From Clostridiales bacterium (GTDB lineage: Bacteria; Bacillota; Clostridia; Christensenellales; Christensenellaceae): a stretch of 64,000 bases of DNA. A program made the translations under genes and the position numbers. Below are positions 1-64,000 of this stretch, one piece after another. Within the stretch, counting starts at the first letter, position 1; each line of letters begins with the position of its first letter. The stretch covers positions 1 to 64,000 of the forward strand of contig SVGZ01000002.1 in NCBI GenBank assembly GCA_015056045.1, written 5' to 3'. The notes under the pieces are model-generated. The model did no database searches. It worked only from the letters and a program-made list of their open reading frames with translations, and was not told the origin of the DNA.

Positions 1-614
1 ACCCGCTCTGCGCTACCAACAATGGTACCATTCTTGGTGAATGGGTCAGAGATAACTGGGAAGGCAAAGTAGACAAGTATGTTCGTTTCTCCAACCCCGA
101 ATGGCCCCCGATCCTCCAGTCCAGAACTGAAGGCGGCTGGGACGCTTTCTGCAAAGTTCTCCCCGAATATGCTGATAAGAAGGACGAAATGTACAACGAA
201 GTATTCGATAACAATGACTCCCTCATCGCTCAGCAGAACGTTCGTGACTGGTTCACAAAGCAGGATGACGCTGTAACATCCGCATGGATCTCCCTGTCCG
301 ACAACTCCATCCAGGTTGTTGTAACAGAAATCGAATCCCTCGGCAAAGCAGCTCAGTCTGTATGTGTATCCAACGACTGCACACAGGTATTCCTTGAACA
401 GCTCATCGTTAAGGGCGAAGAAACCTGCTGGGTTTCCTCCCTCAACTTCAGACCCGACAACTATGGCAAAGGCCTTGTTAAGCTCGCTGAAGACCTCGTA
501 ACAGACGCTGATTCTGTTCCTTACATGACAAGCTTCGAACTCCCCGGCTGCAACATCAGCAACGTTCAGGAAATGTTCCCCGAAAAGTATGCTGAAGTAA
601 CAGCTACAATGTAA
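1..614 (+). CDS. Sugar ABC transporter substrate-binding lipoprotein, copy 1 (5' truncated by window)
   Basis: This is the C-terminal 203 residues of a periplasmic-binding-protein-fold (Peripla_BP_4/RbsB type) solute receptor. The reading frame enters at base 3 and is open from the window edge to TAA at 612-614. It aligns without gaps to the C-terminal parts of the two complete paralogs downstream, sharing for example ILQSRTEGGWDAF, QQNVRDWFTKQDDAVTSAW, CTQVFLEQLIVKG and NVQEMFPEKYAEVTATM at the end. It is the most divergent of the three, with SNPEWPPILQ where the others have NNPEYAPILQ and a different stretch around residues 95-110 of the visible part, so ligand preference could differ. The ATPase and permease that would serve it lie about 26 kb away. 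Confidence 0.93.
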   Translation, partial: PLCATNNGTILGEWVRDNWEGKVDKYVRFSNPEWPPILQSRTEGGWDAFCKVLPEYADKKDEMYNEVFDNNDSLIAQQNVRDWFTKQDDAVTSAWISLSDNSIQVVVTEIESLGKAAQSVCVSNDCTQVFLEQLIVKGEETCWVSSLNFRPDNYGKGLVKLAEDLVTDADSVPYMTSFELPGCNISNVQEMFPEKYAEVTATM

Positions 615-705
615 TCGAGCTTAGGATTTATTCTAACTGATTAACATTATGACAAGGGTCGTCACCTTTCGTCATAATGATGAAAGATGACAAAGTTCCA
701 TAATC

Positions 706-736
706 GCAGCGGAGCGGCATAAACCGCTCCTGCTGC
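706..736 (+). other. 3' stem-loop after binding-protein copy 1
   Basis: A 12-bp GC-rich stem (706-717 with 724-736, one bulged T) encloses the loop CATAAA. No T-tract follows, so it is unlikely to terminate transcription. Equivalent GC-rich stem-loops follow copies 2 and 3 at similar distances, which fits an mRNA 3'-end stabiliser or processing site for an abundant transcript. Confidence 0.6.
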
Positions 737-811
737 AAAAAACAATGCTTAAAGATTTTATATGTTATGTCCGAAAAACATAACGACAAAAAGTCGGAAA
801 TATGCTTTATT

Positions 812-843
812 AACTGCTCGCTTTGTGGGCAGTTTCTTTTTTT
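812..843 (+). terminator. Intrinsic terminator of binding-protein copy 1
   Basis: A 10-bp stem (AACTGCTCGC with GTGGGCAGTT, two G-U pairs) with a TTT loop is followed by TCTTTTTTT. It ends the copy 1 unit and separates it from copy 2. Confidence 0.75.
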
Positions 844-1078
844 GCAAATAAATTACAAAAAATATTGCAGAGATTTTAAGAAATTGCTCTTTGTAGAAGA
901 AAAGCGTTTTTTGGTCATGGTTTAAAAATGAAAGAAATACAGGGAAAAACCGAACAGGATAAAAATATATTGTTTACGAAATAAACTGATCCGTATTATT
1001 GGAAAATATACAAATCGGAAACAAATCGATATATCTTATTGTTCCGAAATAAGAATAAATTACAAAAATATAGTAAAA

Positions 1079-1108
1079 TTGATGCTTATACGATAATATT
1101 GTTACAAT
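1079..1108 (+). promoter_or_regulatory. Candidate promoter of binding-protein copy 2 and its leader
   Basis: TTGATG (1079-1084), an 18-bp spacer and TACAAT (1103-1108) form a plausible sigma-A promoter. A further TATAAT lies near 1138 without a clear -35. The leader down to 1227 has a short hairpin (TGGGA, loop AACC, TCCCA) near 1158-1171 and the ribosome binding site GGAG at 1216-1219. The stretch 844-1078 is AT-rich, and I recognise no gene in it. Confidence 0.45.
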
Positions 1109-1227
1109 TTATGTTTTCTATAAAAAGAAACAAAACGATATAATACAGTTGTCGGGTGGGAAACCTCCCAAGAACTTTGATAATCGCATATAGATACTGG
1201 GTCAACATTATTTTAGGAGATTAGATA

Positions 1228-2325
1228 ATGAAGAAATTTTTATCCCTCATTCTCGCTCTCGTAATGGTATTCTCCCTCGTAGCTTGCGGCGCTAAGACAG
1301 AAGAAGCTCCTGAAGAAGAAGCTCCCGTTGCTACAGAAATTCCCTCCGAGGAAGTAGAAATCGTTACAGGCGACACAGTAGAAGAAAACGCTGAAACAAC
1401 AGACGCACTCACACTCATTGGCTACACAGTATCCCAGGAACCCGAATTCCAGACCCGCGTTCGCACAGGCCTCCAGGCTGCTTGCGACGAAAGAGGTTAT
1501 GAACTGAAGATCGGCGTACACGGCGGCGACACAACAAAGCAGAGAGCATTCGTTGAAGCATTCATCAACGCTGGTGCTCAGGTATGCATGGACTTCGCTT
1601 CCAACGCTGAAATCGGCGCAGCTCTCGCAGAACTCTGCGACGCTTCCGGTGTCTTCATGGTTGGTATCGACGGTGACTACGGCGAACCCGCTTTCTATTT
1701 CGGCACAAACAACCCGCTCTGCGCTACCAACAATGGTACAATCCTTGCAGAATGGGTAAGAGATAACTGGGAAGGCAAAGTTGACAAGTATGTCCGCTTC
1801 AACAACCCCGAATATGCTCCGATCCTCCAGTCCAGAACTGAAGGTGGTTGGGATGCTTTCTGCGCAGTTCTCCCCGAATATGCAGACAAGAAAGATGACG
1901 TTTACTGCGAAGTATTCGTAAACTCCGACTCCCTCATTTCTCAGCAGAACGTTCGTGACTGGTTCACAAAGCAGGACGACGCTGTAACATCCGCTTGGAT
2001 CGCTCTTTCTGACAACGACATCATGGTTGCTGTTACAGAAATCGAATCCATGGGCAAGGATAAGCAGACCGTTTGCGTTGGCAACGACTGCACACAGGTA
2101 TTCCTTGAACAGCTCATCGTTAAGGGCGAAAACACATGCTGGGTTTCCTCCCTCAACTTCAGACCCGACAACTACGGCAAACTGCTCGTTAAGCTTGCAG
2201 AAGACCTCGTAACAGACGCTGCTTCCGTTCCTTACATGACAAGCTTCGATCTGCCCGGCTGCAACATTACAAACGTTCAGGAAATGTTCCCTGAAAAGTA
2301 TGCTGAAGTTACAGCTACAATGTAA
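1228..2325 (+). CDS. Sugar ABC transporter substrate-binding lipoprotein, copy 2
   Basis: This 365-residue extracellular solute receptor has a lipoprotein signal peptide (residues 1-20, lipobox LVAC with Cys20). An acidic linker rich in Glu (about 23-50) follows, then a two-lobed periplasmic-binding fold of the RbsB/Peripla_BP_4 family (about 60-340). The start is fixed by GGAG nine bases upstream of ATG and by the intact signal peptide. Family members bind sugars or related small polar solutes and hand them to RbsC/RbsA-type membrane components; the likely partners here are the genes at 26232-28699. Its codon choice is strongly biased (ACA, CTC, ATC, GTT), unlike the neighbouring housekeeping genes, suggesting high expression. 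Its first roughly 65 coding bases are identical to copy 3. The ligand is unknown. Confidence 0.95.
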   Translation: MKKFLSLILALVMVFSLVACGAKTEEAPEEEAPVATEIPSEEVEIVTGDTVEENAETTDALTLIGYTVSQEPEFQTRVRTGLQAACDERGYELKIGVHGGDTTKQRAFVEAFINAGAQVCMDFASNAEIGAALAELCDASGVFMVGIDGDYGEPAFYFGTNNPLCATNNGTILAEWVRDNWEGKVDKYVRFNNPEYAPILQSRTEGGWDAFCAVLPEYADKKDDVYCEVFVNSDSLISQQNVRDWFTKQDDAVTSAWIALSDNDIMVAVTEIESMGKDKQTVCVGNDCTQVFLEQLIVKGENTCWVSSLNFRPDNYGKLLVKLAEDLVTDAASVPYMTSFDLPGCNITNVQEMFPEKYAEVTATM

Positions 2326-2371
2326 TTTAGCTTAAGGAATTATTTCTTAAACATTTGCAGTAATTAAACGA

Positions 2372-2398
2372 CCTGCCGGAGCATAAAGCTCCGGCAGG
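2372..2398 (+). other. 3' stem-loop after binding-protein copy 2
   Basis: A perfect 11-bp stem (CCTGCCGGAGC with GCTCCGGCAGG) encloses an ATAAA loop, and no T-tract follows. The position and GC-rich stem match the stem-loops after copies 1 and 3. A weaker hairpin (ACAGTGG/CCACTGT, 2445-2469) lies between it and the terminator. Confidence 0.65.
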
Positions 2399-2488
2399 GA
2401 ATATCATAAACCCAAGTATTTATATGTCACTAACAGACAAAAGAACAGTGGAAGATGATCTGCCACTGTCCCCAAGACAAAAACTATT

Positions 2489-2514
2489 ACCGCCTGAATG
2501 GGCGGTCTTTTTTT
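2489..2514 (+). terminator. Intrinsic terminator of binding-protein copy 2
   Basis: ACCGCC pairs with GGCGGT across a six-base loop and is followed by CTTTTTTT. The AT-rich stretch from 2515 to 3017 shows no gene or structure I can name. Confidence 0.8.
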
Positions 2515-3017
2515 ATGTCTTTATTTTAACGCCGGCGGATATAATTTGCAAGATTTGCTTTTGCAGGCCGGATTGCATCGGATCCATGCCGGTTTTTGCC
2601 TTTGCAATGGCATTTTTTGCCCGATCAGACAGGAATAATTTTATAAAGCGCAAAGAAAAATAGATCAAAGTCATAATTTATTCCAATAAATATTACGGAA
2701 ATATTACAGAAGTATATATAAAAGTAAATAAAATCGAATTGAAAACGAAATAAACAAGATCGTGCAAAAAGAAGTAGTGCGATCAAAAAATGCCTGAATG
2801 GTGGGAAATTTTGAAAATGATCTTGAAAATGTTAAAAACGGATACCGAAAGCGGCATAAATTGTTCGTTTTGATCCGTTTACAAAATATTGAAACCTGTA
2901 AACGAAATGAAAATGGAAAGACAACTGATTTCCGGTCAAAACAGCAATTTAATACAATTTCGAAAAGATTTTCATTGAAAAATGCAAACAACTTGTAAAA
3001 GTGTTTCTTTTTTGTGT

Positions 3018-3086
3018 TTGACGGGAAATCCTGCAAAAATTATAATAAGCACGTGCTTTGAAAGAAGCGCAAAGAACATTTACAAT
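3018..3086 (+). promoter_or_regulatory. Two tandem promoters of binding-protein copy 3
   Basis: The first promoter is TTGACG (3018-3023), a 17-bp spacer and TATAAT (3041-3046), one base from consensus. The second is TTGAAA (3058-3063), a 17-bp spacer and TACAAT (3081-3086). Both read toward the gene at 3136, giving leaders of roughly 85 and 45 bases. Two near-consensus promoters fit high-level expression of a binding protein. Confidence 0.75.
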
Positions 3087-3135
3087 AGAATACAGACTCC
3101 AAATGTGCGGAATACTTTATATTGGAGATTAGATA

Positions 3136-4230
3136 ATGAAGAAATTTTTATCCCTCATTCTCGCTCTCGTAATGGTATTCTCCCTCGTAGCATGTGGTGC
3201 TAAGACAGAAGAAGAAGTTTCTGAAGCTCCCGTTGCTACAGAAATTCCCTCCGAGGAAGTAGAAATCGTTACAGGCGACGAAGTAAAAGAAAACGAAGAA
3301 ACAGTTGATGCACTTTCCATCATTGGTTACACAGTAAACCAGGAACCCGAATTCCAGACCCGTGTTCGCACAGGCCTCCAGGCTGCTTGCGACGAAAGAG
3401 GTTATGAACTGAAGATCGGTGTTTATGGCGGCGACACAACAAAGCAGAGAGCATTCGTTGAAGCATTCATCAACGCTGGTGCTCAGGTATGCATGGACTT
3501 CGCTTCCAACGCTGAAATCGGCGCAGCTCTCGCTGAACTCTGCGATGCTTCCGGCGTTTACATGATCGGCGTTGACGGCGACTATGGCGAACCCGCTTAC
3601 TATTTCGGCACAAACAACCCGCTCTGCGCTACCAACAATGGTATCATCCTCGCTGAATGGGTTAGAGATAACTGGGAAGGCAAAGTAGACAAATTCGTCC
3701 GCTTCAACAACCCCGAATACGCTCCGATCCTCCAGTCCAGAACTGAAGGCGGTTGGGATGCTTTCTGCTCCGTACTCCCTGAGTATGCTGAAAAGAAAGA
3801 CGAAGTTTATGAAGAAGTTTTCGTAAACGCTGACTCCCTCATTTCTCAGCAGAACGTTCGTGACTGGTTCACAAAACAGGACGACGCTGTAACATCCGCT
3901 TGGATCGCTCTCTCTGACAACGACATCATGGTTGCTGTTACAGAAATCGACTCCATGGGTAAGACAAAGGACACCGTTTGCGTTGGTAACGACTGCACAC
4001 AGGTATTCCTTGAACAGCTCATCGTTAAGGGCACAGAAACCTGCTGGGTTTCCTCCCTCAACTTCAGACCCGACAACTACGGCAAACTGCTCGTTAAACT
4101 TGCAGAAGACCTGATGACCGACGCTGAATCCGTTCCTTACATGACAAGCTTCGATCTCCCCGGCTGCAACGTTACAAACGTTCAGGAAATGTTCCCTGAA
4201 AAGTATGCTGAAGTAACAGCTACAATGTAA
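3136..4230 (+). CDS. Sugar ABC transporter substrate-binding lipoprotein, copy 3
   Basis: This 364-residue lipoprotein of the RbsB-like family has a signal peptide with lipobox LVAC (Cys20), an acidic linker and a two-lobe solute-binding domain. It is almost colinear with copy 2; most differences fall in the linker and at scattered positions such as residues near 160, 216-225 and 270-275. The ribosome binding site and signal-peptide region (from GGAG at 3124 through the Ala codon before lipobox Cys) are base-for-base identical to copy 2, whereas sequence further upstream is unrelated. This points to duplication or gene conversion bounded near the ribosome binding site. It is transcribed alone, from its own promoters to its own terminator. 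Confidence 0.95.
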   Translation: MKKFLSLILALVMVFSLVACGAKTEEEVSEAPVATEIPSEEVEIVTGDEVKENEETVDALSIIGYTVNQEPEFQTRVRTGLQAACDERGYELKIGVYGGDTTKQRAFVEAFINAGAQVCMDFASNAEIGAALAELCDASGVYMIGVDGDYGEPAYYFGTNNPLCATNNGIILAEWVRDNWEGKVDKFVRFNNPEYAPILQSRTEGGWDAFCSVLPEYAEKKDEVYEEVFVNADSLISQQNVRDWFTKQDDAVTSAWIALSDNDIMVAVTEIDSMGKTKDTVCVGNDCTQVFLEQLIVKGTETCWVSSLNFRPDNYGKLLVKLAEDLMTDAESVPYMTSFDLPGCNVTNVQEMFPEKYAEVTATM

Positions 4231-4269
4231 TTGGGCCCAGGATCTGACTTTTAAAAACTAAAAATAAAA

Positions 4270-4295
4270 TCTGCCGGAGCGCGACCTCCGGCAGA
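4270..4295 (+). other. 3' stem-loop after binding-protein copy 3
   Basis: A perfect 10-bp stem (TCTGCCGGAG with CTCCGGCAGA) has a six-base loop and no T-tract. It is the counterpart of the hairpins after copies 1 and 2. Confidence 0.6.
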
Positions 4296-4351
4296 TAAAT
4301 ACCACCCGCATTGGAATCTGTATAAGAGAAAAACAAGTAACACTGCATTTT

Positions 4352-4384
4352 ACTGTCCGAATCCGTTTGGGCAGTTATTTTTTT
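4352..4384 (+). terminator. Intrinsic terminator of binding-protein copy 3
   Basis: ACTGTCC pairs with GGGCAGT (one G-U pair) and is followed by TATTTTTTT. It closes the three-gene receptor array just before the convergent hydrolase gene. Confidence 0.65.
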
Positions 4385-4398
4385 ATCATTGTAGCATA

Positions 4399-5307
4399 TT
4401 ATTTGGCATTTTTACCTGTCTGTGGAAAATACTTTTTTAAGAATTCGAGGATCATGGCAAAATCGCTCTTTGTTTCGCGTGTTCCGTAGAGGATATAGGC
4501 ATGCCACATGCCGGGTTTGATCTGCAGTTTTGCGCTGCATCCGGCTTCGGTAAGCTTTTTATAAAGCGTTTCGGCATCGCTTAACATGACTTCATCACCG
4601 CCGACAAAGATGAGCGATGGCGGCATTTCATGAAAATCGCCGAAAACAGGCGAAACATAGGGATCTGTTTTATCTTCGGCATAAAGCGAAGCATAAAACT
4701 GCAGCCTTTCCTTGGAAAGCGAAGGGTCACGCTCTTCATTTTCCGCATAAGATGTGCCTGATGCAGTAAGATCGACCCACGGAGAAATCGCAATGATCCC
4801 TGCCGGCATGGGCATATTTTTTTCACGCAGCTTCATGGCAAGCGCATAGCAAAGACCGCCGCCTGCAGATTCACCGCATAGAATGATCTGATCGCCCGTA
4901 TAGCCCGAACGCAGGAGAAAAGTATAGGATTCAAGAGCATCTTCCAAAGCCGCAGGATAGGGATTTTCAGGTGCTAAGCGATAGGCGCAGCAGAAGCTTT
5001 TGACCTTATTTTTGCTCGTTAAAACGGTCGAAAAACCCCTTGCATAGTCGATATTGCCGGCACAATAACCGCCGCCGTGGAGATATAAAACGATGCCGTC
5101 GAGTTTCTGTTGTTTCGGGGCGATCCATTCGCCGATGAAATCCCGAAAAACAACGGTTTGCGCAACGATTCGGTTTTTGCGGATGCGTGCCATGACTTCG
5201 CCCAAAGCGGCCTGCGCTTTGCGTTCGACTTCGATCTCTTTATTCTGTGTGAATGCTTTGAAAAGGGAAAGCTGGATTTTGATAAGTTTCGTAGAAATAG
5301 CCATCAT
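4399..5307 (-). CDS. Alpha/beta hydrolase of the hormone-sensitive-lipase type (esterase)
   Basis: This 302-residue cytoplasmic esterase or acylhydrolase belongs to the alpha/beta hydrolase_3 (HSL, bacterial family IV) group. The oxyanion-hole motif HGGG lies at residues 77-80 and the nucleophile elbow GESAGG at 145-150 (Ser147). The later Asp (in DPYVSP) and His (in GMWHAY) complete the triad. There is no signal peptide. Its start overlaps the stop of the upstream acetyltransferase gene (TAATG), so the two are translationally coupled. The natural substrate cannot be inferred; related enzymes hydrolyse short acyl esters, including acetylated sugars or xenobiotics. Confidence 0.85.
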   Translation of the reverse strand: MMAISTKLIKIQLSLFKAFTQNKEIEVERKAQAALGEVMARIRKNRIVAQTVVFRDFIGEWIAPKQQKLDGIVLYLHGGGYCAGNIDYARGFSTVLTSKNKVKSFCCAYRLAPENPYPAALEDALESYTFLLRSGYTGDQIILCGESAGGGLCYALAMKLREKNMPMPAGIIAISPWVDLTASGTSYAENEERDPSLSKERLQFYASLYAEDKTDPYVSPVFGDFHEMPPSLIFVGGDEVMLSDAETLYKKLTEAGCSAKLQIKPGMWHAYILYGTRETKSDFAMILEFLKKYFPQTGKNAK

Positions 5308-5885
5308 TAATTCATGAAAAAATGTCCGCTGAAATTGTGCGAAAGTGCGTGTTCGTATATTTTTCTGTAATCGGATGCGAGTTCTTCTTCCGTATAATTT
5401 CCCGAAAGAGGAATATAGAGAAGATCGAAATCAACATCATAGACAAAACTATGCAGATTTGTTGCGACCGCACCGTTTTTCAGGTAAAAATCGCGCCGTT
5501 TGATGCGCTTTTCTTGTTCAACGGCATCTTCTGCCATTGCGGGCGATTCGATCTCGATGATCATCGCACGAAGCTCTTTGTTTTTCAGCAATTCTTCACG
5601 GATCATTTGGAGATAAAGGCTGCCATAGCCTTGCCCGCGGAACTGCGGCTCAACGGCAAAATAATCGAGCATACAGCAGCGCCTGTTTTCCGAAAAGAGA
5701 TAGCTTGCATAAAGGAGGCGTTCGCTTTCCCGAAAAAGACCGTTGATGAGCAGCCTTTTATCGCGGTCAAGGCGAAGAAAATCTTTGTATGGGCGAACCT
5801 CCGGCAAAGGAAAATCACGCAGGATGCATTCCTTATGCAGAGTTTCAAATTCTTTCAGGTCGATTTGTCGAATGTAAGTTTCCAT
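5307..5885 (-). CDS. GNAT-family N-acetyltransferase
   Basis: This 192-residue protein has a GNAT core. The acetyl-CoA pyrophosphate-binding motif appears as QFRGQGYGS near residues 82-90, preceded by the strand CCMLDYFAV. GNAT enzymes transfer an acetyl group from acetyl-CoA to an amine; the acceptor here is unknown. It is the first gene of a two-gene operon with the HSL-type hydrolase, overlapping it by one base. Pairing of an acetyltransferase with an esterase is suggestive but not diagnostic. Confidence 0.8.
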   Translation of the reverse strand: METYIRQIDLKEFETLHKECILRDFPLPEVRPYKDFLRLDRDKRLLINGLFRESERLLYASYLFSENRRCCMLDYFAVEPQFRGQGYGSLYLQMIREELLKNKELRAMIIEIESPAMAEDAVEQEKRIKRRDFYLKNGAVATNLHSFVYDVDFDLLYIPLSGNYTEEELASDYRKIYEHALSHNFSGHFFMN

Positions 5886-5927
5886 AATGCTATGATAACG
5901 CAGAAAGCCTGAAAAAGCAAAAGTGAT

Positions 5928-7319
5928 TTATAAAAATACCGCACGCAGCCGTTCAAGCGCTTCAGGAACTTTTTTCATGTCAATACCCGAATAATTGATG
6001 ATGACGGTATGTGCATAGTCATCCGCGGCAAGCTTGGCATAGCCGGACATGAAAGACAGGCGAATACCGGCTTTTTCGGCAAGGGAAGTGACCTCACGGT
6101 CGCTTTTTTTCGTATTGATCTTCAGGGAAAAATGCAGCCCCGAATCGTTTTCGATGAGCTTGATATATGGCGCAAAAGGGCTTTCCAGAATCAGGCGGAT
6201 AAGCTCTTTTCTCTGTTCCCGGTAATGCTTTTTCATGCGGTTCAGATGCCGCTCGAAATAACCGCCGCGAATAAACCTGGCAAGGGTATATTGCTCAAAG
6301 CTCGGTACCGTACAGGAATAGAATTGCAGTTTTTCGCGGAAGCGCTGCATGAGGCTTTCGGGCAAAACCATATAGCTGATGCGGATCGACGGAGCGATCG
6401 TTTTGGTATAAGAATTCATATAGATGACTTTTCCCATGAGGTCGATGCTTTTCATCGCAGGAAGCGGTCTGCCGGTGATGCGGAATTCGCTGTCGTAATC
6501 ATCCTCGATGATGTAGCGATCATTTTTTTCCATTGCCCATGCGAGAAGCTCTTTTCTTTTGGCGGTTTGCGTGACGTATCCTGTGGGAAAGTGGTGTGAA
6601 GGTGAGATATGAAGGATATTTGCGCCGCTGTTTTGGAGCTTTTCTATGGAAATACCGTCTTTTTCAACAGGAATGTGGGTAACGGTGATCTGGTTAGCTG
6701 CATAGACTTCGGCGATTTTGCTGTAACCGGGGTCTTCGACTGCGCAAGTGGAATTGCGCCCCAAAAGCTGTGCCAAAACATTATAAAGAAAATCCGTTCC
6801 TGCGCCGATGAGGATGTTTTCGGGTGAAACTTCGAGCCCACGGAGTCTGTATAAGCTTTCCGCAATGGCTTCACGCAGCTCAACAACACCGCAGGGATCG
6901 GCAGCGCCAAGGAGCTTTTCACGGTCTTCGCCCGATAACACTTCACGCATCAGCTTTGACCAGACGGAAAACGGAAAAACCGCAGGATCGGGCTGATTTT
7001 TCCTCAGGTCAAGAAAAACGGAAGAATCACTTCTTTTCATTGTTTTTTCTTTCGTAAAGTTCCTGTTTTCCGTGGAAATAGCGGGGATTTCGCTGACAAA
7101 ATAGCCTTTTTTCTCGATGCTTTCGATGAAGCCTTCGGCAATGAGCTGTGCATAGGCATTTTCGACGGTGACTGTGCTGAGCTTCAGATGCTGTGCGAGC
7201 GTTCGCTTTGAAGGCAGTTTCCCCGAAAGTTTTCCCGAAAGGATGTCTTCACGGATAGCACGATATAAAAGAAGATATAAAGGCTGACCTGTTCGTTTTT
7301 CAAGATCGTATGTGAGCAT
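5928..7319 (-). CDS. MocR/PdxR-type GntR regulator with aminotransferase domain
   Basis: This 463-residue regulator has an N-terminal GntR winged helix-turn-helix (residues 1-75, including LPSKRTLAQHLKLSTVTVENAY). A PLP-dependent aminotransferase fold type I domain (about 105-463) follows. EDDYDSEF at 272-279 and SYTKTIAPS around Lys306, the predicted PLP-binding lysine, are intact. MocR proteins sense PLP or amino-acid adducts and control B6, GABA, taurine or transport genes. It is divergently transcribed from an ECF transporter S-component across a 135-bp region with an inverted repeat, so it probably regulates that vitamin uptake gene. Vitamin B6 is the obvious candidate ligand, but this is inference. 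Confidence 0.9.
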   Translation of the reverse strand: MLTYDLEKRTGQPLYLLLYRAIREDILSGKLSGKLPSKRTLAQHLKLSTVTVENAYAQLIAEGFIESIEKKGYFVSEIPAISTENRNFTKEKTMKRSDSSVFLDLRKNQPDPAVFPFSVWSKLMREVLSGEDREKLLGAADPCGVVELREAIAESLYRLRGLEVSPENILIGAGTDFLYNVLAQLLGRNSTCAVEDPGYSKIAEVYAANQITVTHIPVEKDGISIEKLQNSGANILHISPSHHFPTGYVTQTAKRKELLAWAMEKNDRYIIEDDYDSEFRITGRPLPAMKSIDLMGKVIYMNSYTKTIAPSIRISYMVLPESLMQRFREKLQFYSCTVPSFEQYTLARFIRGGYFERHLNRMKKHYREQRKELIRLILESPFAPYIKLIENDSGLHFSLKINTKKSDREVTSLAEKAGIRLSFMSGYAKLAADDYAHTVIINYSGIDMKKVPEALERLRAVFL

Positions 7320-7363
7320 GGATACTTCCTTTTTTTGTAAATCTGGTATTAAAAATATCGTGC

Positions 7364-7401
7364 AAATTGGATATTTTCATCATACCAATTTATACTATAA
7401 T
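7364..7401. promoter_or_regulatory. Divergent control region with inverted repeat (candidate MocR operator)
   Basis: An inverted repeat AAATTGG (7364-7370) / CCAATTT (7385-7391) lies between the regulator and the S-component gene. It sits immediately upstream of a TATAAT (7396-7401) reading right. The arms cover where the -35 of the rightward promoter would be, which suits an operator. Binding by the neighbouring MocR protein is inferred from position only. Confidence 0.45.
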
Positions 7402-7454
7402 ATATTTCGTAAGGCTTGGCAAGCAAGGAAAATACAGGCCTTTTGGAGTTTTTG

Positions 7455-7952
7455 ATGGACAGGAAGACAAACAAACTGGTATTGACAGCGCTTTTTGCGG
7501 CTCTGATATGTATTTCGACGATGGTGATCACGATCCCTTCGCCGATGAACGGCTATGTGAATTTAGGCGATGCTTTTGTTTTGCTCGCAGGCTGGTTCAT
7601 GGGGCCTTTATATGGCATGGCGGCAGCCGGTATTGGCTCTGCATTGGCGGATATGCTCCTTGGCTATATGCATTATGTTCCGGGGACTTTCCTCATTAAA
7701 GCGGGCATGGCACTGATCGCTTCGCTCTTTGCAAAAAAGAAAAAGCGTGGTATGATGGTCATTGGCGGCGCTTTGGCGGAAATCTTCATGGTGATCGGCT
7801 ATTTTATCTATGCAGCCTTTATTTTAGGCGAAGGAATGGCTGCTGCGGCAAGTATTCCGGGGAATATCATGCAGGGGATTTTCGGGCTTGTCATGGCGAT
7901 TTTGCTTAAAAGTGCAGCCGAAAAAAGCGGTTTCAGAGAAAAATTTTTATAA
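7455..7952 (+). CDS. ECF transporter S-component (vitamin substrate-binding membrane protein)
   Basis: This 165-residue integral membrane protein has five to six hydrophobic segments. The pattern MDRKTNKLVLTALFAALICISTMV followed by NGYVNLGDAFVLLAGWF and then GMAAAGIGSALADML is typical of ECF S-components (ECF_trnsprt family). ATG at 7455 is preferred because GGAG lies six bases upstream; an in-frame start at 7416 has no such site. S-components capture a vitamin and use a shared EcfA/A'/T module encoded elsewhere. The divergent MocR gene suggests a B6 vitamer or related compound; thiamine precursors remain possible. Confidence 0.8.
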   Translation: MDRKTNKLVLTALFAALICISTMVITIPSPMNGYVNLGDAFVLLAGWFMGPLYGMAAAGIGSALADMLLGYMHYVPGTFLIKAGMALIASLFAKKKKRGMMVIGGALAEIFMVIGYFIYAAFILGEGMAAAASIPGNIMQGIFGLVMAILLKSAAEKSGFREKFL

Positions 7953-7968
7953 GATACAGGTGAAACAT

Positions 7969-8541
7969 ATGGAAAAGGAAAGAGTACAGGAAAGTTTCCT
8001 CATGGAAGCTGTTCGTGAAGCGAAACAGGCAGCGGAAGAGATCATCGAAGCGGCAAAACTGAAAAAAGGACAGATCTGCGTCATCGGATGCTCAACAAGC
8101 GAGATTTTAGGGCAGAAGATCGGCAGTTATTCCAGTCCCGAAACGGCAGAAGCGGTTTTTCGTGCGATCCACGATACACTTTCGGAAAAAGGCATCTATC
8201 TTGCGGCACAGTGCTGTGAACATTTAAACCGTGCGATCATCATTGAGAGAGAAGCAATGCCTTTTTATGAGGAAGTCAACGTTATTCCACAGCCGAAAGC
8301 AGGCGGTTCTTTCGCAACGGCGGCGTATAAATTCTTTAAAGATCCGATCGCGATCGAAGAAGTCAGAGCAGATGCAGGGCTTGATATCGGCGGAACACTC
8401 ATCGGTATGCACCTCAAAAAAGTAGCCGTTCCCGTTCGTTTGTCCGTTAAAAAAGTCGGCAATGCAATGCTTTTGGCCGCAAGGGTCAGACCGAAATTTG
8501 TTGGCGGAAGCCGTGCGGTTTATAACGATGCGCTTTTGTAA
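7969..8541 (+). CDS. YwlG/UPF0340 (TIGR01440) family protein
   Basis: This 190-residue soluble protein matches the conserved family of B. subtilis YwlG, whose function is not established. Recognisable stretches are GCSTSEILGQKIGSYSS near residue 40, the CCEHLNRAIIIER core, and the terminal DIGGTLIGMHLKKVAVPVR and GGSRAVYND segments. The ATG at 7969 is chosen for its AGGTG site; a longer reading overlapping the S-component gene has none. It lies 16 bases after that gene, so it is almost certainly cotranscribed with it, and it is followed by a terminator. Confidence 0.85.
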   Translation: MEKERVQESFLMEAVREAKQAAEEIIEAAKLKKGQICVIGCSTSEILGQKIGSYSSPETAEAVFRAIHDTLSEKGIYLAAQCCEHLNRAIIIEREAMPFYEEVNVIPQPKAGGSFATAAYKFFKDPIAIEEVRADAGLDIGGTLIGMHLKKVAVPVRLSVKKVGNAMLLAARVRPKFVGGSRAVYNDALL

Positions 8542-8550
8542 GAATACAGT

Positions 8551-8588
8551 AAAACCATGTGAAAAATGTTGATTTTGCATGGTTTTTC
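8551..8588 (+). terminator. Intrinsic terminator after the YwlG-like gene
   Basis: AAAACCATG (8551-8559) pairs with CATGGTTTT (8578-8586) and runs into Ts. Its right half overlaps the promoter of the next gene. Confidence 0.7.
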
Positions 8589-8597
8589 GTTTATATT
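8569..8597 (+). promoter_or_regulatory. Promoter of the DUF975 gene
   Basis: TTGATT (8569-8574), a 17-bp spacer and TATATT (8592-8597) form a good promoter embedded in the preceding terminator hairpin. An AAGGAG site precedes ATG 8635. Confidence 0.6.
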
Positions 8598-8634
8598 AAA
8601 GGTAATGATTCCAGTTACCAAAAGGAGAAAATTT

Positions 8635-9231
8635 ATGGACAGAGCAGAATTAAAAGCAAGAGCTAAGGCACAGCTCGGCAACGGTATTTTCCAGAATACA
8701 TGGCTTATGGCAGCACTTGTTTGCTTCATTCAGGGCGCGATTATCTCTGTAGCAAGCTCGTTCCTGGCAATCGCAAACATTGTTCTTGCAGGCCCGATGG
8801 CATATGGCCTCAGCGTTGTTTTCCTTAAAAATGCACGCGAAGGCGGAGAAATCAAGATCGAAGACCTTTTCGCAGGCTTCTCCAACGATTTCCTGCAGAT
8901 CTTCCTGATGGGTCTCCTCCAGAGCCTCTTCATCGCTCTTGGCAGTGTAGTTTTCGTTATCCCGGGTATCATCGTTTCCATGGCGCTTTCCATGGTTTGG
9001 TACATCAAGATCGATCATCCTTCCTACACATGGAAAGAAGCTTTTGCGGCAAGCCGTGACATGACAAACGGCCGCAAGATGGAGCTCTTCATCCTGAGCC
9101 TCAGCTTCATCGGTTGGATCCTCGTTGGTCTTCTTTGCTTCGGTATCGGCATCCTTTTCGTTATGCCCTATATGAACGCAACCATGGCACAGTGGTATCT
9201 TGCCAACAAGCCTGCAGAAGTCGTTCTCTAA
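8635..9231 (+). CDS. DUF975 family integral membrane protein
   Basis: This 198-residue membrane protein starts with the family's typical soluble lead MDRAELKARAKAQLGNGIFQNTW. Four to five hydrophobic segments follow (around residues 22-45, 80-120 and 155-185). The middle carries the WKEAFAASRDMTNGRKMELFIL segment seen in DUF975 proteins. The function of the family is unknown. The start is set by AAAGGAG upstream of ATG 8635. It is monocistronic, with its own promoter and terminator. Confidence 0.85.
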   Translation: MDRAELKARAKAQLGNGIFQNTWLMAALVCFIQGAIISVASSFLAIANIVLAGPMAYGLSVVFLKNAREGGEIKIEDLFAGFSNDFLQIFLMGLLQSLFIALGSVVFVIPGIIVSMALSMVWYIKIDHPSYTWKEAFAASRDMTNGRKMELFILSLSFIGWILVGLLCFGIGILFVMPYMNATMAQWYLANKPAEVVL

Positions 9232-9244
9232 AAATTAAGCAGCT

Positions 9245-9277
9245 AAACCATCCTTTTCCATAAGGATGGTTTTTTAT
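9245..9277 (+). terminator. Intrinsic terminator after DUF975 gene
   Basis: AAACCATCCTT (9245-9255) pairs perfectly with AAGGATGGTTT (9262-9272), followed by further Ts. Confidence 0.85.
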
Positions 9278-9302
9278 TGCCATAAAACAGCATGATATTT
9301 GC

Positions 9303-9331
9303 TTGTAACCAATGGAAATCTATTATATAAT
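9303..9331 (+). promoter_or_regulatory. Promoter of the GH88/105-like gene
   Basis: TTGTAA (9303-9308), an exact 17-bp spacer and consensus TATAAT (9326-9331) lie 45 bases upstream of the gene at 9376. Confidence 0.75.
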
Positions 9332-9375
9332 GAAATTACAAAATCACTACTACATAATTTATTACGGAGGAAACG

Positions 9376-10350
9376 ATGAACAAGGTCGATTATATCATTC
9401 GCCAGGAAAAACTCAAGAGAGCTAAGCTTGCCCTTTTAGCGATGCAGAGACAGAGCTGGGAACAGGGCACGGCTATGCAGGCATTTTATGAACAGGGCGA
9501 CATGGATGTTGTTATCATGATGGCAAAAGAAGCGATTTATCGCGCTGTACCGGATGGACGTTGTGCAACAGTCGGCACCATGAACGCCGTAACAGACCCC
9601 TGCAGCGTTGGTGAAGCTCTCCTGCACTGCTACGAAGCGACAGGTGATGAATATTTCAAGACCGGCCTTGATAATCTGATCAACTGGGCGATCAATTTAG
9701 CACCGAAAAATGCAGACGGCATCATGTATCATTTCGATGATATGAACCAGATGTGGATCGACTCCATGTATATGCTGCCGCCGTTCCTTGCTGCAAACGG
9801 CTATTATGATGAAGCTTTAAAGCAGATCCGCGGTTGGTGGGATCTCCTTTTCGTTCCCGAAGCTGGTCTTTTAGGTCATATGTGGAACGATGACAAGAAG
9901 GATTTTGAAAGAAAGCTCCGTTGGGGCACAGGCAATGGCTGGGCAATGGCAGGTCTTTCCCGTGTTATCGCCATGCTTCCCGAAGAATATGCCGATGCAA
10001 AGGCTGAGCTCATCGAAAAAGCAACACTCCTTATCAATAATGCACTCCCGCTTATGCGTGAAGATGGTCTCTTCCATGATATTCTGGATGATGACACAAC
10101 TTTCCGTGAAGTTAACTTTGCACAGATGTGCGCTTATACGATCTATCGCGGCGTAAAGGCCGGCTGGCTTGCTGAAAGCTATATCGAAAAAGCCGAAAAA
10201 ATGCGTATCGCCGCTGAAAACCAGATGGATGAATATGGCCTGATCCAGAGCTGCTGCGGAGCTCCGACATTCGATTTCCCCGGTGTTTCGCCCGAAGGTC
10301 AGTCTTTCTATCTCCTGATGGAAGCTGCTTACGAAGATTACCTGAAGTAA
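9376..10350 (+). CDS. GH88/GH105-like unsaturated glycuronyl hydrolase
   Basis: This 324-residue protein is predicted to have an (alpha/alpha)6-barrel and belongs to the glycosyl hydrolase 88/105 superfamily (YteR/RhiN-like). These enzymes act in the cytoplasm and hydrate the 4,5-unsaturated uronic acid at the end of oligosaccharides made by polysaccharide lyases. Typical segments are SWEQGTAMQAFYE (28-40), a DSMYMLPPFLA motif around 130, WGTGNGWAMAGLSR near 178, and a C-terminal FDFPGVSPEGQSFYLLMEAAY. No signal peptide is present, which fits intracellular action on imported pectin or glycosaminoglycan fragments. It has its own promoter and terminator. Confidence 0.85.
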   Translation: MNKVDYIIRQEKLKRAKLALLAMQRQSWEQGTAMQAFYEQGDMDVVIMMAKEAIYRAVPDGRCATVGTMNAVTDPCSVGEALLHCYEATGDEYFKTGLDNLINWAINLAPKNADGIMYHFDDMNQMWIDSMYMLPPFLAANGYYDEALKQIRGWWDLLFVPEAGLLGHMWNDDKKDFERKLRWGTGNGWAMAGLSRVIAMLPEEYADAKAELIEKATLLINNALPLMREDGLFHDILDDDTTFREVNFAQMCAYTIYRGVKAGWLAESYIEKAEKMRIAAENQMDEYGLIQSCCGAPTFDFPGVSPEGQSFYLLMEAAYEDYLK

Positions 10351-10366
10351 GAAATACAGATCACAA

Positions 10367-10399
10367 AAAAGGCGTGCATGAAAAAGATGCACGTCTTTT
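10367..10399 (+). terminator. Intrinsic terminator after the GH88/105-like gene
   Basis: AAAAGGCGTGCAT pairs with ATGCACGTCTTTT around a seven-base loop (one G-U pair) and is followed by TATTTTT. Confidence 0.8.
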
Positions 10400-10424
10400 A
10401 TTTTTAATCAGAAAGGAAAATGTG

Positions 10425-10976
10425 ATGAAACTTGTTTTTATCATCGGGAACTCAGCCGTTGGGAAAATGACGGTCGGGCAGGAACTGGAAAAGATCACGG
10501 GGCTCAGGCTTTTCCATAATCACATGATCATTGAGCCGATTTTGCAGATCTTTCACGATTTCCGCATTGACCTGATCAACGAAATACGGGAACTTATCTT
10601 TCGCCGCTTTGCCGAAACGGATAACGAAGGCATGATTTTTACCATGATGTGGGCGTTTGACGAACCCGAAGACAGGGAATACGTCGAAATGGTTAAAAAG
10701 ATTTTTGAAGATCAGGGCGGAGAAGTTTATTTTGTGGAACTTACTGCACCGCAGGATGTCCGTCTTTTGCGGAACGAAACGGAAAACAGGCTGAAAAACA
10801 AAGCTTCGAAGAGAAATCTCGAGTTTTCGCGCAATTTGCTCATCAAAGGCGACGCCGAACACCGCTTTGAGAGCTTGCCCGGAGAGATCCCTTATGAAAA
10901 CTATATACGCATGAACAACAAAGATCTTTCTGCAGAGGATGCGGCGAAATGGATCAAAGAATACTTTGTGCTATAA
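10425..10976 (+). CDS. P-loop nucleotide kinase-like protein
   Basis: This 183-residue protein opens with the strand-P-loop MKLVFIIGNSAVGKMTVG (Walker A GNSAVGKM, residues 8-15), followed by HNHMIIEP. The central and C-terminal parts (DVRLLRNETENRLKNKASKRNLE) resemble the lid region of small-molecule or shikimate-kinase-like AAA_33 proteins. It probably phosphorylates a small substrate that I cannot identify. ATG 10425 is chosen because GAAAGGAAA lies just upstream. A hairpin shared with the convergent peptidase gene follows it. Confidence 0.7.
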   Translation: MKLVFIIGNSAVGKMTVGQELEKITGLRLFHNHMIIEPILQIFHDFRIDLINEIRELIFRRFAETDNEGMIFTMMWAFDEPEDREYVEMVKKIFEDQGGEVYFVELTAPQDVRLLRNETENRLKNKASKRNLEFSRNLLIKGDAEHRFESLPGEIPYENYIRMNNKDLSAEDAAKWIKEYFVL

Positions 10977-10982
10977 GAAAAA

Positions 10983-11015
10983 CAGCTTTCCCGAAAAGAG
11001 AAAGCTGCTTTTTGT
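10983..11015. terminator. Bidirectional terminator between kinase-like gene and M32 carboxypeptidase
   Basis: CAGCTTTC (10983-10990) pairs with GAAAGCTG (11000-11007), followed by CTTTTTG on the plus strand. The plus-strand A-run before it gives a weaker U-tract on the other strand. Confidence 0.7.
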
Positions 11016-11022
11016 TTATACA

Positions 11023-12522
11023 TTAAAGACCATAGATCGCGCTGTATTTCTTTTCGAGATAATCTGTGAAATAGTGCGGATCAAATTCTGCGCCGACAAC
11101 ACTTTCGAAGAGCGGCTTCGGGTCATACATGCAGGCATGACGATAGATCTTTTCTGTCAGCCAATCGACGATGGGCTGCAGATTGCCTTCGCGGACGAGA
11201 CCGTAAACATCGAGGTCTTTTTCCATGCAGGCGAGGAACTGTGCGCCGTAAGCGGAGCCCAGAGCATATGTCGGGAAATAACCGATGGAACCGCTGCCCC
11301 AATGGCTATCCTGCAGGCAGCCTCTTGCATCATCCGGAACATCGACGCCCAAGTATTCCTTCATCTTTTCAGCCCATACACGCGGCAGATCGCTGACCTT
11401 GATCTCGCCTTTGATGAGCGCTTTTTCGATCTCGTAGCGGACCATGATATGAAGCGCATAGGTAAGCTCATCTGCCTGAATGCGGATAAGGGAAGGCTCG
11501 CTCTTGTTGACTGCGAGGTAGAAATCATGTGCGGTCTTGCCCTGCATCTGTTCGGGGAAGAGTTCGCAGACTTTGGGGAAGATCAGCTCACAGAAAGCTT
11601 CGCTTCTGCCGATGATATTTTCAAAGAAACGGGACTGGCTTTCGTGAATACCCATGGAAACACCGCCGGATAAGCAGGTGTACTGGTATTCATCGCCGCA
11701 GTTTAATTCATAGGTTGCGTGACCGGATTCATGAATGACGGAATACATGGAGTTTGTCAGGTCATTTTTATAGTAATGCGTTGTGATGCGGACGTCATTC
11801 TTGTTGAAATTGGTCGTATAGGGGTGTTCTGTTTCGCCGATGGTGCAATGGTTTCTGTCGATGCAGAGGACTTCCATAAGGTAATCGGAAAATTCCTTCT
11901 GTTTATCGATCGGGAAATCGCAATGGAGGAAGCTGTCATCGATCTGTGTTTTTTCTTTGATCTTAGCGATCAGGGGAACGATCTTTTCGCGGAGTGCTGC
12001 GAAGAAAGCGTCTGCCTGTTTCTGGTCAAAGCCGCGTTCATACTGATCGAGCAGGGTATCCATAACATCACCTTCGGGTTTGTAGTATTTAGCGAATTTG
12101 ATATTTGTTTCGACGATTTTTTCAAGATACGGTGCGAAAGATGCAAAGTCATTGGTGTTTTTTGCGTTCTTCCAGACTTCGCCTGCTTTGTTTAAGTGTA
12201 CCTGATAAGCGGTAAATTCGTCTGCAGGGATGCTTGCGGTGTATTCGCTCGAACGGGCAAACATTTCGACTTCTCTTGCCTGCTGTGCGGAAAGCTCATC
12301 CTTATGGGCAAGGAGATATTTGACAAGTTCTTTTGCTTCGTCGGAAGTTTCGATCGCATAAGCAGCTTCGGAAAGGATGCCAAGGCTGATGCCTCTGCCT
12401 TCGCCTGTTCCGGCGGGAGCGACTGTTGTTGCGTCGAGGTGCATAACGCCCATAGCGTGGTTATAAGCGTGAAGTTTCAGCTGAAGATCACGAAAAGCCT
12501 TTACGGCGGTCTGTAAATCCAT
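11023..12522 (-). CDS. M32 family metallocarboxypeptidase (carboxypeptidase Taq type)
   Basis: This 499-residue cytoplasmic zinc carboxypeptidase removes C-terminal amino acids from peptides. The zinc-binding HESGH sits at residues 264-268 with the family-typical [11 protein letters not shown] context. The M32 signature segments HMDATT-like [10 protein letters not shown] (27-36), [16 protein letters not shown] and [14 protein letters not shown] are all present. Length equals the family norm of about 500. ATG 12522 is chosen because GGAGG lies six bases upstream; the upstream TTG lies before this site. It is a lone gene, convergent with the kinase-like gene. Confidence 0.95.
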
Positions 12523-12594
12523 GATTTCCTCCAAATTATTTCGGTATTGTTATTATTAGTATATCATTTATTTTCCGATATGGAAAGCCACTTT

Positions 12595-14106
12595 TTATCT
12601 GAGCTCGATGACGTTTACAGAGTGTGCTTCAAGGCAGACGCTGCCCGTGAAGTTCTGCCATTCGCCGGTTTTGATGCCGACTTCATCTCTGCCGATATCG
12701 TTATAGGAATCAACAGAAGGACCGTTCAGCGTATGGATGCGGTATTCCGAAACTTCATCTTCGATAATGGAAAGATCGATCGTCTGAGCCTTTTCGGGGT
12801 CTTTATTGACCGCTGCGATCGCATAGCCGCCTTCGCCATAGGTAACGACGATATCAACCGCATCGACTGTCTTTCTGGTGCCACGGTCAGTACCGCAAAG
12901 CTTGGGCACATCTTCGCTCCAGATATCGAGTACATTTTCCTTTAAGAGGTTTGCATAAAGATCAAAGACATAGTATGTCGAACGGAGAACGATACCGTTT
13001 TCATGCGTAAAGATGGCACCTCTTGTGTTGACGATCGGAGAGAAGCAAGCCATGCCGACGATATCACAGTTTCTCATGCAGGTATTGAGGAAAGCTGCGG
13101 AGAAGACAGCATCTGCCATGGTGTAGATGGCGTTGTTGTCGTTGATATTGCGCGGAGCAAGGATCTGATTCTGATAGAAGTCTTCATCTTCATGGCGTTT
13201 GGGTTCTCTGTTCCAGATATCCATGAGGTTCGGATGATACCATCCACGGAGGTTCCATTCGTCATAGGCGATCTTGATCTTCTTTTCAAGGCCGCAGGCT
13301 GTGAGGTAAGCTCGTACACGGTCGATAACGCCGCTGATATCTTCGCCTGTTCTGAGCATTGCCGTATCATAATCAATATAGGTAACGCCATCGGGTGTGA
13401 AATCCCAATAGCTGTGGATAGAGATCCAATCGAGGTACTGCCCCGCTGTACGAAGGAGGTTCAGGTTCCAATCAAGATCATCGATCGAAGCTGCGGAAAG
13501 CTCCAATGTCGGGTCTACACGCAGCATCATTTTTGCGGATTCACGGACGAGTCTTCCCCATTCTTCTGCATCTTTGGAACCGATTTCATGTCCGCCCCAG
13601 TTTTCGTTGCCGATACTCCAGAACTTGATGTTATGCGGATCTTCGAAACCATTTTCAATTCGCTCTTTGGCAAAAATGCCCATATTGCGGAGGTTGCAGT
13701 ATTCAACCCAGTTGCTCATATCTTCGGCTGTGCCTGTTCCTGCGTTTGTGCAGATATAGGGAATGCAGTCCAGCTTTTTGCAGAGTTTGGCAAATTCATC
13801 TGTACCGAAAAGGTTGGATTCTTCAACACGCCAAGCCTTATCATAAGTCGGGATGCGCTTTTTGCCAACGCCATAGTGCCAATCATATGCGGAAACATAG
13901 CAGCCACCGGGCCAACGGATAATCGGTGTCTGTACTTTTTTCATCGCTTCAAGGACGTCTGTTCTGAAACCATCTTCATCTGCAAATTTGGATTCCGGAT
14001 CAAAGACGCCGTCATAAACCTGTCTGTGGAAGTGTTCAAGGAAGTGCCCGTAGAGCATTTTATCGGCCTGACCAATAAGATTGGTTTTCTTAAATGTTAT
14101 TTTCAC
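12595..14106 (-). CDS. abfA: GH51 alpha-L-arabinofuranosidase
   Basis: This 503-residue GH51 enzyme releases terminal L-arabinofuranose from arabinan or arabinoxylan oligosaccharides. It has an N-terminal (beta/alpha)8 barrel with RWPGGCY (64-70), acid/base Glu168 in GNENWG and nucleophile Glu283 in AYDEWN, then a C-terminal beta-sandwich. It has no signal peptide and is therefore intracellular. It starts at GTG 14106, seven bases after AAGGAG. It lies immediately downstream of the SDR array terminator, so it is a separate unit by sequence but may be functionally linked. A small hairpin followed by pyrimidines (14161-14181) lies in its leader. Confidence 0.95.
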   Translation of the reverse strand: MKITFKKTNLIGQADKMLYGHFLEHFHRQVYDGVFDPESKFADEDGFRTDVLEAMKKVQTPIIRWPGGCYVSAYDWHYGVGKKRIPTYDKAWRVEESNLFGTDEFAKLCKKLDCIPYICTNAGTGTAEDMSNWVEYCNLRNMGIFAKERIENGFEDPHNIKFWSIGNENWGGHEIGSKDAEEWGRLVRESAKMMLRVDPTLELSAASIDDLDWNLNLLRTAGQYLDWISIHSYWDFTPDGVTYIDYDTAMLRTGEDISGVIDRVRAYLTACGLEKKIKIAYDEWNLRGWYHPNLMDIWNREPKRHEDEDFYQNQILAPRNINDNNAIYTMADAVFSAAFLNTCMRNCDIVGMACFSPIVNTRGAIFTHENGIVLRSTYYVFDLYANLLKENVLDIWSEDVPKLCGTDRGTRKTVDAVDIVVTYGEGGYAIAAVNKDPEKAQTIDLSIIEDEVSEYRIHTLNGPSVDSYNDIGRDEVGIKTGEWQNFTGSVCLEAHSVNVIELR

Positions 14107-14220
14107 ACGAATTCTCCTTCTCGGTTTGGTGGGATATGCTCATTTTATCCAAAAAGAAGAGAGCAGGCAATAAGACTGCTCCGAATTGATAAAAAAATGT
14201 AATAAAAAGCAATAAATTTA

Positions 14221-14253
14221 CAAAAATCCCCGAATGAAGCGCATCACTCGGGG
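14221..14253 (-). terminator. Terminator at the end of the SDR operon
   Basis: Reading on the minus strand, CCCCGAGTGA pairs with TCATTCGGGG (one G-U pair) and is followed by ATTTTTG. It lies nine bases after the stop of the last SDR gene. Confidence 0.8.
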
Positions 14254-14261
14254 TATCATTT

Positions 14262-15245
14262 TTATTTGTTTTCTTTTCTTAATTTTTCTGCCAGGATATG
14301 AGGATCATCCTGCCAGGGTCTTGCCTTGACATAGTCTTTGAATTCATCGCGATAGGAGAGGATCTTCATATCTCTTTCGATGGAGCCTTCACTGCCCATT
14401 GTGAGGAAGCCGCCGTCTACCATGTATTCGCTGCCGGTGACATAGGAAGCATCATCGGAAAGCAGGAAGAGTACGGTCGAAGCACATTCAACGGGTTCGC
14501 CGAGGCGCAGAAGCATCGTTTCACGGCTGGAACCAAAAGCTCTTTTTGCTCTGTCTTCCGGGGAAACATCGGGCTCTGTCATGCCGCGTGTGGTGACTCT
14601 TGTCCAGATGCCTGCGGGGCTCATTGCGTTGATGCGGATGTTGTCTCTCGCATAGTTGAGAGCAGCAGCCTTTGTCATCATGCCGACGCCGCCTTTCAGT
14701 GTGTTATAGATCCACATGCTCTGTGCGATATGGCCGGAGATCGAGGAAACGTTGACGATAGCACCGCCGCCGATCTTGATCATTTCCTTTGCGGAATTAT
14801 CGATCATGCGTGCATAGTTCAGGATACCGTTTGTGAAGCCAAACATCCAGTCATCTGTTGTGACCTCTCTGCCTTTCATAACGAAGGGGAAGGCATTGTT
14901 GACGAGGTAATTGAGTTTGCCCCAATATTCAACTGTCTTATCGACGACGTAGTGACAGAATTCTTCGCTGCCCATATCGCCCTGGAGATATAAAACCTTG
15001 TTTTCAAGGCCTTCTTTTTTCAGGTCTTCGATGAAAAGATTTGCTGTTTCGGCTTTTCTGCCGGTGAAGGTAACGTTTGCACCTTCGCGGACGAGTTCTT
15101 CAACGATGGATCTGCCGATACCTGTCGAACCGCCGGTTACGATAGCAACCTTATCCTTGAATCTATCCGGGACGGGTTTTCTTGTGCGAATGAAAATGTT
15201 GTCTGTGTTGTAGTTTGCGAAGTCGTAATTCTTGTTAAAAAACAT
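14262..15245 (-). CDS. Short-chain dehydrogenase/reductase, array member 8 (promoter-distal)
   Basis: This 327-residue classical-type SDR oxidoreductase interconverts an alcohol and a ketone using NAD(P). It contains the Rossmann motif TGGSTGIG (about residues 37-44), an FTGRK segment after the second strand (Arg here usually signals NADP(H)), NNAF in place of NNAG, a VSSIS serine and YNTLK as the active-site YxxxK. The C-terminal VTGSEYMVDGGF is followed by a tail of about 40 residues ending PWQDDPHILAEKLRKENK. ATG 15245 is preferred over an upstream in-frame TTG because AAAGGAG precedes it. It shares an N-terminus (RTRKPVPDRFKDKVAIVTGG) with the first SDR of the array, more than with its immediate neighbours. 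The substrate is unknown. Confidence 0.93.
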   Translation of the reverse strand: MFFNKNYDFANYNTDNIFIRTRKPVPDRFKDKVAIVTGGSTGIGRSIVEELVREGANVTFTGRKAETANLFIEDLKKEGLENKVLYLQGDMGSEEFCHYVVDKTVEYWGKLNYLVNNAFPFVMKGREVTTDDWMFGFTNGILNYARMIDNSAKEMIKIGGGAIVNVSSISGHIAQSMWIYNTLKGGVGMMTKAAALNYARDNIRINAMSPAGIWTRVTTRGMTEPDVSPEDRAKRAFGSSRETMLLRLGEPVECASTVLFLLSDDASYVTGSEYMVDGGFLTMGSEGSIERDMKILSYRDEFKDYVKARPWQDDPHILAEKLRKENK

Positions 15246-15296
15246 TGTCGCCGCTCCTTTGAACAAGTTGTAATGCGTTATGATGTATAGGAAAAA

Positions 15297-16256
15297 TTAT
15301 TTCTTTCTGCGGAAATGAAGCTCGCCCGGGGGTGTAATACCATAGCGTTCTTCACGGAGATGCAGCATCTGCAGACCGCCCTGACTGCCCGCAGTAATGA
15401 AACCGCCGTCTACCATGAATTCTGTACCGGTGATATAGGAAGCATCATCGGATAAGAGGAAAAGCGTTGCCGCTGCACATTCGACGGGTTCGCCTGCGCG
15501 GTTGAGCATGTAGCCCTTTGTATTGAATTTGACGAAGTTGCGTGCATCTTCGTTGGTCGTTCCTTCTTTCAAGAAGAAACGCATGGTCTGTCTTGTCCAG
15601 ATATGCGCCGGAGACATGATATTGACGCGGATATTATCACGTGCAAAGTCCATCGCCGCCGATTTGGAAAGCATATTGACGCCGCCTTTCATGGAGTTAT
15701 ATGTCCAGTTGCCCTGTGCGATATGCGCAGAGATCGAAGAGACGTTTACAATAGCACCGCCGCCGACTTTGATCATTTCTTCGGAAGCGAAGCTCATCAT
15801 GCGTGCATAAGCGAAAAGACCGCCGTTGAAGATCGTCATAAAGTCTTCTGTGGTGAAGTTTCTGTCTACCATGACGAAGGGGAAAGCGTTATTGACGAGG
15901 TAATCGACTCTGCCGAAAGCTTTTGCGGTTTCATCAACGGTTTTGTGGCAGTCTTCTTCTTTGGACATATCCGCCTGAATGAAGAGGTAGCCCGAAAGAC
16001 CAAGGGAATCCAGATGTTCAATGGCAGCTTTGCCTGTTTCGGCTTTTCTGCCGGTAAAGGAGACCTGACAGCCTTCTTTCAAGAGTTCTTCAACGATCGC
16101 AAGGCCGATACCCGAAGTACCGCCTGTAACGATGGCTGCTTTTCCGGAAAATCTGCCGGGAATGATCTCTCTAGATCTGCGGAGGACCGTATTCATTGTG
16201 ATCGGCGCTTCGTAGTTGAGGTCGCGGTTTATATTGAGTTCGTAATTATCTTTCAT
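15297..16256 (-). CDS. Short-chain dehydrogenase/reductase, array member 7
   Basis: This 319-residue SDR has TGGTSGIG at residues 44-51, NNAF at 122-125, serines 173/174 and the catalytic pair Tyr186/Lys190 in YNSMK. An N-terminal lead containing ELNINRDLNYEAPIT precedes the Rossmann fold and is shared with members 4-6. FTGRK after the second beta strand suggests NADP(H). The start overlaps the stop of the preceding gene by four bases (ATGA). The tail after VDGGF is shorter than in members 4-6. This is probably the most recent duplication with member 6, judged by the near-identical central segment around FAREEMIKVGGG/NWTYNSMKGGVNMLSKSAAMDFARDN. Confidence 0.93.
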   Translation of the reverse strand: MKDNYELNINRDLNYEAPITMNTVLRRSREIIPGRFSGKAAIVTGGTSGIGLAIVEELLKEGCQVSFTGRKAETGKAAIEHLDSLGLSGYLFIQADMSKEEDCHKTVDETAKAFGRVDYLVNNAFPFVMVDRNFTTEDFMTIFNGGLFAYARMMSFASEEMIKVGGGAIVNVSSISAHIAQGNWTYNSMKGGVNMLSKSAAMDFARDNIRVNIMSPAHIWTRQTMRFFLKEGTTNEDARNFVKFNTKGYMLNRAGEPVECAAATLFLLSDDASYITGTEFMVDGGFITAGSQGGLQMLHLREERYGITPPGELHFRRKK

Positions 16257-17272
16257 TCTTTCGTATCCTCCGGGTAAAGTGCAGGGTAATAGCTTGCGGG
16301 AATGCTGCCCGGTTTTGTCGTTGAGTAACCGTTGCCGTGGCTAGGTTCAATGCCATAGACGCGTTCATCACGGTAGCTTTTGGAAAGCGCACCCTGACTG
16401 CCAAGCGCAATGAATCCGCCGTCTACCATGAATTCCGTTGCCGTAATATAGGAAGCATCATCGGAAAGCAGGAAAAGCGTTGCCGCTGCACATTCAACGG
16501 GTTCACCGCCGCGGTTCAACATATAGCCTTTGGCGGTATATTTGACGGATTCTCTGCGTTTTTCGTTGGAAGCAGAGCTGAAGGATGTTCCCGGTCGCAT
16601 GGTTCGCCTTGTCCAGATATGCGCCGGAGAGACGATATTGACGCGGATGTTATCCCTTGCAAAATCCATGGCTGCGGATTTGCTGAGCATATTGACGCCG
16701 CCTTTCATGGAATTATATGTCCAGTTGCCCTGCGTAATATGTGCAGAGATCGAGGAAATATTGACCATAGATCCGCCGCCGACTTTGAGCATTTCATAGG
16801 AAGCGAAGCTCATCATGCGTGCATACGCCATGAGACCGCCTTCAAAAATGCGCATCCAATCATCTCTTGTGAAGTTTCTGCCGACCATGATGAAAGGGAA
16901 GGCATTATTGACCAGATGATCGAGTCTGCCGAAAGCTTCAACTGTCTTATCGACGGTCATGCGGCAATCCTCTTCCTTGCTCATATCAGCCTGGATATAG
17001 AGGAAATCCGTAAGCCCCATTGCGGTCAGTTCTTCGGAAATAGCTTTACCCGTTTCGGGGTCTCTGCCGGTAAAGGCGACTTTTGCACCTTCTTTTAAGA
17101 GTTCTTCGACGATCGCAAGACCAATGCCAGCGGTTCCACCGGTAACGATGGCGACTTTGCCTGCGAAACGGTTTTCGATCGTTTTTCTTTCGCGGGAAAG
17201 AATGGTATGTGCGTCGATCGGCTCATCATAATTGAGGTCACGGTTGATGTTTAATTCATAAAGATCTCTCAT
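16253..17272 (-). CDS. Short-chain dehydrogenase/reductase, array member 6
   Basis: This 339-residue SDR has the lead ELNINRDLNYDEPI, TGGTAGIG, FTGRD, NNAF, VNISSIS and YNSMK. A C-terminal extension containing RDERVYGIEP and a TTKP...YYPALYP end follows the usual VDGGF terminus. It overlaps both neighbours by four bases, indicating tight translational coupling. It is closest to member 7 within the catalytic core. Substrate and direction of reaction are unknown. Confidence 0.93.
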   Translation of the reverse strand: MRDLYELNINRDLNYDEPIDAHTILSRERKTIENRFAGKVAIVTGGTAGIGLAIVEELLKEGAKVAFTGRDPETGKAISEELTAMGLTDFLYIQADMSKEEDCRMTVDKTVEAFGRLDHLVNNAFPFIMVGRNFTRDDWMRIFEGGLMAYARMMSFASYEMLKVGGGSMVNISSISAHITQGNWTYNSMKGGVNMLSKSAAMDFARDNIRVNIVSPAHIWTRRTMRPGTSFSSASNEKRRESVKYTAKGYMLNRGGEPVECAAATLFLLSDDASYITATEFMVDGGFIALGSQGALSKSYRDERVYGIEPSHGNGYSTTKPGSIPASYYPALYPEDTKE

Positions 17273-18303
17273 CTGTCAACCTCCTTATTGAGCTTTTCGA
17301 ATAATTCAGGGTAATGGGAAGTCGGCTTTGTGAATTTTGTGCCTGAATAATGCCTGCCGTAGATCGGCTCTAAGGAGTATTCACGCTCATCGCGGAAACC
17401 CTTATCGATCGAACCCTGACTGCCAAGCGTCAGGAAACCTGCATCGACCATAAATTCACTGCCGGTAATATAGGAAGCATCATCCGATAAGAGGAAGAGC
17501 GTTGCTGCTGCACATTCAACGGGTTCACCGCCGCGGTTGAGCATATAGCCCTTTGCCGTATAGCGGATCGAATCACGGACCTCATTCGGATCGGGATGAT
17601 TGAAATCGTTTTTGGTCTGTCTTGTCCAGATATGCGCCGGAGACATCAGGTTGACGCGGATGTTATCTCTTGCGAAATCTTTTGCCGCAGAGTTGGAAAG
17701 CTGACCGACGATGCCCTTCATTGTGTTATAGGTCCAGCGCCCGCCCTGGGTAATATGACCGGAAATAGAGGAAACATTGACGATAGAACCGCCGCCGACT
17801 TTGATCATATGCGGTGCAACGAGCTGCATCATCTGTGCATAAGCAAGAGGACCGCCGATAAAGCTCCTGTACCAAAGTTCGTTATCGAGGTCGCGTCTTG
17901 TCGAGCCAAAGGGGAAGGCATTATTGACGAGATAATCGATCCTGCCGAATTTTTCTGCCGTTGTTTCGACAGTGCGGATGCAGTCTTCTTCTTTGGAGGT
18001 GTCTGCCTTGATGAAAAGGTAATTCTTCAATCCCTGTGCATCGAGGATCTCTTCGGCTTCGATTGCTGTTTTTTCGTTTCTGCCGGAAAAAGCAACAGCA
18101 CAGCCTTCTTTTAAGAGCTCTTCCACGATCGAAAAACCAATGCCCGATGTTCCGCCGGTAACGATGGCTACTTTGCCCTTGAAACGATCGGGGATCGCCT
18201 TTCTGCTGCGGGAAGTGATCGTTTCCGGTGTCTGCGGAATATCGTAATTAAGGTCACGATTGATATTCAGTTCGTATAAAGTCTGATCCTTATCCATCAT
18301 CAT
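17269..18303 (-). CDS. Short-chain dehydrogenase/reductase, array member 5
   Basis: This 344-residue SDR has the lead ELNINRDLNYDIPQ, TGGTSGIG, FSGRN, NNAF and VNVSSIS. YNTMK is preceded by one extra residue in the loop (TQGGRWTYNTMK). The C-terminal extension reads RDEREYSLEPIYGRHYSGTKFTKP and ends HYPELFEKLNKEVDR. Several Met codons at the start leave the exact first residue uncertain; ATG 18303 has an AAGG upstream. It is four bases from the preceding gene. Confidence 0.93.
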   Translation of the reverse strand: MMMDKDQTLYELNINRDLNYDIPQTPETITSRSRKAIPDRFKGKVAIVTGGTSGIGFSIVEELLKEGCAVAFSGRNEKTAIEAEEILDAQGLKNYLFIKADTSKEEDCIRTVETTAEKFGRIDYLVNNAFPFGSTRRDLDNELWYRSFIGGPLAYAQMMQLVAPHMIKVGGGSIVNVSSISGHITQGGRWTYNTMKGIVGQLSNSAAKDFARDNIRVNLMSPAHIWTRQTKNDFNHPDPNEVRDSIRYTAKGYMLNRGGEPVECAAATLFLLSDDASYITGSEFMVDAGFLTLGSQGSIDKGFRDEREYSLEPIYGRHYSGTKFTKPTSHYPELFEKLNKEVDR

Positions 18304-18307
18304 TGCC

Positions 18308-19402
18308 TTATTTCTTGTTCTTCATATGGCGTTTGCCAAGGTGATCTTTGATATCCCAGCCTTCGGGGGTATCTTCAAATGCGGTCGGGTATTCGCCGAA
18401 AAGCTCGGGATAATCGCGCTGCGGTTTCTTAAAGAGTGTTCCGGAATGACCGTCGCCATGCGTATGGGTAATGCCATAGACATGATGGTCGCGGAAGCCC
18501 TTATCAACACAGCCCTGACTGCCTAAGGTCAGGAAGCCGCCGTCTACCATAAATTCGCTGCCGGTGATATAGGAAGCGTCATCGGAAAGCAGGAAAAGGG
18601 TAGCTGCTGCACATTCGATGGCTTCGCCTGCACGGTTTAACATATAGCCTTTATTCGTATAGCGGTAGTGCGCACGAACCTGTTCGGGTGTTGCTTTTCT
18701 TGCGCCCGTAATGCCGCCGTTTGTACGTCTTGTCCAGATATGCGCCGGAGACATCAGGTTGACACGGATGTTATCTCTTGCGAAATCCATTGCCGCGGAA
18801 CGGGAAAGCATGCCGACGACACCTTTCATCGTGTTGTATGTCCAGTTGCCCCATTGTGCGATATGGCCGGAGATCGAGGAAACGTTGACGATAGCACCGC
18901 CGCCGTTTTTTACCATATATTCCCCACAGAACTTCATCATACGCGCATAGGAAAGCGGACCGCCATTAAAGGCACGCATCCAGACCTCGTTATCGATGTT
19001 GCGCTTTGTCGAATCGAAAGCAAAGGCGTTGTTGACAAGGTAATCGATCTTTCCGAAGGTTTCATAGGTGCGGTCTGCGATCATGCGGCAGCTTTCTTCA
19101 AGAGCGGTATCTGCCTGAATGAAGAGATACTTTTCCTTATCAAAGCCCTGTGCCTCGAGGTCGATCAGGACCTGTTTGGCTGTTTCAAGGTTTCTGCCTG
19201 TGAAAGCGACGCTTGCACCTTCTTTTAAGAGTTCCTCGACACAGGAAAGACCAATGCCCGAAGTTCCGCCGGTAACGATAGCAACTTTGCCGTCAAAACG
19301 ATGCGGAATGACATCTCTTACTCTCGAAGTGATCGTTTCGATCGTGATAGGTTTTACAAAATCGAGGTCGCGGTTGATGTTGAGTTCTTGTAAGTTTTTC
19401 AT
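18308..19402 (-). CDS. Short-chain dehydrogenase/reductase, array member 4
   Basis: This 364-residue protein is the longest of the eight SDRs. It has the lead ELNINRDLDFVKPIT, TGGTSGIG, FTGRN, NNAF, VNVSSIS and YNTMK (preceded by QWGNWT). An extended C-terminus contains FKKPQRDYPELFGEYPTAF followed by a basic GKRHMKNKK end. The insertion GGITGARKATPEQVRAHYRY before the YMLNRAGE motif differs from the other members and lies where SDRs shape the substrate pocket. It starts within an ATGA overlap with member 3. Confidence 0.93.
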   Translation of the reverse strand: MKNLQELNINRDLDFVKPITIETITSRVRDVIPHRFDGKVAIVTGGTSGIGLSCVEELLKEGASVAFTGRNLETAKQVLIDLEAQGFDKEKYLFIQADTALEESCRMIADRTYETFGKIDYLVNNAFAFDSTKRNIDNEVWMRAFNGGPLSYARMMKFCGEYMVKNGGGAIVNVSSISGHIAQWGNWTYNTMKGVVGMLSRSAAMDFARDNIRVNLMSPAHIWTRRTNGGITGARKATPEQVRAHYRYTNKGYMLNRAGEAIECAAATLFLLSDDASYITGSEFMVDGGFLTLGSQGCVDKGFRDHHVYGITHTHGDGHSGTLFKKPQRDYPELFGEYPTAFEDTPEGWDIKDHLGKRHMKNKK

Positions 19403-20406
19403 TTTTCCAGATGTTCCCCAAAAAGTTCAGGATAATGTTCAACGGGTTTCTTATGCATTGTGCTGCCCCAACCATTGCCGGGGATCCAGTATTTTTCTTC
19501 ATAGAGGCGTTCATCGCGTCTCGGCATATCGATACCGCCCTGACTGCCCATTGCGATAAAACCGCCGTCTGCAAGGAATTCCGTACCGGTGATATAGGAA
19601 GCATCATCGGAAAGCAGGAAGAGAGTAGGTGCTGCCACTTCGACGCATTCACCGCCGCGGTTAAGCATGTGGTTCTGACCTGTGAACTTGATGCTTTCGT
19701 ATTCTTCATCGGAAAGTTCATGTTCAAAACGGCGTGTCATGCGTTCTGTCCATGTATGTGCAGGGCTGACCTGATTGATGCGGATGTTATCGCGGACGTA
19801 TTCAAGAGCTGCGGATTTTGTCATCATGCCGACAGCGCCTTTCATGACGTTATAGGTAAAGAACTGAGGCTGTGCGATATGGCCGGAGATCGAGGAAATA
19901 TTGACAATAGAACCGCCGCCGACTTTTTTCATTTCAACGGCACAGTTTCTGATCATACGCGCATAGTTGACAGGACCGCCGAAGAAGCATTCATACCAAT
20001 CCTCTGTTGTGACAGCGCTGCAGGTGCGGCTCATCATATTGAAAGCATTGTTGACGAGGAGATCGACTTTGCCGAATTTGGCAACGGTTTCATCGACGAT
20101 CTTCTGGCAGAATTCTTCGTTTGCCATATCGCCTGCCAGATAGAGGCAATCTTCAAGGCCTTCTTCTTTGAATGCTGCGATCGTAGCATCGCCGACAGCC
20201 TGTCTTCTGCCTGTAATGGTAACTTTTGCGCCTTCACGGAGGAGTTCATATGCAATGGAACGGCCGATGCCTGCTGTACCGCCGGTAACGATAGCTACTT
20301 TGCCCTTGAAACGATCGGGAAAAAATTCCCTTGTACGGGACATGAGTGTGTTATAGGTAATTTTTTCAGTATAAAAACGGTCTTCGTTTATATTTCTCGG
20401 TATCAT
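19399..20406 (-). CDS. Short-chain dehydrogenase/reductase, array member 3
   Basis: This 335-residue SDR has the N-terminal lead NINEDRFYTEKIT, TGGTAGIG, ITGRR (two arginines after the Gly, a strong NADP(H)-type signature), NNAF, VNISSIS and YNVMK. The tail HKKPVEHYPELFGEHLEK again carries the KPxxxYPELF ending. It is preceded by a 76-bp gap holding a perfect 11-bp hairpin, the largest interruption between SDR genes apart from that before member 1. Confidence 0.93.
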   Translation of the reverse strand: MIPRNINEDRFYTEKITYNTLMSRTREFFPDRFKGKVAIVTGGTAGIGRSIAYELLREGAKVTITGRRQAVGDATIAAFKEEGLEDCLYLAGDMANEEFCQKIVDETVAKFGKVDLLVNNAFNMMSRTCSAVTTEDWYECFFGGPVNYARMIRNCAVEMKKVGGGSIVNISSISGHIAQPQFFTYNVMKGAVGMMTKSAALEYVRDNIRINQVSPAHTWTERMTRRFEHELSDEEYESIKFTGQNHMLNRGGECVEVAAPTLFLLSDDASYITGTEFLADGGFIAMGSQGGIDMPRRDERLYEEKYWIPGNGWGSTMHKKPVEHYPELFGEHLEK

Positions 20407-20445
20407 ATATTACTCACCCTTTTGGATGTTTTTTTTCGAAATCAA

Positions 20446-20471
20446 GCTTGTGCGGCTGCTGCCGCACAAGC
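20446..20471. other. Intercistronic hairpin inside the SDR operon
   Basis: GCTTGTGCGGC pairs perfectly with GCCGCACAAGC around the loop TGCT (AGCA on the transcribed strand). No U-tract follows on the minus strand, so a processing, stabilising or weak attenuation role is more likely than full termination between members 2 and 3. Confidence 0.6.
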
Positions 20472-20482
20472 AGAATTCTTAA

Positions 20483-21526
20483 TTATTTTTCTTCATTATC
20501 GACGCTTGCCGGGTTCTTATAGACAACTTCGATGTCGTCTTTATGGTGGCGCGGTTCATCGCCGTCATGAAGATCTTCGAAGGAATTGCGGCCAAGGATG
20601 ATCGATTTTCTGTAATCGAGTCCATAGACTTCCATATCCCTTCTGGCTTTATCGACAGCGCCCTGATTGCCAAGGGCGATAAGGCCGCCGTCTACAAGGT
20701 AATCGCTTCCGGTGACATATGTCGCATCATCGGAAAGCAGGAAAAGAGCAACGCTGGCACATTCAACAGGTTCGCCTGCACGGTTGAGCATATAGCCGTG
20801 GCTTTCGGATTTCATATGCTTACGTCGTGCTTCTTTGGTGCCTGTGATAAGATCGCCTGTTGTGACTCTGGTAAAGATCGTTGCCGGAGAGAGTGTATTG
20901 ACGCGGATGTTGCTGTGTGCAAGGTCGATCGCGGCATTTTTTGTGAGCATATTGACAGCGCCTTTCATCATGGAATAAGTCCAGAAATGAGGCTGTGCGA
21001 TACGCCCGGAAATGGAGGAGATATTAACGACTGCACCACCACCGACCTTACGCATATAAGGAACGCAATTCTGAATCATGCGTGCATAGCCAACGGGACC
21101 GGTAAAGAAAGCTCTTTCCCAATCTCTTGTCGTTGCGTCGAGGCCTTTCATAATGAAAAGGAAAGCGTTGTTGACAAGATAGTCGATGCGTCCCCATTTT
21201 TCATAGGTCTTTTCTGCGATCTCGCGGCAAAATTCTTCGCTCATCATATCGCCTGCAAGATACATGACTTCTGTCAAGCCTTCTTTTGCCATTTCGGCAA
21301 CGGTCTCTGCACCTGTCTGCGGGTTTCTGCCGGTAATGGTTACACGGCAGCCTTCTTTCATAAGTTCCTCTGCAATGGCTCTCCCGATACCGGCAGATCC
21401 ACCGGTAACAATAGCAACTTTACCGTCAAAACGATGCGGAACGAAATTCCTTCGGCGAGAGATGTATTCTTTGGTGATCAGTTCGTCGTAGTTAAGATCT
21501 CTGTTGATAAAAGAAGTCGTTTCCAT
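20483..21526 (-). CDS. Short-chain dehydrogenase/reductase, array member 2
   Basis: This 347-residue SDR has the lead FINRDLNYDELIT, TGGSAGIG, ITGRN, NNAF, VNISSIS and YSMMK (the only member with YS instead of YN). GRIAQ replaces GHIAQ or AHIAQ in the loop between Ser and Tyr. The C-terminus after VDGGL is distinct, carrying RRDMEVYGLDYRKSIILGR and a charged end without the YPELF motif. The ribosome binding site is poor, and the gene starts eight bases after member 1, so coupled translation is likely. Confidence 0.92.
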   Translation of the reverse strand: METTSFINRDLNYDELITKEYISRRRNFVPHRFDGKVAIVTGGSAGIGRAIAEELMKEGCRVTITGRNPQTGAETVAEMAKEGLTEVMYLAGDMMSEEFCREIAEKTYEKWGRIDYLVNNAFLFIMKGLDATTRDWERAFFTGPVGYARMIQNCVPYMRKVGGGAVVNISSISGRIAQPHFWTYSMMKGAVNMLTKNAAIDLAHSNIRVNTLSPATIFTRVTTGDLITGTKEARRKHMKSESHGYMLNRAGEPVECASVALFLLSDDATYVTGSDYLVDGGLIALGNQGAVDKARRDMEVYGLDYRKSIILGRNSFEDLHDGDEPRHHKDDIEVVYKNPASVDNEEK

Positions 21527-21534
21527 TAGCGTTG

Positions 21535-22398
21535 TCAGTTCTTATATTCGTCCTGTTTTTCTTCTCTGGAGGGCATACCCTGCGGGCTTAATGTGAGGTT
21601 GCCGCCGTCTACCATGTACTCTGTGCCTGTGAGGAAGGAAGCTTCATCAGAAAGCAGGAAGAGGCAAGGACCTGCAACTTCAACCGGCTGGCCGCTTCTT
21701 TCGAGGAGTTCGTAAGAAGGACGGTTCTGCAGGAAGACAGCAACTTCTTCGTCTGTCATATCGACAAAACGGCGTGTTGTGAGCTCGGAAAGGATGTTGC
21801 CCGGGGAAAGTGTGTTGATACGGATATTGTCAAAAGCATAGTCCATAGCTGTGCAGACTGTGAGCATATTGACAGCGCCTTTTGCACTGTTGTATGTCCA
21901 TCTGTCGGGCTGACCGATGTGTGCAGAGATGCTGGACATATTGACGATGGAGCCGAAGCCGGCTTCTTTCATGTGTTCTGCGCAGAGCTGGATCATCTTT
22001 GCATAAGCAAAGGGACCTGTTTCGAAAACTTCGAGCCAATCTTCGCGTGTAGCGTCTTTGCCCTTGGATGTGAAGGAGAATGCGTTGTTGACGAGATGGT
22101 GAACGGTTCCCCATTTTTCAACTGTCTTTGCAACGATTTCTTCGCAGAATGCTTCGCTTCTCATGTTGCCTGCGAGGAACATGACTTCAAAGCCCTGTGC
22201 CTTCATTTCAGCTTCAGCTTTCTTGCCTTTTTCTTCGTTTCTGCCGGTGAAGCAGACTTTTGCACCTTCTTTGCAGAGCTCTTCGACGATAGATCTGCCG
22301 ATGCCTGCGGAGCCGCCTGTAACGATAGCGACTCTGTCTTTGAATCTGTCGATTACGGGTTTTCTGGTTCTCCAGAAAATCTTGTTCATATCAGCCAT
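21535..22398 (-). CDS. Short-chain dehydrogenase/reductase, array member 1 (promoter-proximal)
   Basis: This SDR of about 287 residues has the short lead FWRTRKPVIDRFKDRVAIVTGGSAGIG, FTGRN, NNAF, VNMSSIS and YNSAK (the closest to the classical YxASK). It lacks the long C-terminal extension of members 3-6 and ends soon after VDGGNLTLSPQG. ATG 22398 follows GGAGG by 11 bases; a longer in-frame reading from 22455 lacks a ribosome binding site. Two glutamine-rich loop residues (GQPDRWTY) differ from the other members. It is separated from the lyase genes by about 200 bp containing a hairpin. Confidence 0.9.
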   Translation of the reverse strand: MADMNKIFWRTRKPVIDRFKDRVAIVTGGSAGIGRSIVEELCKEGAKVCFTGRNEEKGKKAEAEMKAQGFEVMFLAGNMRSEAFCEEIVAKTVEKWGTVHHLVNNAFSFTSKGKDATREDWLEVFETGPFAYAKMIQLCAEHMKEAGFGSIVNMSSISAHIGQPDRWTYNSAKGAVNMLTVCTAMDYAFDNIRINTLSPGNILSELTTRRFVDMTDEEVAVFLQNRPSYELLERSGQPVEVAGPCLFLLSDEASFLTGTEYMVDGGNLTLSPQGMPSREEKQDEYKN

Positions 22399-22540
22399 GT
22401 TAAGAATGTCCTCCAAAGTATGCTGAAAATATTTAACCGATGCCGTACGAAACATCGTTTATTTTTTCACGATAAAAATCAAAAGTATGTGCGCATCTTG
22501 CGCGGTGTTCCGCCAAAATCCGCATCGCAATCCGTAAATT

Positions 22541-22569
22541 GGGACTTTTTACACGAGGCAAAAAGTCCC
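22541..22569. other. Hairpin between the lyase genes and the SDR array
   Basis: A perfect 10-bp stem, GGGACTTTTT (22541-22550) with AAAAAGTCCC (22560-22569), has a nine-base loop. It is not followed by Ts on the transcribed strand. It lies in the 199-bp gap between the second lyase gene and SDR member 1, where it could partition expression of the operon. Confidence 0.55.
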
Positions 22570-22597
22570 ATCGGAATGATTTAGTTGTTAGTTGATC

Positions 22598-23515
22598 TTA
22601 ATAGCAGACACCGGGGTCTGTCATTTCTTTTAATTCGTTGTACAGATCGTGCATAGTCTTGAAATAAGACTCATCCGGTCTGAAGTTCGGGTAACGGCAG
22701 TGAGCTGTCTTGAAGATGCCGCGTTCAACAAGGATGCGCTTTTCGCATTCATTGTAGGAACCCTGAACAGGTGTTTCGTATTCGATCATGGAAGCCATCT
22801 TGAGGTAGATGTTGATCGCTTCTTCGCGCTTGCCTTCGTTATAGAGGTTGATAACTGTTGTGAAGGGACGAACGAATGCGCATCCGGGCATGATGCCCTG
22901 GCCGCCAGCATCGTAAACACCGATAAGGTTTGTACCGCCCATACCGCAAAGCAGCTGAACATCTTCACCCATCATTTCGTGTACGCTTCTGATCATCTGA
23001 ACAGCGCCCATCGGGGGTTCTACTTTGATGTAGAGTTCGTTCTTGACGCAAGCCTTGATGTCCTGGAAATCCTGGGGTGTAAGGGTTGCACCGCCAACAC
23101 CGGGTGCATACTGAACGATGAAGGGAAGGTCTGTTGCGGAAGCAACTGCCATGACGTGGTTCTTTACCATTTCGGGTGTGGGTTTTTCGAAATGGGGCGG
23201 GAAGTTCATCAGAGCATCAACGCCGAGGTCTTTATATAATTTCGCATCCTGAACTGCCAGGTATGTGGAGTTGCGTGTAACGGAAGCGATAACCGGAACT
23301 CTGCCTTTAGCGGCTTTGAGCGTTACGCTGATCATGTTGCGCTTCTCCTCGTCGGAGAGCATGTAGAATTCTGTGCCTGTACCGAAAAGCGTAACTGCGC
23401 CTGCACCATCAAGGATGGCAGTGTCTACTTCTCTGTAAAGGTCTTCGTAATCTAAAGCGCCTTCATTTGTGAAAGGTGCCTGAAGAATCGGGACTACTCC
23501 TTTAATATTCAGCAT
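22598..23515 (-). CDS. DHDPS/N-acetylneuraminate lyase family class I aldolase, copy 2
   Basis: This 305-residue TIM-barrel lyase belongs to the dihydrodipicolinate synthase family, whose members form a Schiff base between a lysine and a pyruvate-like ketoacid. The likely Schiff-base lysine lies in YIKVEPP and the catalytic tyrosine in VQYAPG. The usual GTTGE motif reads GTGTE. Absence of other lysine-pathway genes nearby argues against a DapA role; cleavage of a 2-keto-3-deoxy sugar acid or similar is more likely. It is paired with a paralog 15 bases upstream. ATG 23515 has a strong AGGAGAG site. Confidence 0.85.
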   Translation of the reverse strand: MLNIKGVVPILQAPFTNEGALDYEDLYREVDTAILDGAGAVTLFGTGTEFYMLSDEEKRNMISVTLKAAKGRVPVIASVTRNSTYLAVQDAKLYKDLGVDALMNFPPHFEKPTPEMVKNHVMAVASATDLPFIVQYAPGVGGATLTPQDFQDIKACVKNELYIKVEPPMGAVQMIRSVHEMMGEDVQLLCGMGGTNLIGVYDAGGQGIMPGCAFVRPFTTVINLYNEGKREEAINIYLKMASMIEYETPVQGSYNECEKRILVERGIFKTAHCRYPNFRPDESYFKTMHDLYNELKEMTDPGVCY

Positions 23516-23530
23516 CGTATCTCTCCTTTT

Positions 23531-24451
23531 TTATCTTTCGAAAATGCAGCCGACATCTGTGTGCTTGCGGAGTTCGAGCCATTCTGCACGAGCCTGTGCT
23601 TTTGCTGCTTCTGTCGGTTTCGGGCCGGGCTGTCTGCTTGCGCTGGTCTGGAAGATACCGCGTTCAACGAGGATTTCTTTATAACCTGCTGCAGCTGCAA
23701 CGCCGAGTCTCTGGTTTCTGTTCATGAGCTCGAAGAGTTCGAAAGCTTCTTTCTTCTTGCCGCTGTCCCAAAGGTTGAAGATATCAACATAGATCTTCTG
23801 GTGGCTGCAGCCGGGCATAATACCCTGGCAGCCTCTGTCGAGGATGTTGATCATGTAACGGCCGCCGTTGCCGCAAAGGATACCAAGGGGTTTGATATCA
23901 GCTTCAACGAGCTTTGTGATGAACGGACCAGCCGGCTGGGGTTCAGCTTTGATGAAAAGTGTGCCTTTGACTTCTTCACGGATCTGTTTTACGGATTCAG
24001 CTGTCATGATGCCGCCGCCGTTCTGCGGAGCATACTGGATCATGAACGGAAGATCTGTGGAGTTTGCCAGCTTGATGATGTGTTCCTGGAGCTGCTGTGT
24101 CGAAGGCTGATAGAAATGGGGCGAGAACATCATAAGACCGTCTACGCCGAGGTCACGATATGTCTTTGCATCGCGGATAGCTAACGCTGTGGAGTCACGT
24201 GTAATGGAAGCGAAGATCGGGATGCGTCCCTTAGCAGCTTTTACAGCTGTTTTGATCATTTTGATGCATTCGTCGTCTGCAAGCATGTAGAATTCTGTTG
24301 CAACGCCGAAAAGTACTGCGCCGCTTACGCCGTCGAGCACGCAAGCTTCGATTTCTCTTTCGAGGTCTTCATAGATGATCTCAGTGCCGTCTTCTGTGAA
24401 AGGCGTCTGCAGAATCGGAACGATACCTCTTAAATCATTTTCCCTCATCAT
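23531..24451 (-). CDS. DHDPS/N-acetylneuraminate lyase family class I aldolase, copy 1
   Basis: This 306-residue member of the same family has FIKAEPQ (Schiff-base lysine), IQYAPQNGG (tyrosine) and GVATE replacing GTTGE, so the hydroxyl-bearing first Thr of the classical proton relay appears altered. The C-terminal segment ILVERGIFQTSASRQPGP is shared with its partner's ILVERGIFKTAHCRYP. Two adjacent ATGs occur at the start, and the second (24448) is slightly better spaced from AGGAG. The two lyases probably form a pair with different substrates or a hetero-oligomer; neither can be assigned a specific reaction. Confidence 0.85.
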   Translation of the reverse strand: MMRENDLRGIVPILQTPFTEDGTEIIYEDLEREIEACVLDGVSGAVLFGVATEFYMLADDECIKMIKTAVKAAKGRIPIFASITRDSTALAIRDAKTYRDLGVDGLMMFSPHFYQPSTQQLQEHIIKLANSTDLPFMIQYAPQNGGGIMTAESVKQIREEVKGTLFIKAEPQPAGPFITKLVEADIKPLGILCGNGGRYMINILDRGCQGIMPGCSHQKIYVDIFNLWDSGKKKEAFELFELMNRNQRLGVAAAAGYKEILVERGIFQTSASRQPGPKPTEAAKAQARAEWLELRKHTDVGCIFER

Positions 24452-24489
24452 TTTCTCCTATTTTTCTCCTTATATTATTTATGCCTTGA

Positions 24490-25476
24490 TTATTTGAGTT
24501 TTTCAAGAACGGCTTTGTTGACTACAAATGCGGGCATCTTTCCTTCGAGGAAATCTCTTGCCTGTTCAGCAGCAATGCGCTGGAGGTTTTTGTAGGATTC
24601 ATCGGAATAGAAAGCTGCATGGGGTGTGATGATGACTTCTTCGCAAGCGAGAAGACCCGGGTGATTATACGGCGGAGCACCGTCTACACAGTCAAGGCCT
24701 GCGCCCTGAACGATTCCGCTGTTGATCGCATCGACAAGAGCATCGATATCGATATGGCCTTCGCGTCCGACATTAATAATGTAGGGTTTTTTCTTTGCGA
24801 GTGCCAGGCTTTCCTTGTTGAGGAAGTGATAGTTTTCCGGAACAAGCGGAGCATGGACGATGATGTAATCGCTGTTTTCGATCAGGTATTCGCAGCTGAC
24901 GGATTTTGCATAGCTCATGCCCATGTTATCGACTGCTTCCTGCGGGAGGAAGGGATCGTAATAAAGAACGTTTACGCCGAAAGCATTGAGCTTCTGACCG
25001 GTGAGTCTGCCAATTCTGCCGAAACCGACAACACCTGCAGTCTTGCCGCGCATATTTCTTGTCTGCGGAAGATCTGTGGGTTTATAATACGGGTTATCAC
25101 GGACCTTCTTGTCCATCATACCGATCTTTCTTTCAAGAGCGAGGAGCAGAGCCATTGCATGGTCGGAAACTTCATCGAGGCAGTAATTGGGAACGTTTAC
25201 TACCATGATGCCGCAGTCTGTTGCTGCCTGAAGGTCTACGCTGTCAACACCGATGCCGTGGCGGACGATGAGCTTAGCCTTTTCCATGCTTTCGATGATG
25301 CGTCTGTTGATGGGATCATAGTTTGTCGCCATAACGACGTCTGCATCTTTAACTGCTGCGATGACATCCTCTTCATTGGTGAGCTGATACTCGTGGTATT
25401 CGGCGACGTCTTTTAAGACTTCTCTTTCGATATCCACGTTATCAAAAACATGGTCAATAATAACGACTTTTTTCAT
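24490..25476 (-). CDS. D-isomer-specific 2-hydroxyacid dehydrogenase family protein
   Basis: This 328-residue NAD-dependent oxidoreductase of the SerA/CtBP type is first in the large minus-strand run. The nucleotide-binding motif GFGRIGRLTGQKL (about 150) and Arg in NVGREGHID (about 232) are present, as is the catalytic His in TPHAAFY (about 285). The usual catalytic Glu, found in a DVxxxEP context, is replaced: the segment reads LDCVDGAPPYNHP, so Ala stands where Glu is expected. Family enzymes reduce 2-keto acids to D-2-hydroxy acids or the reverse. It could process the ketoacid made by the adjacent lyases, or have a noncanonical activity. Confidence 0.85.
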   Translation of the reverse strand: MKKVVIIDHVFDNVDIEREVLKDVAEYHEYQLTNEEDVIAAVKDADVVMATNYDPINRRIIESMEKAKLIVRHGIGVDSVDLQAATDCGIMVVNVPNYCLDEVSDHAMALLLALERKIGMMDKKVRDNPYYKPTDLPQTRNMRGKTAGVVGFGRIGRLTGQKLNAFGVNVLYYDPFLPQEAVDNMGMSYAKSVSCEYLIENSDYIIVHAPLVPENYHFLNKESLALAKKKPYIINVGREGHIDIDALVDAINSGIVQGAGLDCVDGAPPYNHPGLLACEEVIITPHAAFYSDESYKNLQRIAAEQARDFLEGKMPAFVVNKAVLEKLK

Positions 25477-25791
25477 AGTTGTGCCCAGCTGTTCCTTTCA
25501 ATATAAAGTATTTTCTTTTCAACGCAAGAATTAGTTGGGGTGATATGCCTGAAATGTGTTATTTCGAATATCTAAAAATATTATATAAAAAAGACGGCAT
25601 AAAATCAACAGATTTATCATCAAAATTGCTATTTTGCATAAAAAGCGCATGGCGGATTAAATATATGATGAAACAAGCAGTTTGGCACAAAAAAAGCCGC
25701 GCAAAGAAAGATTTTTTTCGGCGCTTTGTTAAAAATCTTTTGTAATAAATAAGCGTTTTGCGAAAGGGAACAAAAAAATAAAAAAATAATG

Positions 25792-25820
25792 TTGTAGATT
25801 GTAAAAGTTTGTAGTATAAT
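25792..25820 (+). promoter_or_regulatory. Distal promoter of the sugar transporter operon
   Basis: TTGTAG (25792-25797), a 17-bp spacer and consensus TATAAT (25815-25820) would give a leader of about 400 bases before the rbsA-like gene. Confidence 0.6.
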
Positions 25821-25913
25821 CTAATACATTAAAAGACCGAGCGGTAATAATTTAAACCAGCCAGCCAAATCTGCTCCAAAATTGTAAATTTGAATTTTTT
25901 CGTGAGCAATCTG

Positions 25914-25942
25914 TTGATTATTTCATTTGGTTATGCTATTAT
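25914..25942 (+). promoter_or_regulatory. Proximal promoter of the sugar transporter operon
   Basis: TTGATT (25914-25919), a 17-bp spacer and TATTAT (25937-25942), with TGC two bases upstream, give a leader of about 280 bases. Confidence 0.5.
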
Positions 25943-26231
25943 TACCAAAAGCACAAAAAAGGTATCTATAATGTACTTTGACACAGCGAATGAAGATCGA
26001 CGCTTTCTTTCCTTTTTTCCAGCATAAGGGAAGGTAAGCAGGCTGCATAAGACCCGTTGCGCGTTGCTTCTGGAGTTGCGGCAGCAATGGTATTATGCGT
26101 TTGCATTCTATATGATAGAGGTAAAATATGACCCGGATATATAGAAAATGTAAACAAAGTCCCAAATCGGTCGGGAATCGCGGTGCAAATGCAAATTATA
26201 TACAAAAAAATGAAGAATGGTGGTGTAATCA

Positions 26232-27719
26232 TTGAGCACATTACTGGAAATGAAGCAGATTACAAAGCGCTTCCCTGGTGTTCTCGCAAACGATAAGGTA
26301 GACCTCACACTCAATGAAGGTCAGGTCTTAGCACTCGTCGGTGAGAACGGCGCAGGTAAATCTACGCTTATCAAAATGCTCTCCGGTTCCTATACACCGG
26401 ACGGCGGCGAAATTTTCGTCGAAGGTAAGCAGATGACAACATTTACACCTGCAAACAGCGAATCTATGGGCGTTGCGGTTATTCATCAGGAGCTTAACTC
26501 CATCCTGCAGCTCTCTATCGCTGAAAATATTTTTGTAGGTAATCTCCCCAGAAAGCATGGTTTTATCGACTATAAGACACTGTATGCTGAAAGCTTAAGA
26601 ATTCAGAGGATCGTTGGCCTTGGTCATCTCCATCCGTCCCTTAAAGCACTCAACATGACAGTTGCAGAGAGACAGCTCCTCGAGCTGGCGAAGGTTGTCT
26701 CCAAGAACGCAAAGATCATCGTTATGGACGAGCCGACAGCTACACTTAACACAGCTGAAACAGAAGCTCTGTTCAAGATCATCAAGAACCTTCAGGCTGA
26801 AGGCAAGGGCATCATCTACATCTCCCACAAACTTGATGAAATCTTTGCAGTATGTGACACAGTAATGATCATGCGTGACGGCAAGAAAGTTCAGGAAACA
26901 AAAGTTGCCGATATCACAAGAGACGAAATCGTTACAGGCATGGTTGGCCGTCACATCGAAGATATGTACCCCGTACATGAAAGACCGATCGGTGAAGTTG
27001 CTCTCGAAGTTAAGGGCCTGAGAACAAAGCTCTTAAAAGACGTAAGCTTCAACGTACGCAAGGGCGAAATCCTTGGTCTCTATGGTCTTATCGGTTCCGG
27101 TTCCGACGAAGCTCTGAGAGCTCTGTTCGGCGCAGACCCGTATGAAGCAGGTGAATTCTTCGTAGATGGTGAACCTGTCAAGATCACAAAGCCCTATGAA
27201 GCTATGGCAGCAGGCCTTGCTTATATCCCCAGTGAAAGAAAATCTGAAGGTCTGTTCCTCCAGATGGACATCGCTTACAATACATCGATCGCCAGCCTTG
27301 AAAAGATGTCGAAGAAGGGCGTTCTCAACCTCAAGAAAGAAGCTGAGATCACAACTGAATGGGTAAAGACACTCCGTACAGCTACACCTTCTATCGAAAC
27401 AAAAGCTGACTCTCTCTCCGGTGGTAACCAGCAGAAGGTCGTTCTCGCAAAATGGCTGAACACCGATGCGAAGATCATCCTTCTCCACGAGCCTACAAGA
27501 GGTATCGACGTTGGTGCTAAGGTTGAAATCTACAACCTTATGGAAAAATTCTGCGAAGATGGCTATGCAGTCATCATGGTTTCCTCCGACATGCCCGAAG
27601 TCCTTTCTATCTCCGACCGTGTTGTCACGTTCTATGAAGGCAGGATCACAGGCGAATTCACAGGTTCCGAAATCAATATGGATAACCTGCTTAGATACGC
27701 TATTGGAGGTGAAGTATAA
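26232..27719 (+). CDS. RbsA/MglA-type sugar ABC transporter ATP-binding protein
   Basis: This 495-residue tandem ATPase of the ribose/galactose/xylose importer family sits on the cytoplasmic side and powers uptake. Domain 1 has Walker A GENGAGKST (about 36-44), a divergent signature MTVAERQLLELAK and Walker B IIVMDEPTATL. Domain 2 has the degenerate Walker A GLIGSGSDEA usual for RbsA, a full signature LSGGNQQKVVLAKW and Walker B IILLHEPTRG, where His replaces the usual Asp. It starts at TTG 26232 after GGTGGTG. It overlaps the permease start by one base (TAATG). No binding protein is adjacent; the three receptors at 1-4230 are the obvious partners. Confidence 0.93.
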   Translation: MSTLLEMKQITKRFPGVLANDKVDLTLNEGQVLALVGENGAGKSTLIKMLSGSYTPDGGEIFVEGKQMTTFTPANSESMGVAVIHQELNSILQLSIAENIFVGNLPRKHGFIDYKTLYAESLRIQRIVGLGHLHPSLKALNMTVAERQLLELAKVVSKNAKIIVMDEPTATLNTAETEALFKIIKNLQAEGKGIIYISHKLDEIFAVCDTVMIMRDGKKVQETKVADITRDEIVTGMVGRHIEDMYPVHERPIGEVALEVKGLRTKLLKDVSFNVRKGEILGLYGLIGSGSDEALRALFGADPYEAGEFFVDGEPVKITKPYEAMAAGLAYIPSERKSEGLFLQMDIAYNTSIASLEKMSKKGVLNLKKEAEITTEWVKTLRTATPSIETKADSLSGGNQQKVVLAKWLNTDAKIILLHEPTRGIDVGAKVEIYNLMEKFCEDGYAVIMVSSDMPEVLSISDRVVTFYEGRITGEFTGSEINMDNLLRYAIGGEV

Positions 27720-28699
27720 TGGAAAACATTCAGCAGCCCAATAAATGGAAAGCCTTTTATCAGAACAATAATACACAGATCACACTGTGTATCGCACTCC
27801 TCGCACTTTGCGCAGTAGGTGCTATCACATCTCCTCACTTCTTCGAAGGTAAGAACTGGAACTCCATCATGACAGGCGTTTCGATCGTCGGCACAATGTC
27901 CGCAGGTCTGACAGTCTCCATGATCCTGGGCGGTCTCGACGTTTCCCAGTATGCTATCCTTGCTTTCACCGGCATCATGTTTGCTATTTTTGTTGTTTGG
28001 TGGAAATGGAACTTCTGGCTTGGCGTTCTTGGCGTAATCGTTCTCGGTGTTATTATCGGCCTTTGGAACGCATTCGTCGTTTGCGGCATGAAGGTTGAAC
28101 CGATGGTTGCTACAATGGGCACACAGTTCATCTGCCGTGGCTTCGCATTCATCGTTACAGACGCTGCTAACCAGCGTGTAGGCGAAATCGCTGAAGTTAA
28201 CTACATCGGCACAGCTGATATCCTCGGCATCCCCTTCTGCTTCTGGTTCATGATGCTTGCATATGTATTCGTATACATTATGCTCAAATACACGAAGTTC
28301 GGCAGAGACTGCTATGCTGTAGGCGCTAACTCCAGAGCTGCATACCTTTCCGGCATCAGCCTCACAAAGGTTCGCACAAGAGCTTACATCTTCAGCTCCC
28401 TCCTTGCTTCCCTCACCACAATTCTTTACGTTGGCCAGGTCGGTTCCGCACTCGTTGCTGCTGGTAACGGTCTTGACCTCGACGCTTCCACAGCTGTTAT
28501 CCTTGGCGGTCTGTCGGTAGCTGGTGGTAAAGGTAACGTTGTTGGTTCCTTCCTCGGATGCTTGTTCTTAACAATCCTGCAGAACATCTTCTCTCTGAAT
28601 GGTGTTACACAGTATTGGCAGACGATCACAAAGGGCTTCGTCCTTGTTATCGCTGTTGCACTCGACACACTCCGTGGCGGCGGCCAGGCACAGTACTAA
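27719..28699 (+). CDS. RbsC-type sugar ABC transporter permease
   Basis: This 326-residue membrane protein of the BPD_transp_2 family has eight to ten hydrophobic segments. It carries the EAA-like region GRDCYAVGANSRAAYLSGI around residue 200 and a C-terminal GGLSVAGGKGNVVGS...LQNIFSLNGVTQYWQ block typical of RbsC/XylH. It probably dimerises to form the translocation path with the RbsA-type ATPase encoded immediately upstream. Codon use (ACA, CTC, ATC) matches the receptor genes of region 1 rather than the housekeeping genes that follow. Confidence 0.93.
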   Translation: MENIQQPNKWKAFYQNNNTQITLCIALLALCAVGAITSPHFFEGKNWNSIMTGVSIVGTMSAGLTVSMILGGLDVSQYAILAFTGIMFAIFVVWWKWNFWLGVLGVIVLGVIIGLWNAFVVCGMKVEPMVATMGTQFICRGFAFIVTDAANQRVGEIAEVNYIGTADILGIPFCFWFMMLAYVFVYIMLKYTKFGRDCYAVGANSRAAYLSGISLTKVRTRAYIFSSLLASLTTILYVGQVGSALVAAGNGLDLDASTAVILGGLSVAGGKGNVVGSFLGCLFLTILQNIFSLNGVTQYWQTITKGFVLVIAVALDTLRGGGQAQY

Positions 28700-28706
28700 A
28701 AATCAC

Positions 28707-28735
28707 AAAAAGGCGGTTGCAAAACCGCCTTTTTT
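28707..28735 (+). terminator. Intrinsic terminator of the sugar transporter operon
   Basis: AAAAAGGCGGTT pairs with AACCGCCTTTTTT around a four-base loop. Confidence 0.9.
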
Positions 28736-28750
28736 CTTTGCAAAAAATAA

Positions 28751-28778
28751 AGAGCAGTCAAGGTCTGACTGCTTTTTT
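28751..28778. terminator. Second, bidirectional terminator between transporter and holA
   Basis: AGCAGTCA (28753-28760) pairs with TGACTGCT (28766-28773), followed by TTTTTT on the plus strand. The A-rich left side gives CTTTATTTTTT on the minus strand, so it can end the holA-side transcript too. Confidence 0.75.
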
Positions 28779-28779
28779 A

Positions 28780-29826
28780 TTATATTCCTGTATAAAGTTT
28801 GAGCGAAAAGATGCGGAAATCTTCGGGCGTGGTGCTGCTTTTTTGGGAAATATCATAATCAAGCAGCAGCTTAAAAGAACGCTTTAAGTTTTCCAAAGTA
28901 AAACCGCGGCATTCCTGTACGGCAAGACGCGCAGGGTAGGCTTTGATGCCGGCTTTTTTGCTCAGCTGATCGGCGGCTGTTTGCGCAGAATAGCCAAGGT
29001 TGAGGCTGGATTTTGCCATATACATAAGCCGGAATTTATTGGCAAGCGAGGCTGTCAGCCCGATAAAACTCTTTTCCTCCGTATAGATCGTCTGCAAAAG
29101 GTCGAAAGCTTTCTCGTAGTTTTTGGCGATCATATAATCGTGAAAAAGAAAGATGCTGTATTCCGTCGTATGCGAACAAATAGATAAAATATCATCGGCG
29201 CTCGGTTCGGGAATGCCAAGGGAAGCAAGCTTATCCAGCTCATTCATGATCGAATACATATCCGGTGCACAGATATACGAAAGAAAATCGACGGTCTGAT
29301 TGTTTAAGACCAGGCCCTTTTTCTTTGCCGTGGAAAGGATCCATGTTCGCAGCATGGCTTCGGATAAGGGGTTTGCCGTAATGATAAAGGCTTTTTCCGT
29401 GAGCGTTTTATAAAGACTTTTTCGCTTATCGAGCTTCTGCAGCGGTATTTGCGTGCGGTCAAGAATTTTCTGGTCATCCGAACCCTGGAAACTGAAGAGC
29501 AGGACCGTCGTTTCGGGAATATCGCCCAAAAGATCGCAAAGCTCTTTCAAAGCAGCAGATTTTCCGTCGGTAAAAAGCTCGCTGTTTTTTATGTGCACGA
29601 GCCTTTTTTCGGAAAACATCGGTGCACGAAGAACATTATCGATGATCTCGTCTGCAGCTGCATCGGACTCAAGCTTCGTGTGGTTAAGCTCGGGAAGTTC
29701 GATCCCTGCGTTTGCCGTGATCTGTTTGCAGGCAATATCGATCAGATAGCTTTCGCTTCCGTAGACGAAAAAAAGCCGTTCTGCGCTGTATTCTTTGCTT
29801 TTTCTTGTAAAATCAAGGACTTCCAT
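28780..29826 (-). CDS. holA: DNA polymerase III subunit delta
   Basis: This 348-residue clamp-loader delta subunit opens the sliding clamp during replication. Recognisable features are the N-terminal FFVYGSESYLID, the LRAPMFSEKRLVHIKNSELF segment and the C-terminal helical domain (RLAVQECRGFTLENLKRSFKLLLDYD, then LKLYTGI). ATG 29826 is preferred because GGGAGG lies just upstream; a longer in-frame reading has no site. It overlaps the end of comEC by 14 bases and is the last gene of a plsX-comEC-holA operon. The comEC-holA adjacency is common in Firmicutes. Confidence 0.93.
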   Translation of the reverse strand: MEVLDFTRKSKEYSAERLFFVYGSESYLIDIACKQITANAGIELPELNHTKLESDAAADEIIDNVLRAPMFSEKRLVHIKNSELFTDGKSAALKELCDLLGDIPETTVLLFSFQGSDDQKILDRTQIPLQKLDKRKSLYKTLTEKAFIITANPLSEAMLRTWILSTAKKKGLVLNNQTVDFLSYICAPDMYSIMNELDKLASLGIPEPSADDILSICSHTTEYSIFLFHDYMIAKNYEKAFDLLQTIYTEEKSFIGLTASLANKFRLMYMAKSSLNLGYSAQTAADQLSKKAGIKAYPARLAVQECRGFTLENLKRSFKLLLDYDISQKSSTTPEDFRIFSLKLYTGI

Positions 29827-31951
29827 AAAGACCTCCCAAGGCGGAAGTGACAGACCATTCGCCATCCTGCAAGGTTAAAACGATCTCGCCGAGTGCGTTT
29901 GTATTCAGGGCAGGCTGCTTGGCAAAAAGGCATTCGCGGTCGCTGATCAGAATTTCCGGATCAAGCCTGTGCAAAAGTGCGGAAAATGCATCTTTTTCGG
30001 CATTTTTACCGGGAAGAAAAGCAATTTTGACGGGAAAATTCCCCCGAATGCTTTCCATAAATTGCACAAGATCTGCGCCAAGCGGCAAAAGACAAATATT
30101 TTCTCCGCAATGACGGAGTAAGAGGAGCATGGTTTCGTCTTCGCCTTTGACGGATAAAACGATAAGCTCCGTTTCGCTGTTCAACTCCATTATAGCATGA
30201 TTCGCAATGCTTTTGGCAGGGATATCCCAATCCTTTTGCAAAACTTTTGCGGAAATTTCGGGAGCAAAGATATTTTTGCACAAATTCTTTTGGTAAAGAA
30301 ATGCAGCTTTCTCGAGCCTGTTATGCGTGATAAGATTCTGCGGAAAGATCCCGTTATCCAGCAGGTATTCCTGTGTATAATCGCTTTTTCCGATGCCGAT
30401 CAGCGTTGTATTTTCCTGCGTTTCGATAAGGACGCTTTCACCGCCGATAAAGCGCAGGCGAAGTTCAAATGTTTCTGTTTTCAGATTGCCGAAGATAAAC
30501 AGTGCGGATAGTATAAGCGCAAGGCTGACCTTGAAGAAATTGTTTTTGCGGCAAAATTTGGAAAAGAGATAGGCAAAAACGAAGAAAAACAGCAGCATTG
30601 CCGGAGGAAAATCGGGCAAGCAGAGCATTTCTGTATCCGCAAAAATTTCCGCAAGACGGTTCATGATATGGATGAGGAGATTCGGCAGCCATACGAGAAA
30701 GGCAACTGCTTCCCCAAGAACGGCATAAACTGCGGCCGAAACGGCAAGCAACGGGACAAGCAATGCCATGATCGGTGCGATGAGATAATTTAAAAAGAGT
30801 GCCAAAGGGTTGATCTCGTTGGAAATATTGATGAGAAGAACGCCCGAAGCCACAGTTGCACCAATGCCGATCGCAATAAATTCGATGAGTTTCGGATGCT
30901 TTAATGGATATTCACGAAGCGTTTTGCTGATCAGAAACAGGGTAAAGCTGATGCCGAAGCTCAGCTGAAAACCTGCATGAAAGACCAGACACGGATGAGC
31001 AAGCGTCAATATAAGAAATGCGAGCGAAAGACCCGTCATGGCATCACGGCGTTTGCCAAGGTATTCCGCAATCGCTGTATAAGCACCGCTGATCACAGCA
31101 CGCATCGTCGAAGGAGAAAAATCCGTCAGAAACGAAAAGAAAAGGAGAATTCCTGTGATGAGAAGCAGTTTTGTCGTGCGTGAAAGGCGCAGTTTATCCG
31201 AAAGCCATTGCACGATCCAGGCGAAAAGCGTGATATGCTGTCCGGAAAGCACGAGAACGTGTGTAATGCCGGCTGCCTGATAGAGCGAATAGGTTTTTCG
31301 GGGAATATCGTCCTCGATGCCGAAAAGGATCGCCTTGGCAAGCCCTGCGTTTTCCGGGTAAAGAGAGGCGATATATTCCCCGAGATCATTGCGCATGGTG
31401 TTGAGCTTGCTTCGTATATCGTCGGCTTTTCCGATAACGCTGATCTCGTCGGTTTCCGTGCGGTAAGAAATACCCTTTGCACTTGCGTAAAGCCGGTCGT
31501 CGAAGCCGTTCTTCGTTTTTGCCCGATCGGGAATTTGCAGCTCGGCAGAAAAAGAAATCCTGTCATCGCGCAGAAGTTCCGTGTTGCATTCAAGCCAAAG
31601 CAGATGATCCGTCATTTCGCCATCGATCGTGACTTCTCCCAAGCGATAAACGCTGTTTTCTTTGCGCAAAACACGGGCTTCGATCAGTTTTTCATCGGAA
31701 ATGGGCTGCCGTTCGATCGATTTTCCGAAAAGAAAGGCGCCAAAAGAAAACGTGAACAGTAAAACCGAAAGAAAAACAAGCTCTTTCTTTTTGCGGATCA
31801 GCATGATGAAAAAGAAAACTGCAGCGAAAAGGCTCACTGCAGTGAAAAATATGCTGTTTTGAAGTGCCGCGATATGCTTGGCCGAAAGGATGCCCAAAAG
31901 ATAGGCAAATGCAAGCGATAAAAGCGGACGTCGCAATAATTCGGATCTCAT
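29813..31951 (-). CDS. comEC: ComEC/Rec2 family DNA-uptake channel protein
   Basis: This 712-residue polytopic membrane protein has an N-terminal DUF4131-like region (about 20-190). The Competence domain (about 200-470) contains HVLVLSGQHITLF, and the C-terminal part corresponds to the metallo-beta-lactamase-like domain. ComEC forms the channel through which single-stranded DNA enters in natural transformation. The C-terminal domain lacks the HxHxDH metal motif: the equivalent region reads LITHNRLEKAAF, so nuclease-type metal chemistry is probably lost. Its start overlaps the plsX stop by four bases. Other competence genes are not in the window except cinA. Confidence 0.9.
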   Translation of the reverse strand: MRSELLRRPLLSLAFAYLLGILSAKHIAALQNSIFFTAVSLFAAVFFFIMLIRKKKELVFLSVLLFTFSFGAFLFGKSIERQPISDEKLIEARVLRKENSVYRLGEVTIDGEMTDHLLWLECNTELLRDDRISFSAELQIPDRAKTKNGFDDRLYASAKGISYRTETDEISVIGKADDIRSKLNTMRNDLGEYIASLYPENAGLAKAILFGIEDDIPRKTYSLYQAAGITHVLVLSGQHITLFAWIVQWLSDKLRLSRTTKLLLITGILLFFSFLTDFSPSTMRAVISGAYTAIAEYLGKRRDAMTGLSLAFLILTLAHPCLVFHAGFQLSFGISFTLFLISKTLREYPLKHPKLIEFIAIGIGATVASGVLLINISNEINPLALFLNYLIAPIMALLVPLLAVSAAVYAVLGEAVAFLVWLPNLLIHIMNRLAEIFADTEMLCLPDFPPAMLLFFFVFAYLFSKFCRKNNFFKVSLALILSALFIFGNLKTETFELRLRFIGGESVLIETQENTTLIGIGKSDYTQEYLLDNGIFPQNLITHNRLEKAAFLYQKNLCKNIFAPEISAKVLQKDWDIPAKSIANHAIMELNSETELIVLSVKGEDETMLLLLRHCGENICLLPLGADLVQFMESIRGNFPVKIAFLPGKNAEKDAFSALLHRLDPEILISDRECLFAKQPALNTNALGEIVLTLQDGEWSVTSALGGLYGSP

Positions 31952-32958
31952 TCTTCCTCTTCGGGGTCGATTTGTACAGCAATACCTTCGCTGATGACAC
32001 GGACAACATCCCGTTTAATAAAAAGCTCTGCCTGTCGGATGGAATTTTTGATCGTTTTGGCATCGGAACTGCCATGCGATTTGATCACGCAGCCGTTGAT
32101 ACCGAGCAAGGGCGAACCGCCGTATTCGGTATAATCCATTTTCTTTTTCAGCGCGGCAAAAGCTTTTTTTGATAAAATGGCACCGAGCTTGCTCTTCCAA
32201 CTGCTCATCAGGCTATCTTTGAGCATGCCCATAAGCATAGCGGCAAAACCTTCGATCGATTTCATAAAGACATTGCCGACGAATCCATCGCAGACGGCAA
32301 CATCGAAATCGCCGGATAAGACATCTCTACCTTCGGCATTGCCGGTAAAATTGATACAGTCAGTATTTTTGAGGAGCTGATAAGCTTCTTTTGTCAAAGC
32401 GTTGCCCTTTTCTTCTTCAGCACCGTTGTTGATCAGGCAAACGCGCGGGTTTTTGATGCCCATAACGCGTTCCATATAAATACTGCCCATAATGCCAAAC
32501 TGTTTAAGAAAGCTGCTCTTGCAGTCTACATTTGCACCGCAGTCGATAAGGAGAAGCTGTCCGCCTGTTCTTGTCGGCAGCATCGGCGCCAATGCAGGGC
32601 GCTGAATCCCCTTAATACGGCGGATAAGAAGCGTTCCGCCAGCAATAGCCGCACCTGTGCTTCCGGCAGTGACGAAAGCATCCGCTTCCTTATTTTTGAC
32701 CATATTCATCCCGACAACGATCGAAGAATCCTTCTTTTTCTGAATAGCCCGAACGGGAGATTCCGCCATTTCGATGACTTCGGTCGTGAATTTCAGCGAA
32801 AGACGCGGGTGTTCATGGTAAAAGGGCATGATCGCCTCTTCATTTCCGACCAATGTGATCTCTATTTCATCCATTTCTTCGAGGGCAAGGTATGCGCCTT
32901 CGATGATAGCTTTTGGGGCATTATCTCCGCCCATGGCATCGAGTACAATTTTTATCAT
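31948..32958 (-). CDS. plsX: Phosphate acyltransferase PlsX
   Basis: This 336-residue cytosolic enzyme converts acyl-ACP and phosphate to acyl-phosphate, the acyl donor for PlsY in phosphatidic acid synthesis. The family opening LDAMGGDNAP (6-15) is followed by VTAGSTGAAIAG near 107, PALAPMLPT and a LLGINGCVIKSHGSSDAKTI end. It is first in the plsX-comEC-holA operon, behind a good promoter. The partner plsY is at 38731. In many Firmicutes plsX lies with fabD/fabG, so this arrangement is slightly unusual. Confidence 0.96.
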   Translation of the reverse strand: MIKIVLDAMGGDNAPKAIIEGAYLALEEMDEIEITLVGNEEAIMPFYHEHPRLSLKFTTEVIEMAESPVRAIQKKKDSSIVVGMNMVKNKEADAFVTAGSTGAAIAGGTLLIRRIKGIQRPALAPMLPTRTGGQLLLIDCGANVDCKSSFLKQFGIMGSIYMERVMGIKNPRVCLINNGAEEEKGNALTKEAYQLLKNTDCINFTGNAEGRDVLSGDFDVAVCDGFVGNVFMKSIEGFAAMLMGMLKDSLMSSWKSKLGAILSKKAFAALKKKMDYTEYGGSPLLGINGCVIKSHGSSDAKTIKNSIRQAELFIKRDVVRVISEGIAVQIDPEEEE

Positions 32959-32987
32959 ATAAAACCAGCTTTTTTACAGTTTTTAAG

Positions 32988-33016
32988 ATTATATCGCAAA
33001 AACGGTTGAAAAGCAA
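32988..33016 (-). promoter_or_regulatory. Promoter of the plsX-comEC-holA operon
   Basis: On the minus strand TTGCTT (33011-33016), a 17-bp spacer and consensus TATAAT (32988-32993) lie about 30 bases upstream of the plsX ATG. Confidence 0.7.
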
Positions 33017-33116
33017 ATATTTTGGCTATTCCGGGAAAAATCTTAAGAAATACAGGACTTTGTTTGGGAAGAATGTGTAAAAAAGTCCTGAATTACGGCC
33101 AAAATGAAAAATATGC

Positions 33117-33145
33117 TTGCAATCACCTGCGTCCTGTGGTATATT
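33117..33145 (+). promoter_or_regulatory. Promoter of secG
   Basis: TTGCAA (33117-33122), a 17-bp spacer and TATATT (33140-33145) lie 35 bases upstream of the secG start, followed by ACGGAGG. Confidence 0.65.
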
Positions 33146-33179
33146 AATCCTGTTATTTAAACGGAGGATTGTATCTTTT

Positions 33180-33422
33180 ATGGTAGTTATTGCTTGGATA
33201 ATCAGAATATTGCTCATTCTCGTATCGATCGGTCTGGTCGTACTCGTTACCATGCAGAAGGCAAAGCAGGCTGGCTTGGGTTCTCTTGCCGGTGGAGATT
33301 CCTTCTCTCTCAAAGGTAAATCGAAAGGTAAAGAAGCCGCTCTCAACAAATTTACATGGATCGGCATGATCGTTTTCGTCGTTCTTTCGATCGCTCTTGC
33401 TGTTATTGCCAAGACTATGTAA
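33180..33422 (+). CDS. secG: Preprotein translocase subunit SecG
   Basis: This 80-residue inner-membrane protein has two transmembrane helices (residues 2-22 and 57-77). They flank the cytoplasmic loop with the family segment VTMQKAKQAGLGSLAGGDS. SecG assists SecYE and SecA in protein export. The start ATG 33180 lies 12 bases after GGAGG, a rather long spacing. It leads the conserved secG-rnr-smpB-ssrA cluster. Confidence 0.93.
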   Translation: MVVIAWIIRILLILVSIGLVVLVTMQKAKQAGLGSLAGGDSFSLKGKSKGKEAALNKFTWIGMIVFVVLSIALAVIAKTM

Positions 33423-33433
33423 CAAGGAAGCAT

Positions 33434-33468
33434 AAGCCCGTTCGCAGCGTTTGCAGACGGGCTTTTTT
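33434..33468 (+). terminator. Terminator between secG and rnr
   Basis: AAGCCCGT (33434-33441) pairs with ACGGGCTT (33457-33464), followed by TTTT. Partial readthrough into rnr is possible, as no strong promoter is evident before rnr. Confidence 0.7.
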
Positions 33469-33536
33469 CTTGCGAATAAATACATAAAAAGATTACAAGA
33501 TATTGATAGATACAGAAACTTTTACGAGGCTTTTTT

Positions 33537-35759
33537 TTGGAAAAAACAATTTTTGAACTGATAAAAAAAGAAAAGAGCATTGCGGAAAAAGACATCCGCA
33601 TGATCACGGGCATTGCACCCGGAGATCTGAAAGAGATTATCATTACGCTCGAAAATAAGGGAGAGATCGTCCGTACACGCAGGGGAAAGCTTATGCTGCC
33701 GGAATATGCGGATTGTTACCGCGGAATCCTTGAGGTAAAAAGAGCAGGCTTTGGCTTTGTTTTAACGCCTGATGGGGATATTTTTGTCCGGAAAAATGAC
33801 CTGCACGGTGCTTTGAACGGTGAAGAAGTCATGGTTCGCTTGCTTGAAGGCAGTCGTGGTGACAGCAGAGAAGGCGAAGTTATCCGCATCATTGCGCATG
33901 GACCGTATGTTGTGACGGGGATCGTCCGCCACGATGATGAAGGTCCCTATGTTTTGCCGGATGACAGAACCGTCGGCAAGATCTTCCTCGTGAAAAACGA
34001 TCCTGCGGCACAGGATGAAAATATCGTTATTGCGGAAGTCTTAAAACGCAGCGAAAGAGGCATTTTTGGCAGAGTAACGGAAGTTTTAGGGCAAAAAGGC
34101 GAACAGGGCGTTGATATTTTGGCGATCGCCAAGCGATTTGGCCTGGAACAGGGCTTCAGAAAAGAAGTCATGGAAGAAGTCAAACACATTCCGCAGGAAG
34201 TCAGCAAAAAAGACCTCGCCGGAAGACATACGCTTTTTGACAAGAAGATCATAACGATCGACGGAGAAACGGCAAAAGACCTCGACGATGCGATCTCGAT
34301 CGAACATCTTGAAAACGGCAACAGGCTTCTTGGCGTTCATATTGCGGATGTTTCGCATTATGTCCGCGAAGGCACGGCTCTTGATAAAGAGGCTTTAAAG
34401 CGAGGAACAAGCGTTTATCTTTTAGACAGAGTCATCCCGATGCTCCCGAAAGAGCTTTCAAACGGCATTTGTTCGCTCAACGAAGCGGAAACAAGGCTTG
34501 CACTTTCCTGTTTTATGGAATTTGACCAGAGCGGCAGAGTTGTGCATTGTGATGTCGAAAAAACGGCGATCCGCAGTATTCACCGCATGACCTATACGGC
34601 GGCAAATGCAATGATCGAAGGCGACAGCGAAGTGATCGCAGAATACCGCGATATTTATGACGAACTCATGGAGATGCACGCACTCGCCATGCAGATCAGA
34701 AACATTCGCCATGAAAACGGCAGTGTCGATTTTGAAATGCCGGAAGCGGAGATCGTCCTCGATGAAAATGGCGTGCCGATCCGCATTGGTTTAAGACAGC
34801 GCGGTGAAGCGGAAATGCTCATCGAAGATTTTATGGTCAAAGCGAACGAATGTGTTGCGGAAAAATTCTCGCAGTTTCCGTTCCTTTACCGTGTGCATGA
34901 AAAGCCTTCCTATGAAAAAGTCCATGCCCTGAGCGAATTTTTGGTCAACTTCGGCATCAATATCGGCGACAGTTTAACGGGAAAAGATGCACAGCGCATT
35001 TTGGCACAGGTCAGCGGAACAAGTGCGGAGGCTGTCATCAATACAGTCGTTCTGCGTTCGATGCAGAAAGCACGCTATGCGACGGTCAACCTTGGACATT
35101 TTGGTCTGGCTTCGGAGGCATACAGCCATTTCACTTCACCGATTCGCCGTTATCCCGATTTACAGATCCACCGCATTATCAGCGAATACCTTGCGGGTGA
35201 CCTTGATAAAAAACGGATCGGACATTACGATGCGATCCTGACAACGGTTGCCAACAGCACGAGCGAAAGCGAAGTCAAAGCCGTTGAAGCGGAACGCAAG
35301 GTTGACGATATCAAAAAAGCGCAGTATATGGCGAAGCATATCGGCGAGAAATTCGAAGGTATCGTTTCGGGTGTTGCGGCAACGGCGATTTTTGTCGAAT
35401 TGCCGAATACTGTTGAAGGCGTTGTTCCGCTGGCAGAGATCCGTGATGATTATTACGAGGTCATTGAGCGGCAGCATTGCATTGTCGGCAGCAGAACCGG
35501 CAGAAAGATCACTTTGGGAGACAGCGTCCGCATCAGCGTGATCGATGCTGACCCGGAAACCGGCAGAGTTGAGTTTGCCCTTGTCACAAAAGACAGACCT
35601 TATGTCAAATACCGCGGAAACCGAACTGAGGAAAAACAGAAAACCTCTTTTGAGAAAAAAAGAAAACCGCAGGAAAAACGCAGCCCGAAGCCTTTTTACA
35701 AAGATGCCTATAAAAAGAGCAGCGGCAAAAAGAAACGCAAAGGCGCTGTTCATAAATAA
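33537..35759 (+). CDS. rnr: Ribonuclease R
   Basis: This 740-residue 3'-5' exoribonuclease degrades structured RNA and, with tmRNA-SmpB, nonstop mRNAs. Its domains are an N-terminal helix-turn-helix (about 1-60), cold-shock domains (65-220) and an RNB catalytic domain (about 240-570) with the acidic cluster TAKDLDDA. An S1 domain (about 620-700) and a Lys/Arg-rich tail of about 45 residues follow. The start is TTG 33537 after GAGG. Position directly before smpB and ssrA fits its role in trans-translation. Confidence 0.95.
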   Translation: MEKTIFELIKKEKSIAEKDIRMITGIAPGDLKEIIITLENKGEIVRTRRGKLMLPEYADCYRGILEVKRAGFGFVLTPDGDIFVRKNDLHGALNGEEVMVRLLEGSRGDSREGEVIRIIAHGPYVVTGIVRHDDEGPYVLPDDRTVGKIFLVKNDPAAQDENIVIAEVLKRSERGIFGRVTEVLGQKGEQGVDILAIAKRFGLEQGFRKEVMEEVKHIPQEVSKKDLAGRHTLFDKKIITIDGETAKDLDDAISIEHLENGNRLLGVHIADVSHYVREGTALDKEALKRGTSVYLLDRVIPMLPKELSNGICSLNEAETRLALSCFMEFDQSGRVVHCDVEKTAIRSIHRMTYTAANAMIEGDSEVIAEYRDIYDELMEMHALAMQIRNIRHENGSVDFEMPEAEIVLDENGVPIRIGLRQRGEAEMLIEDFMVKANECVAEKFSQFPFLYRVHEKPSYEKVHALSEFLVNFGINIGDSLTGKDAQRILAQVSGTSAEAVINTVVLRSMQKARYATVNLGHFGLASEAYSHFTSPIRRYPDLQIHRIISEYLAGDLDKKRIGHYDAILTTVANSTSESEVKAVEAERKVDDIKKAQYMAKHIGEKFEGIVSGVAATAIFVELPNTVEGVVPLAEIRDDYYEVIERQHCIVGSRTGRKITLGDSVRISVIDADPETGRVEFALVTKDRPYVKYRGNRTEEKQKTSFEKKRKPQEKRSPKPFYKDAYKKSSGKKKRKGAVHK

Positions 35760-35797
35760 TTTGGAATTTTATCATTTCATCTGCGGAAAGCATATGG

Positions 35798-35803
35798 TAT
35801 AAT
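35798..35803 (+). promoter_or_regulatory. Extended -10 promoter element of smpB
   Basis: TGGTATAAT is an extended -10 (hexamer 35798-35803) with only a weak -35 (TTTCAT, 17 bp upstream). It lies 32 bases before the smpB start. Confidence 0.5.
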
Positions 35804-35834
35804 AAGATAGAAATAGCGGAAAGGAGACTGCCAC

Positions 35835-36308
35835 GTGGCGCAGAGCGGCGTTAAGATCATTGCGAAAAACAAAAAAGCATATCACGATTTTTTCATCGAC
35901 GAGACCTATGAGGCAGGGATCTCACTCGCAGGAACGGAAGTAAAATCCATCCGCGGCGGCAAAGTCAACATGCGTGACTGCTTTGCACAGGTCAAGGATG
36001 GCGAGCTGTTTGTCTATAATATGCACATCAGCCCCTATGAACAGGGAAATATTTTCAACCGTGACCCGATGCGTGTGCGGAAGCTCCTGATGCATAAGCG
36101 CGAGATCGCAAGGCTTTTGGGTCTTGTATCTCGTGATGGGTATTCTCTCATCCCGACGAGCATTTACTTAAAAAAAGGGCTCGTCAAAATCGAGCTCGGG
36201 CTTGCAAAGGGCAAAAAGAATTACGACAAACGCGAAAGCGCAAAAGAGCGCGATGCGAAACGTGATATCGATAAACACCTGAAGCGCAGCCAGAGGACTG
36301 AAGCCTGA
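35835..36308 (+). CDS. smpB: tmRNA-binding protein SmpB
   Basis: This 157-residue protein binds tmRNA and escorts it to stalled ribosomes. The family core [35 protein letters not shown] spans residues 11-45. HPYEQG-like ISPYEQGN and the Lys-rich helical tail ending [14 protein letters not shown] are also present. It starts at GTG 35835 behind AAAGGAG. The tmRNA gene begins five bases after its stop codon. Confidence 0.97.
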
Positions 36309-36313
36309 CACTT

Positions 36314-36672
36314 GGGGGTGTACTTGGCTTTCGACGGGGTTCATTGAGGACGGATAAGCAGGCGGCAGACCCCGGATCTGCCTTAAAAGCTGGGAATTAA
36401 AATTAAACGCTAATAACAATTACGAATTAGCTGCTGCGTAACGCAGCGCCGTCACGCCCGGAATCTCCCGATGTTCCGGTGCCTGGCGTCAATTTAATCG
36501 GGAAACCGCTTTATTTTCGGCCTTTGGAATAAAGAGAGGACAAAGAAGGCTGCCCGGAGCGAATCCAGCAAAAGAGGAGTCGCCGAGGAAAGATCAAAAT
36601 TTTTTGCTAAGCTTGTAGAAAGTTCGTTGGCAGGGATTTCGGACAGGGGTTCAACTCCCCTCATCTCCACCA
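36314..36672 (+). ncRNA. ssrA: Transfer-messenger RNA
   Basis: This 359-nt single-piece tmRNA rescues stalled ribosomes. The 5' end (GGGGGTGTACTTGGCTTTCG) pairs with the 3' CATCTCC to form the acceptor stem, and ACCA is encoded. The T arm GGGGTTCAACTCCCC lies just before the 3' end. The tag reading frame starts at GCT about 85 bases in and encodes ANNNYELAAA followed by TAA, ending with the Ala residues expected for a protease-recognition tag. It is adjacent to smpB as in many Firmicutes. Confidence 0.97.
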
Positions 36673-36694
36673 GCAGCGTGACGCTGCACCCAAT

Positions 36695-36730
36695 ATCGCA
36701 ATTCACTTTTGTGGGTTGCGATGTTTTTAT
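36695..36730 (+). terminator. Terminator of ssrA
   Basis: A 12-bp stem (ATCGCAATTCAC with GTGGGTTGCGAT, two G-U pairs) with a TTTT loop is followed by GTTTTTATT. The rest of 36731-37008 holds only a doubtful 60-codon open frame (36773-36955) of no recognisable family, and the luxS promoter region. Confidence 0.8.
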
Positions 36731-36985
36731 TCCCGAAAGCAAGCTTATCTTTTTGCCGATAAATGCAAAAAAATGGAGGAGATGGAGTATTTGCTTCGCA
36801 AAAACTCCACGAGTTTTCCTTCGGAAAAGCTCGCTGTGTTGATGGCAGAAGAAGCCGAAAAACGAGGAGATCTCTTTCTTTTAGTGTATCAAAATGAAGA
36901 AGCAAGCATAGCTTTTGCGAAGAAAATGGTCATGAAATGGTCATGCGGAAAATAGAAGAAATGTTTTGCTGCATCAAAATTCCCC

Positions 36986-37014
36986 TCGAAATACGACTGA
37001 CGTTATGCTACAAT
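36986..37014 (+). promoter_or_regulatory. Promoter of luxS
   Basis: TCGAAA (36986-36991), a 17-bp spacer and TACAAT (37009-37014) lie about 30 bases before the luxS start. Confidence 0.55.
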
Positions 37015-37046
37015 AAAGCTATCTGAATGAACGAAAAGGAATTACC

Positions 37047-37514
37047 ATGGAAAGAATAGAAAGCTTCAAAGTCAATCACCTCGTTCTGGAACCGGGACTC
37101 TATGTTTCCAGAAGAGACAGAAAAGAAGGCGTCTGCGTCACAACATTCGACCTGCGTATTACTGCGCCGAATAAAGAACCTGTCATCGATATGCCGGCAT
37201 TGCATACGATCGAGCATCTTGGCGCGACATTCCTCCGCAACAGCGCTGAAAAAGAAAATATCGTCTATTTCGGGCCTATGGGCTGCAGAACGGGCTGTTA
37301 TCTGCTTGTTTTCGGCGAAAAAACTTCGGAAGAGATTTATCCGCTCGTGATGGAAATGTGCGAGTTTATTCTGAATTTTGAAGGTGATATCCCCGGTGCA
37401 GCACCTGAACAGTGCGGCAACTGGAGTGAACAGAGTCTCCCGATGGCGAAATATTACATCAGAAAATATAAAAAGGCACTTGAAGAAAATAAAAATTTCG
37501 TCTATCTCCCGTAA
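37047..37514 (+). CDS. luxS: S-ribosylhomocysteine lyase LuxS
   Basis: This 155-residue metalloenzyme cleaves S-ribosylhomocysteine to homocysteine and DPD, the precursor of autoinducer-2, in the activated methyl cycle. The metal site HTIEH is at residues 53-57, with the catalytic Cys in GPMGCRTGCY near 82-86 and the second metal ligand Cys in EQCGNWS. Length is typical. It is monocistronic, with its own promoter and terminator. No pfs or mtn gene is nearby. Confidence 0.97.
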   Translation: MERIESFKVNHLVLEPGLYVSRRDRKEGVCVTTFDLRITAPNKEPVIDMPALHTIEHLGATFLRNSAEKENIVYFGPMGCRTGCYLLVFGEKTSEEIYPLVMEMCEFILNFEGDIPGAAPEQCGNWSEQSLPMAKYYIRKYKKALEENKNFVYLP

Positions 37515-37526
37515 TAAGGGTTCTCG

Positions 37527-37561
37527 GAGCGTTTTGGCAAAAAGCCGATAACGCTCTTTTT
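37527..37561 (+). terminator. Terminator of luxS
   Basis: GAGCGTT pairs with AACGCTC; an inner TTGGC/GCCGA helix extends it, and TTTTT follows. Confidence 0.75.
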
Positions 37562-37634
37562 ATGCAATGCTATCGGTTGCTTTTTGTATAAAAATGCAGT
37601 ATCATCTCATTGGAAGAAAATGAGGTGAATTCTG

Positions 37635-38330
37635 ATGAAAAAAGATTTTTTAAAGGGAATGAAGAGCGGTATTCCGATCGGCGTCGGTTACCTGACTGTT
37701 TCCTTTGGTTTTGGGATATTGGCAGCGCAGTACGGCTTTTCGATCCTGCAGGCAGCGGCAATTTCCGCTTCAAACCTGACTTCAGCAGGGCAAGCGGCAG
37801 GTGTTGCGATCATTGCGGCAGGCGGAACCTTGATCGAACTGATTTTGACGCAGCTCGTTATCAACCTGCGCTATTCGCTGATGGGCATTTCCCTTTCGCA
37901 AAAGCTGGATCCTTCGTTTTCGACAATGCATAGATTCATCACGGCTTTCGGCATTACGGATGAGGTTTTTGCCGTGTCATATGCACAGCCATTTCTCATC
38001 ACGCCGGCATTTATGTATGGGATCATCCTTGTTTCCTTCGTCGGCTGGGTTTTGGGTACTGTTCTCGGCGCATCGGCAGGGCATTTCCTGCCCGAAGCGA
38101 TCATCAGCGCGATGGGCATTGCGCTTTACGGGATGTTTCTCGCCATCATTATTCCGCCGGCAAAGAAAGAAAAGAGCGTTCTTTTTGTTATTTCGCTGAC
38201 GGCTGTGATCAGCGTAGTCTTTTATTATCTCTTGCCGATGGTCACGAGCGGTTTTTCCGTCATCATCAGCGCAGTTGCAGCATCGCTTATTGCGGCATGG
38301 CTTTTCCCGGTAAAGGAGGATGAAGAATGA
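37635..38330 (+). CDS. azlC: AzlC-family branched-chain amino acid exporter, large subunit
   Basis: This 231-residue membrane protein has seven to eight hydrophobic helices. It carries the family opening GMKSGIPIGVGYLTVSFGFGILA and the NLRYSLMGISLS and FGITDEVFAVSY segments. With AzlD it exports branched-chain or related amino acids. The ATG follows GAGGTG. Its stop overlaps the azlD start by four bases. Confidence 0.92.
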   Translation: MKKDFLKGMKSGIPIGVGYLTVSFGFGILAAQYGFSILQAAAISASNLTSAGQAAGVAIIAAGGTLIELILTQLVINLRYSLMGISLSQKLDPSFSTMHRFITAFGITDEVFAVSYAQPFLITPAFMYGIILVSFVGWVLGTVLGASAGHFLPEAIISAMGIALYGMFLAIIIPPAKKEKSVLFVISLTAVISVVFYYLLPMVTSGFSVIISAVAASLIAAWLFPVKEDEE

Positions 38331-38626
38331 GCTTTTTTGTTTATCTTCTCGCCATGGCAGGCGTGACCTATCTCATCCGCATGATCCCCTTTGTCGCCTT
38401 CAGGAAAAAGATCAAATCGCCTTTTTTGAAAAGCCTCCTGCACTATATTCCTTATGCGGTTCTGGCGGCAATGACGATCCCGGCAATTTTTTATTCGACG
38501 GGAAGCGTCCTAACTTCGGTCATCGGAACTGTCGTGGCAGTCGTTTTGGCCTATTTTGATCTTCCGCTTATCGTTGTTGCGCTTGCAGCGGCAGCTGCAG
38601 CGCTTATTTCGGGCTTTATATTCTGA
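38327..38626 (+). CDS. azlD: AzlD-family branched-chain amino acid exporter, small subunit
   Basis: This 99-residue membrane protein has three to four helices and typical AzlD features: GVTYLIRMIPFVAFRKKIKSPFLKSLLHYIPYAVLAAMTIPAIFYS near its N-terminal half. It starts in the ATGA overlap with azlC. The same two-subunit transporter is inferred. Confidence 0.92.
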   Translation: MSFFVYLLAMAGVTYLIRMIPFVAFRKKIKSPFLKSLLHYIPYAVLAAMTIPAIFYSTGSVLTSVIGTVVAVVLAYFDLPLIVVALAAAAAALISGFIF

Positions 38627-38730
38627 AAGAAAGTCTGTTCTCAAAATGTTTACTTTATTTCATATATGGCTTGTGGTAGAATATATAGGCACGCGAATTT
38701 GCGGATGCATTTTTTAAGGTGGACAAGGGA

Positions 38731-39348
38731 ATGACAGAAATACTCGTTTGCATTTTGATCGGTTACCTGATCGGGACTTTAAGCCCTTCGGCGATCATCG
38801 GAAAGATCAAACATATCAACCTGAAAAAAGAAGGCACGGGCAACCTTGGCGCAATGAATACCATGCTTATGGTCGGCAAACGCTTTGGTGCGCTTGTCAT
38901 GTTTTTTGATATTTTAAAGGCTTTTCTTGCGGTAAAATTGGCACAGAAAATTTACCCTGCGTTTTATCTTGCAGGGATCATCACAGGCGCTTCGGCAGTT
39001 GTCGGCCATGTTTATCCGTTTTATATGCATTTTAAAGGCGGCAAAGGTTTAGCTGCGTTTGGCGGTGCGATCCTTGCCTTAAAACCGGGTCTCTTCCTCT
39101 TCCTTCTGAGCCTCGGCTTTGGGCTCATGCTGATCTTCAATTACAGCGTGGCCTTGCCCATGAGTGCAGGCGTTTTATTCCCGATCATTTACGGCTTCCA
39201 GACAAAAGACCTGGCAACGATCCTGATTGCTGTTTTTATGAGTGCGCTCATCATCATCAAACACGCAAGCAACATTACCAAAGCAAAAGAGGGCAAAGAC
39301 AACAAAGTCCGCGAATATTTAAGCAAAAATTTCGGCAAAAAGAAATAA
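38731..39348 (+). CDS. plsY: Glycerol-3-phosphate acyltransferase PlsY
   Basis: This 205-residue membrane acyltransferase transfers the acyl group of acyl-phosphate (made by PlsX) to glycerol-3-phosphate. The signature segments GTLSPSAIIGK (14-24), KEGTGNLGAMNTM (33-45) and HFKGGKGLAAFGG (about 93-105) are intact, among about five helices. ATG 38731 is taken with AAGGTGG upstream; a GTG at 38719 is an alternative. A TGGTAGAAT extended -10 lies at 38674-38682. The C-terminus is basic. Confidence 0.93.
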   Translation: MTEILVCILIGYLIGTLSPSAIIGKIKHINLKKEGTGNLGAMNTMLMVGKRFGALVMFFDILKAFLAVKLAQKIYPAFYLAGIITGASAVVGHVYPFYMHFKGGKGLAAFGGAILALKPGLFLFLLSLGFGLMLIFNYSVALPMSAGVLFPIIYGFQTKDLATILIAVFMSALIIIKHASNITKAKEGKDNKVREYLSKNFGKKK

Positions 39349-39350
39349 AC

Positions 39351-39378
39351 AAAGGGAACGAGTGATCGTTCCTTTTTT
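39351..39378 (+). terminator. Terminator of plsY
   Basis: GGAACGA (39355-39361) pairs with TCGTTCC (39366-39372) around GTGA, followed by TTTTTT. The next promoter, TGGTATAAT at 39384-39392, lies just after it. Confidence 0.8.
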
Positions 39379-39440
39379 GTTTATGGTATAATAAATTTAC
39401 AGCAAGAGGAATGACCAACAACAAAATTGCGAGGTCAGAA

Positions 39441-40781
39441 ATGAAAATACTTGTCTTAAACGGAAGCCCAAAAGGCGAAATGAGCATCACATTGCAGACG
39501 GTGCAATATCTTTCTATGCTTCATCCGGAGCATACCTTTGAAATACAGAACGTCGGCGCACAGATAAGGCTTTTGGAACGGGATTTCACATGGATCAAAA
39601 CCGCACTCGAATCGGCAGATATGCTGCTGTTTTCCTATCCGGTCTATACTTTTATCGCACCGTATCAGCTGCACCGCTTTATTGAGCTGATGAAGGCTTC
39701 GGGTATTTCTTTTGCGGGGAAATTTGCCGCACAGCTCACGACCTCGAAGCATTTTTACGATGTAACGGCGCATCGCTATATCAAAGACAACTGCCTTGAT
39801 ATGGGGATGAAATACCTTGGCGGTCTTTCAGCAGATATGGAAGACCTTTTATCCGAAAAGGGCAGAAAAGAAGCGGAAGCTTTCTTCCGTCATATCATGT
39901 TCTGCGCTGAAAAAGATATTTTTGAAAAGCTGCCGGAAAAGAAAACAGAGGCAAAGAAAATGCCTGTTTCCGTTCCCGAAAGCCATGGCGAAAAGACGGG
40001 CGATATCGTCATCATCACAGATGCAGGCGAAGAAGAGGAAAACCTCCGCCGCATGATCGCGCGTTTTTCCGCAGTTTCAAAATACCGGACACGCATCGTC
40101 AATATCGGGGAATACCCTTTCCGTGGCGGCTGTCTTGGCTGTTTCAACTGCGCTGTTTCGGGAAAATGCATTTATACAGACGGTTTTGACGAATTTCTGC
40201 GTGAAAAGATACAGAAAGCAAATGCGATCGTCTATGCCTATACCGTTCGCGATCACTCCATGGGTTCACGTTTTAAGCTCTATGATGACAGGCAGTTTTG
40301 CAACGGGCATAGAACAGTGACCATAGGTATGCCCGTTGGTTATCTTGTTTCGGGCGACCTTTCGGGAGAAGAAAACCTCCGCATGATCATGGAAGCTCGC
40401 GCACAGGTCGGCGGTAATTTCCTTTCGGGGATCGCTTCGGATGCAGATGATCCCGATAGAGAAATCGACATCTTGGCGGAAAAGCTCGCTTATGCGCTTG
40501 AAAATGCCTATACACAGCCGCAGAATTTTTATGGCATTGGCGGCATGAAGATCTTCAGAGACCTGATCTGGCAGATGCGCGGCATGATGCGTGCAGACCA
40601 TAAATTCTATAAAGCACACAGGCAATATGATTTTCCGCAGAAAAAACCTTTTAAGGCGCTTGCGATGTATGCTGTCGGTGCGTTGATCGCAAACCCGAAG
40701 ATAAAAGCAAAAATGGGCAACAGGATGAACGAAGGAATGCTCATGCCCTATAAAAAGGTTTTGGACGATTTGAAAAAATAA
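39441..40781 (+). CDS. Two-domain flavodoxin-like NAD(P)H oxidoreductase with Cys cluster
   Basis: This 446-residue protein contains two consecutive flavodoxin-like (NADPH-dependent FMN reductase type) modules. The first opens MKILVLNGSPKGEMSIT (phosphate loop, residues 1-17) with SYPVYTFIAPYQLHRFIE. The second spans about 190-390, with GGCLGCFNCAVSGKC near 235-248, a C-x2-C-x2-C-x5-C cluster like that of iron-sulfur flavoproteins. The substrate is unknown; electron transfer or quinone or nitro-reduction is plausible. ATG 39441 follows GCGAGG; a longer reading from 39411 lacks a site. The fused arrangement is less usual than single-domain relatives. Confidence 0.8.
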   Translation: MKILVLNGSPKGEMSITLQTVQYLSMLHPEHTFEIQNVGAQIRLLERDFTWIKTALESADMLLFSYPVYTFIAPYQLHRFIELMKASGISFAGKFAAQLTTSKHFYDVTAHRYIKDNCLDMGMKYLGGLSADMEDLLSEKGRKEAEAFFRHIMFCAEKDIFEKLPEKKTEAKKMPVSVPESHGEKTGDIVIITDAGEEEENLRRMIARFSAVSKYRTRIVNIGEYPFRGGCLGCFNCAVSGKCIYTDGFDEFLREKIQKANAIVYAYTVRDHSMGSRFKLYDDRQFCNGHRTVTIGMPVGYLVSGDLSGEENLRMIMEARAQVGGNFLSGIASDADDPDREIDILAEKLAYALENAYTQPQNFYGIGGMKIFRDLIWQMRGMMRADHKFYKAHRQYDFPQKKPFKALAMYAVGALIANPKIKAKMGNRMNEGMLMPYKKVLDDLKK

Positions 40782-40838
40782 AAAAGCATAAAGCCTCTTG
40801 ATTTTTCGCATACTAAAGAAAAAAGAGAGGTCACAAAT

Positions 40839-41507
40839 ATGTTCAAACATGAAAAACAGTTATTTCATCCCGTTGCGGTCGAACGCCCGAACCCACAGTA
40901 TGCCGTTCTTTTGCAGGAGCAGCTCGGCGGAGGCAACGGTGAATTAAAAGCGGCAATGCAGTATATGTCGCAGAGTTTCCGCATCAAAGATCCCGAGATC
41001 AAAGACCTTTTCCTTGATATTGCTGCGGAAGAGCTCGGGCACATGGAAATGGTTGCACAGACGATCAACCTCTTAAACGGACACGAGGTCAATGCGTTGG
41101 GTGTACCGGCAGGCGAAATTCAGACGCACGTTATCCTTGGGTTATCGCCCGGTCTGATCAATGCTTCGGGCTATTCCTGGACGGGTGATTACGTCACCGT
41201 TACGGGCGATTTGGCGGCAGATCTGCTTTCCAATATTGCCTCGGAGCAGCGTGCCAAAGTCGTTTATGAATACCTTTACAGGCAGATCGGCGATAAAAAA
41301 GTCAGGGAAACGATTGATTTCCTTTTGAACAGGGAAGAAGCGCACAATGCGATGTTCCGCGAAGCCTTTAACAAGATCCAGGAAAGCGATTCGAACAGAG
41401 ATTTCGGTACAACGCAGGCTGCAAAGATGTATTTCAGCATGTCGGAACCTTCGCCCAAAGACAGCCGATTCACCAGCGTAGAGGCAAACCCGCCGTCATT
41501 TAAGTAA
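40839..41507 (+). CDS. Manganese catalase family protein (CotJC-like)
   Basis: This 222-residue ferritin-like dimanganese catalase disproportionates hydrogen peroxide. Metal-ligand motifs are Glu35 in GELKAAMQYMSQ, Glu65-His68 in EELGHME, and the pair in NREEAHNAMFREAF (about 167-180). The middle carries the family segment GASGYSWTGDYV-like INASGYSWTGDYVTVTGDLAADLLSNIASEQRAK. Length matches the short CotJC type found in spore coats and vegetative cells of Clostridia. It is a lone gene with a strong terminator, part of the duplicated 29-bp element. Confidence 0.92.
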   Translation: MFKHEKQLFHPVAVERPNPQYAVLLQEQLGGGNGELKAAMQYMSQSFRIKDPEIKDLFLDIAAEELGHMEMVAQTINLLNGHEVNALGVPAGEIQTHVILGLSPGLINASGYSWTGDYVTVTGDLAADLLSNIASEQRAKVVYEYLYRQIGDKKVRETIDFLLNREEAHNAMFREAFNKIQESDSNRDFGTTQAAKMYFSMSEPSPKDSRFTSVEANPPSFK

Positions 41508-41519
41508 AAAAATAAGCAA

Positions 41520-41548
41520 AAAGACGACCGATAAAGGTCGTCTTTGTT
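41520..41548. repeat. 29-bp direct repeat, left copy (terminator of the manganese catalase gene)
   Basis: A 10-bp perfect stem (AAAGACGACC / GGTCGTCTTT) with a GATAAA loop and trailing GTT functions as the catalase terminator. It recurs base for base at 42142-42170 in the same orientation. The loop sequence shows the copies are direct, not inverted. Confidence 0.9.
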
Positions 41549-41552
41549 GTTA

Positions 41553-41765
41553 TCAGAAAATATTATCATCCGGGAAATGCTCCATGATTTCTTCGACACG
41601 GCAGGAAAGAATGTTGCAGAGTTTGTCTATGGTGTTGATCTCAACATTTTTATTCTTGCGTAATCGGTCAAGCTGCGAACGATTGATATGATGATGCGTA
41701 TAGAGATCATACTGGCTGATACCGCGTTTTTTCATTGTTTCCCATAAGCGGTCATATTTGATCAT
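41553..41765 (-). CDS. Small XRE/Cro-type HTH regulator
   Basis: This 70-residue single-domain DNA-binding protein has an opening MIKYDRLWETMKKRGISQYDLYTHHHINRSQLDRLRKNKN and a later TIDKLCNILSCRVEEIMEH. This is the Cro/C1-type HTH_26 pattern. ATG 41765 is chosen for GGAG at the right distance. It is divergent from the small AT-rich ORF at 41866, with a palindrome between them, so it probably regulates that gene and itself. It lies inside the segment bounded by the 29-bp repeats; mobile-element control is possible. Confidence 0.85.
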   Translation of the reverse strand: MIKYDRLWETMKKRGISQYDLYTHHHINRSQLDRLRKNKNVEINTIDKLCNILSCRVEEIMEHFPDDNIF

Positions 41766-41789
41766 ACGCATCTCCTCTCTTGCAAAAGC

Positions 41790-41852
41790 TTGACTTTTTA
41801 TCATTATCTCTATAAAATGCAAATTATAATAGTGTTCGCATAACGACACTAT
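41790..41852 (+). promoter_or_regulatory. Promoter and candidate operator of the small ORF
   Basis: TTGACT (41790-41795), a 17-bp spacer and TAAAAT (41813-41818) drive rightward. Just downstream, ATAGTGT (41829-41835) and ACACTAT (41846-41852) form an inverted repeat, a natural binding site for the divergent HTH protein. Confidence 0.6.
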
Positions 41853-41865
41853 AGGGAGATGAATA

Positions 41866-42156
41866 ATGAATAGCAATGTTGAAGAGCGTGTATATGATAG
41901 CTTGATTGGCATATTGGTTGAACCTATATCGGGCATTGAAGACGCATTTAGGTCAGGTTCTGATTGTGATAGAAAATACGAAGAGATATATGCATTATAT
42001 ACAAGAATAAAACAAGCAACAAATCAGGAAATCGTTCATCTTGATTTAGATAGAATAATAGATTTGATGTTAGAAATTCAAAGAATTCTGTGTTACAAAA
42101 TGTTTCGTTATGGTGTAATGTATGAATGTTTAAATAATAATAAAGACGACCGATAA
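41866..42156 (+). CDS. Small AT-rich protein of unknown function in the repeat-flanked module
   Basis: This 96-residue helical protein has no confident family assignment; it loosely recalls small phage or mobile-element proteins. It starts at ATG 41866 after AGGGAG. Base composition is clearly more AT-rich than neighbouring genes, which suggests transfer. The final codons (GAC GAC CGA TAA) lie inside the right 29-bp repeat, with the stop in the terminator loop, so the C-terminus appears to have been set by the joining event. Confidence 0.7.
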   Translation: MNSNVEERVYDSLIGILVEPISGIEDAFRSGSDCDRKYEEIYALYTRIKQATNQEIVHLDLDRIIDLMLEIQRILCYKMFRYGVMYECLNNNKDDR

Positions 42157-42170
42157 AGGTCGTCTTTGTT
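42142..42170. repeat. 29-bp direct repeat, right copy (terminator between small ORF and patatin gene)
   Basis: This copy is identical to 41520-41548. It contains the stop codon of the small ORF and its last base belongs to the stop codon of the convergent patatin-like gene. The two copies bound a segment of about 620 bp. Confidence 0.9.
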
Positions 42171-43015
42171 TATTCAAAATATTCTTTCAGCTTAGTCAGG
42201 TTCTTTTCGGCTGCTTTTCGGCCAAGTATATAAACGCGGTCAAGCTCTGCGGTGTCTTTTTCCATGATCGAGATCCCGAGCGGCTCATCCGGGCAAATGA
42301 CAAAGCAGTTTCCCTTTTTTTCCTGTTCAAAAATGTAGTCTGTCGTTTCGTTATAAACATCATGACGGCGTGCAACGGCTTCGATAAGCTTCGGATATTT
42401 TTTCATCACAAGGCGGAGGATCGGCAGCATTTTGTTTTTCTCTTTGACAAAACCGCGCGGCTGTGTTAAGACAACGAGGTTTTTATCGTAGCCGATGCTT
42501 TCAAAAAAGCGGATCGGGATCGAATCGATAAGACCGCCATCCATGAGCTTTTGACCGCCGATCTCCACAATATTGGCAGCAAGCGGCAAAGAAGCCGAGG
42601 CTCTTATCCATTCGAGAAATTCATGTCCTGCTTTTTCGCATTTGCGGTAAACCGCTTCGCCTGTTTCAATATCGGCAGCGACAACATAAAACTCCATCGG
42701 GGAAGCTTCAAAAGCCTTTCCATCGAAAATATCGAGCTCATCGGGAACGGTATGGTAGCAGAATTCGGCATTGAAAAGATCGCCTGTTTTGATGAGTGAA
42801 GAAAAACTGCGGTAACGCTTATCGCCGATGAAGCGTTTCTGATAGCGGATGACACGGCCGATCTGCCCGGATTTATAGTTGCAGCCAAATGCCGCGCCTG
42901 CGGAAACGCCGATCGCACCGTCAAATTCGATCCCGTTTTCCATCAGCACATCGATGACGCCTGCACTGAAAAGCCCGCGCAAAGCACCGCCTTCTAAAAC
43001 AAGTCCTTTTTTCAT
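42170..43015 (-). CDS. Patatin-like phospholipase family protein
   Basis: This 281-residue lipid acyl hydrolase has a Ser-Asp dyad. The oxyanion motif GGALRG (residues 9-14), nucleophile elbow GVSAGA (about 36-41, Ser38) and Asp in DGGLIDS (about 160) are present. It has no signal peptide, so it is presumably cytoplasmic or membrane-associated. ATG 43015 follows AAAGGAG; an in-frame start at 43039 is less likely. It is convergent with the repeat-flanked module. Confidence 0.9.
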   Translation of the reverse strand: MKKGLVLEGGALRGLFSAGVIDVLMENGIEFDGAIGVSAGAAFGCNYKSGQIGRVIRYQKRFIGDKRYRSFSSLIKTGDLFNAEFCYHTVPDELDIFDGKAFEASPMEFYVVAADIETGEAVYRKCEKAGHEFLEWIRASASLPLAANIVEIGGQKLMDGGLIDSIPIRFFESIGYDKNLVVLTQPRGFVKEKNKMLPILRLVMKKYPKLIEAVARRHDVYNETTDYIFEQEKKGNCFVICPDEPLGISIMEKDTAELDRVYILGRKAAEKNLTKLKEYFE

Positions 43016-43092
43016 AAACCGCTCCTTTCCGAAAAACATTATAGCACAAAACAGCTGGACGGATTTTATGTATTTTATGAACTTTTGGCGGC

Positions 43093-43121
43093 TTGGCGTA
43101 AGGTGAAAATTTTGTTATACT
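43093..43121 (+). promoter_or_regulatory. Promoter of the AlkD-like operon, possibly giving a leaderless mRNA
   Basis: TTGGCG (43093-43098), a 17-bp spacer and TATACT (43116-43121) put the expected transcript start at about 43128, the A of the ATG. No ribosome binding site lies between the -10 and the start. Confidence 0.5.
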
Positions 43122-43127
43122 GTGGCT

Positions 43128-43805
43128 ATGGATAGGATCAGGGAATTTTTCATGCAGAACAAAGAGGAAAAATATGCCGCTTTTCAGGCGAAACTGATGC
43201 CGACCGTTGATCGGGATCGGATCTTGGGGGTTCGTGTGCCGCTTCTTCGGAAATTGGCAAAAACATTGCCCGAAGAAGAAAAGAAAGATTTTTTATCTTT
43301 GCTGCCGCATGATTTTTTCGATGAAAATATGCTGCATGCGATCATACTTTGCATGGAAAAAGAGCCATTGCAATGCATCGACGAGATCGAAAGATTCCTT
43401 CCCTATATCGATAATTGGGCAGTCTGCGATACTTTACGCCCGAAAATCTTCAAAAAAGAGCCGATTTTGCTTGAAAAATCTGTATGGAAATGGCTTTCCG
43501 GGGAAGAAACCTATACCGTTCGTTTTGGGATAGGATGTGCTCTCAGTTATTTTATGGGAGAGTCTTTTTCGCCGGAATTTCCCAAAAAAATCGCTGCGCT
43601 GAAATCGGGCGAATATTATATCGACATGATGCGTGCATGGTATTTTGCGGAGCTTCTTGCACAGAGAAAAGACGAAGCATTGCCCTATCTTGCGGAAAGA
43701 AAGCTCGACAAATGGACGCACAACAAAACGATCGCAAAGGCTTGCGAGAGCTTCCGCATTGCGGATGAACGGAAAGCGGAATTGCGGGGAATGAGATGGA
43801 AATGA
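43128..43805 (+). CDS. AlkD-like DNA alkylation repair protein
   Basis: This 225-residue all-helical HEAT-like-repeat protein belongs to the DNA alkylation repair (AlkD/AlkC-type, DUF/PF08713) family, which excises alkylated bases. Family segments are GVRVPLLRKLAKTL (36-49), IDNWAVCDTLRPKIFKK (about 93-110) and TVRFGIGCALSYFM (about 131-144). DNWAVCD contains the Trp-Asp pair region seen near the active site of AlkD. A GTG six bases earlier is an alternative start. It is first in a three-gene overlapping operon. Confidence 0.88.
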   Translation: MDRIREFFMQNKEEKYAAFQAKLMPTVDRDRILGVRVPLLRKLAKTLPEEEKKDFLSLLPHDFFDENMLHAIILCMEKEPLQCIDEIERFLPYIDNWAVCDTLRPKIFKKEPILLEKSVWKWLSGEETYTVRFGIGCALSYFMGESFSPEFPKKIAALKSGEYYIDMMRAWYFAELLAQRKDEALPYLAERKLDKWTHNKTIAKACESFRIADERKAELRGMRWK

Positions 43806-44569
43806 CAAAAGAAGAACGCTTTGGAATAGCCTGCGAAAAAGTCATCGGCAAGCACGCAAGACAAAATGATTGTGTCGGTACACTCGGCGAAAAGACGCTG
43901 CACGCCGTTTTGAAGCATTACCTCGAACCCGATGCGGAAAAACACGAGATCAAGTGCGGCAGTTATTTTGCGGATGTTCTGAACGAAGACGGAATTTTTG
44001 AAATACAGACGAGAAATTTCGGAAAACTCCGACCGAAACTGGATTATTTTCTCGGATTTTCGGATGTGACGATCGTACACCCGATCCCGAAGCTGAAATA
44101 TGTCTGCTGGGTAAACGGCGAAACGGGCGAAATTGCCGAAAAAAGGAAGAGCCCCAAAAAAGGGAATCTTTGCGATCTTTACAGAGAAATGGTTGGACTG
44201 AAAAACTATATCGGACACCCGAGGCTGCATTTTTTGTTTTTGGAGCTTGAGCTTGTGGAATATAAGCTGCTCGATGGCTGGAGCAAGGACAAAAAGAAAG
44301 GTTCGACGAAGATCGACCGCATCCCATCGGCACTTTTGGGAGAGATCAGGCTTTCCGAAAAAGAGGATTTCCGCATGATGATCCCCGAAGGCTTGCCCGA
44401 GCGCTTTATGACAAAAGATTTCAAGAAAAAAGCTCATGCCAGCGATAAAGGCGCATCGGCGGGGATCAGCCTTTTAAAACACCTTGGCTTCATCAGGCAG
44501 GTAGGCAAAGAAGGAAGGGCTTATCTATACGAAGTGGTGAATCGTGATGAGAATTGTAGAGCTGAATGA
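43796..44569 (+). CDS. Conserved protein with nuclease-like core and C-terminal winged helix
   Basis: This 257-residue protein has an early segment HEIKCGSYFADVLNEDGIFEIQTRNFGKLRPKLDYFL (about 50-85). Its Asp followed by ExQ after two predicted strands resembles the active-site pattern of the PD-(D/E)XK nuclease fold, with Gln in place of Lys. The C-terminus (KGASAGISLLKHLGFIRQVGKEGRAYLYEV) looks like a winged helix. I do not know a characterised homolog. Overlap with the AlkD-like gene (start 43796 or 43802) suggests a role linked to DNA repair. Nuclease activity is inference only. Confidence 0.7.
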   Translation: MEMTKEERFGIACEKVIGKHARQNDCVGTLGEKTLHAVLKHYLEPDAEKHEIKCGSYFADVLNEDGIFEIQTRNFGKLRPKLDYFLGFSDVTIVHPIPKLKYVCWVNGETGEIAEKRKSPKKGNLCDLYREMVGLKNYIGHPRLHFLFLELELVEYKLLDGWSKDKKKGSTKIDRIPSALLGEIRLSEKEDFRMMIPEGLPERFMTKDFKKKAHASDKGASAGISLLKHLGFIRQVGKEGRAYLYEVVNRDENCRAE

Positions 44570-44954
44570 GCTTGAAACAGAAAAAATAGAAGATAATCTC
44601 AGCGCCTTTGATGAAAACTATATACAATATAAATTGGAAGGAAGCATCCGGATCGGCATCGAAGAAGACGGGAAGATCGTTGCAGGGCTTGATGCCTGCA
44701 TCACCGCTTTCCGCATCTTATATGTTTCCACGGTTTTTGTGGAAGAAGCTTACCGCAGGAAAGGCTACGGCAGAAAACTCATCCGTGAAATGGAAGAACG
44801 TGCAGCAAAAATGGGCGTCAATACGATAAGGCTCGATACTTTCAGCTGGCAAGGCAAAGAATTTTACGAAGCTTTGGGATATGAGATCGTCGGTCAATAT
44901 GAAAATGAAGCCGACGCTTATGCGGAATATTTCTTTTTGAAGAGAATCAATTAA
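44547..44954 (+). CDS. GNAT-family N-acetyltransferase
   Basis: This 135-residue acetyltransferase has the acetyl-CoA motif VEEAYRRKGYGRKLIREMEERA (about 70-91) and the later DTFSWQGKEFYEALGYEIVGQ (about 103-122). It is typical of the GNAT_1 family. It overlaps the preceding gene by 23 bases. The acceptor is unknown. Confidence 0.87.
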   Translation: MRIVELNELETEKIEDNLSAFDENYIQYKLEGSIRIGIEEDGKIVAGLDACITAFRILYVSTVFVEEAYRRKGYGRKLIREMEERAAKMGVNTIRLDTFSWQGKEFYEALGYEIVGQYENEADAYAEYFFLKRIN

Positions 44955-44956
44955 TA

Positions 44957-44990
44957 AAAAAGACCATGCTCCTTGTGAACATGGTCTTTT
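44957..44990. terminator. Bidirectional terminator between the repair operon and GH43 gene
   Basis: AGACCATG (44961-44968) pairs with CATGGTCT (44980-44987), with A-tract and T-tract on either side. Confidence 0.8.
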
Positions 44991-45000
44991 GTCTGTCAGA

Positions 45001-45999
45001 TCAGAATGTCATATCGGTGAAAACAGCTTCTTCGTCTGTCTGCACGCCGTAATTGAAACGCTCGGCGATCTTTCCGGAAACGCAGTTATACCAGTTTCCC
45101 GTGATTTCGTTGACAACATGGAGTTTATCGCCATCTTCCTGCATTTCAAAGAGGTGCATACGCTTTTTCTGGTGAACGTTCGGGCAATGGAGGGACATCA
45201 TCAGCCTGCCTTCGAATGTTTTGAACATCATGGCATGCGCACCGTCGAGTGCCCAAAGCGGTTTTTCCATCTGTTCCCAAGGTCCCAGGATATCGCCCGA
45301 TAAGCTCTTTGCATAGCCGACGGTATAACCGGCATAGGAGAAGCTGCTCCAAAGCATGATGAGCGTACCGTTTTTCATCCGATGCAGCCATGGACCATCG
45401 GTAACGTGTCCATCCTCATTGATAGCACCGCTCCAGGGCGCATCACTTGCACGGAAAAGGATATGCGGTTCGCCGATTGCTTTTGAAAGGTCATCGGAAA
45501 GCGGAACTGCCGCTACCTGACCATCATAGACCTGCAGCCATTCATGGCAGAAGACCATCCAGGGTTTGCCTTTTTTATCTTCGTAAAGTGTACCGTCAAG
45601 GCACTGCCAGTTTTTTGGTGTAACGGGTTCATTTGCCAAAGGAACAAACGGCCCAAGCGGAGAATCGGAAACGAGGCACTGGCATGCACGGAACTTTTTC
45701 TCGGCACGGAAAGAGGAAATGAGATAATATTTGCCCTTGTAATAGTGGCATTCGGGTGCCCAATAATCGAGGTCTGCCCAGAAATCATCCGGCTTTTCAA
45801 AAACGAGGATCGGTCTGCTCCAATGAATAAGGTCGGGGCTTTCCATCGCATAGAATGTCGGACCGATTTTTACCTCGGGGAAGAGCTGTGTATCGAACAT
45901 ACGGGCGTAAATATAGTATTTTTTGGTATCCGGAGATGCGAGAACACAGGGATCGCTGATCATAATATCGCGGACGTGTACGCTGTATTTGTTTTCCAT
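45001..45999 (-). CDS. GH43-family glycoside hydrolase
   Basis: This 332-residue five-bladed beta-propeller hydrolase is of the arabinanase/xylosidase type. The blade signature contains MISDPCVLASPDTKKYYIYA (catalytic base Asp in SDP), LDYWAPECHYYKGKYYL and LDGTLYEDKKGKPWMVF. VTDGPWLHR stands at the position of the general acid; Asp replaces the usual Glu of EGP, as I recall for a subset of GH43. It lacks a signal peptide, so it acts inside the cell on imported oligosaccharides. Divergent from a membrane-anchored regulator gene. Exact specificity is unknown. Confidence 0.85.
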   Translation of the reverse strand: MENKYSVHVRDIMISDPCVLASPDTKKYYIYARMFDTQLFPEVKIGPTFYAMESPDLIHWSRPILVFEKPDDFWADLDYWAPECHYYKGKYYLISSFRAEKKFRACQCLVSDSPLGPFVPLANEPVTPKNWQCLDGTLYEDKKGKPWMVFCHEWLQVYDGQVAAVPLSDDLSKAIGEPHILFRASDAPWSGAINEDGHVTDGPWLHRMKNGTLIMLWSSFSYAGYTVGYAKSLSGDILGPWEQMEKPLWALDGAHAMMFKTFEGRLMMSLHCPNVHQKKRMHLFEMQEDGDKLHVVNEITGNWYNCVSGKIAERFNYGVQTDEEAVFTDMTF

Positions 46000-46045
46000 T
46001 GCCGAAGTCCTTTCTGCTGTTAAAATGTTAACTTTACCACGATTA

Positions 46046-46093
46046 TATCATATTGCTCAAAACGGGAAAAGCAAAAAAGTTATCATATTGCTC
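46046..46093. promoter_or_regulatory. GH43 promoter and repeated 13-bp motif
   Basis: TATCATATTGCTC occurs at 46046-46058 and again at 46081-46093. The left copy overlaps the minus-strand TGATATAAT extended -10 of the GH43 gene, so a protein bound there would control it. The adjacent XRE regulator is the natural candidate. Confidence 0.45.
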
Positions 46094-46226
46094 TGTTTTT
46101 GGTAAAATTAATGATAAAATAGGAAAAAACAGCAAATGCACCCGTCGGTTGACGGATTTCCAAGCGTGCTTGATAGCCTGCAACCATAAAAAACGCTATG
46201 ATGACCTTGTTGAAAGGAGCGCAGAT

Positions 46227-47183
46227 ATGATTTTAGCTGAAAAGATTTTACGATTACGCAAGAAAAACGGAATGTCACAGGAAGAACTGGCGGAAAAGCT
46301 GAACGTTTCGAGGCAGTCGGTTTCCAAATGGGAAAGTGCGGCAAGCATCCCCGATATTGCCAAGATCCTCGATATGGCAAAGCTCTTTGGCGTGACGACA
46401 GATTACCTTTTGAAGGAAGAAATGGTAGAGGAAGAATTTTCCGTTGAAGAAGACAGCGGTGCAGATTACCCGTCTTTATCCATCGAAGAAGCAGACAGAT
46501 TTTTAGCCGCTTCCAAAGAACAGGGCAAAAAGATCGCTCTGGCGGTTTTCATGCTCATTTTAGCGCCTGCATTTCTTATTGGGATCAGCGGATTACCGCT
46601 TTTCGGTGTGCAGATCGTGGAAGATTCTGCGGCAATGATCGGTCTTGTCATCATGTTTGTTATTGCGGCGGCAGCGGTTTTCCTGCTCATCATGAGCGTC
46701 ATTCCCATGCGTGAATTTGCCTATATCAGAAGCGGTGAATTTGTTCTTGCCTATGGCGTTGAAGGCGTGCTTGCGGAAAAGAAAAAGAATTTCTATCCCG
46801 GTTTTATCAAAAACGTTGCGATCGGCGTTGTATTGTGTGTTTTGGCACCGACTTTTCTCTTTTTTGATGTATCCGACAAAGGGCAGCTTTCGGCTGTTAC
46901 GCTGATGTTTATACCCATTGCGATCGGTGTTTACCTTTTCATCCGCGGCGGCATGATCATGGGTGCTTTTGATCACCTTTTGAAAAAAGATAAAATGCGC
47001 GAAGAGATCGAAAAAGACAAACGTGAGGAAAAGCTCGGCAGTATTTATTGGCCCGTTATTGTTGCCATTTACCTCGGCTGGAGCTTCCTCACGAACGATT
47101 GGCATATCACATGGGTCGTCTGGCCCGTTGCAGCGCTGCTTTTTGCGGCGATCGCCAACGCAGTGAATATTATGAAAAAATAA
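46227..47183 (+). CDS. XRE-family regulator with C-terminal membrane domain
   Basis: This 318-residue protein has an HTH_3 domain at residues 5-60 (RLRKKNGMSQEELAEKLNVSRQSVSKWES), an acidic linker and then five to six hydrophobic helices (about 108-300). Such HTH-plus-transmembrane proteins are common in Firmicutes and are thought to sense membrane or envelope signals. ATG 46227 is chosen for AAAGGAG. It is divergent from the GH43 gene, across a region with a repeated motif. Confidence 0.87.
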   Translation: MILAEKILRLRKKNGMSQEELAEKLNVSRQSVSKWESAASIPDIAKILDMAKLFGVTTDYLLKEEMVEEEFSVEEDSGADYPSLSIEEADRFLAASKEQGKKIALAVFMLILAPAFLIGISGLPLFGVQIVEDSAAMIGLVIMFVIAAAAVFLLIMSVIPMREFAYIRSGEFVLAYGVEGVLAEKKKNFYPGFIKNVAIGVVLCVLAPTFLFFDVSDKGQLSAVTLMFIPIAIGVYLFIRGGMIMGAFDHLLKKDKMREEIEKDKREEKLGSIYWPVIVAIYLGWSFLTNDWHITWVVWPVAALLFAAIANAVNIMKK

Positions 47184-47233
47184 AAGAGGGATCACAGAAA
47201 ACAAAGTGAACCCTCAAAGTGAAAGTATTTATG

Positions 47234-47268
47234 GAATGAGTTCGCGTAATAGCGGCTCATTCTTTTTT
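47234..47268. terminator. Bidirectional terminator between regulator and cinA
   Basis: GAATGAG (47234-47240) pairs with CTCATTC (47256-47262), with an inner CGC/GCG helix and TTTTTT following. Confidence 0.75.
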
Positions 47269-48514
47269 AATATTTTGTGACTGCTTCGATGAGAAGGCGA
47301 AGAGCATTATTGGCGGCAAGCGTACGGATCATCGTGCGCTCGTTTTCGCGTCCTCGGGAAAGAAGAAGCTTTTCGGTTTTGGTGTATTTTTCGGAATCGA
47401 CGGCGATATAGACAAGACCGACGGGTTTTTCCGCAGTACCACCGCCGGGTCCTGCAATACCGGTGATGCTGATGCCGAAATCTGCGCCGGAAAGTTTGCG
47501 TACGCCTTTTGCCATTTCGAGTGCGGTTTCGGGCGAAACTGCGCCATGTGCGGCTAAAGTTTCCTCGCGAACACCTAAAAGCTGCATTTTCATCTCGTTG
47601 GAATAGGTGCAGACACCGCAGCCAAATACTTCCGAAGCGCCGGCAATAGCCGTGAGTCTTGCGCTGACCATTCCGCCTGTACAGCTTTCTGCCGTTGCTG
47701 CGGAAAGACCTTTTTCACGGAGAAGCGTGATCGCTGCATTTTCAAGCGTACCGACATCGATGCCGTAAACGTAATCTTTGAATTTTTCGGCAACTTCGGC
47801 AACAACGGGATCGATGAGCGCATAGGCTTCTTCGTCATTCTTTGCGGAAGCGGTAACACGCAGCTGCACTTCGCCCGTTTTTGCATAAGGTGCGATCGTC
47901 GGGTTGGTGTGTGCGAGCATATAATCGCGGAGGATGGACTCAACATAGGATTCACCAAGCCCGATGATATGAATAGTTCTCGAAACGATGACGGTGTTTG
48001 TCTTTCCCTTGAGGAAAGGCACGACACTGTTTTTCATCATCGGTTCCATTTCGTTCGGCGGACCGGGCAGAAGAATAGCGATCTTTTCATCATTGCCGAC
48101 AGCAAGACCGGGTGCTGTGCCGTTTTTATTGGCAAAAATCACAGCGCCTTCGGGCATAAGCGCCTGTTTGCGGTTGTTATCCGTCATGGGTCTGCCGACT
48201 TTATTAAAAAAGGCTTCGATCGCGGCAAGAGAAGGCTCATCCATATACATCTTGCGGCCGAAAAATTCTGCAACGGTTTCTTTTGTGAGGTCATCGTATG
48301 TAGGTCCCAAGCCACCGGTCATGAGGACGATATCCGCACGGGAAAAAGCCTCCGCCAAGGATTCTTTTAACCTGCCGGGGTTATCGCCAACGACACTCTG
48401 ATGGTAGACGGTGATGCCGAGCTTTGCCAGTTCTTTTGCGGCAAAAGCTGCGTTTGTATTGATCGTATCGCCAAGAAGCAATTCTGTTCCGACGCATAAT
48501 ATTTCCGCTTTCAT
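47267..48514 (-). CDS. cinA: CinA-like competence/damage-inducible protein
   Basis: This 415-residue protein has an N-terminal molybdopterin-binding (MoCF) domain, AEILCVGTELLLGDTINTN (2-20) and LMTGGLGPTYDDLTKE, and a C-terminal CinA domain with nicotinamide-nucleotide amidase motifs (SAATAESCTGGMVSARLT, GAVSPETALEMAKGV, GIAGPGGGTAEKPVG). Roles proposed for the family include pyridine-nucleotide salvage and competence. ATG 48514 follows GGAAG; a longer reading is less supported. It is a lone gene. Confidence 0.95.
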   Translation of the reverse strand: MKAEILCVGTELLLGDTINTNAAFAAKELAKLGITVYHQSVVGDNPGRLKESLAEAFSRADIVLMTGGLGPTYDDLTKETVAEFFGRKMYMDEPSLAAIEAFFNKVGRPMTDNNRKQALMPEGAVIFANKNGTAPGLAVGNDEKIAILLPGPPNEMEPMMKNSVVPFLKGKTNTVIVSRTIHIIGLGESYVESILRDYMLAHTNPTIAPYAKTGEVQLRVTASAKNDEEAYALIDPVVAEVAEKFKDYVYGIDVGTLENAAITLLREKGLSAATAESCTGGMVSARLTAIAGASEVFGCGVCTYSNEMKMQLLGVREETLAAHGAVSPETALEMAKGVRKLSGADFGISITGIAGPGGGTAEKPVGLVYIAVDSEKYTKTEKLLLSRGRENERTMIRTLAANNALRLLIEAVTKY

Positions 48515-48691
48515 AAAAGTCACTTCCTTATTTTCAGTGTAAGTTTATTGTAGCACAGGACGGGCGCTTTAGCCATAAGAAAAAGACCGGAACTTTTGCC
48601 GAAAATGCATAGTATAACGGTAAGGTATTATCAGTTCGATGATTTTTACGTGATAAAAATGTATAGACTTTGTAAATGATGTTAATTTCGC

Positions 48692-48720
48692 TTGAAAATA
48701 TTGTGTTATCGGATTATAAT
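48692..48720 (+). promoter_or_regulatory. Promoter of the LPXTG adhesin gene
   Basis: TTGAAA (48692-48697), an exact 17-bp spacer and consensus TATAAT (48715-48720) give a leader of about 110 bases. The cinA-side part of the gap (48515-48690) shows only an AT-rich sequence with a minus-strand TACAAT near 48550 that may serve cinA. Confidence 0.7.
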
Positions 48721-48837
48721 ACGGTAACGAACCATAAATTAATAAACGGTAAGAATAGAAGCGCAGCAATGATAAAAACGGGAGCTTACTCATTGCCTGC
48801 GCGGAATATAAAAAATGGGAATTTTCAGGAGGAAAAA

Positions 48838-51186
48838 ATGAAAGCTCTGTATAAAGCCATTGTTTACCTGGTCGTAATGGTTTTTTTCAGCAGTACAGCC
48901 CGGCCGATTGCATTTGCGGCTGAGTCCGATGATGTCGTTTCGGACGTTATTCAGCAGCTTGAAGCGATTGATACGCTGCAGGAAATGCAAAATAAGCGAA
49001 AAGAATACACCGCTTCAGGCCATTATGATGTAAACACGACAAATGAAGACGTTATCAACAGGCATGAGGCTGCCCGAAGCGGTTATGAAACCTATGTTGA
49101 CACGATGTTTGCAGCCCGTATTGCGGCGAAGAATGCCTATGATGCCCTGACCGAAGAACAAAAAGCACAGATAGACCCAGCATTGGCCGCAAAACTCGAT
49201 GATCATTTGCCGACGGTTTTTCACGGTGGTACTTTTGCGGTCACACCGGATGAGGAATATACCTTTGAAGCCGTAAACGGCGGCGCAGGCTATGCATATG
49301 AAGTTTCGAACCATATGGTATCGGGAAATATCCCGCAAACTTTTATTTTAGTTGATACTTCTGACGGAAAGACATCCTGGACACCTGACGGACGCTATGA
49401 ATACGGGAAAAGCAATTATGAGGTTGCCTATTGCTGTGATGTGGAAACGCCTTTGGAATACGGATCGGATTACAGGCGTTTGAATTTGGAGGATAGCCAT
49501 TATTACAGTAAAGCTGCAGCGGAGCATATTCGTGCGATCGTGATGAATGCCTATCCTTTTGTTACGATGGATGAGATGAAGGAACAATTGAAAGATGGCG
49601 GCCTTGATGCAGATTTTGTTGATTCGCTGACACGAGCAGATATGATTGCAGCGGTCCAACAAGCTATCTGGGCGTTTGCAAATTCAGATGAATTGGACAG
49701 CACAGGTTATTTTGCAAGTGTGGATATCCCGAGCAACAGAGGCATCTATTTTACTGAGCTTCATGATTATACAAACGAATGCTGGGATTGGCTGCCCGGA
49801 AAAAGGACAAGAAGCTTTGACAGAGAAGCTGCTTATCGGGTAAATAACCTTGCGTATTATTTATGCAACCTCGAGGGAACACCTGCGGCGGATGATGCCA
49901 TCGTTATTTCTTCGGTGGATATCACAAGGGCGAGTCTGATCCCCGGAACGGATGATCTTTATGAATTGGGGATATATGTACGCTTAAACAACGGCGCAAG
50001 CAGCCGTGATAACCTGACGGTTTCTGCAGCGAGCTTTGATGTGGAAGGAAATGTTACCGGTAAAACGGCACAGACGGTTTACGAGAGAGATGTATATGAA
50101 TTAAGCCTTTCTGTACGACCGGGCGATACCGTAACGGTTAAGGTCGAAGGTACGCAGTATGTGGGGAAAGGTGTCTATTTCTATGAACCGGAAGGCGGAC
50201 GAGAAACATCACAATCCCTTGTCGGCATATCCGAAGGCGCAACAAGAGTCAATGTTGAAAAAACTTTTTCTTTTAATCAGGATATTGAAAAAGGCATCCG
50301 CATTTATAAAACCGAAAAAGATACCGGGAGACCTCTTTCGGGCATAACATTTGATGTGTATGAGGTCGTTTTGGATGAAGGCGAAAGCATTTCCGAAATG
50401 CCGACGATTGGCGAAGTGGAGCGCTATGCAAATGAAAAGAACAAAGTCGGTTCTTTGACGACGGATAGTACAGGCTATGCATCGCTGGCGCTGGAGGAAG
50501 GAATATATCTTGTCATCGAGGAATTTGATGAAGATAAGGTAAAGGAACCGGCAGTTCCGTTTTATATCAGGATCCCGATGCCGGTTGAACATACAGAGAT
50601 AGCGGGTGAAACATCAGCCGTATATCTGGATATCGTTTCGGTCTATCCGAAAAATGTACCCGTAACTCCGCCGGATACACCGCCGGTCAATCCGCCGCCG
50701 ATGGATAACGTCAACGGCAGCTTTACCATCATAAAACATGCAGCTGCAGATGAGGAAAAACTGCTCAGCGGTGCAGAATTTCAGGTTTTCCGTGCAGCGG
50801 CAGCAGACGATAAAGATATGCAGTTTGTTGAGTGCGGCGGAATAGAATATGCTGTTTCACCGGTTATGGTAAACGGCGAAAAATTGATCCTTACAACAGA
50901 TGAAAACGGCAGCGCAGTTTCCCCAAAACTGAACTGCGGAACATATTTCCTTCTCGAAACAAAAGCGCCGAAAGGATATCGGATCCCGGGAGAGGCTGTT
51001 ATTGTTACGGTAAAATCAGATTTGGTTTCCGCTGCGGAAGAAGTGCGTATTGCCAATACTGCCGGAAATATTTTGCCGGAAACAGGCGGAACGGGAAAAA
51101 AGTTGATGATTATAATCGGAAGCATCCTGTCGATCGGTGCGGCGGTTTTCCTTGTTACCAAAAAGAGAATGAGTCGTTATGAATAA
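48838..51186 (+). CDS. LPXTG-anchored surface adhesin with thioester domain and SpaA-like domains
   Basis: This 782-residue cell-wall protein has a signal peptide (1-27, AFAAES cleavage). A region resembling a thioester domain (about 170-340) contains YCCDVETPLEYG and AVQQAIWAFAN, the expected Cys and Gln partners of an internal thioester. Two prealbumin-like SpaA/Cna-B repeats follow (about 490-610 and 635-740). The C-terminus is a sortase signal: LPETG near residue 746, a hydrophobic helix and a basic tail. Thioester adhesins attach covalently to host or matrix amines. No sortase gene is in the window. ATG 48838 has a strong GGAGG. Confidence 0.85.
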   Translation: MKALYKAIVYLVVMVFFSSTARPIAFAAESDDVVSDVIQQLEAIDTLQEMQNKRKEYTASGHYDVNTTNEDVINRHEAARSGYETYVDTMFAARIAAKNAYDALTEEQKAQIDPALAAKLDDHLPTVFHGGTFAVTPDEEYTFEAVNGGAGYAYEVSNHMVSGNIPQTFILVDTSDGKTSWTPDGRYEYGKSNYEVAYCCDVETPLEYGSDYRRLNLEDSHYYSKAAAEHIRAIVMNAYPFVTMDEMKEQLKDGGLDADFVDSLTRADMIAAVQQAIWAFANSDELDSTGYFASVDIPSNRGIYFTELHDYTNECWDWLPGKRTRSFDREAAYRVNNLAYYLCNLEGTPAADDAIVISSVDITRASLIPGTDDLYELGIYVRLNNGASSRDNLTVSAASFDVEGNVTGKTAQTVYERDVYELSLSVRPGDTVTVKVEGTQYVGKGVYFYEPEGGRETSQSLVGISEGATRVNVEKTFSFNQDIEKGIRIYKTEKDTGRPLSGITFDVYEVVLDEGESISEMPTIGEVERYANEKNKVGSLTTDSTGYASLALEEGIYLVIEEFDEDKVKEPAVPFYIRIPMPVEHTEIAGETSAVYLDIVSVYPKNVPVTPPDTPPVNPPPMDNVNGSFTIIKHAAADEEKLLSGAEFQVFRAAAADDKDMQFVECGGIEYAVSPVMVNGEKLILTTDENGSAVSPKLNCGTYFLLETKAPKGYRIPGEAVIVTVKSDLVSAAEEVRIANTAGNILPETGGTGKKLMIIIGSILSIGAAVFLVTKKRMSRYE

Positions 51187-51187
51187 A

Positions 51188-51225
51188 AAAATAAGCAGTC
51201 CTGTGTGATACGGACTGCTTATTTT
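51188..51225. terminator. Bidirectional terminator between adhesin gene and prfB
   Basis: AATAAGCAGTCC (51190-51201) pairs perfectly with GGACTGCTTATT (51212-51223), flanked by A- and T-tracts. Confidence 0.9.
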
Positions 51226-51236
51226 CATGTTGTTTC

Positions 51237-52337
51237 TTAGCTCATGATGAGGTAGGAGTTGATGAAAGCATCGATATCGCCATCCATGACGGACTGGATA
51301 TTGCCGTTTTCAACGCCTGTTCTGTGGTCTTTGACGAGCGTATAGGGCTGGAAAACATAGGAACGGATCTGGCTGCCCCATTCGATTTTTTTCATTTCGC
51401 CCTTAATATCCTGGATCTGTGCCAATCTTTCCGCTTCACGGCGTTCAACGAGCCTTGCACGGAGCATACCCATAGCGGTTTCGCGGTTCTGGATCTGCGA
51501 ACGCTCTGTCTGGCAGGATACGACAATACCTGTCGGGATATGCGTGATACGGACGGCACTTTCGGTTTTGTTGATGTGCTGACCGCCTGCACCGGAGCTG
51601 CGGTAGGTATCGACGGAAAGATCTTCGGGTCTGATCTCGATATCGCCTTCATCATCGGCAATCTGCGGCATAACATCCAGAGAAGAGAAGGAAGTGTGTC
51701 TTCTTGCGTTGGCATCGAAAGGCGAAATACGGACTAAGCGGTGAACGCCTTTTTCCGCACGAAGGAAACCATAGGCATTGAGGCCTTCAACAAGGAAGGT
51801 AACGCTCTTGATGCCGGCTTCTTCGCCATCGAGGAAGTCCAGAACTTTGACGGTAAAGCCATGGCGTTCTGCCCAGCGTGTGTACATACGGTAGAGCATG
51901 GATGTCCAATCCTGTGCCTCTGTGCCGCCTGCGCCTGCGTGCAGGGAAAGAATGGCGTTGTTTGCATCGTAAGGCCCGCTGAGGAGTGCTTCCAGACGGA
52001 ATTCTTCGGTGCCTTTGTGGAATTCTTCAACGGCGGAAAGAATTTCTTCTTCGAGGCTTTCGTCGTTTTCTTCGATGTACATTTCGATATAGGTATCGAG
52101 GTCATCGGATTTTGCCTTCAGGTTGTCATAGCCTTTGATCTTCGATTCGATGGGCTTGATCTGTCTGGTGACTTTGTTGGCTTCTTCAACGTTGTTCCAG
52201 AAATCCGGTGCTTCCATTCTTTCGTGGAGCTCGGCAAGCTCTTTCCTGAGTGCAGGAAGATCGAGCGATTCGCCTGCTTCGCTCAGCATCTGCTGTGCTT
52301 TCTGTATAGTCGATCTGATTTCATCTAATTCAAGCAT
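51237..52337 (-). CDS. prfB: Peptide chain release factor 2
   Basis: This 366-residue factor recognises UGA and UAA stop codons. SPF (in RISPFDANARR) and GGQ (in GAGGQHINKTES) are intact. The whole protein reads in a single frame: at the site where most bacterial prfB genes carry an in-frame UGA frameshift signal, the sequence is CTC GAT (residues ESLDLP), so the autoregulatory frameshift is absent. It follows secA by 34 bases, the common secA-prfB order. Confidence 0.96.
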   Translation of the reverse strand: MLELDEIRSTIQKAQQMLSEAGESLDLPALRKELAELHERMEAPDFWNNVEEANKVTRQIKPIESKIKGYDNLKAKSDDLDTYIEMYIEENDESLEEEILSAVEEFHKGTEEFRLEALLSGPYDANNAILSLHAGAGGTEAQDWTSMLYRMYTRWAERHGFTVKVLDFLDGEEAGIKSVTFLVEGLNAYGFLRAEKGVHRLVRISPFDANARRHTSFSSLDVMPQIADDEGDIEIRPEDLSVDTYRSSGAGGQHINKTESAVRITHIPTGIVVSCQTERSQIQNRETAMGMLRARLVERREAERLAQIQDIKGEMKKIEWGSQIRSYVFQPYTLVKDHRTGVENGNIQSVMDGDIDAFINSYLIMS

Positions 52338-52371
52338 TTGTGATTCCCCATATATAAATTTAAAATTTTAC

Positions 52372-55041
52372 TTAGTGATTTGCACCGGGTCTGCCGCAGC
52401 AATATTTATATTTTTTGCCGCTGCCGCAAGGGCAAAGGTCGTTTTTGCCGACTTTTTTGGCCTTTTTGACGGTGACCTGTTCTTCGTTGATCTTGTGTTC
52501 CTGCGGTTTTAAGACAGGCGCTTTGCGCTCGATACGGCTTTCAATGCGGAGATGATAGAGCGCACGGACGGTATCTTCTTCGATCGCAGCGATCATATCG
52601 TCAAAGACATCAAAGCTCTCTTTGCGGAAAGCAACGACCGGATCAACATTGCCGTATGCACGAAGGCCGATGCCCTGTTTCAGCTGATCCATATCGTCGA
52701 TATGCGTCATCCACTTATTATCGACAACGCGCAGGAGGATGATGCGCTCTGCATTGCGCATGGAAAGGTTAAGCGCAGTAAATTCTTCTTCTTTTTTCTT
52801 ATAAGCAAGAAGTGCCTTTTCGAGAAGTGCGCCTTTGATGGTCTTCTTTCCGGGTTTGCCATTCGGGAAGAGGCTTTCCGAAACAGGGAGGAAATATCTG
52901 CGGCAAGCAGCTTCGAGTCCTTCAAAATCCCATTCTTTTTCGGGAATATGTTCCGGGCAATAAAGATCTGCAAGGCCGTGCATAACGTGTTCGATCATGT
53001 TTTCGATGCTTTCGCTGATGTCTTTGCCCATCAGAACTTCGCGGCGCTGTGCATAAATCAGCTCACGCTGTTTATTCATAACGTCGTCATAGTGGAGGAC
53101 GTTGCCGCGGATCTCGAAGTTTCTGCGTTCGATGCGCTTCTGTGCGTTTTCAATCTGTTTGGTCAGGAGACCGACTTCAAGCGGGATATCTTCGCCGCCG
53201 GCTAAAGTTCCAACGATCTCTTTGATGCGTTCACCGCCGAAAAGACGCATGAGGTCATCTTCAAGCGAGATATAGAAACGGGATCTGCCAGGGTCACCCT
53301 GTCTTCCGCTTCTGCCGCGGAGCTGATTATCGATTCGCCTGGATTCGTGGCGTTCGGTACCGATGATATAGAGACCGCCTGCTTTGACGACTTCATCGTG
53401 TGCACGGTCGGTTTCCTTTTTATATTTGGCAAGAAGCTCGGCAAACTGCGCTCTTGCTGCAAGAATTTCCGCATCATCCGAAGCGGCAAAAGAGGTTGCC
53501 CATGCGAGCATTTCATCGGACATACCGTTTCGCATCAGCTCATTTTTTGCCATATACTCGGGGTTGCCGCCAAGGAGAATATCAGTTCCTCTGCCTGCCA
53601 TGTTGGTTGCAATGGTAACGGCACCGAGCTGACCTGCCTGTGCGATGATCTGTGCTTCTCGTTCGTGGTGTTTTGCGTTTAAGACTTCGTGGCGGATGCC
53701 CTTTCGCTTGAGCAAAGCGGAAAGATATTCGCTCTTTTCAACGGAGATCGTACCGACAAGGATCGGCTGACCTGTTTTATGTGTCTGTGCGATATCCTCA
53801 ACAACGGCATCAAATTTTGCTTTTTCGCGCGCATAGATGATGTCGTTCATGTCTTCGCGGCGAAGCGGACGGTTTGTCGGGATCTCCACAACGCCAAGTC
53901 CATAGATCGTACGGAATTCATCTTCTTCCGTTTTGGCTGTGCCCGTCATGCCGGCGAGCTTTTCATACATACGGAAAAGATTCTGGAAGGTGATCGTGGC
54001 GAGCGTTTTGCTTTCGTGTGCAACTTTGACGTTTTCCTTCGCTTCGATCGCCTGATGCAGACCGTCTGAATAGCGTCTGCCCGTCATGAGTCGGCCTGTA
54101 AATTCATCGACGATGACGACTTCGCCGTTCTGCACGACATAATCGCGGTCACGCTTCATCAGGTTGACTGCACGGAGCGCCTGATTGATGTGATGATTGA
54201 TCTCAGTATTTTCGACGTCGCTCAGGTTTTCAATGTTGAAATATTTTTCTGCGCGGCGAATACCGTCTTCGGTCAGGTTGATGGTCTTTTTCTTTTCATC
54301 CATTTCAAAATCGGTGCCTTCCTGCAGGCGATGGACGAAATAGTTGGCTGTCTGGTAAAGCTCTGTGCTTGCGCTGCCCGTTCCGGAAATGATAAGAGGT
54401 GTTCTTGCTTCGTCGATCAAAATGGAGTCAACTTCATCGACGATGGCATAATGGAGCTCGCGCTGCACGAGGTTTTCGCGGTAAACGGCCATATTATCAC
54501 GCAGATAATCGAAACCGACCTCGTTATTGGTTGCATAGATGATATCGCGGCGGTAAACTTCGCGTTTTTCCGTGCTGTCCATACCTTTTAAGATGCTGCC
54601 GACGCTGAAGCCCAAAAATTCATAGAGCTTGCCCATCCATTCGGCGTCACGCTTTGCCAGGTAGTCATTGACGGTGACGATATGAACGCCTTTGCCCGTG
54701 AGAGCATTTAAGCAGGCAGGAAAAGTTGCGGATAAGGTTTTGCCTTCGCCGGTTTTCATTTCGGCAATATCGCCGCCATGGAGGACGATGCCGCCGATAA
54801 GCTGCGTCGGGTAAGCTTCCTGACCCAAGGTACGTCTGCCGGCTTCACGGACCTGTGCAAAAACTTCGACCAGAAGATCGTCGAGGCTTTCACCGTTCTG
54901 GTAACGCTTTTTATATTCCTCTGTTTTTGCCTTGAGAGCATCATCGCTCATCGCCTCAAACGTGGGCTTTAAGGCAACGATCTGTTCTGCGAGCTTTTCT
55001 GCTTTTTTTAATGTTTTATCTTTAAACTTGAATAATGCCAT
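52372..55041 (-). CDS. secA: Preprotein translocase ATPase SecA
   Basis: This 889-residue export motor has Walker A in MKTGEGKTLSA near 95-105, Walker B IVDEVDSILIDEA near 205-217 and the RGTDILLGGNPEY segment. The C-terminal zinc-binding SEC-C motif is present: CPCGSGKKYKYCC near 873-885. ATG 55041 follows AAAAAGGAAG. It feeds SecYEG; secG lies at 33180. Cotranscription with prfB is likely. Confidence 0.97.
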   Translation of the reverse strand: MALFKFKDKTLKKAEKLAEQIVALKPTFEAMSDDALKAKTEEYKKRYQNGESLDDLLVEVFAQVREAGRRTLGQEAYPTQLIGGIVLHGGDIAEMKTGEGKTLSATFPACLNALTGKGVHIVTVNDYLAKRDAEWMGKLYEFLGFSVGSILKGMDSTEKREVYRRDIIYATNNEVGFDYLRDNMAVYRENLVQRELHYAIVDEVDSILIDEARTPLIISGTGSASTELYQTANYFVHRLQEGTDFEMDEKKKTINLTEDGIRRAEKYFNIENLSDVENTEINHHINQALRAVNLMKRDRDYVVQNGEVVIVDEFTGRLMTGRRYSDGLHQAIEAKENVKVAHESKTLATITFQNLFRMYEKLAGMTGTAKTEEDEFRTIYGLGVVEIPTNRPLRREDMNDIIYAREKAKFDAVVEDIAQTHKTGQPILVGTISVEKSEYLSALLKRKGIRHEVLNAKHHEREAQIIAQAGQLGAVTIATNMAGRGTDILLGGNPEYMAKNELMRNGMSDEMLAWATSFAASDDAEILAARAQFAELLAKYKKETDRAHDEVVKAGGLYIIGTERHESRRIDNQLRGRSGRQGDPGRSRFYISLEDDLMRLFGGERIKEIVGTLAGGEDIPLEVGLLTKQIENAQKRIERRNFEIRGNVLHYDDVMNKQRELIYAQRREVLMGKDISESIENMIEHVMHGLADLYCPEHIPEKEWDFEGLEAACRRYFLPVSESLFPNGKPGKKTIKGALLEKALLAYKKKEEEFTALNLSMRNAERIILLRVVDNKWMTHIDDMDQLKQGIGLRAYGNVDPVVAFRKESFDVFDDMIAAIEEDTVRALYHLRIESRIERKAPVLKPQEHKINEEQVTVKKAKKVGKNDLCPCGSGKKYKYCCGRPGANH

Positions 55042-55144
55042 TATACTTCCTTTTTGATATATTTTAGTGCTATATATCTAATATATAATGATACCATTAA
55101 AAATGCATTCGTACAACGGGAAAATTTGAAGTTCCTGTGAAGAA

Positions 55145-55192
55145 ATCGGAAATAAAAACACTTATGAAAGAATTATCTCTCATAAGTGTTCT
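55145..55192. terminator. Terminator between the E2-like gene and secA
   Basis: On the minus strand AACACTTATGA pairs perfectly with TCATAAGTGTT around a 12-base loop and is followed by TTTATTT. It closes the E2-like gene before secA. Confidence 0.85.
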
Positions 55193-55196
55193 TTTT

Positions 55197-56054
55197 TTAG
55201 TCGATATCTTCGTTTTTCTTTTCGATCGGTTTATCAAGCATATGCGGGTCACGCAGCAGGCGCTTTAACTGTTTCATGCCCTTTGCCCAGTCAAGACCTT
55301 CGGCGAAGCGTTCATCGATGACGACACCAAGCGGAAGCATCTTTCTGACCTCGGGCTGATCATCGAGGTCTGCAACAACTTTTGTCTTGTCTTTGCCGAG
55401 GCCGATGAAAATGCCGGCTGTACCGAAATTATACACATGATGGAAAACATAGTTGATGCCCAGAGATTTCATATTTGTGATGAAGAAAGAGGTATGGAAG
55501 GGGCTTGCATCCATGACCATTTTGGGCAGGCAGTTGTGTTTATCCATCCACATGAGGATCGTAACGGCAAATTTGAAGAGCCAATCGGGCAGTTTTGCCA
55601 AAATAGCGGCAACTTTATCGGTTTCTGTATCGACGGTGCCTTTTGTTTTGGTGACTTCATCCGCAGCAGCCTGGATCTTATCGCGGACTTCCATCAGGGT
55701 TTCCGTTCCGGCGAATTCGAGTTTGATCGTCGTTTCGGAAGAACCGCCTTTTAAGTCTTTCTGCAGTGCATAGGAGAAAGAGATGTTGTTTCTCGCATAA
55801 ACACGGCCATTCATGATGAAGCGGTTGAGCGAAGGCATCAGCGCAAGCATACGGACGATGCCGGCAGCAACGATATCGATATAGGTAACTTTAATACCTT
55901 CAGCCTTTTTTTCCTTGATATAAGCATCCATGCCGTCGCAGACAAAATCTTCCTGAAACATGATCATGGAATCCGAACGCTCGCGCATAACGTGCGGAAC
56001 AACACGCATAAAGGGATCGAGCGATTTGATTTTTCTTCCGTCTCTTCTTTTCAT
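55197..56054 (-). CDS. Standalone 2-oxoacid-dehydrogenase acyltransferase-like protein without catalytic motif
   Basis: This 285-residue protein matches the catalytic domain fold of dihydrolipoyl acyltransferases and chloramphenicol acetyltransferase but has no lipoyl or peripheral-binding domain. In active enzymes the C-terminal motif reads HRxxDG. Here the equivalent region is VVIDERFAEGLDWA, lacking the His and Asp, so ordinary acyltransfer is unlikely. The segment FHTSFFITNMKSLGIN is typical of the family. Function is unknown. ATG 56054 is preferred because GGAG precedes it. Confidence 0.7.
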   Translation of the reverse strand: MKRRDGRKIKSLDPFMRVVPHVMRERSDSMIMFQEDFVCDGMDAYIKEKKAEGIKVTYIDIVAAGIVRMLALMPSLNRFIMNGRVYARNNISFSYALQKDLKGGSSETTIKLEFAGTETLMEVRDKIQAAADEVTKTKGTVDTETDKVAAILAKLPDWLFKFAVTILMWMDKHNCLPKMVMDASPFHTSFFITNMKSLGINYVFHHVYNFGTAGIFIGLGKDKTKVVADLDDQPEVRKMLPLGVVIDERFAEGLDWAKGMKQLKRLLRDPHMLDKPIEKKNEDID

Positions 56055-56232
56055 ACCATTCTCCATAGAACTATTTGCAAACAGTATAGCACGGAAAGAA
56101 ACAATTTTCCAACAGAATTACACAACCTGCGGCATTTATCCGTAAAAAATATTAAAAATTCGGCATTAGCTGTACAAATTCCGACAAAATTTGCTATACT
56201 ATATAGGATGTTTTAAGAATGGAGAAATCGTT

Positions 56233-59200
56233 TTGAAAAACGCTCAGATAAAAAAGTCATTTGCAAAAATCATTCTTGCAGTTTGTGTTTCGGTGATGTG
56301 CCTGCTGCCGCTTCTTTCCTGTGCGATCAAAAAGGCAGACATGATCAATGAAAACGGGCTTGTTATCTCGGAAGTTGTATCTTCCAACAGCGCTTCTTAT
56401 CATGTGGAAAGGATCGGCTCACCCGACTGGATCGAGCTTTACAATGCAGGCGAAAGTGCGATCGATCTTTCGGGTTACCGCATTTATAAAAGCGAAGATG
56501 ACAGCTTTACTTTTTCCGATTTTGTGATCGAACCGGGCGAATATAAGCTGCTTTGTGCATGCGCTTCCGTATATGAAAGCGACGCATACTGCATTGGCTT
56601 CAGGCTTTCCAAAGCAGGCGAAAGCCTCGTCATCGAAGACCCCGAAGAAAACGAAGTTGCCGTTCTGACGTTTGGCGAACTCGCAAGCGACATCAGCTAT
56701 GCCTATTTTAACGGCGAATACTGCTATTCGACAACGCCGACACCGGGCAGCGAAAACACCGGCGTATTTTTTGAAAAACTTGCCGATGCGCAGAATAATG
56801 CCGTTACAGAAGGCCTTGTTTTATCCGAAGCGGCAGATGGCTGGGCAGAACTCTATAACAGTTCAGAATTTGCGCTGAATCTTTCCATGTATTATCTTTC
56901 GGATAGTCCGGCAGATACGGAAAAGGCCCAGCTTCCGCAGGTCATGCTTGCACCGGGCGAATATTTTGCCGTTGGTCTCAACAATGCGGAAGGCTACGAT
57001 GCAAAAGTCAGCTTTGGTGTTGCTGCGGATGAGTCTCTCTATCTTTTCAGCAGAGAGGAGATATTATCTTCCCTTGAAACAGCGGGTTTATTCTCTGCCA
57101 TGAGCATCGGTCTTGACGGGAACGGCAGACCGGTCTATTACCTTGAAACAACACCCGGCGAAGTCAATGCCGAAAAATTCTTTACAGTACCGAAGCCTTC
57201 GCTTATGGGCGCAAAGGCAGGGCTGCACATCAACGAGCTGATGCTGAAAAATACCGTCAGCCTTATCGATGAAGACGGCGACCGCAGCGATTGGGTAGAG
57301 CTCTGGAACAATTCCAACGAAACGCTCAGACTTTCCGATTTCTATCTTTCCGATGAAGAAGCAGACCTTTTAAAATGGCAGCTTCCCGAAGCAGAGATCG
57401 GTGCAGGCGAATATGTGATCATCTACCTCGACAGCAAAGACAGAGAATATCACACGAGCTTTAACCTTGGTGAAAAAGAAACGCTTTACCTCACGGATAT
57501 GGCAAACTTCTGTTATGAAGAGCTGTATTTCCCCGATGAAGGCAGACTTGATAATATCTCCTACGGTTTAAAAGAAGGCAGCTGGCTCTATTTCGGCAAG
57601 AGCACACCCGGAAAAGAGAACACTTCCCACGGCAGCGAAGACCTGAGCAATGTGGAAAAGCTCGATAAGACGGGCATTTTCATCACAGAGGTTTCCGCAA
57701 CGGCAACGGCAAGATCCGGCAAAAAGGACTGGATCGAGCTCTATAACGGCGGCAGCAAAAGCGTATCGCTCAGCGAACTTTATTTAAGCAACGACAAAGA
57801 TAATCTGAAACTCTTTCAGCTCTCCGGAACGATTTCCCCGGGGAGCTATAAGCTTATATACGCCTCTTCCAAACCGACTTTGCAGAAAGACGGCGTTGCC
57901 AATTTCGGTATTTCGACCGCAGGCGAAGAGCTTTTCCTGACGGATGAAAACGGCGCGATCCTCGATCATTTTGAAACGGGATACCTCCGCGTCGGCACAA
58001 CCAGCGGCAGAGCAAAAAATGATTATTCCGGCAGCAGGGTATTTTTTGAAAATGAAACGCCCGGTGAAGCAAACGGAAGAACGATCGGCAGCTACCTCAA
58101 TGCGCCTGAATTTTCTTTGGAAGGCGGCTTTTATGAAGGCAGCATCACGCTGGAGCTTTTTGGTGAAGGCGAGATATATTACACAACGGACGGCAGTGAA
58201 CCCGATCGGAATGCGAAGCATTATTCAGGACCGATCACACTTTCCGAAAACACGGCAATTTCCGCAGTTTGCTATAAAGAAGGCAGGCTGATGAGTGATC
58301 CTGCGGTTTCGACCTATCTCTTTTCCGATCCGCATGAGCTGCCTGTTGTCTGCCTGACGATGGACCCGGAAGATTTCCGCAAAGTGTATGCGGTTTCCGA
58401 TAAAAAAGGTCCGATCGTAGAGAAAAAATGCAACATTGAATATTACACCGAAGATGGCGTGATCGGCACAAGCTTTGTCGCCGGTGCAAGAGTTGCGGGA
58501 AATTCGACCCGTACCTATGCACAGAAATCGCTCAATTTATATCTTCGCAGCGGCTATGGGCAAAGCTCCGTTGTCTATCCCTTTTTTGAAGGTTACCCCA
58601 TTACGGAATTTAAGGGATTGACGCTGAGAAACTCCGGTCAGGATAATGACGACGAAAGGATCGCAGACCTCTATGCTTCAGTTCTGATGCGTGGTCTTGA
58701 CCTCGATTATGCGGAAGGCCGATTTGCTGTTCTTTATGTCAATGGGCGCTACTATGGGCTGTATGATTTAAAGGAAAATCAGAACGAAGATTGGCTTGCT
58801 TCCCGTTATAACATCGACCCGGATAAGACAAACGTCATCCGCAGAAACAGAACGGTATTAAACGGCTCGAATACGCAGATCAAACAGGTTTATGCGATCG
58901 CACAATCGCGCAACATGAGCAGCGAAGAAAATTATGAATACTTCTGCCAGTTTGTTGATCCGGAGGCGTTCATTGATTATATCATTGCACAGAGCTTCTG
59001 CGGCAACGGCGATATGTTCAACCAGAAATTATGGCATATGAATGATTATTCCGTTCGTGTGCGCCCTGTATTCTTTGACCTTGACTTCGCTTTTGGCGGC
59101 AGCAATGCGAGCGTATTATCGGCATTTTTTACGGGTGATGGCGTTGCTTCTCCCGATGGTTCGCTGACGAATATGTACATCCCGACAGCGCTCAAGAAAA

Positions 59201-59487
59201 ATGCGGGTTGGCGCGAAAAATTCATTACACGCTGTGCTTACCTGATCAATAACCACTTTGATAAATCGCTCGAAATTTTCGATGAGCTTGTTGCCCAGAT
59301 GGAAACAGAAATGAAGCGGCATATTTCTCGCTGGCATACACCCTCGAGCTATTCGGCTTGGCAGGGCAAGATCAGAAATATGCGCACGGTCATTTCCAAC
59401 AGACCGAAGGCATTGGCCAGACAGATGCAGAATGTCTTTGATGTTTCCGCTTCGCGCATGGCGGAATTATTCCCGCAGTGGTATTAA
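56233..59487 (+). CDS. CotH-kinase/lamin-tail domain lipoprotein
   Basis: This 1,084-residue surface lipoprotein has a signal peptide with lipobox LLSC. Several lamin-tail domains follow, marked by repeats of GLVISEVVSSN, DWIELYN and NLSMYYLSD-like strands up to about residue 620. A chitobiase-like beta domain comes next (YYTTDGSEPDRNAKHYSGPITL, about 640-690). A CotH domain (about 720-1000) carries LNLYLRSGYG, LRNSGQDNDD, YGLYDLKENQNEDW and FDLDFAFGG, consistent with an atypical kinase fold. The start is TTG 56233 after GGAG. It is paired with an NAGPA-domain lipoprotein 17 bases downstream. The substrate is unknown. Confidence 0.85.
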   Translation: MKNAQIKKSFAKIILAVCVSVMCLLPLLSCAIKKADMINENGLVISEVVSSNSASYHVERIGSPDWIELYNAGESAIDLSGYRIYKSEDDSFTFSDFVIEPGEYKLLCACASVYESDAYCIGFRLSKAGESLVIEDPEENEVAVLTFGELASDISYAYFNGEYCYSTTPTPGSENTGVFFEKLADAQNNAVTEGLVLSEAADGWAELYNSSEFALNLSMYYLSDSPADTEKAQLPQVMLAPGEYFAVGLNNAEGYDAKVSFGVAADESLYLFSREEILSSLETAGLFSAMSIGLDGNGRPVYYLETTPGEVNAEKFFTVPKPSLMGAKAGLHINELMLKNTVSLIDEDGDRSDWVELWNNSNETLRLSDFYLSDEEADLLKWQLPEAEIGAGEYVIIYLDSKDREYHTSFNLGEKETLYLTDMANFCYEELYFPDEGRLDNISYGLKEGSWLYFGKSTPGKENTSHGSEDLSNVEKLDKTGIFITEVSATATARSGKKDWIELYNGGSKSVSLSELYLSNDKDNLKLFQLSGTISPGSYKLIYASSKPTLQKDGVANFGISTAGEELFLTDENGAILDHFETGYLRVGTTSGRAKNDYSGSRVFFENETPGEANGRTIGSYLNAPEFSLEGGFYEGSITLELFGEGEIYYTTDGSEPDRNAKHYSGPITLSENTAISAVCYKEGRLMSDPAVSTYLFSDPHELPVVCLTMDPEDFRKVYAVSDKKGPIVEKKCNIEYYTEDGVIGTSFVAGARVAGNSTRTYAQKSLNLYLRSGYGQSSVVYPFFEGYPITEFKGLTLRNSGQDNDDERIADLYASVLMRGLDLDYAEGRFAVLYVNGRYYGLYDLKENQNEDWLASRYNIDPDKTNVIRRNRTVLNGSNTQIKQVYAIAQSRNMSSEENYEYFCQFVDPEAFIDYIIAQSFCGNGDMFNQKLWHMNDYSVRVRPVFFDLDFAFGGSNASVLSAFFTGDGVASPDGSLTNMYIPTALKKNAGWREKFITRCAYLINNHFDKSLEIFDELVAQMETEMKRHISRWHTPSSYSAWQGKIRNMRTVISNRPKALARQMQNVFDVSASRMAELFPQWY

Positions 59488-59504
59488 AAATATTCCCGGA
59501 AAAT

Positions 59505-60506
59505 ATGATGAGAAAAGACAGAAGAACAGTTATACTATTGATATTAGCGGTGATCACGGCGCTTTTTGCCATTGGCTGCAAAAAGGCAGAATTAAAGGAA
59601 CCGGTGGAAACACCTGTCTTTGAAGCTTTGACACCGACGATCGCACCGACACCGGAACCAACTCCGGAGCCGACACCTGAACCGACACCTGAGCCTACGC
59701 CGACACCGTATTTCGGCAGATTCGGTGAAAAATTCTATTCGGAAGAATACGATGTCGAATTTGCAACGGAAGGTGCCGTTATTCAGGATGAAACAAGCTA
59801 TATCAGCGAAACGATCTCCTTTGAGGTGACAACCTACCACGAAGAAGGTCTGACCTATTTCTTCGCGGATATTTACATCAAAGATATCGAATCCTTAAAA
59901 ACCGCTTTTTCGAGGGATAAATTCAACGCGAAAAATGAAAAGGTTCTCGAAATGGCAAGAAGAAACGGCGCTTTGGTTGCGATCAACGGCGATTATTACA
60001 CCGCACAGGAAGAAGGCATCATCATCCGCAACGGAGAATTGTATAAGAGCAGAAAAACAACGCGGGATGTCTGTGTTTTGTTCCGTGACGGTACGATGAA
60101 AACTTATGGACCGAAAGAATGGGATGAAGATGAGATCATGGCTGCAGACCCATGGCAAAGCTGGGTTTTCGGACCAAACCTTGTCAGAGAAGGCGTTTTG
60201 CAGACGGAATTCAATACTTCCGTTGCAAGGACAAACCCGCGTGCTGCGATCGGCTATTTTGAACCGGGGCATTATTGCTTTGTTGTTGTCGACGGCAGGC
60301 AGGGCAGTTATTCCAAAGGGCTTGATATGCAGGGATTGGCAGACCTGATGTATGAGCTTGGCTGCAAAGAGGCGTATAACCTCGATGGCGGTGCAACAGC
60401 TGTTATGGTATTGTTTGATGAACAGATTTCCAGACAATCCGATAACGGCAGAGGCTGCGGCGATATTATCTATATCAAAGAAGCGGAAATTTCCGTTCAG
60501 GAATAA
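59505..60506 (+). CDS. Phosphodiester glycosidase (NAGPA) family lipoprotein
   Basis: This 333-residue lipoprotein has a lipobox AIGC, then a Pro-Thr-Glu repeat linker (EPTPEPTPEPTP, about 45-65). The NAGPA domain (about 130-330) includes NGDYY, a FGPNLVREG segment and the terminal AYNLDGGATAVMVL. Family members cleave N-acetylglucosamine-1-phosphodiester or related bonds on surface glycans. It follows the CotH lipoprotein closely, and coexpression is likely. Role with CotH is inferred only from adjacency. Confidence 0.87.
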   Translation: MMRKDRRTVILLILAVITALFAIGCKKAELKEPVETPVFEALTPTIAPTPEPTPEPTPEPTPEPTPTPYFGRFGEKFYSEEYDVEFATEGAVIQDETSYISETISFEVTTYHEEGLTYFFADIYIKDIESLKTAFSRDKFNAKNEKVLEMARRNGALVAINGDYYTAQEEGIIIRNGELYKSRKTTRDVCVLFRDGTMKTYGPKEWDEDEIMAADPWQSWVFGPNLVREGVLQTEFNTSVARTNPRAAIGYFEPGHYCFVVVDGRQGSYSKGLDMQGLADLMYELGCKEAYNLDGGATAVMVLFDEQISRQSDNGRGCGDIIYIKEAEISVQE

Positions 60507-60638
60507 AAATCAAAAAACTTTTTGTTTGTCGGAATTGCAACAGGCATTTTGCAAACATAATGTTACAATAATAACGAAGTCAGGGATACACCCTGTATAT
60601 TTAGAGATCAGTAGTTTGAAACATTTTGGAGGAACAAT

Positions 60639-62429
60639 ATGTATATCACAAAGGACATCAAGTACATCGGCGTAAACGATCATAAAGTTGACCTTTTCGA
60701 AGGACAGTATGTCGTACCGAACGGCATGGCCTATAACTCCTATGCGATCATCGATGAAAAGATCGCGATCATGGACACCGTAGACCAGAACTTCACACAT
60801 GAATGGCTCGACAACATCCAGAATACACTCGGCGCAAGAAAGCCCGATTACCTCATCATTCAGCATATGGAACCCGACCATTCCGCAAATATTATGAACT
60901 TCACAAAAGTTTATCCGGAAACAACGATCGTTTCCTCTGCTAAGGCTTTTGTCATGATGAAGAACTTCTTCGGAACCGATTTTGCAGATAACAGGATCGT
61001 CGTCGGCGAAGGCGATACACTTTCCCTTGGCAGCCATGTCCTTACATTCGTTACAGCGCCCATGGTGCATTGGCCGGAAGTTATCGTAACCTATGACAGC
61101 ACAGATAAAGTTCTCTTCTCTGCAGACGGTTTCGGCAAATTCGGTGCACTCGATGTCGAAGAAGACTGGGCTTGCGAAGCAAGAAGATATTACATCGGTA
61201 TCGTCGGCAAATACGGCGCACAGGTACAGAGCCTCCTCAAAAAAGCAGCAGGTCTCGATATTTCCATCATCTGCCCGCTGCACGGACCGGTTTTAACCGA
61301 AAATCTCGGCTACTACATCAACCTGTATGATATCTGGTCTTCCTACAGACCCGAAGATGATGGCATCGTCATCGCCTATACATCGGTCTATGGAAACACA
61401 AAGAAGGCTGTCCTTCAACTCGAAGAAAAGCTCAAAGCAAAAGGCTGCCCGAACGTCGTTGTACACGACCTCGCACGCTGCGATATGGCAGAAGCTGTTG
61501 AAGATGCTTTCCGCTACAGCAAGATCGTCCTCGCAACAACAACCTATAATGCAGAGATCTTCCCCTTCATGCGTGAGTTCTTGAGTCATCTGACAGAACG
61601 CAACTTCAGCAACCGCACAGTCGGTATGATCGAAAATGGCAGCTGGGCACCGATGGCAGCAAGAGTTATGAAAGGCCTTTTGGAAAAGAGCAAGAACATC
61701 AGCTACACCGATACAACTGTCCGCATTCTTTCCGCTCTGAACGAAGAAAGCAGCGCACAGCTCGAAGCTCTGGCTGAAGAACTTTGCCACGAATATTTGG
61801 CGATCAAAGACGAAACAGCAAACAAGAACGATATGACAGCACTCTTCAAGATCGGTTACGGTCTCTATGTCGTCACATCGAACGACGGCAAAAAGGATAA
61901 CGGCCTTATCGTCAATACGATCACACAGGTTACCAACACACCGAACAGAGTTGCGGTTACGATTAATAAAGAAAATTATTCGCACCACGTTATCAAACAG
62001 ACGGGCATCATGAACGTCAACTGCCTGACAACCGAAGCACCCTTCAAGGTATTTGAAACATTCGGTTTCCAGAGCGGCAGAAATGTTGATAAGTTTGCAG
62101 GCTGCACACCGCACAGATCCGACAACGGTCTGATCTTCCTGCCCAGATACATCAACGCATTCATGTCCCTCAAGGTTGAACAGTATGTTGACCTTGGCAC
62201 ACACGGCATGTTCATCTGCTCGGTAGAAGAGGCAAGAGTCCTTTCCGATAAGGAAACCATGACCTACACCTACTACCTCGATAACGTTAAACCGAAGCCG
62301 CAGACAGAAGGCAAAAAAGGCTATGTCTGCAAGATCTGCGGATATGTCTATGAAGGCGAAAACCTTCCCGAAGATTATGTCTGCCCGCTTTGCAAACACG
62401 GCGCAGCGGATTTTGAACCGATCGAATAA
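60639..62429 (+). CDS. Multidomain flavodiiron protein with flavin reductase and rubredoxin domains
   Basis: This 596-residue oxygen or NO reductase has a metallo-beta-lactamase-like diiron domain (1-250) with the HMEPDHSAN iron-ligand motif, VHWPE and CPLHGP. A flavodoxin domain follows (about 255-395, AYTSVYGNTKKA). A flavin-reductase-like domain comes next (about 400-545), then a C-terminal rubredoxin domain (YVCKICGYVYEGENLPEDYVCPLCK). Such proteins let anaerobes scavenge oxygen. ATG has an AGGAGG site. It is followed by a free rubredoxin gene that could supply electrons. Confidence 0.93.
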   Translation: MYITKDIKYIGVNDHKVDLFEGQYVVPNGMAYNSYAIIDEKIAIMDTVDQNFTHEWLDNIQNTLGARKPDYLIIQHMEPDHSANIMNFTKVYPETTIVSSAKAFVMMKNFFGTDFADNRIVVGEGDTLSLGSHVLTFVTAPMVHWPEVIVTYDSTDKVLFSADGFGKFGALDVEEDWACEARRYYIGIVGKYGAQVQSLLKKAAGLDISIICPLHGPVLTENLGYYINLYDIWSSYRPEDDGIVIAYTSVYGNTKKAVLQLEEKLKAKGCPNVVVHDLARCDMAEAVEDAFRYSKIVLATTTYNAEIFPFMREFLSHLTERNFSNRTVGMIENGSWAPMAARVMKGLLEKSKNISYTDTTVRILSALNEESSAQLEALAEELCHEYLAIKDETANKNDMTALFKIGYGLYVVTSNDGKKDNGLIVNTITQVTNTPNRVAVTINKENYSHHVIKQTGIMNVNCLTTEAPFKVFETFGFQSGRNVDKFAGCTPHRSDNGLIFLPRYINAFMSLKVEQYVDLGTHGMFICSVEEARVLSDKETMTYTYYLDNVKPKPQTEGKKGYVCKICGYVYEGENLPEDYVCPLCKHGAADFEPIE

Positions 62430-62495
62430 AATACTTGCGATTTAAGCACAATAGGATTAAGATAAGACTAAAGAAAACATTTGGAGGAATAAACT

Positions 62496-62627
62496 ATGAA
62501 ATATGTATGCAGTGTATGTGGCTATGAATATGATGAAGCTGTTGAAGGCGTAAAATTTGAAGATCTCCCGGCAGATTATGTATGCCCTCTCTGCGGCGTA
62601 GAAAAAGATATGTTCAACGCTGAATAA
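62496..62627 (+). CDS. Rubredoxin
   Basis: This 43-residue protein has the iron-binding motifs [11 protein letters not shown] and [11 protein letters not shown], so four Cys ligands are present. The ribosome binding site GGAGG lies at 62484-62488. Rubredoxins carry single electrons to flavodiiron proteins and related oxidoreductases. It is shorter than the usual 52-54 residues, with a shortened middle ([14 protein letters not shown]). Confidence 0.95.
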
Positions 62628-62635
62628 GAAAAACA

Positions 62636-62668
62636 AAAAGAACCCTTGATGATCAAGGGTTCTTTTTT
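62636..62668. terminator. Terminator after rubredoxin
   Basis: AACCCTTGA (62641-62649) pairs with TCAAGGGTT (62653-62661), with A-tract before and CTTTTTTT after. It may also end the convergent AraC-type gene. Confidence 0.9.
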
Positions 62669-62670
62669 TG

Positions 62671-63963
62671 TCAGAAAAGCTTCTTTAATTCTTCGAAATG
62701 TGCGATGAGCCATTCTGTCATCTGTTTGTTTGCCTCAAAAATCTGCGGATAGCGACCGATTTCATGGAACCATGCAACACAGATGAATTGGATAGAAAGG
62801 ACAACGTAGGGAAGCGCTACTTTTTCTTCTGCGGTCAGATGCATGATGCTGTCATAACCTTGGATGAGATGGGCAAAAATATCGGGCCATGTTTCATGTT
62901 TTTCCGCTTCGGTTTTGTTCCACAATTCGCTGAGGATGCTCGTCGCCGCATAGCAGGGATCAAAAAGGCGGATATTGCGCTCGGAAAGTTCGAAATCGAT
63001 GAATCCGGCTTCATTTCCGGAAAAGATTATGTTACCGGGATTCGGATCACGATGAATGAGCTGACGAGACAGCATAGGGTAGAGACTGCCAAATCCGGAA
63101 AGATACTCTTCCTGCAGGTCTTTGGGAATAGAAATAATTTTGCTGCTGTTTGGCATAGCCCATGCGCTGACCCTTTCAAAGAGCGGGAAATCTTCCGCTT
63201 CGAAATGGAGTTTTTTCAGGGCAAGATGGAGTTTGCCGATTGCTTTGCCGATATGAAATGCGTTTTCCGGTTCGCTGCAGATCTCTTTGGCTGTGAGCTG
63301 CTTTCCCGGGAGACGTTTCTGTAAGGAATAGTAGAGTTCGCCATCCTGAAGGAGAGTTTCTCCGTTGTCTGCGGGGATGGCTTCTGCAGAAAGGAGGCCT
63401 TCCGCGGCAAGAGCCTCTGCCAGATCGTTGTGTTTTTTTAGACTTCCTTTGTTGCGGCTGAGCTTTAACACATACTCTTCGCTGACATAAAAGGCATTTT
63501 CATTTTGTTCACCGGTGGATTCGTAAAAGACGGAGCGAACAGTTTCCTTATCCAATTCCCAATGAGAAAGCAGTTCGCTTATTTTTTTGCGTGTGATCAT
63601 AATGTGTTCCTCTTTTATAATGTTGATAGGGAGTGGTTTTTCTGTATAAATGTTTTTGATAAAGGAGGAAGGCGTATAGCCGAATTCCCGAAGGAAAGCA
63701 CGGAAGAACCCGGCATAGGTCTCAAAGCCATAGGACATTGCGATCTCTGTCTTTTTGCCCGAGCGCATTTCATAGACCGCAGCAAGGAGTCTGCGCCTTT
63801 TGATATAGGCAGCAGGCGGCATTCCGACTTCGCAGGAAAAGAGTTTGTAGAAATGCATAAGCGAATAACCGCATCTTTCCGCAAGCTCGGAAAGCGAAAA
63901 ATCGGCTTTCAGGTTTTCCTCGATATAGTCGAGGCAGCTTTGTATGAGCATGGCTTTTTGCAT
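62671..63963 (-). CDS. AraC-type HTH fused to an aminoglycoside-phosphotransferase-like kinase domain
   Basis: This 430-residue protein has an N-terminal AraC DNA-binding domain (about 5-105, LSELAERCGYSLMHFYKLFSCEVGMPPAAYIKRRRL and MSYGFETYAGFFRAFLREFGYTPSSF). It is joined to an APH/choline-kinase-like domain (about 130-430) with the catalytic HRDPNPGN and the metal site FIDFELS. AraC domains usually pair with ligand-binding domains, and a kinase-type partner is unusual. It may sense or modify a small hydroxyl compound. ATG follows GGAGG. The single frame argues against a sequencing artefact. Confidence 0.88.
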   Translation of the reverse strand: MQKAMLIQSCLDYIEENLKADFSLSELAERCGYSLMHFYKLFSCEVGMPPAAYIKRRRLLAAVYEMRSGKKTEIAMSYGFETYAGFFRAFLREFGYTPSSFIKNIYTEKPLPINIIKEEHIMITRKKISELLSHWELDKETVRSVFYESTGEQNENAFYVSEEYVLKLSRNKGSLKKHNDLAEALAAEGLLSAEAIPADNGETLLQDGELYYSLQKRLPGKQLTAKEICSEPENAFHIGKAIGKLHLALKKLHFEAEDFPLFERVSAWAMPNSSKIISIPKDLQEEYLSGFGSLYPMLSRQLIHRDPNPGNIIFSGNEAGFIDFELSERNIRLFDPCYAATSILSELWNKTEAEKHETWPDIFAHLIQGYDSIMHLTAEEKVALPYVVLSIQFICVAWFHEIGRYPQIFEANKQMTEWLIAHFEELKKLF

Positions 63964-64000
63964 ATCTTCCTCCTGTTTTTATTGCTGCAGCTTATGCTTC

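Follow-up and report, generated by a model that had tools for sequence, protein, structure and literature searches.

The window, the whole 64,000-nucleotide stretch of DNA that was analysed, carries two small genes enclosed by a perfect direct repeat, each copy of which is a terminator. The question raised by this locus is how a cassette with no mobility gene came to lie between two identical hairpins. The features concerned are listed below.

40839–41507, + strand: host gene A, cotJC, a CotJC-type manganese catalase gene converging on T1 (Pfam Mn_catalase, 1e-55)
41520–41548, unstranded: T1, first copy of the 29 bp bidirectional hairpin terminator (repeat search, folding)
41553–41765, − strand: XRE (HTH_26) regulator, 70 amino acids (Pfam HTH_26, 4.6e-18)
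41790–41818, + strand: promoter-like TTGACT-17-TAAAAT for the small ORF (the region's best site, by consensus match only)
41829–41852, unstranded: candidate operator palindrome ATAGTGT-N10-ACACTAT with 7 bp arms, between the two genes (read from the sequence, operator role putative)
41866–42156, + strand: cargo, the small ORF, a putative small helical protein of 96 amino acids from an unnamed family (homologues, signature)
42142–42170, unstranded: T2, identical second terminator copy (repeat search, folding)
42170–43039, − strand: host gene B, a patatin-like phospholipase with a DUF6363 C-terminus, converging on T2 (Pfam Patatin, 1.1e-19; DUF6363, 3.3e-23)

The repeat, AAAGACGACCGATAAAGGTCGTCTTTGTT, is present twice in direct orientation with a period of 622. 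The description in the first-pass annotation, a perfect 29 bp repeat that acts as a terminator and is identical through the loop, holds: both copies fold on both strands at −17 to −21 kcal/mol (z −6 to −7) and are strong bidirectional hairpins. In the whole draft assembly (2.07 Mb in 44 contigs, 80% complete) a 28-mer of the repeat occurs at T1 and T2 only, and an assembly-wide search for the stem GACGACC-N3-8-GGTCGTC gave no further site. The possibility raised earlier, that this is a common terminator, is thus not borne out, nor is the hairpin dispersed genome-wide in the manner of an uptake sequence. The 26 bp hairpin has no match in the viral contigs searched, and the region matches no Rfam family. 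Of the 19,925 pairs of distant hairpins sampled from the genome, one is about as alike as T1 and T2, which places the repeat far beyond chance.

T1 has the convergent genes cotJC and xre on either side, and T2 has the small ORF and patatin. Since each copy lies between convergent genes, removal of the cassette together with one hairpin would leave cotJC and patatin sharing a single bidirectional terminator. The coding sequences run into T2 from both directions: the 3′ end of the small ORF is inside it (codons for KDDR and a stop codon in the hairpin loop), and the patatin stop codon overlaps the final base of the repeat.

The content of the module is as first described, an xre gene, a palindrome and a gene of no known family, and these are the sole genes between cotJC and patatin, with neither integrase nor transposase. 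The module might depend on a partner elsewhere, as was first proposed. XRE may repress the divergent promoter by way of the palindrome. The small ORF has no match in Pfam, PHROGs, NCBIfam or PADLOC, and searches of viral contigs and plasmids with it gave no relatives. Homologues are found in genomes G285, G321, G015, G012, G421 and G543 and in Lachnospiraceae prophages, and the aligned relatives have the signature F..G..C...Y and F..G in common. The prophage relatives, from Agathobacter, Dorea and Coprococcus, are 30–33% identical (E 2e-3 to 3e-2), and in the Agathobacter and Coprococcus records a small HTH gene is followed by the small-ORF relative. In G285 and G321 the relative is divergent from an XRE gene, and in G421 and G543 from a protein that reads as ribbon-helix-helix-like. 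Among the relatives the small protein is constant and its DNA-binding partner varies. As judged by sequence comparison, the small ORF is the founding member of an unnamed, putatively helical family whose members are paired with a divergent regulator of the XRE or RHH type. Its single-sequence fold is all-helical at low confidence (pLDDT 58). The small ORF matches no known toxin family, and a divergent gene order is unusual in type II toxin–antitoxin pairs. Two phage records, PV036418 and PV036442 (L013 and L015), end in a ComEC-like gene, such that host DNA at a comEC integration site has seemingly been included.

The arrangement recurs in the same genome. Hairpins were scanned in 1.42 Mb (69% of the genome), and a score of at least 20 was reached by 7 of 175 local pairs (within 8 kb) as against 1 of 19,925 distant pairs. 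With paralogue and simple-repeat cases removed, the figures are 5/175 and 1/19,925 (Fisher p ∼3e-10). Sixty adjacent intergenic terminator pairs are bimodal: six score at least 17 (five units and a tRNA repeat) and 54 score 8 or less. The five matched-hairpin units, in order of genes, are these.

C13 (the window locus): cotJC, hairpin, divergent xre and small ORF, hairpin, patatin; 29 bp identical
C29: GH78-like gene, hairpin, divergent xre and TM-zinc protein gene, hairpin, SDR gene; 36 bp identical
C34: GH43-like gene, hairpin, divergent tetR and EamA gene, hairpin, aldo-keto reductase gene; 26 bp
C12: DUF2383-like gene, hairpin, divergent TM2 gene and xre, hairpin, glutamate synthase small-subunit gene; one loop mismatch
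C5: hairpins that enclose a co-directional two-component operon and not a divergent pair

The names GH78, GH43 and glutamate synthase subunit are sequence readings with no Pfam match. The units are mutually unrelated and each locus has a different hairpin sequence. Four of the five share one layout, in which a divergent regulator and cargo are flanked on each side by a terminator on which a host gene converges. Direct repeats are present at both cassette ends, of 29 bp in the window and 20–36 bp in the other units, and none of the five units (0/5) has a recombinase gene between its repeats. XRE cassettes are A + T-rich (GC 0.34–0.39 vs 0.466); the tetR–EamA cassette has an ordinary GC content. 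Matching pairs are commoner where a divergent unit lies between convergent genes (4/6 vs 1/53, p 1.6e-4), an architecture class defined post hoc, once the cases were known. The two divergent units with unlike hairpins, at C4 12070 and C5 31219, have no evident regulator on inspection of the sequence.

Several other repeats were set aside as separate phenomena: duplicated genes (C13 99570/105625), a tRNA repeat (C16 82576/83459), a short tandem block (C25 79/216), and the dispersed repeats formed by GGGCGACC and CCTCCC hairpins. Just 3′ of the T2 of the C12 cassette (L148, G000 C12, 9286–9480) there are two decayed partial copies of the 3′ end of the glutamate synthase small-subunit gene, which suggests repeated events at that site. 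A contig end (L230, G000 C25, 1–260) displays a 137 bp tandem repeat of a tRNA end and a hairpin, possibly an assembly edge effect.

Most cases come from one draft genome, and further ones were found in other families. The G287 case is a C29-cargo relative, divergent from an XRE gene, between the copies of a 28 bp perfect repeat of another hairpin. In G099 a C29-type cargo with XRE lies between hairpins that have the same stem and diverged loops, and in G543 a small-ORF relative lies between mutually inverted hairpin copies (loop TTTGC vs GCAAA). The G321 cassette is between convergent genes with different hairpins and displays no duplication; the G285, G421 and G079 cassettes also have no duplication, and one neighbour of each is not convergent. 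None of 30 HTH_26 loci from 200 genomes has the duplicated-hairpin arrangement. The comparison genomes are weak controls, with few adjacent hairpin pairs and no units of the regulator–cargo layout. The TM-zinc cargo was not found in the phages and plasmids searched. In G287 (L249, 168–430) there is also a partial third copy of the left arm of the hairpin, ∼240 bp from T1, as if a small element had entered the same hairpin; the spacer between this partial arm and T1 is repeat-rich and has an 11 bp direct repeat, AAGAGATAGGT. A 2.35 kb unit in L178-L187 (G013 C1, 88479–90856) lies between a tRNA gene and a tRNA cluster, and its flanking hairpins have identical stems and differ in their loops.

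The boundaries of the duplicated block coincide with the hairpin. Homology does not go beyond the hairpin with its A/T tracts: the flanks further out resemble each other no more than the flanks of unrelated hairpins do. The presence of AAAATATT to the right of both copies suggested a longer duplicated block, but it is not significant relative to other hairpin flanks. A fixed-length short target duplication does not fit, as the blocks vary from 20 to 36 bp and each coincides with the local hairpin. The cassette ends have no shared motif, and the inner ends display no terminal inverted repeats beyond chance in the genome's own five cases; for G287, p is 0.013 uncorrected. Confinement of homology to the hairpin and the lack of inverted repeats argue against ordinary transposition, simple homologous recombination and the tandem duplication of a longer segment; they favour an event whose limits are set by the hairpin. 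Because the hairpin sequences differ from locus to locus, the copies appear to come from the site and not from the cassette; ends borne by an element were rejected, each locus having its own hairpin.

From the repeat, its uniqueness and its recurrence with different hairpins we infer that a cassette inserted into a shared bidirectional terminator, with the event delimited by structure and the hairpin copied; the probability of this reading is put at roughly 55%. At the start, a single bidirectional hairpin terminator would have served the convergent genes cotJC and patatin. A two-gene divergent cassette, encoding XRE and the small helical protein, would then have entered the terminator, leaving one copy of the hairpin at each end, and the duplicated unit would comprise the target's hairpin with its A/T tracts and little else. 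As an outcome, the host genes would each keep a terminator and the cassette genes would each gain one. An extruded hairpin might receive a nick in each strand at its base, open to admit the incoming DNA and be filled in, so that either end would bear a complete copy; the route could equally well be template switching at the hairpin.

The initial proposal that a shared terminator was duplicated on entry of the module is upheld in part. Recurrence with locus-specific terminators, in this genome and in cargo relatives, is in its favour, and the support does not come from an empty site. Such a site was found for none of the matched-hairpin cases, which counts against the insertion. In the sister genus, cotJC orthologues (79–82% identical) have other terminators and other genes downstream. 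None of 80 patatin loci in genome contigs is syntenic with the window (best identity 62%), and within the family the neighbours of patatin and cotJC are unrelated. Nor did the searches yield a syntenic relative, and none was found with the module at the cotJC–patatin locus and divergent terminators. Recombination between two terminators, the other initial proposal, is the less probable, as each copy matches nothing but its partner and locally identical hairpins are limited to cassette-type units.

Among the rival explanations, the one that survives best is that the cassette arrived by ordinary means with its own terminator, and that short gene conversion or replication template switching later overwrote one of the two nearby hairpins. 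Very short tracts at a structured site would give an identity limited to the hairpin, and the inverted loop of the G543 pair fits strand switching. Conversion, however, should affect any close terminator pair, whereas nearly all other adjacent pairs are unrelated and there are no graded intermediates; the hairpins would also have had no initial homology from which to start. This explanation is considered unlikely.

It is improbable that the hairpin is an attachment core, the terminator having served the recombinase of a derelict integrative element as attB, with attL and attR left behind. Flanking direct repeats of 26–36 bp do suit tyrosine recombinase sites, and prophages carry small-ORF relatives next to a small HTH gene, with a serine recombinase nearby. 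Yet the cores at the genome's five loci are unrelated to one another, so a single enzyme would need to recognize structure and not sequence; moreover, no cassette has a recombinase, and neither a shared motif nor an inverted repeat is present at the ends. Cargo between repeats of 26–36 bp is likewise a feature of genomic islands with att-core direct repeats, but the cores found here are another hairpin at each locus and no integrase is present.

Strain-to-strain allelic exchange of inter-gene regions, by homologous recombination in the flanking genes, would make the terminator copy a by-product of the variant's origin. The cassettes are indeed flanked by ordinary genes and have no mobility gene, as in the minimal mobile elements of Neisseria, which are whole-gene cassettes between conserved genes without mobility genes (Saunders and Snyder; PMC3082526). 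The arrangement by which these are recognized, two conserved genes enclosing a cassette that carries no gene for mobility, is present in the window, in that cotJC and patatin have only xre and the small ORF between them. As described there, minimal mobile elements are defined by strain variation and flanking-gene recombination, with no locus-specific duplicated terminator. Allelic exchange accounts for spread but not for the locus-specific duplication of a hairpin, and as the origin of the arrangement it is highly improbable. The least credible explanation is that the repeat is an artefact or a coincidence, whether through a pair of independent terminators or through a short-repeat misassembly in the 44-contig, 80% complete draft, as identity that includes the loop is far beyond chance, a misjoin would give one junction and not a flanked insert, and the pattern is seen in other assemblies.

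If a cassette did insert into the shared hairpin, the process resembles known systems in part. Group IIC introns recognize terminator hairpins and insert beside them without duplication; the target is alike, but here the hairpin is duplicated and there is no intron or reverse transcriptase. The insertion sequences ISPsy8 and ISRm22 carry a transposase, split REP sequences and duplicate 2–6 bp (PMC1525189). They likewise use a hairpin target between convergent genes and spare transcription signals, whereas the present loci have two copies of the complete hairpin and lack a transposase. A literature search for duplicated terminators found the pattern described nowhere. Because it recurs with different terminators in this genome and in three other families, the arrangement resembles the trace that would be left by an undescribed process in which cassettes insert at terminators and the terminator is copied. 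It is tentatively suggested that a process in this bacterial class reads the hairpin of a bidirectional terminator by its structure, inserts regulator–cargo cassettes and duplicates the whole hairpin.

The entry of small regulator–cargo cassettes without mobility genes into genomes has so far been largely unexplained. Matched terminators point to structure-directed insertion or copying, which would also explain why neighbouring transcription is undisturbed. They provide a footprint that does not depend on sequence, for which any genome can be scanned, and they would flag recent cassette insertions. If this is true, terminators would serve small mobile gene modules generally as safe-harbour points of entry.

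Elsewhere in the window, two blocks (1–4296 and 14400–21900) consist of tandem paralogous genes with long exact repeats, and a tmRNA gene with the tag ANNNYELAAA is present at 36314–36672.
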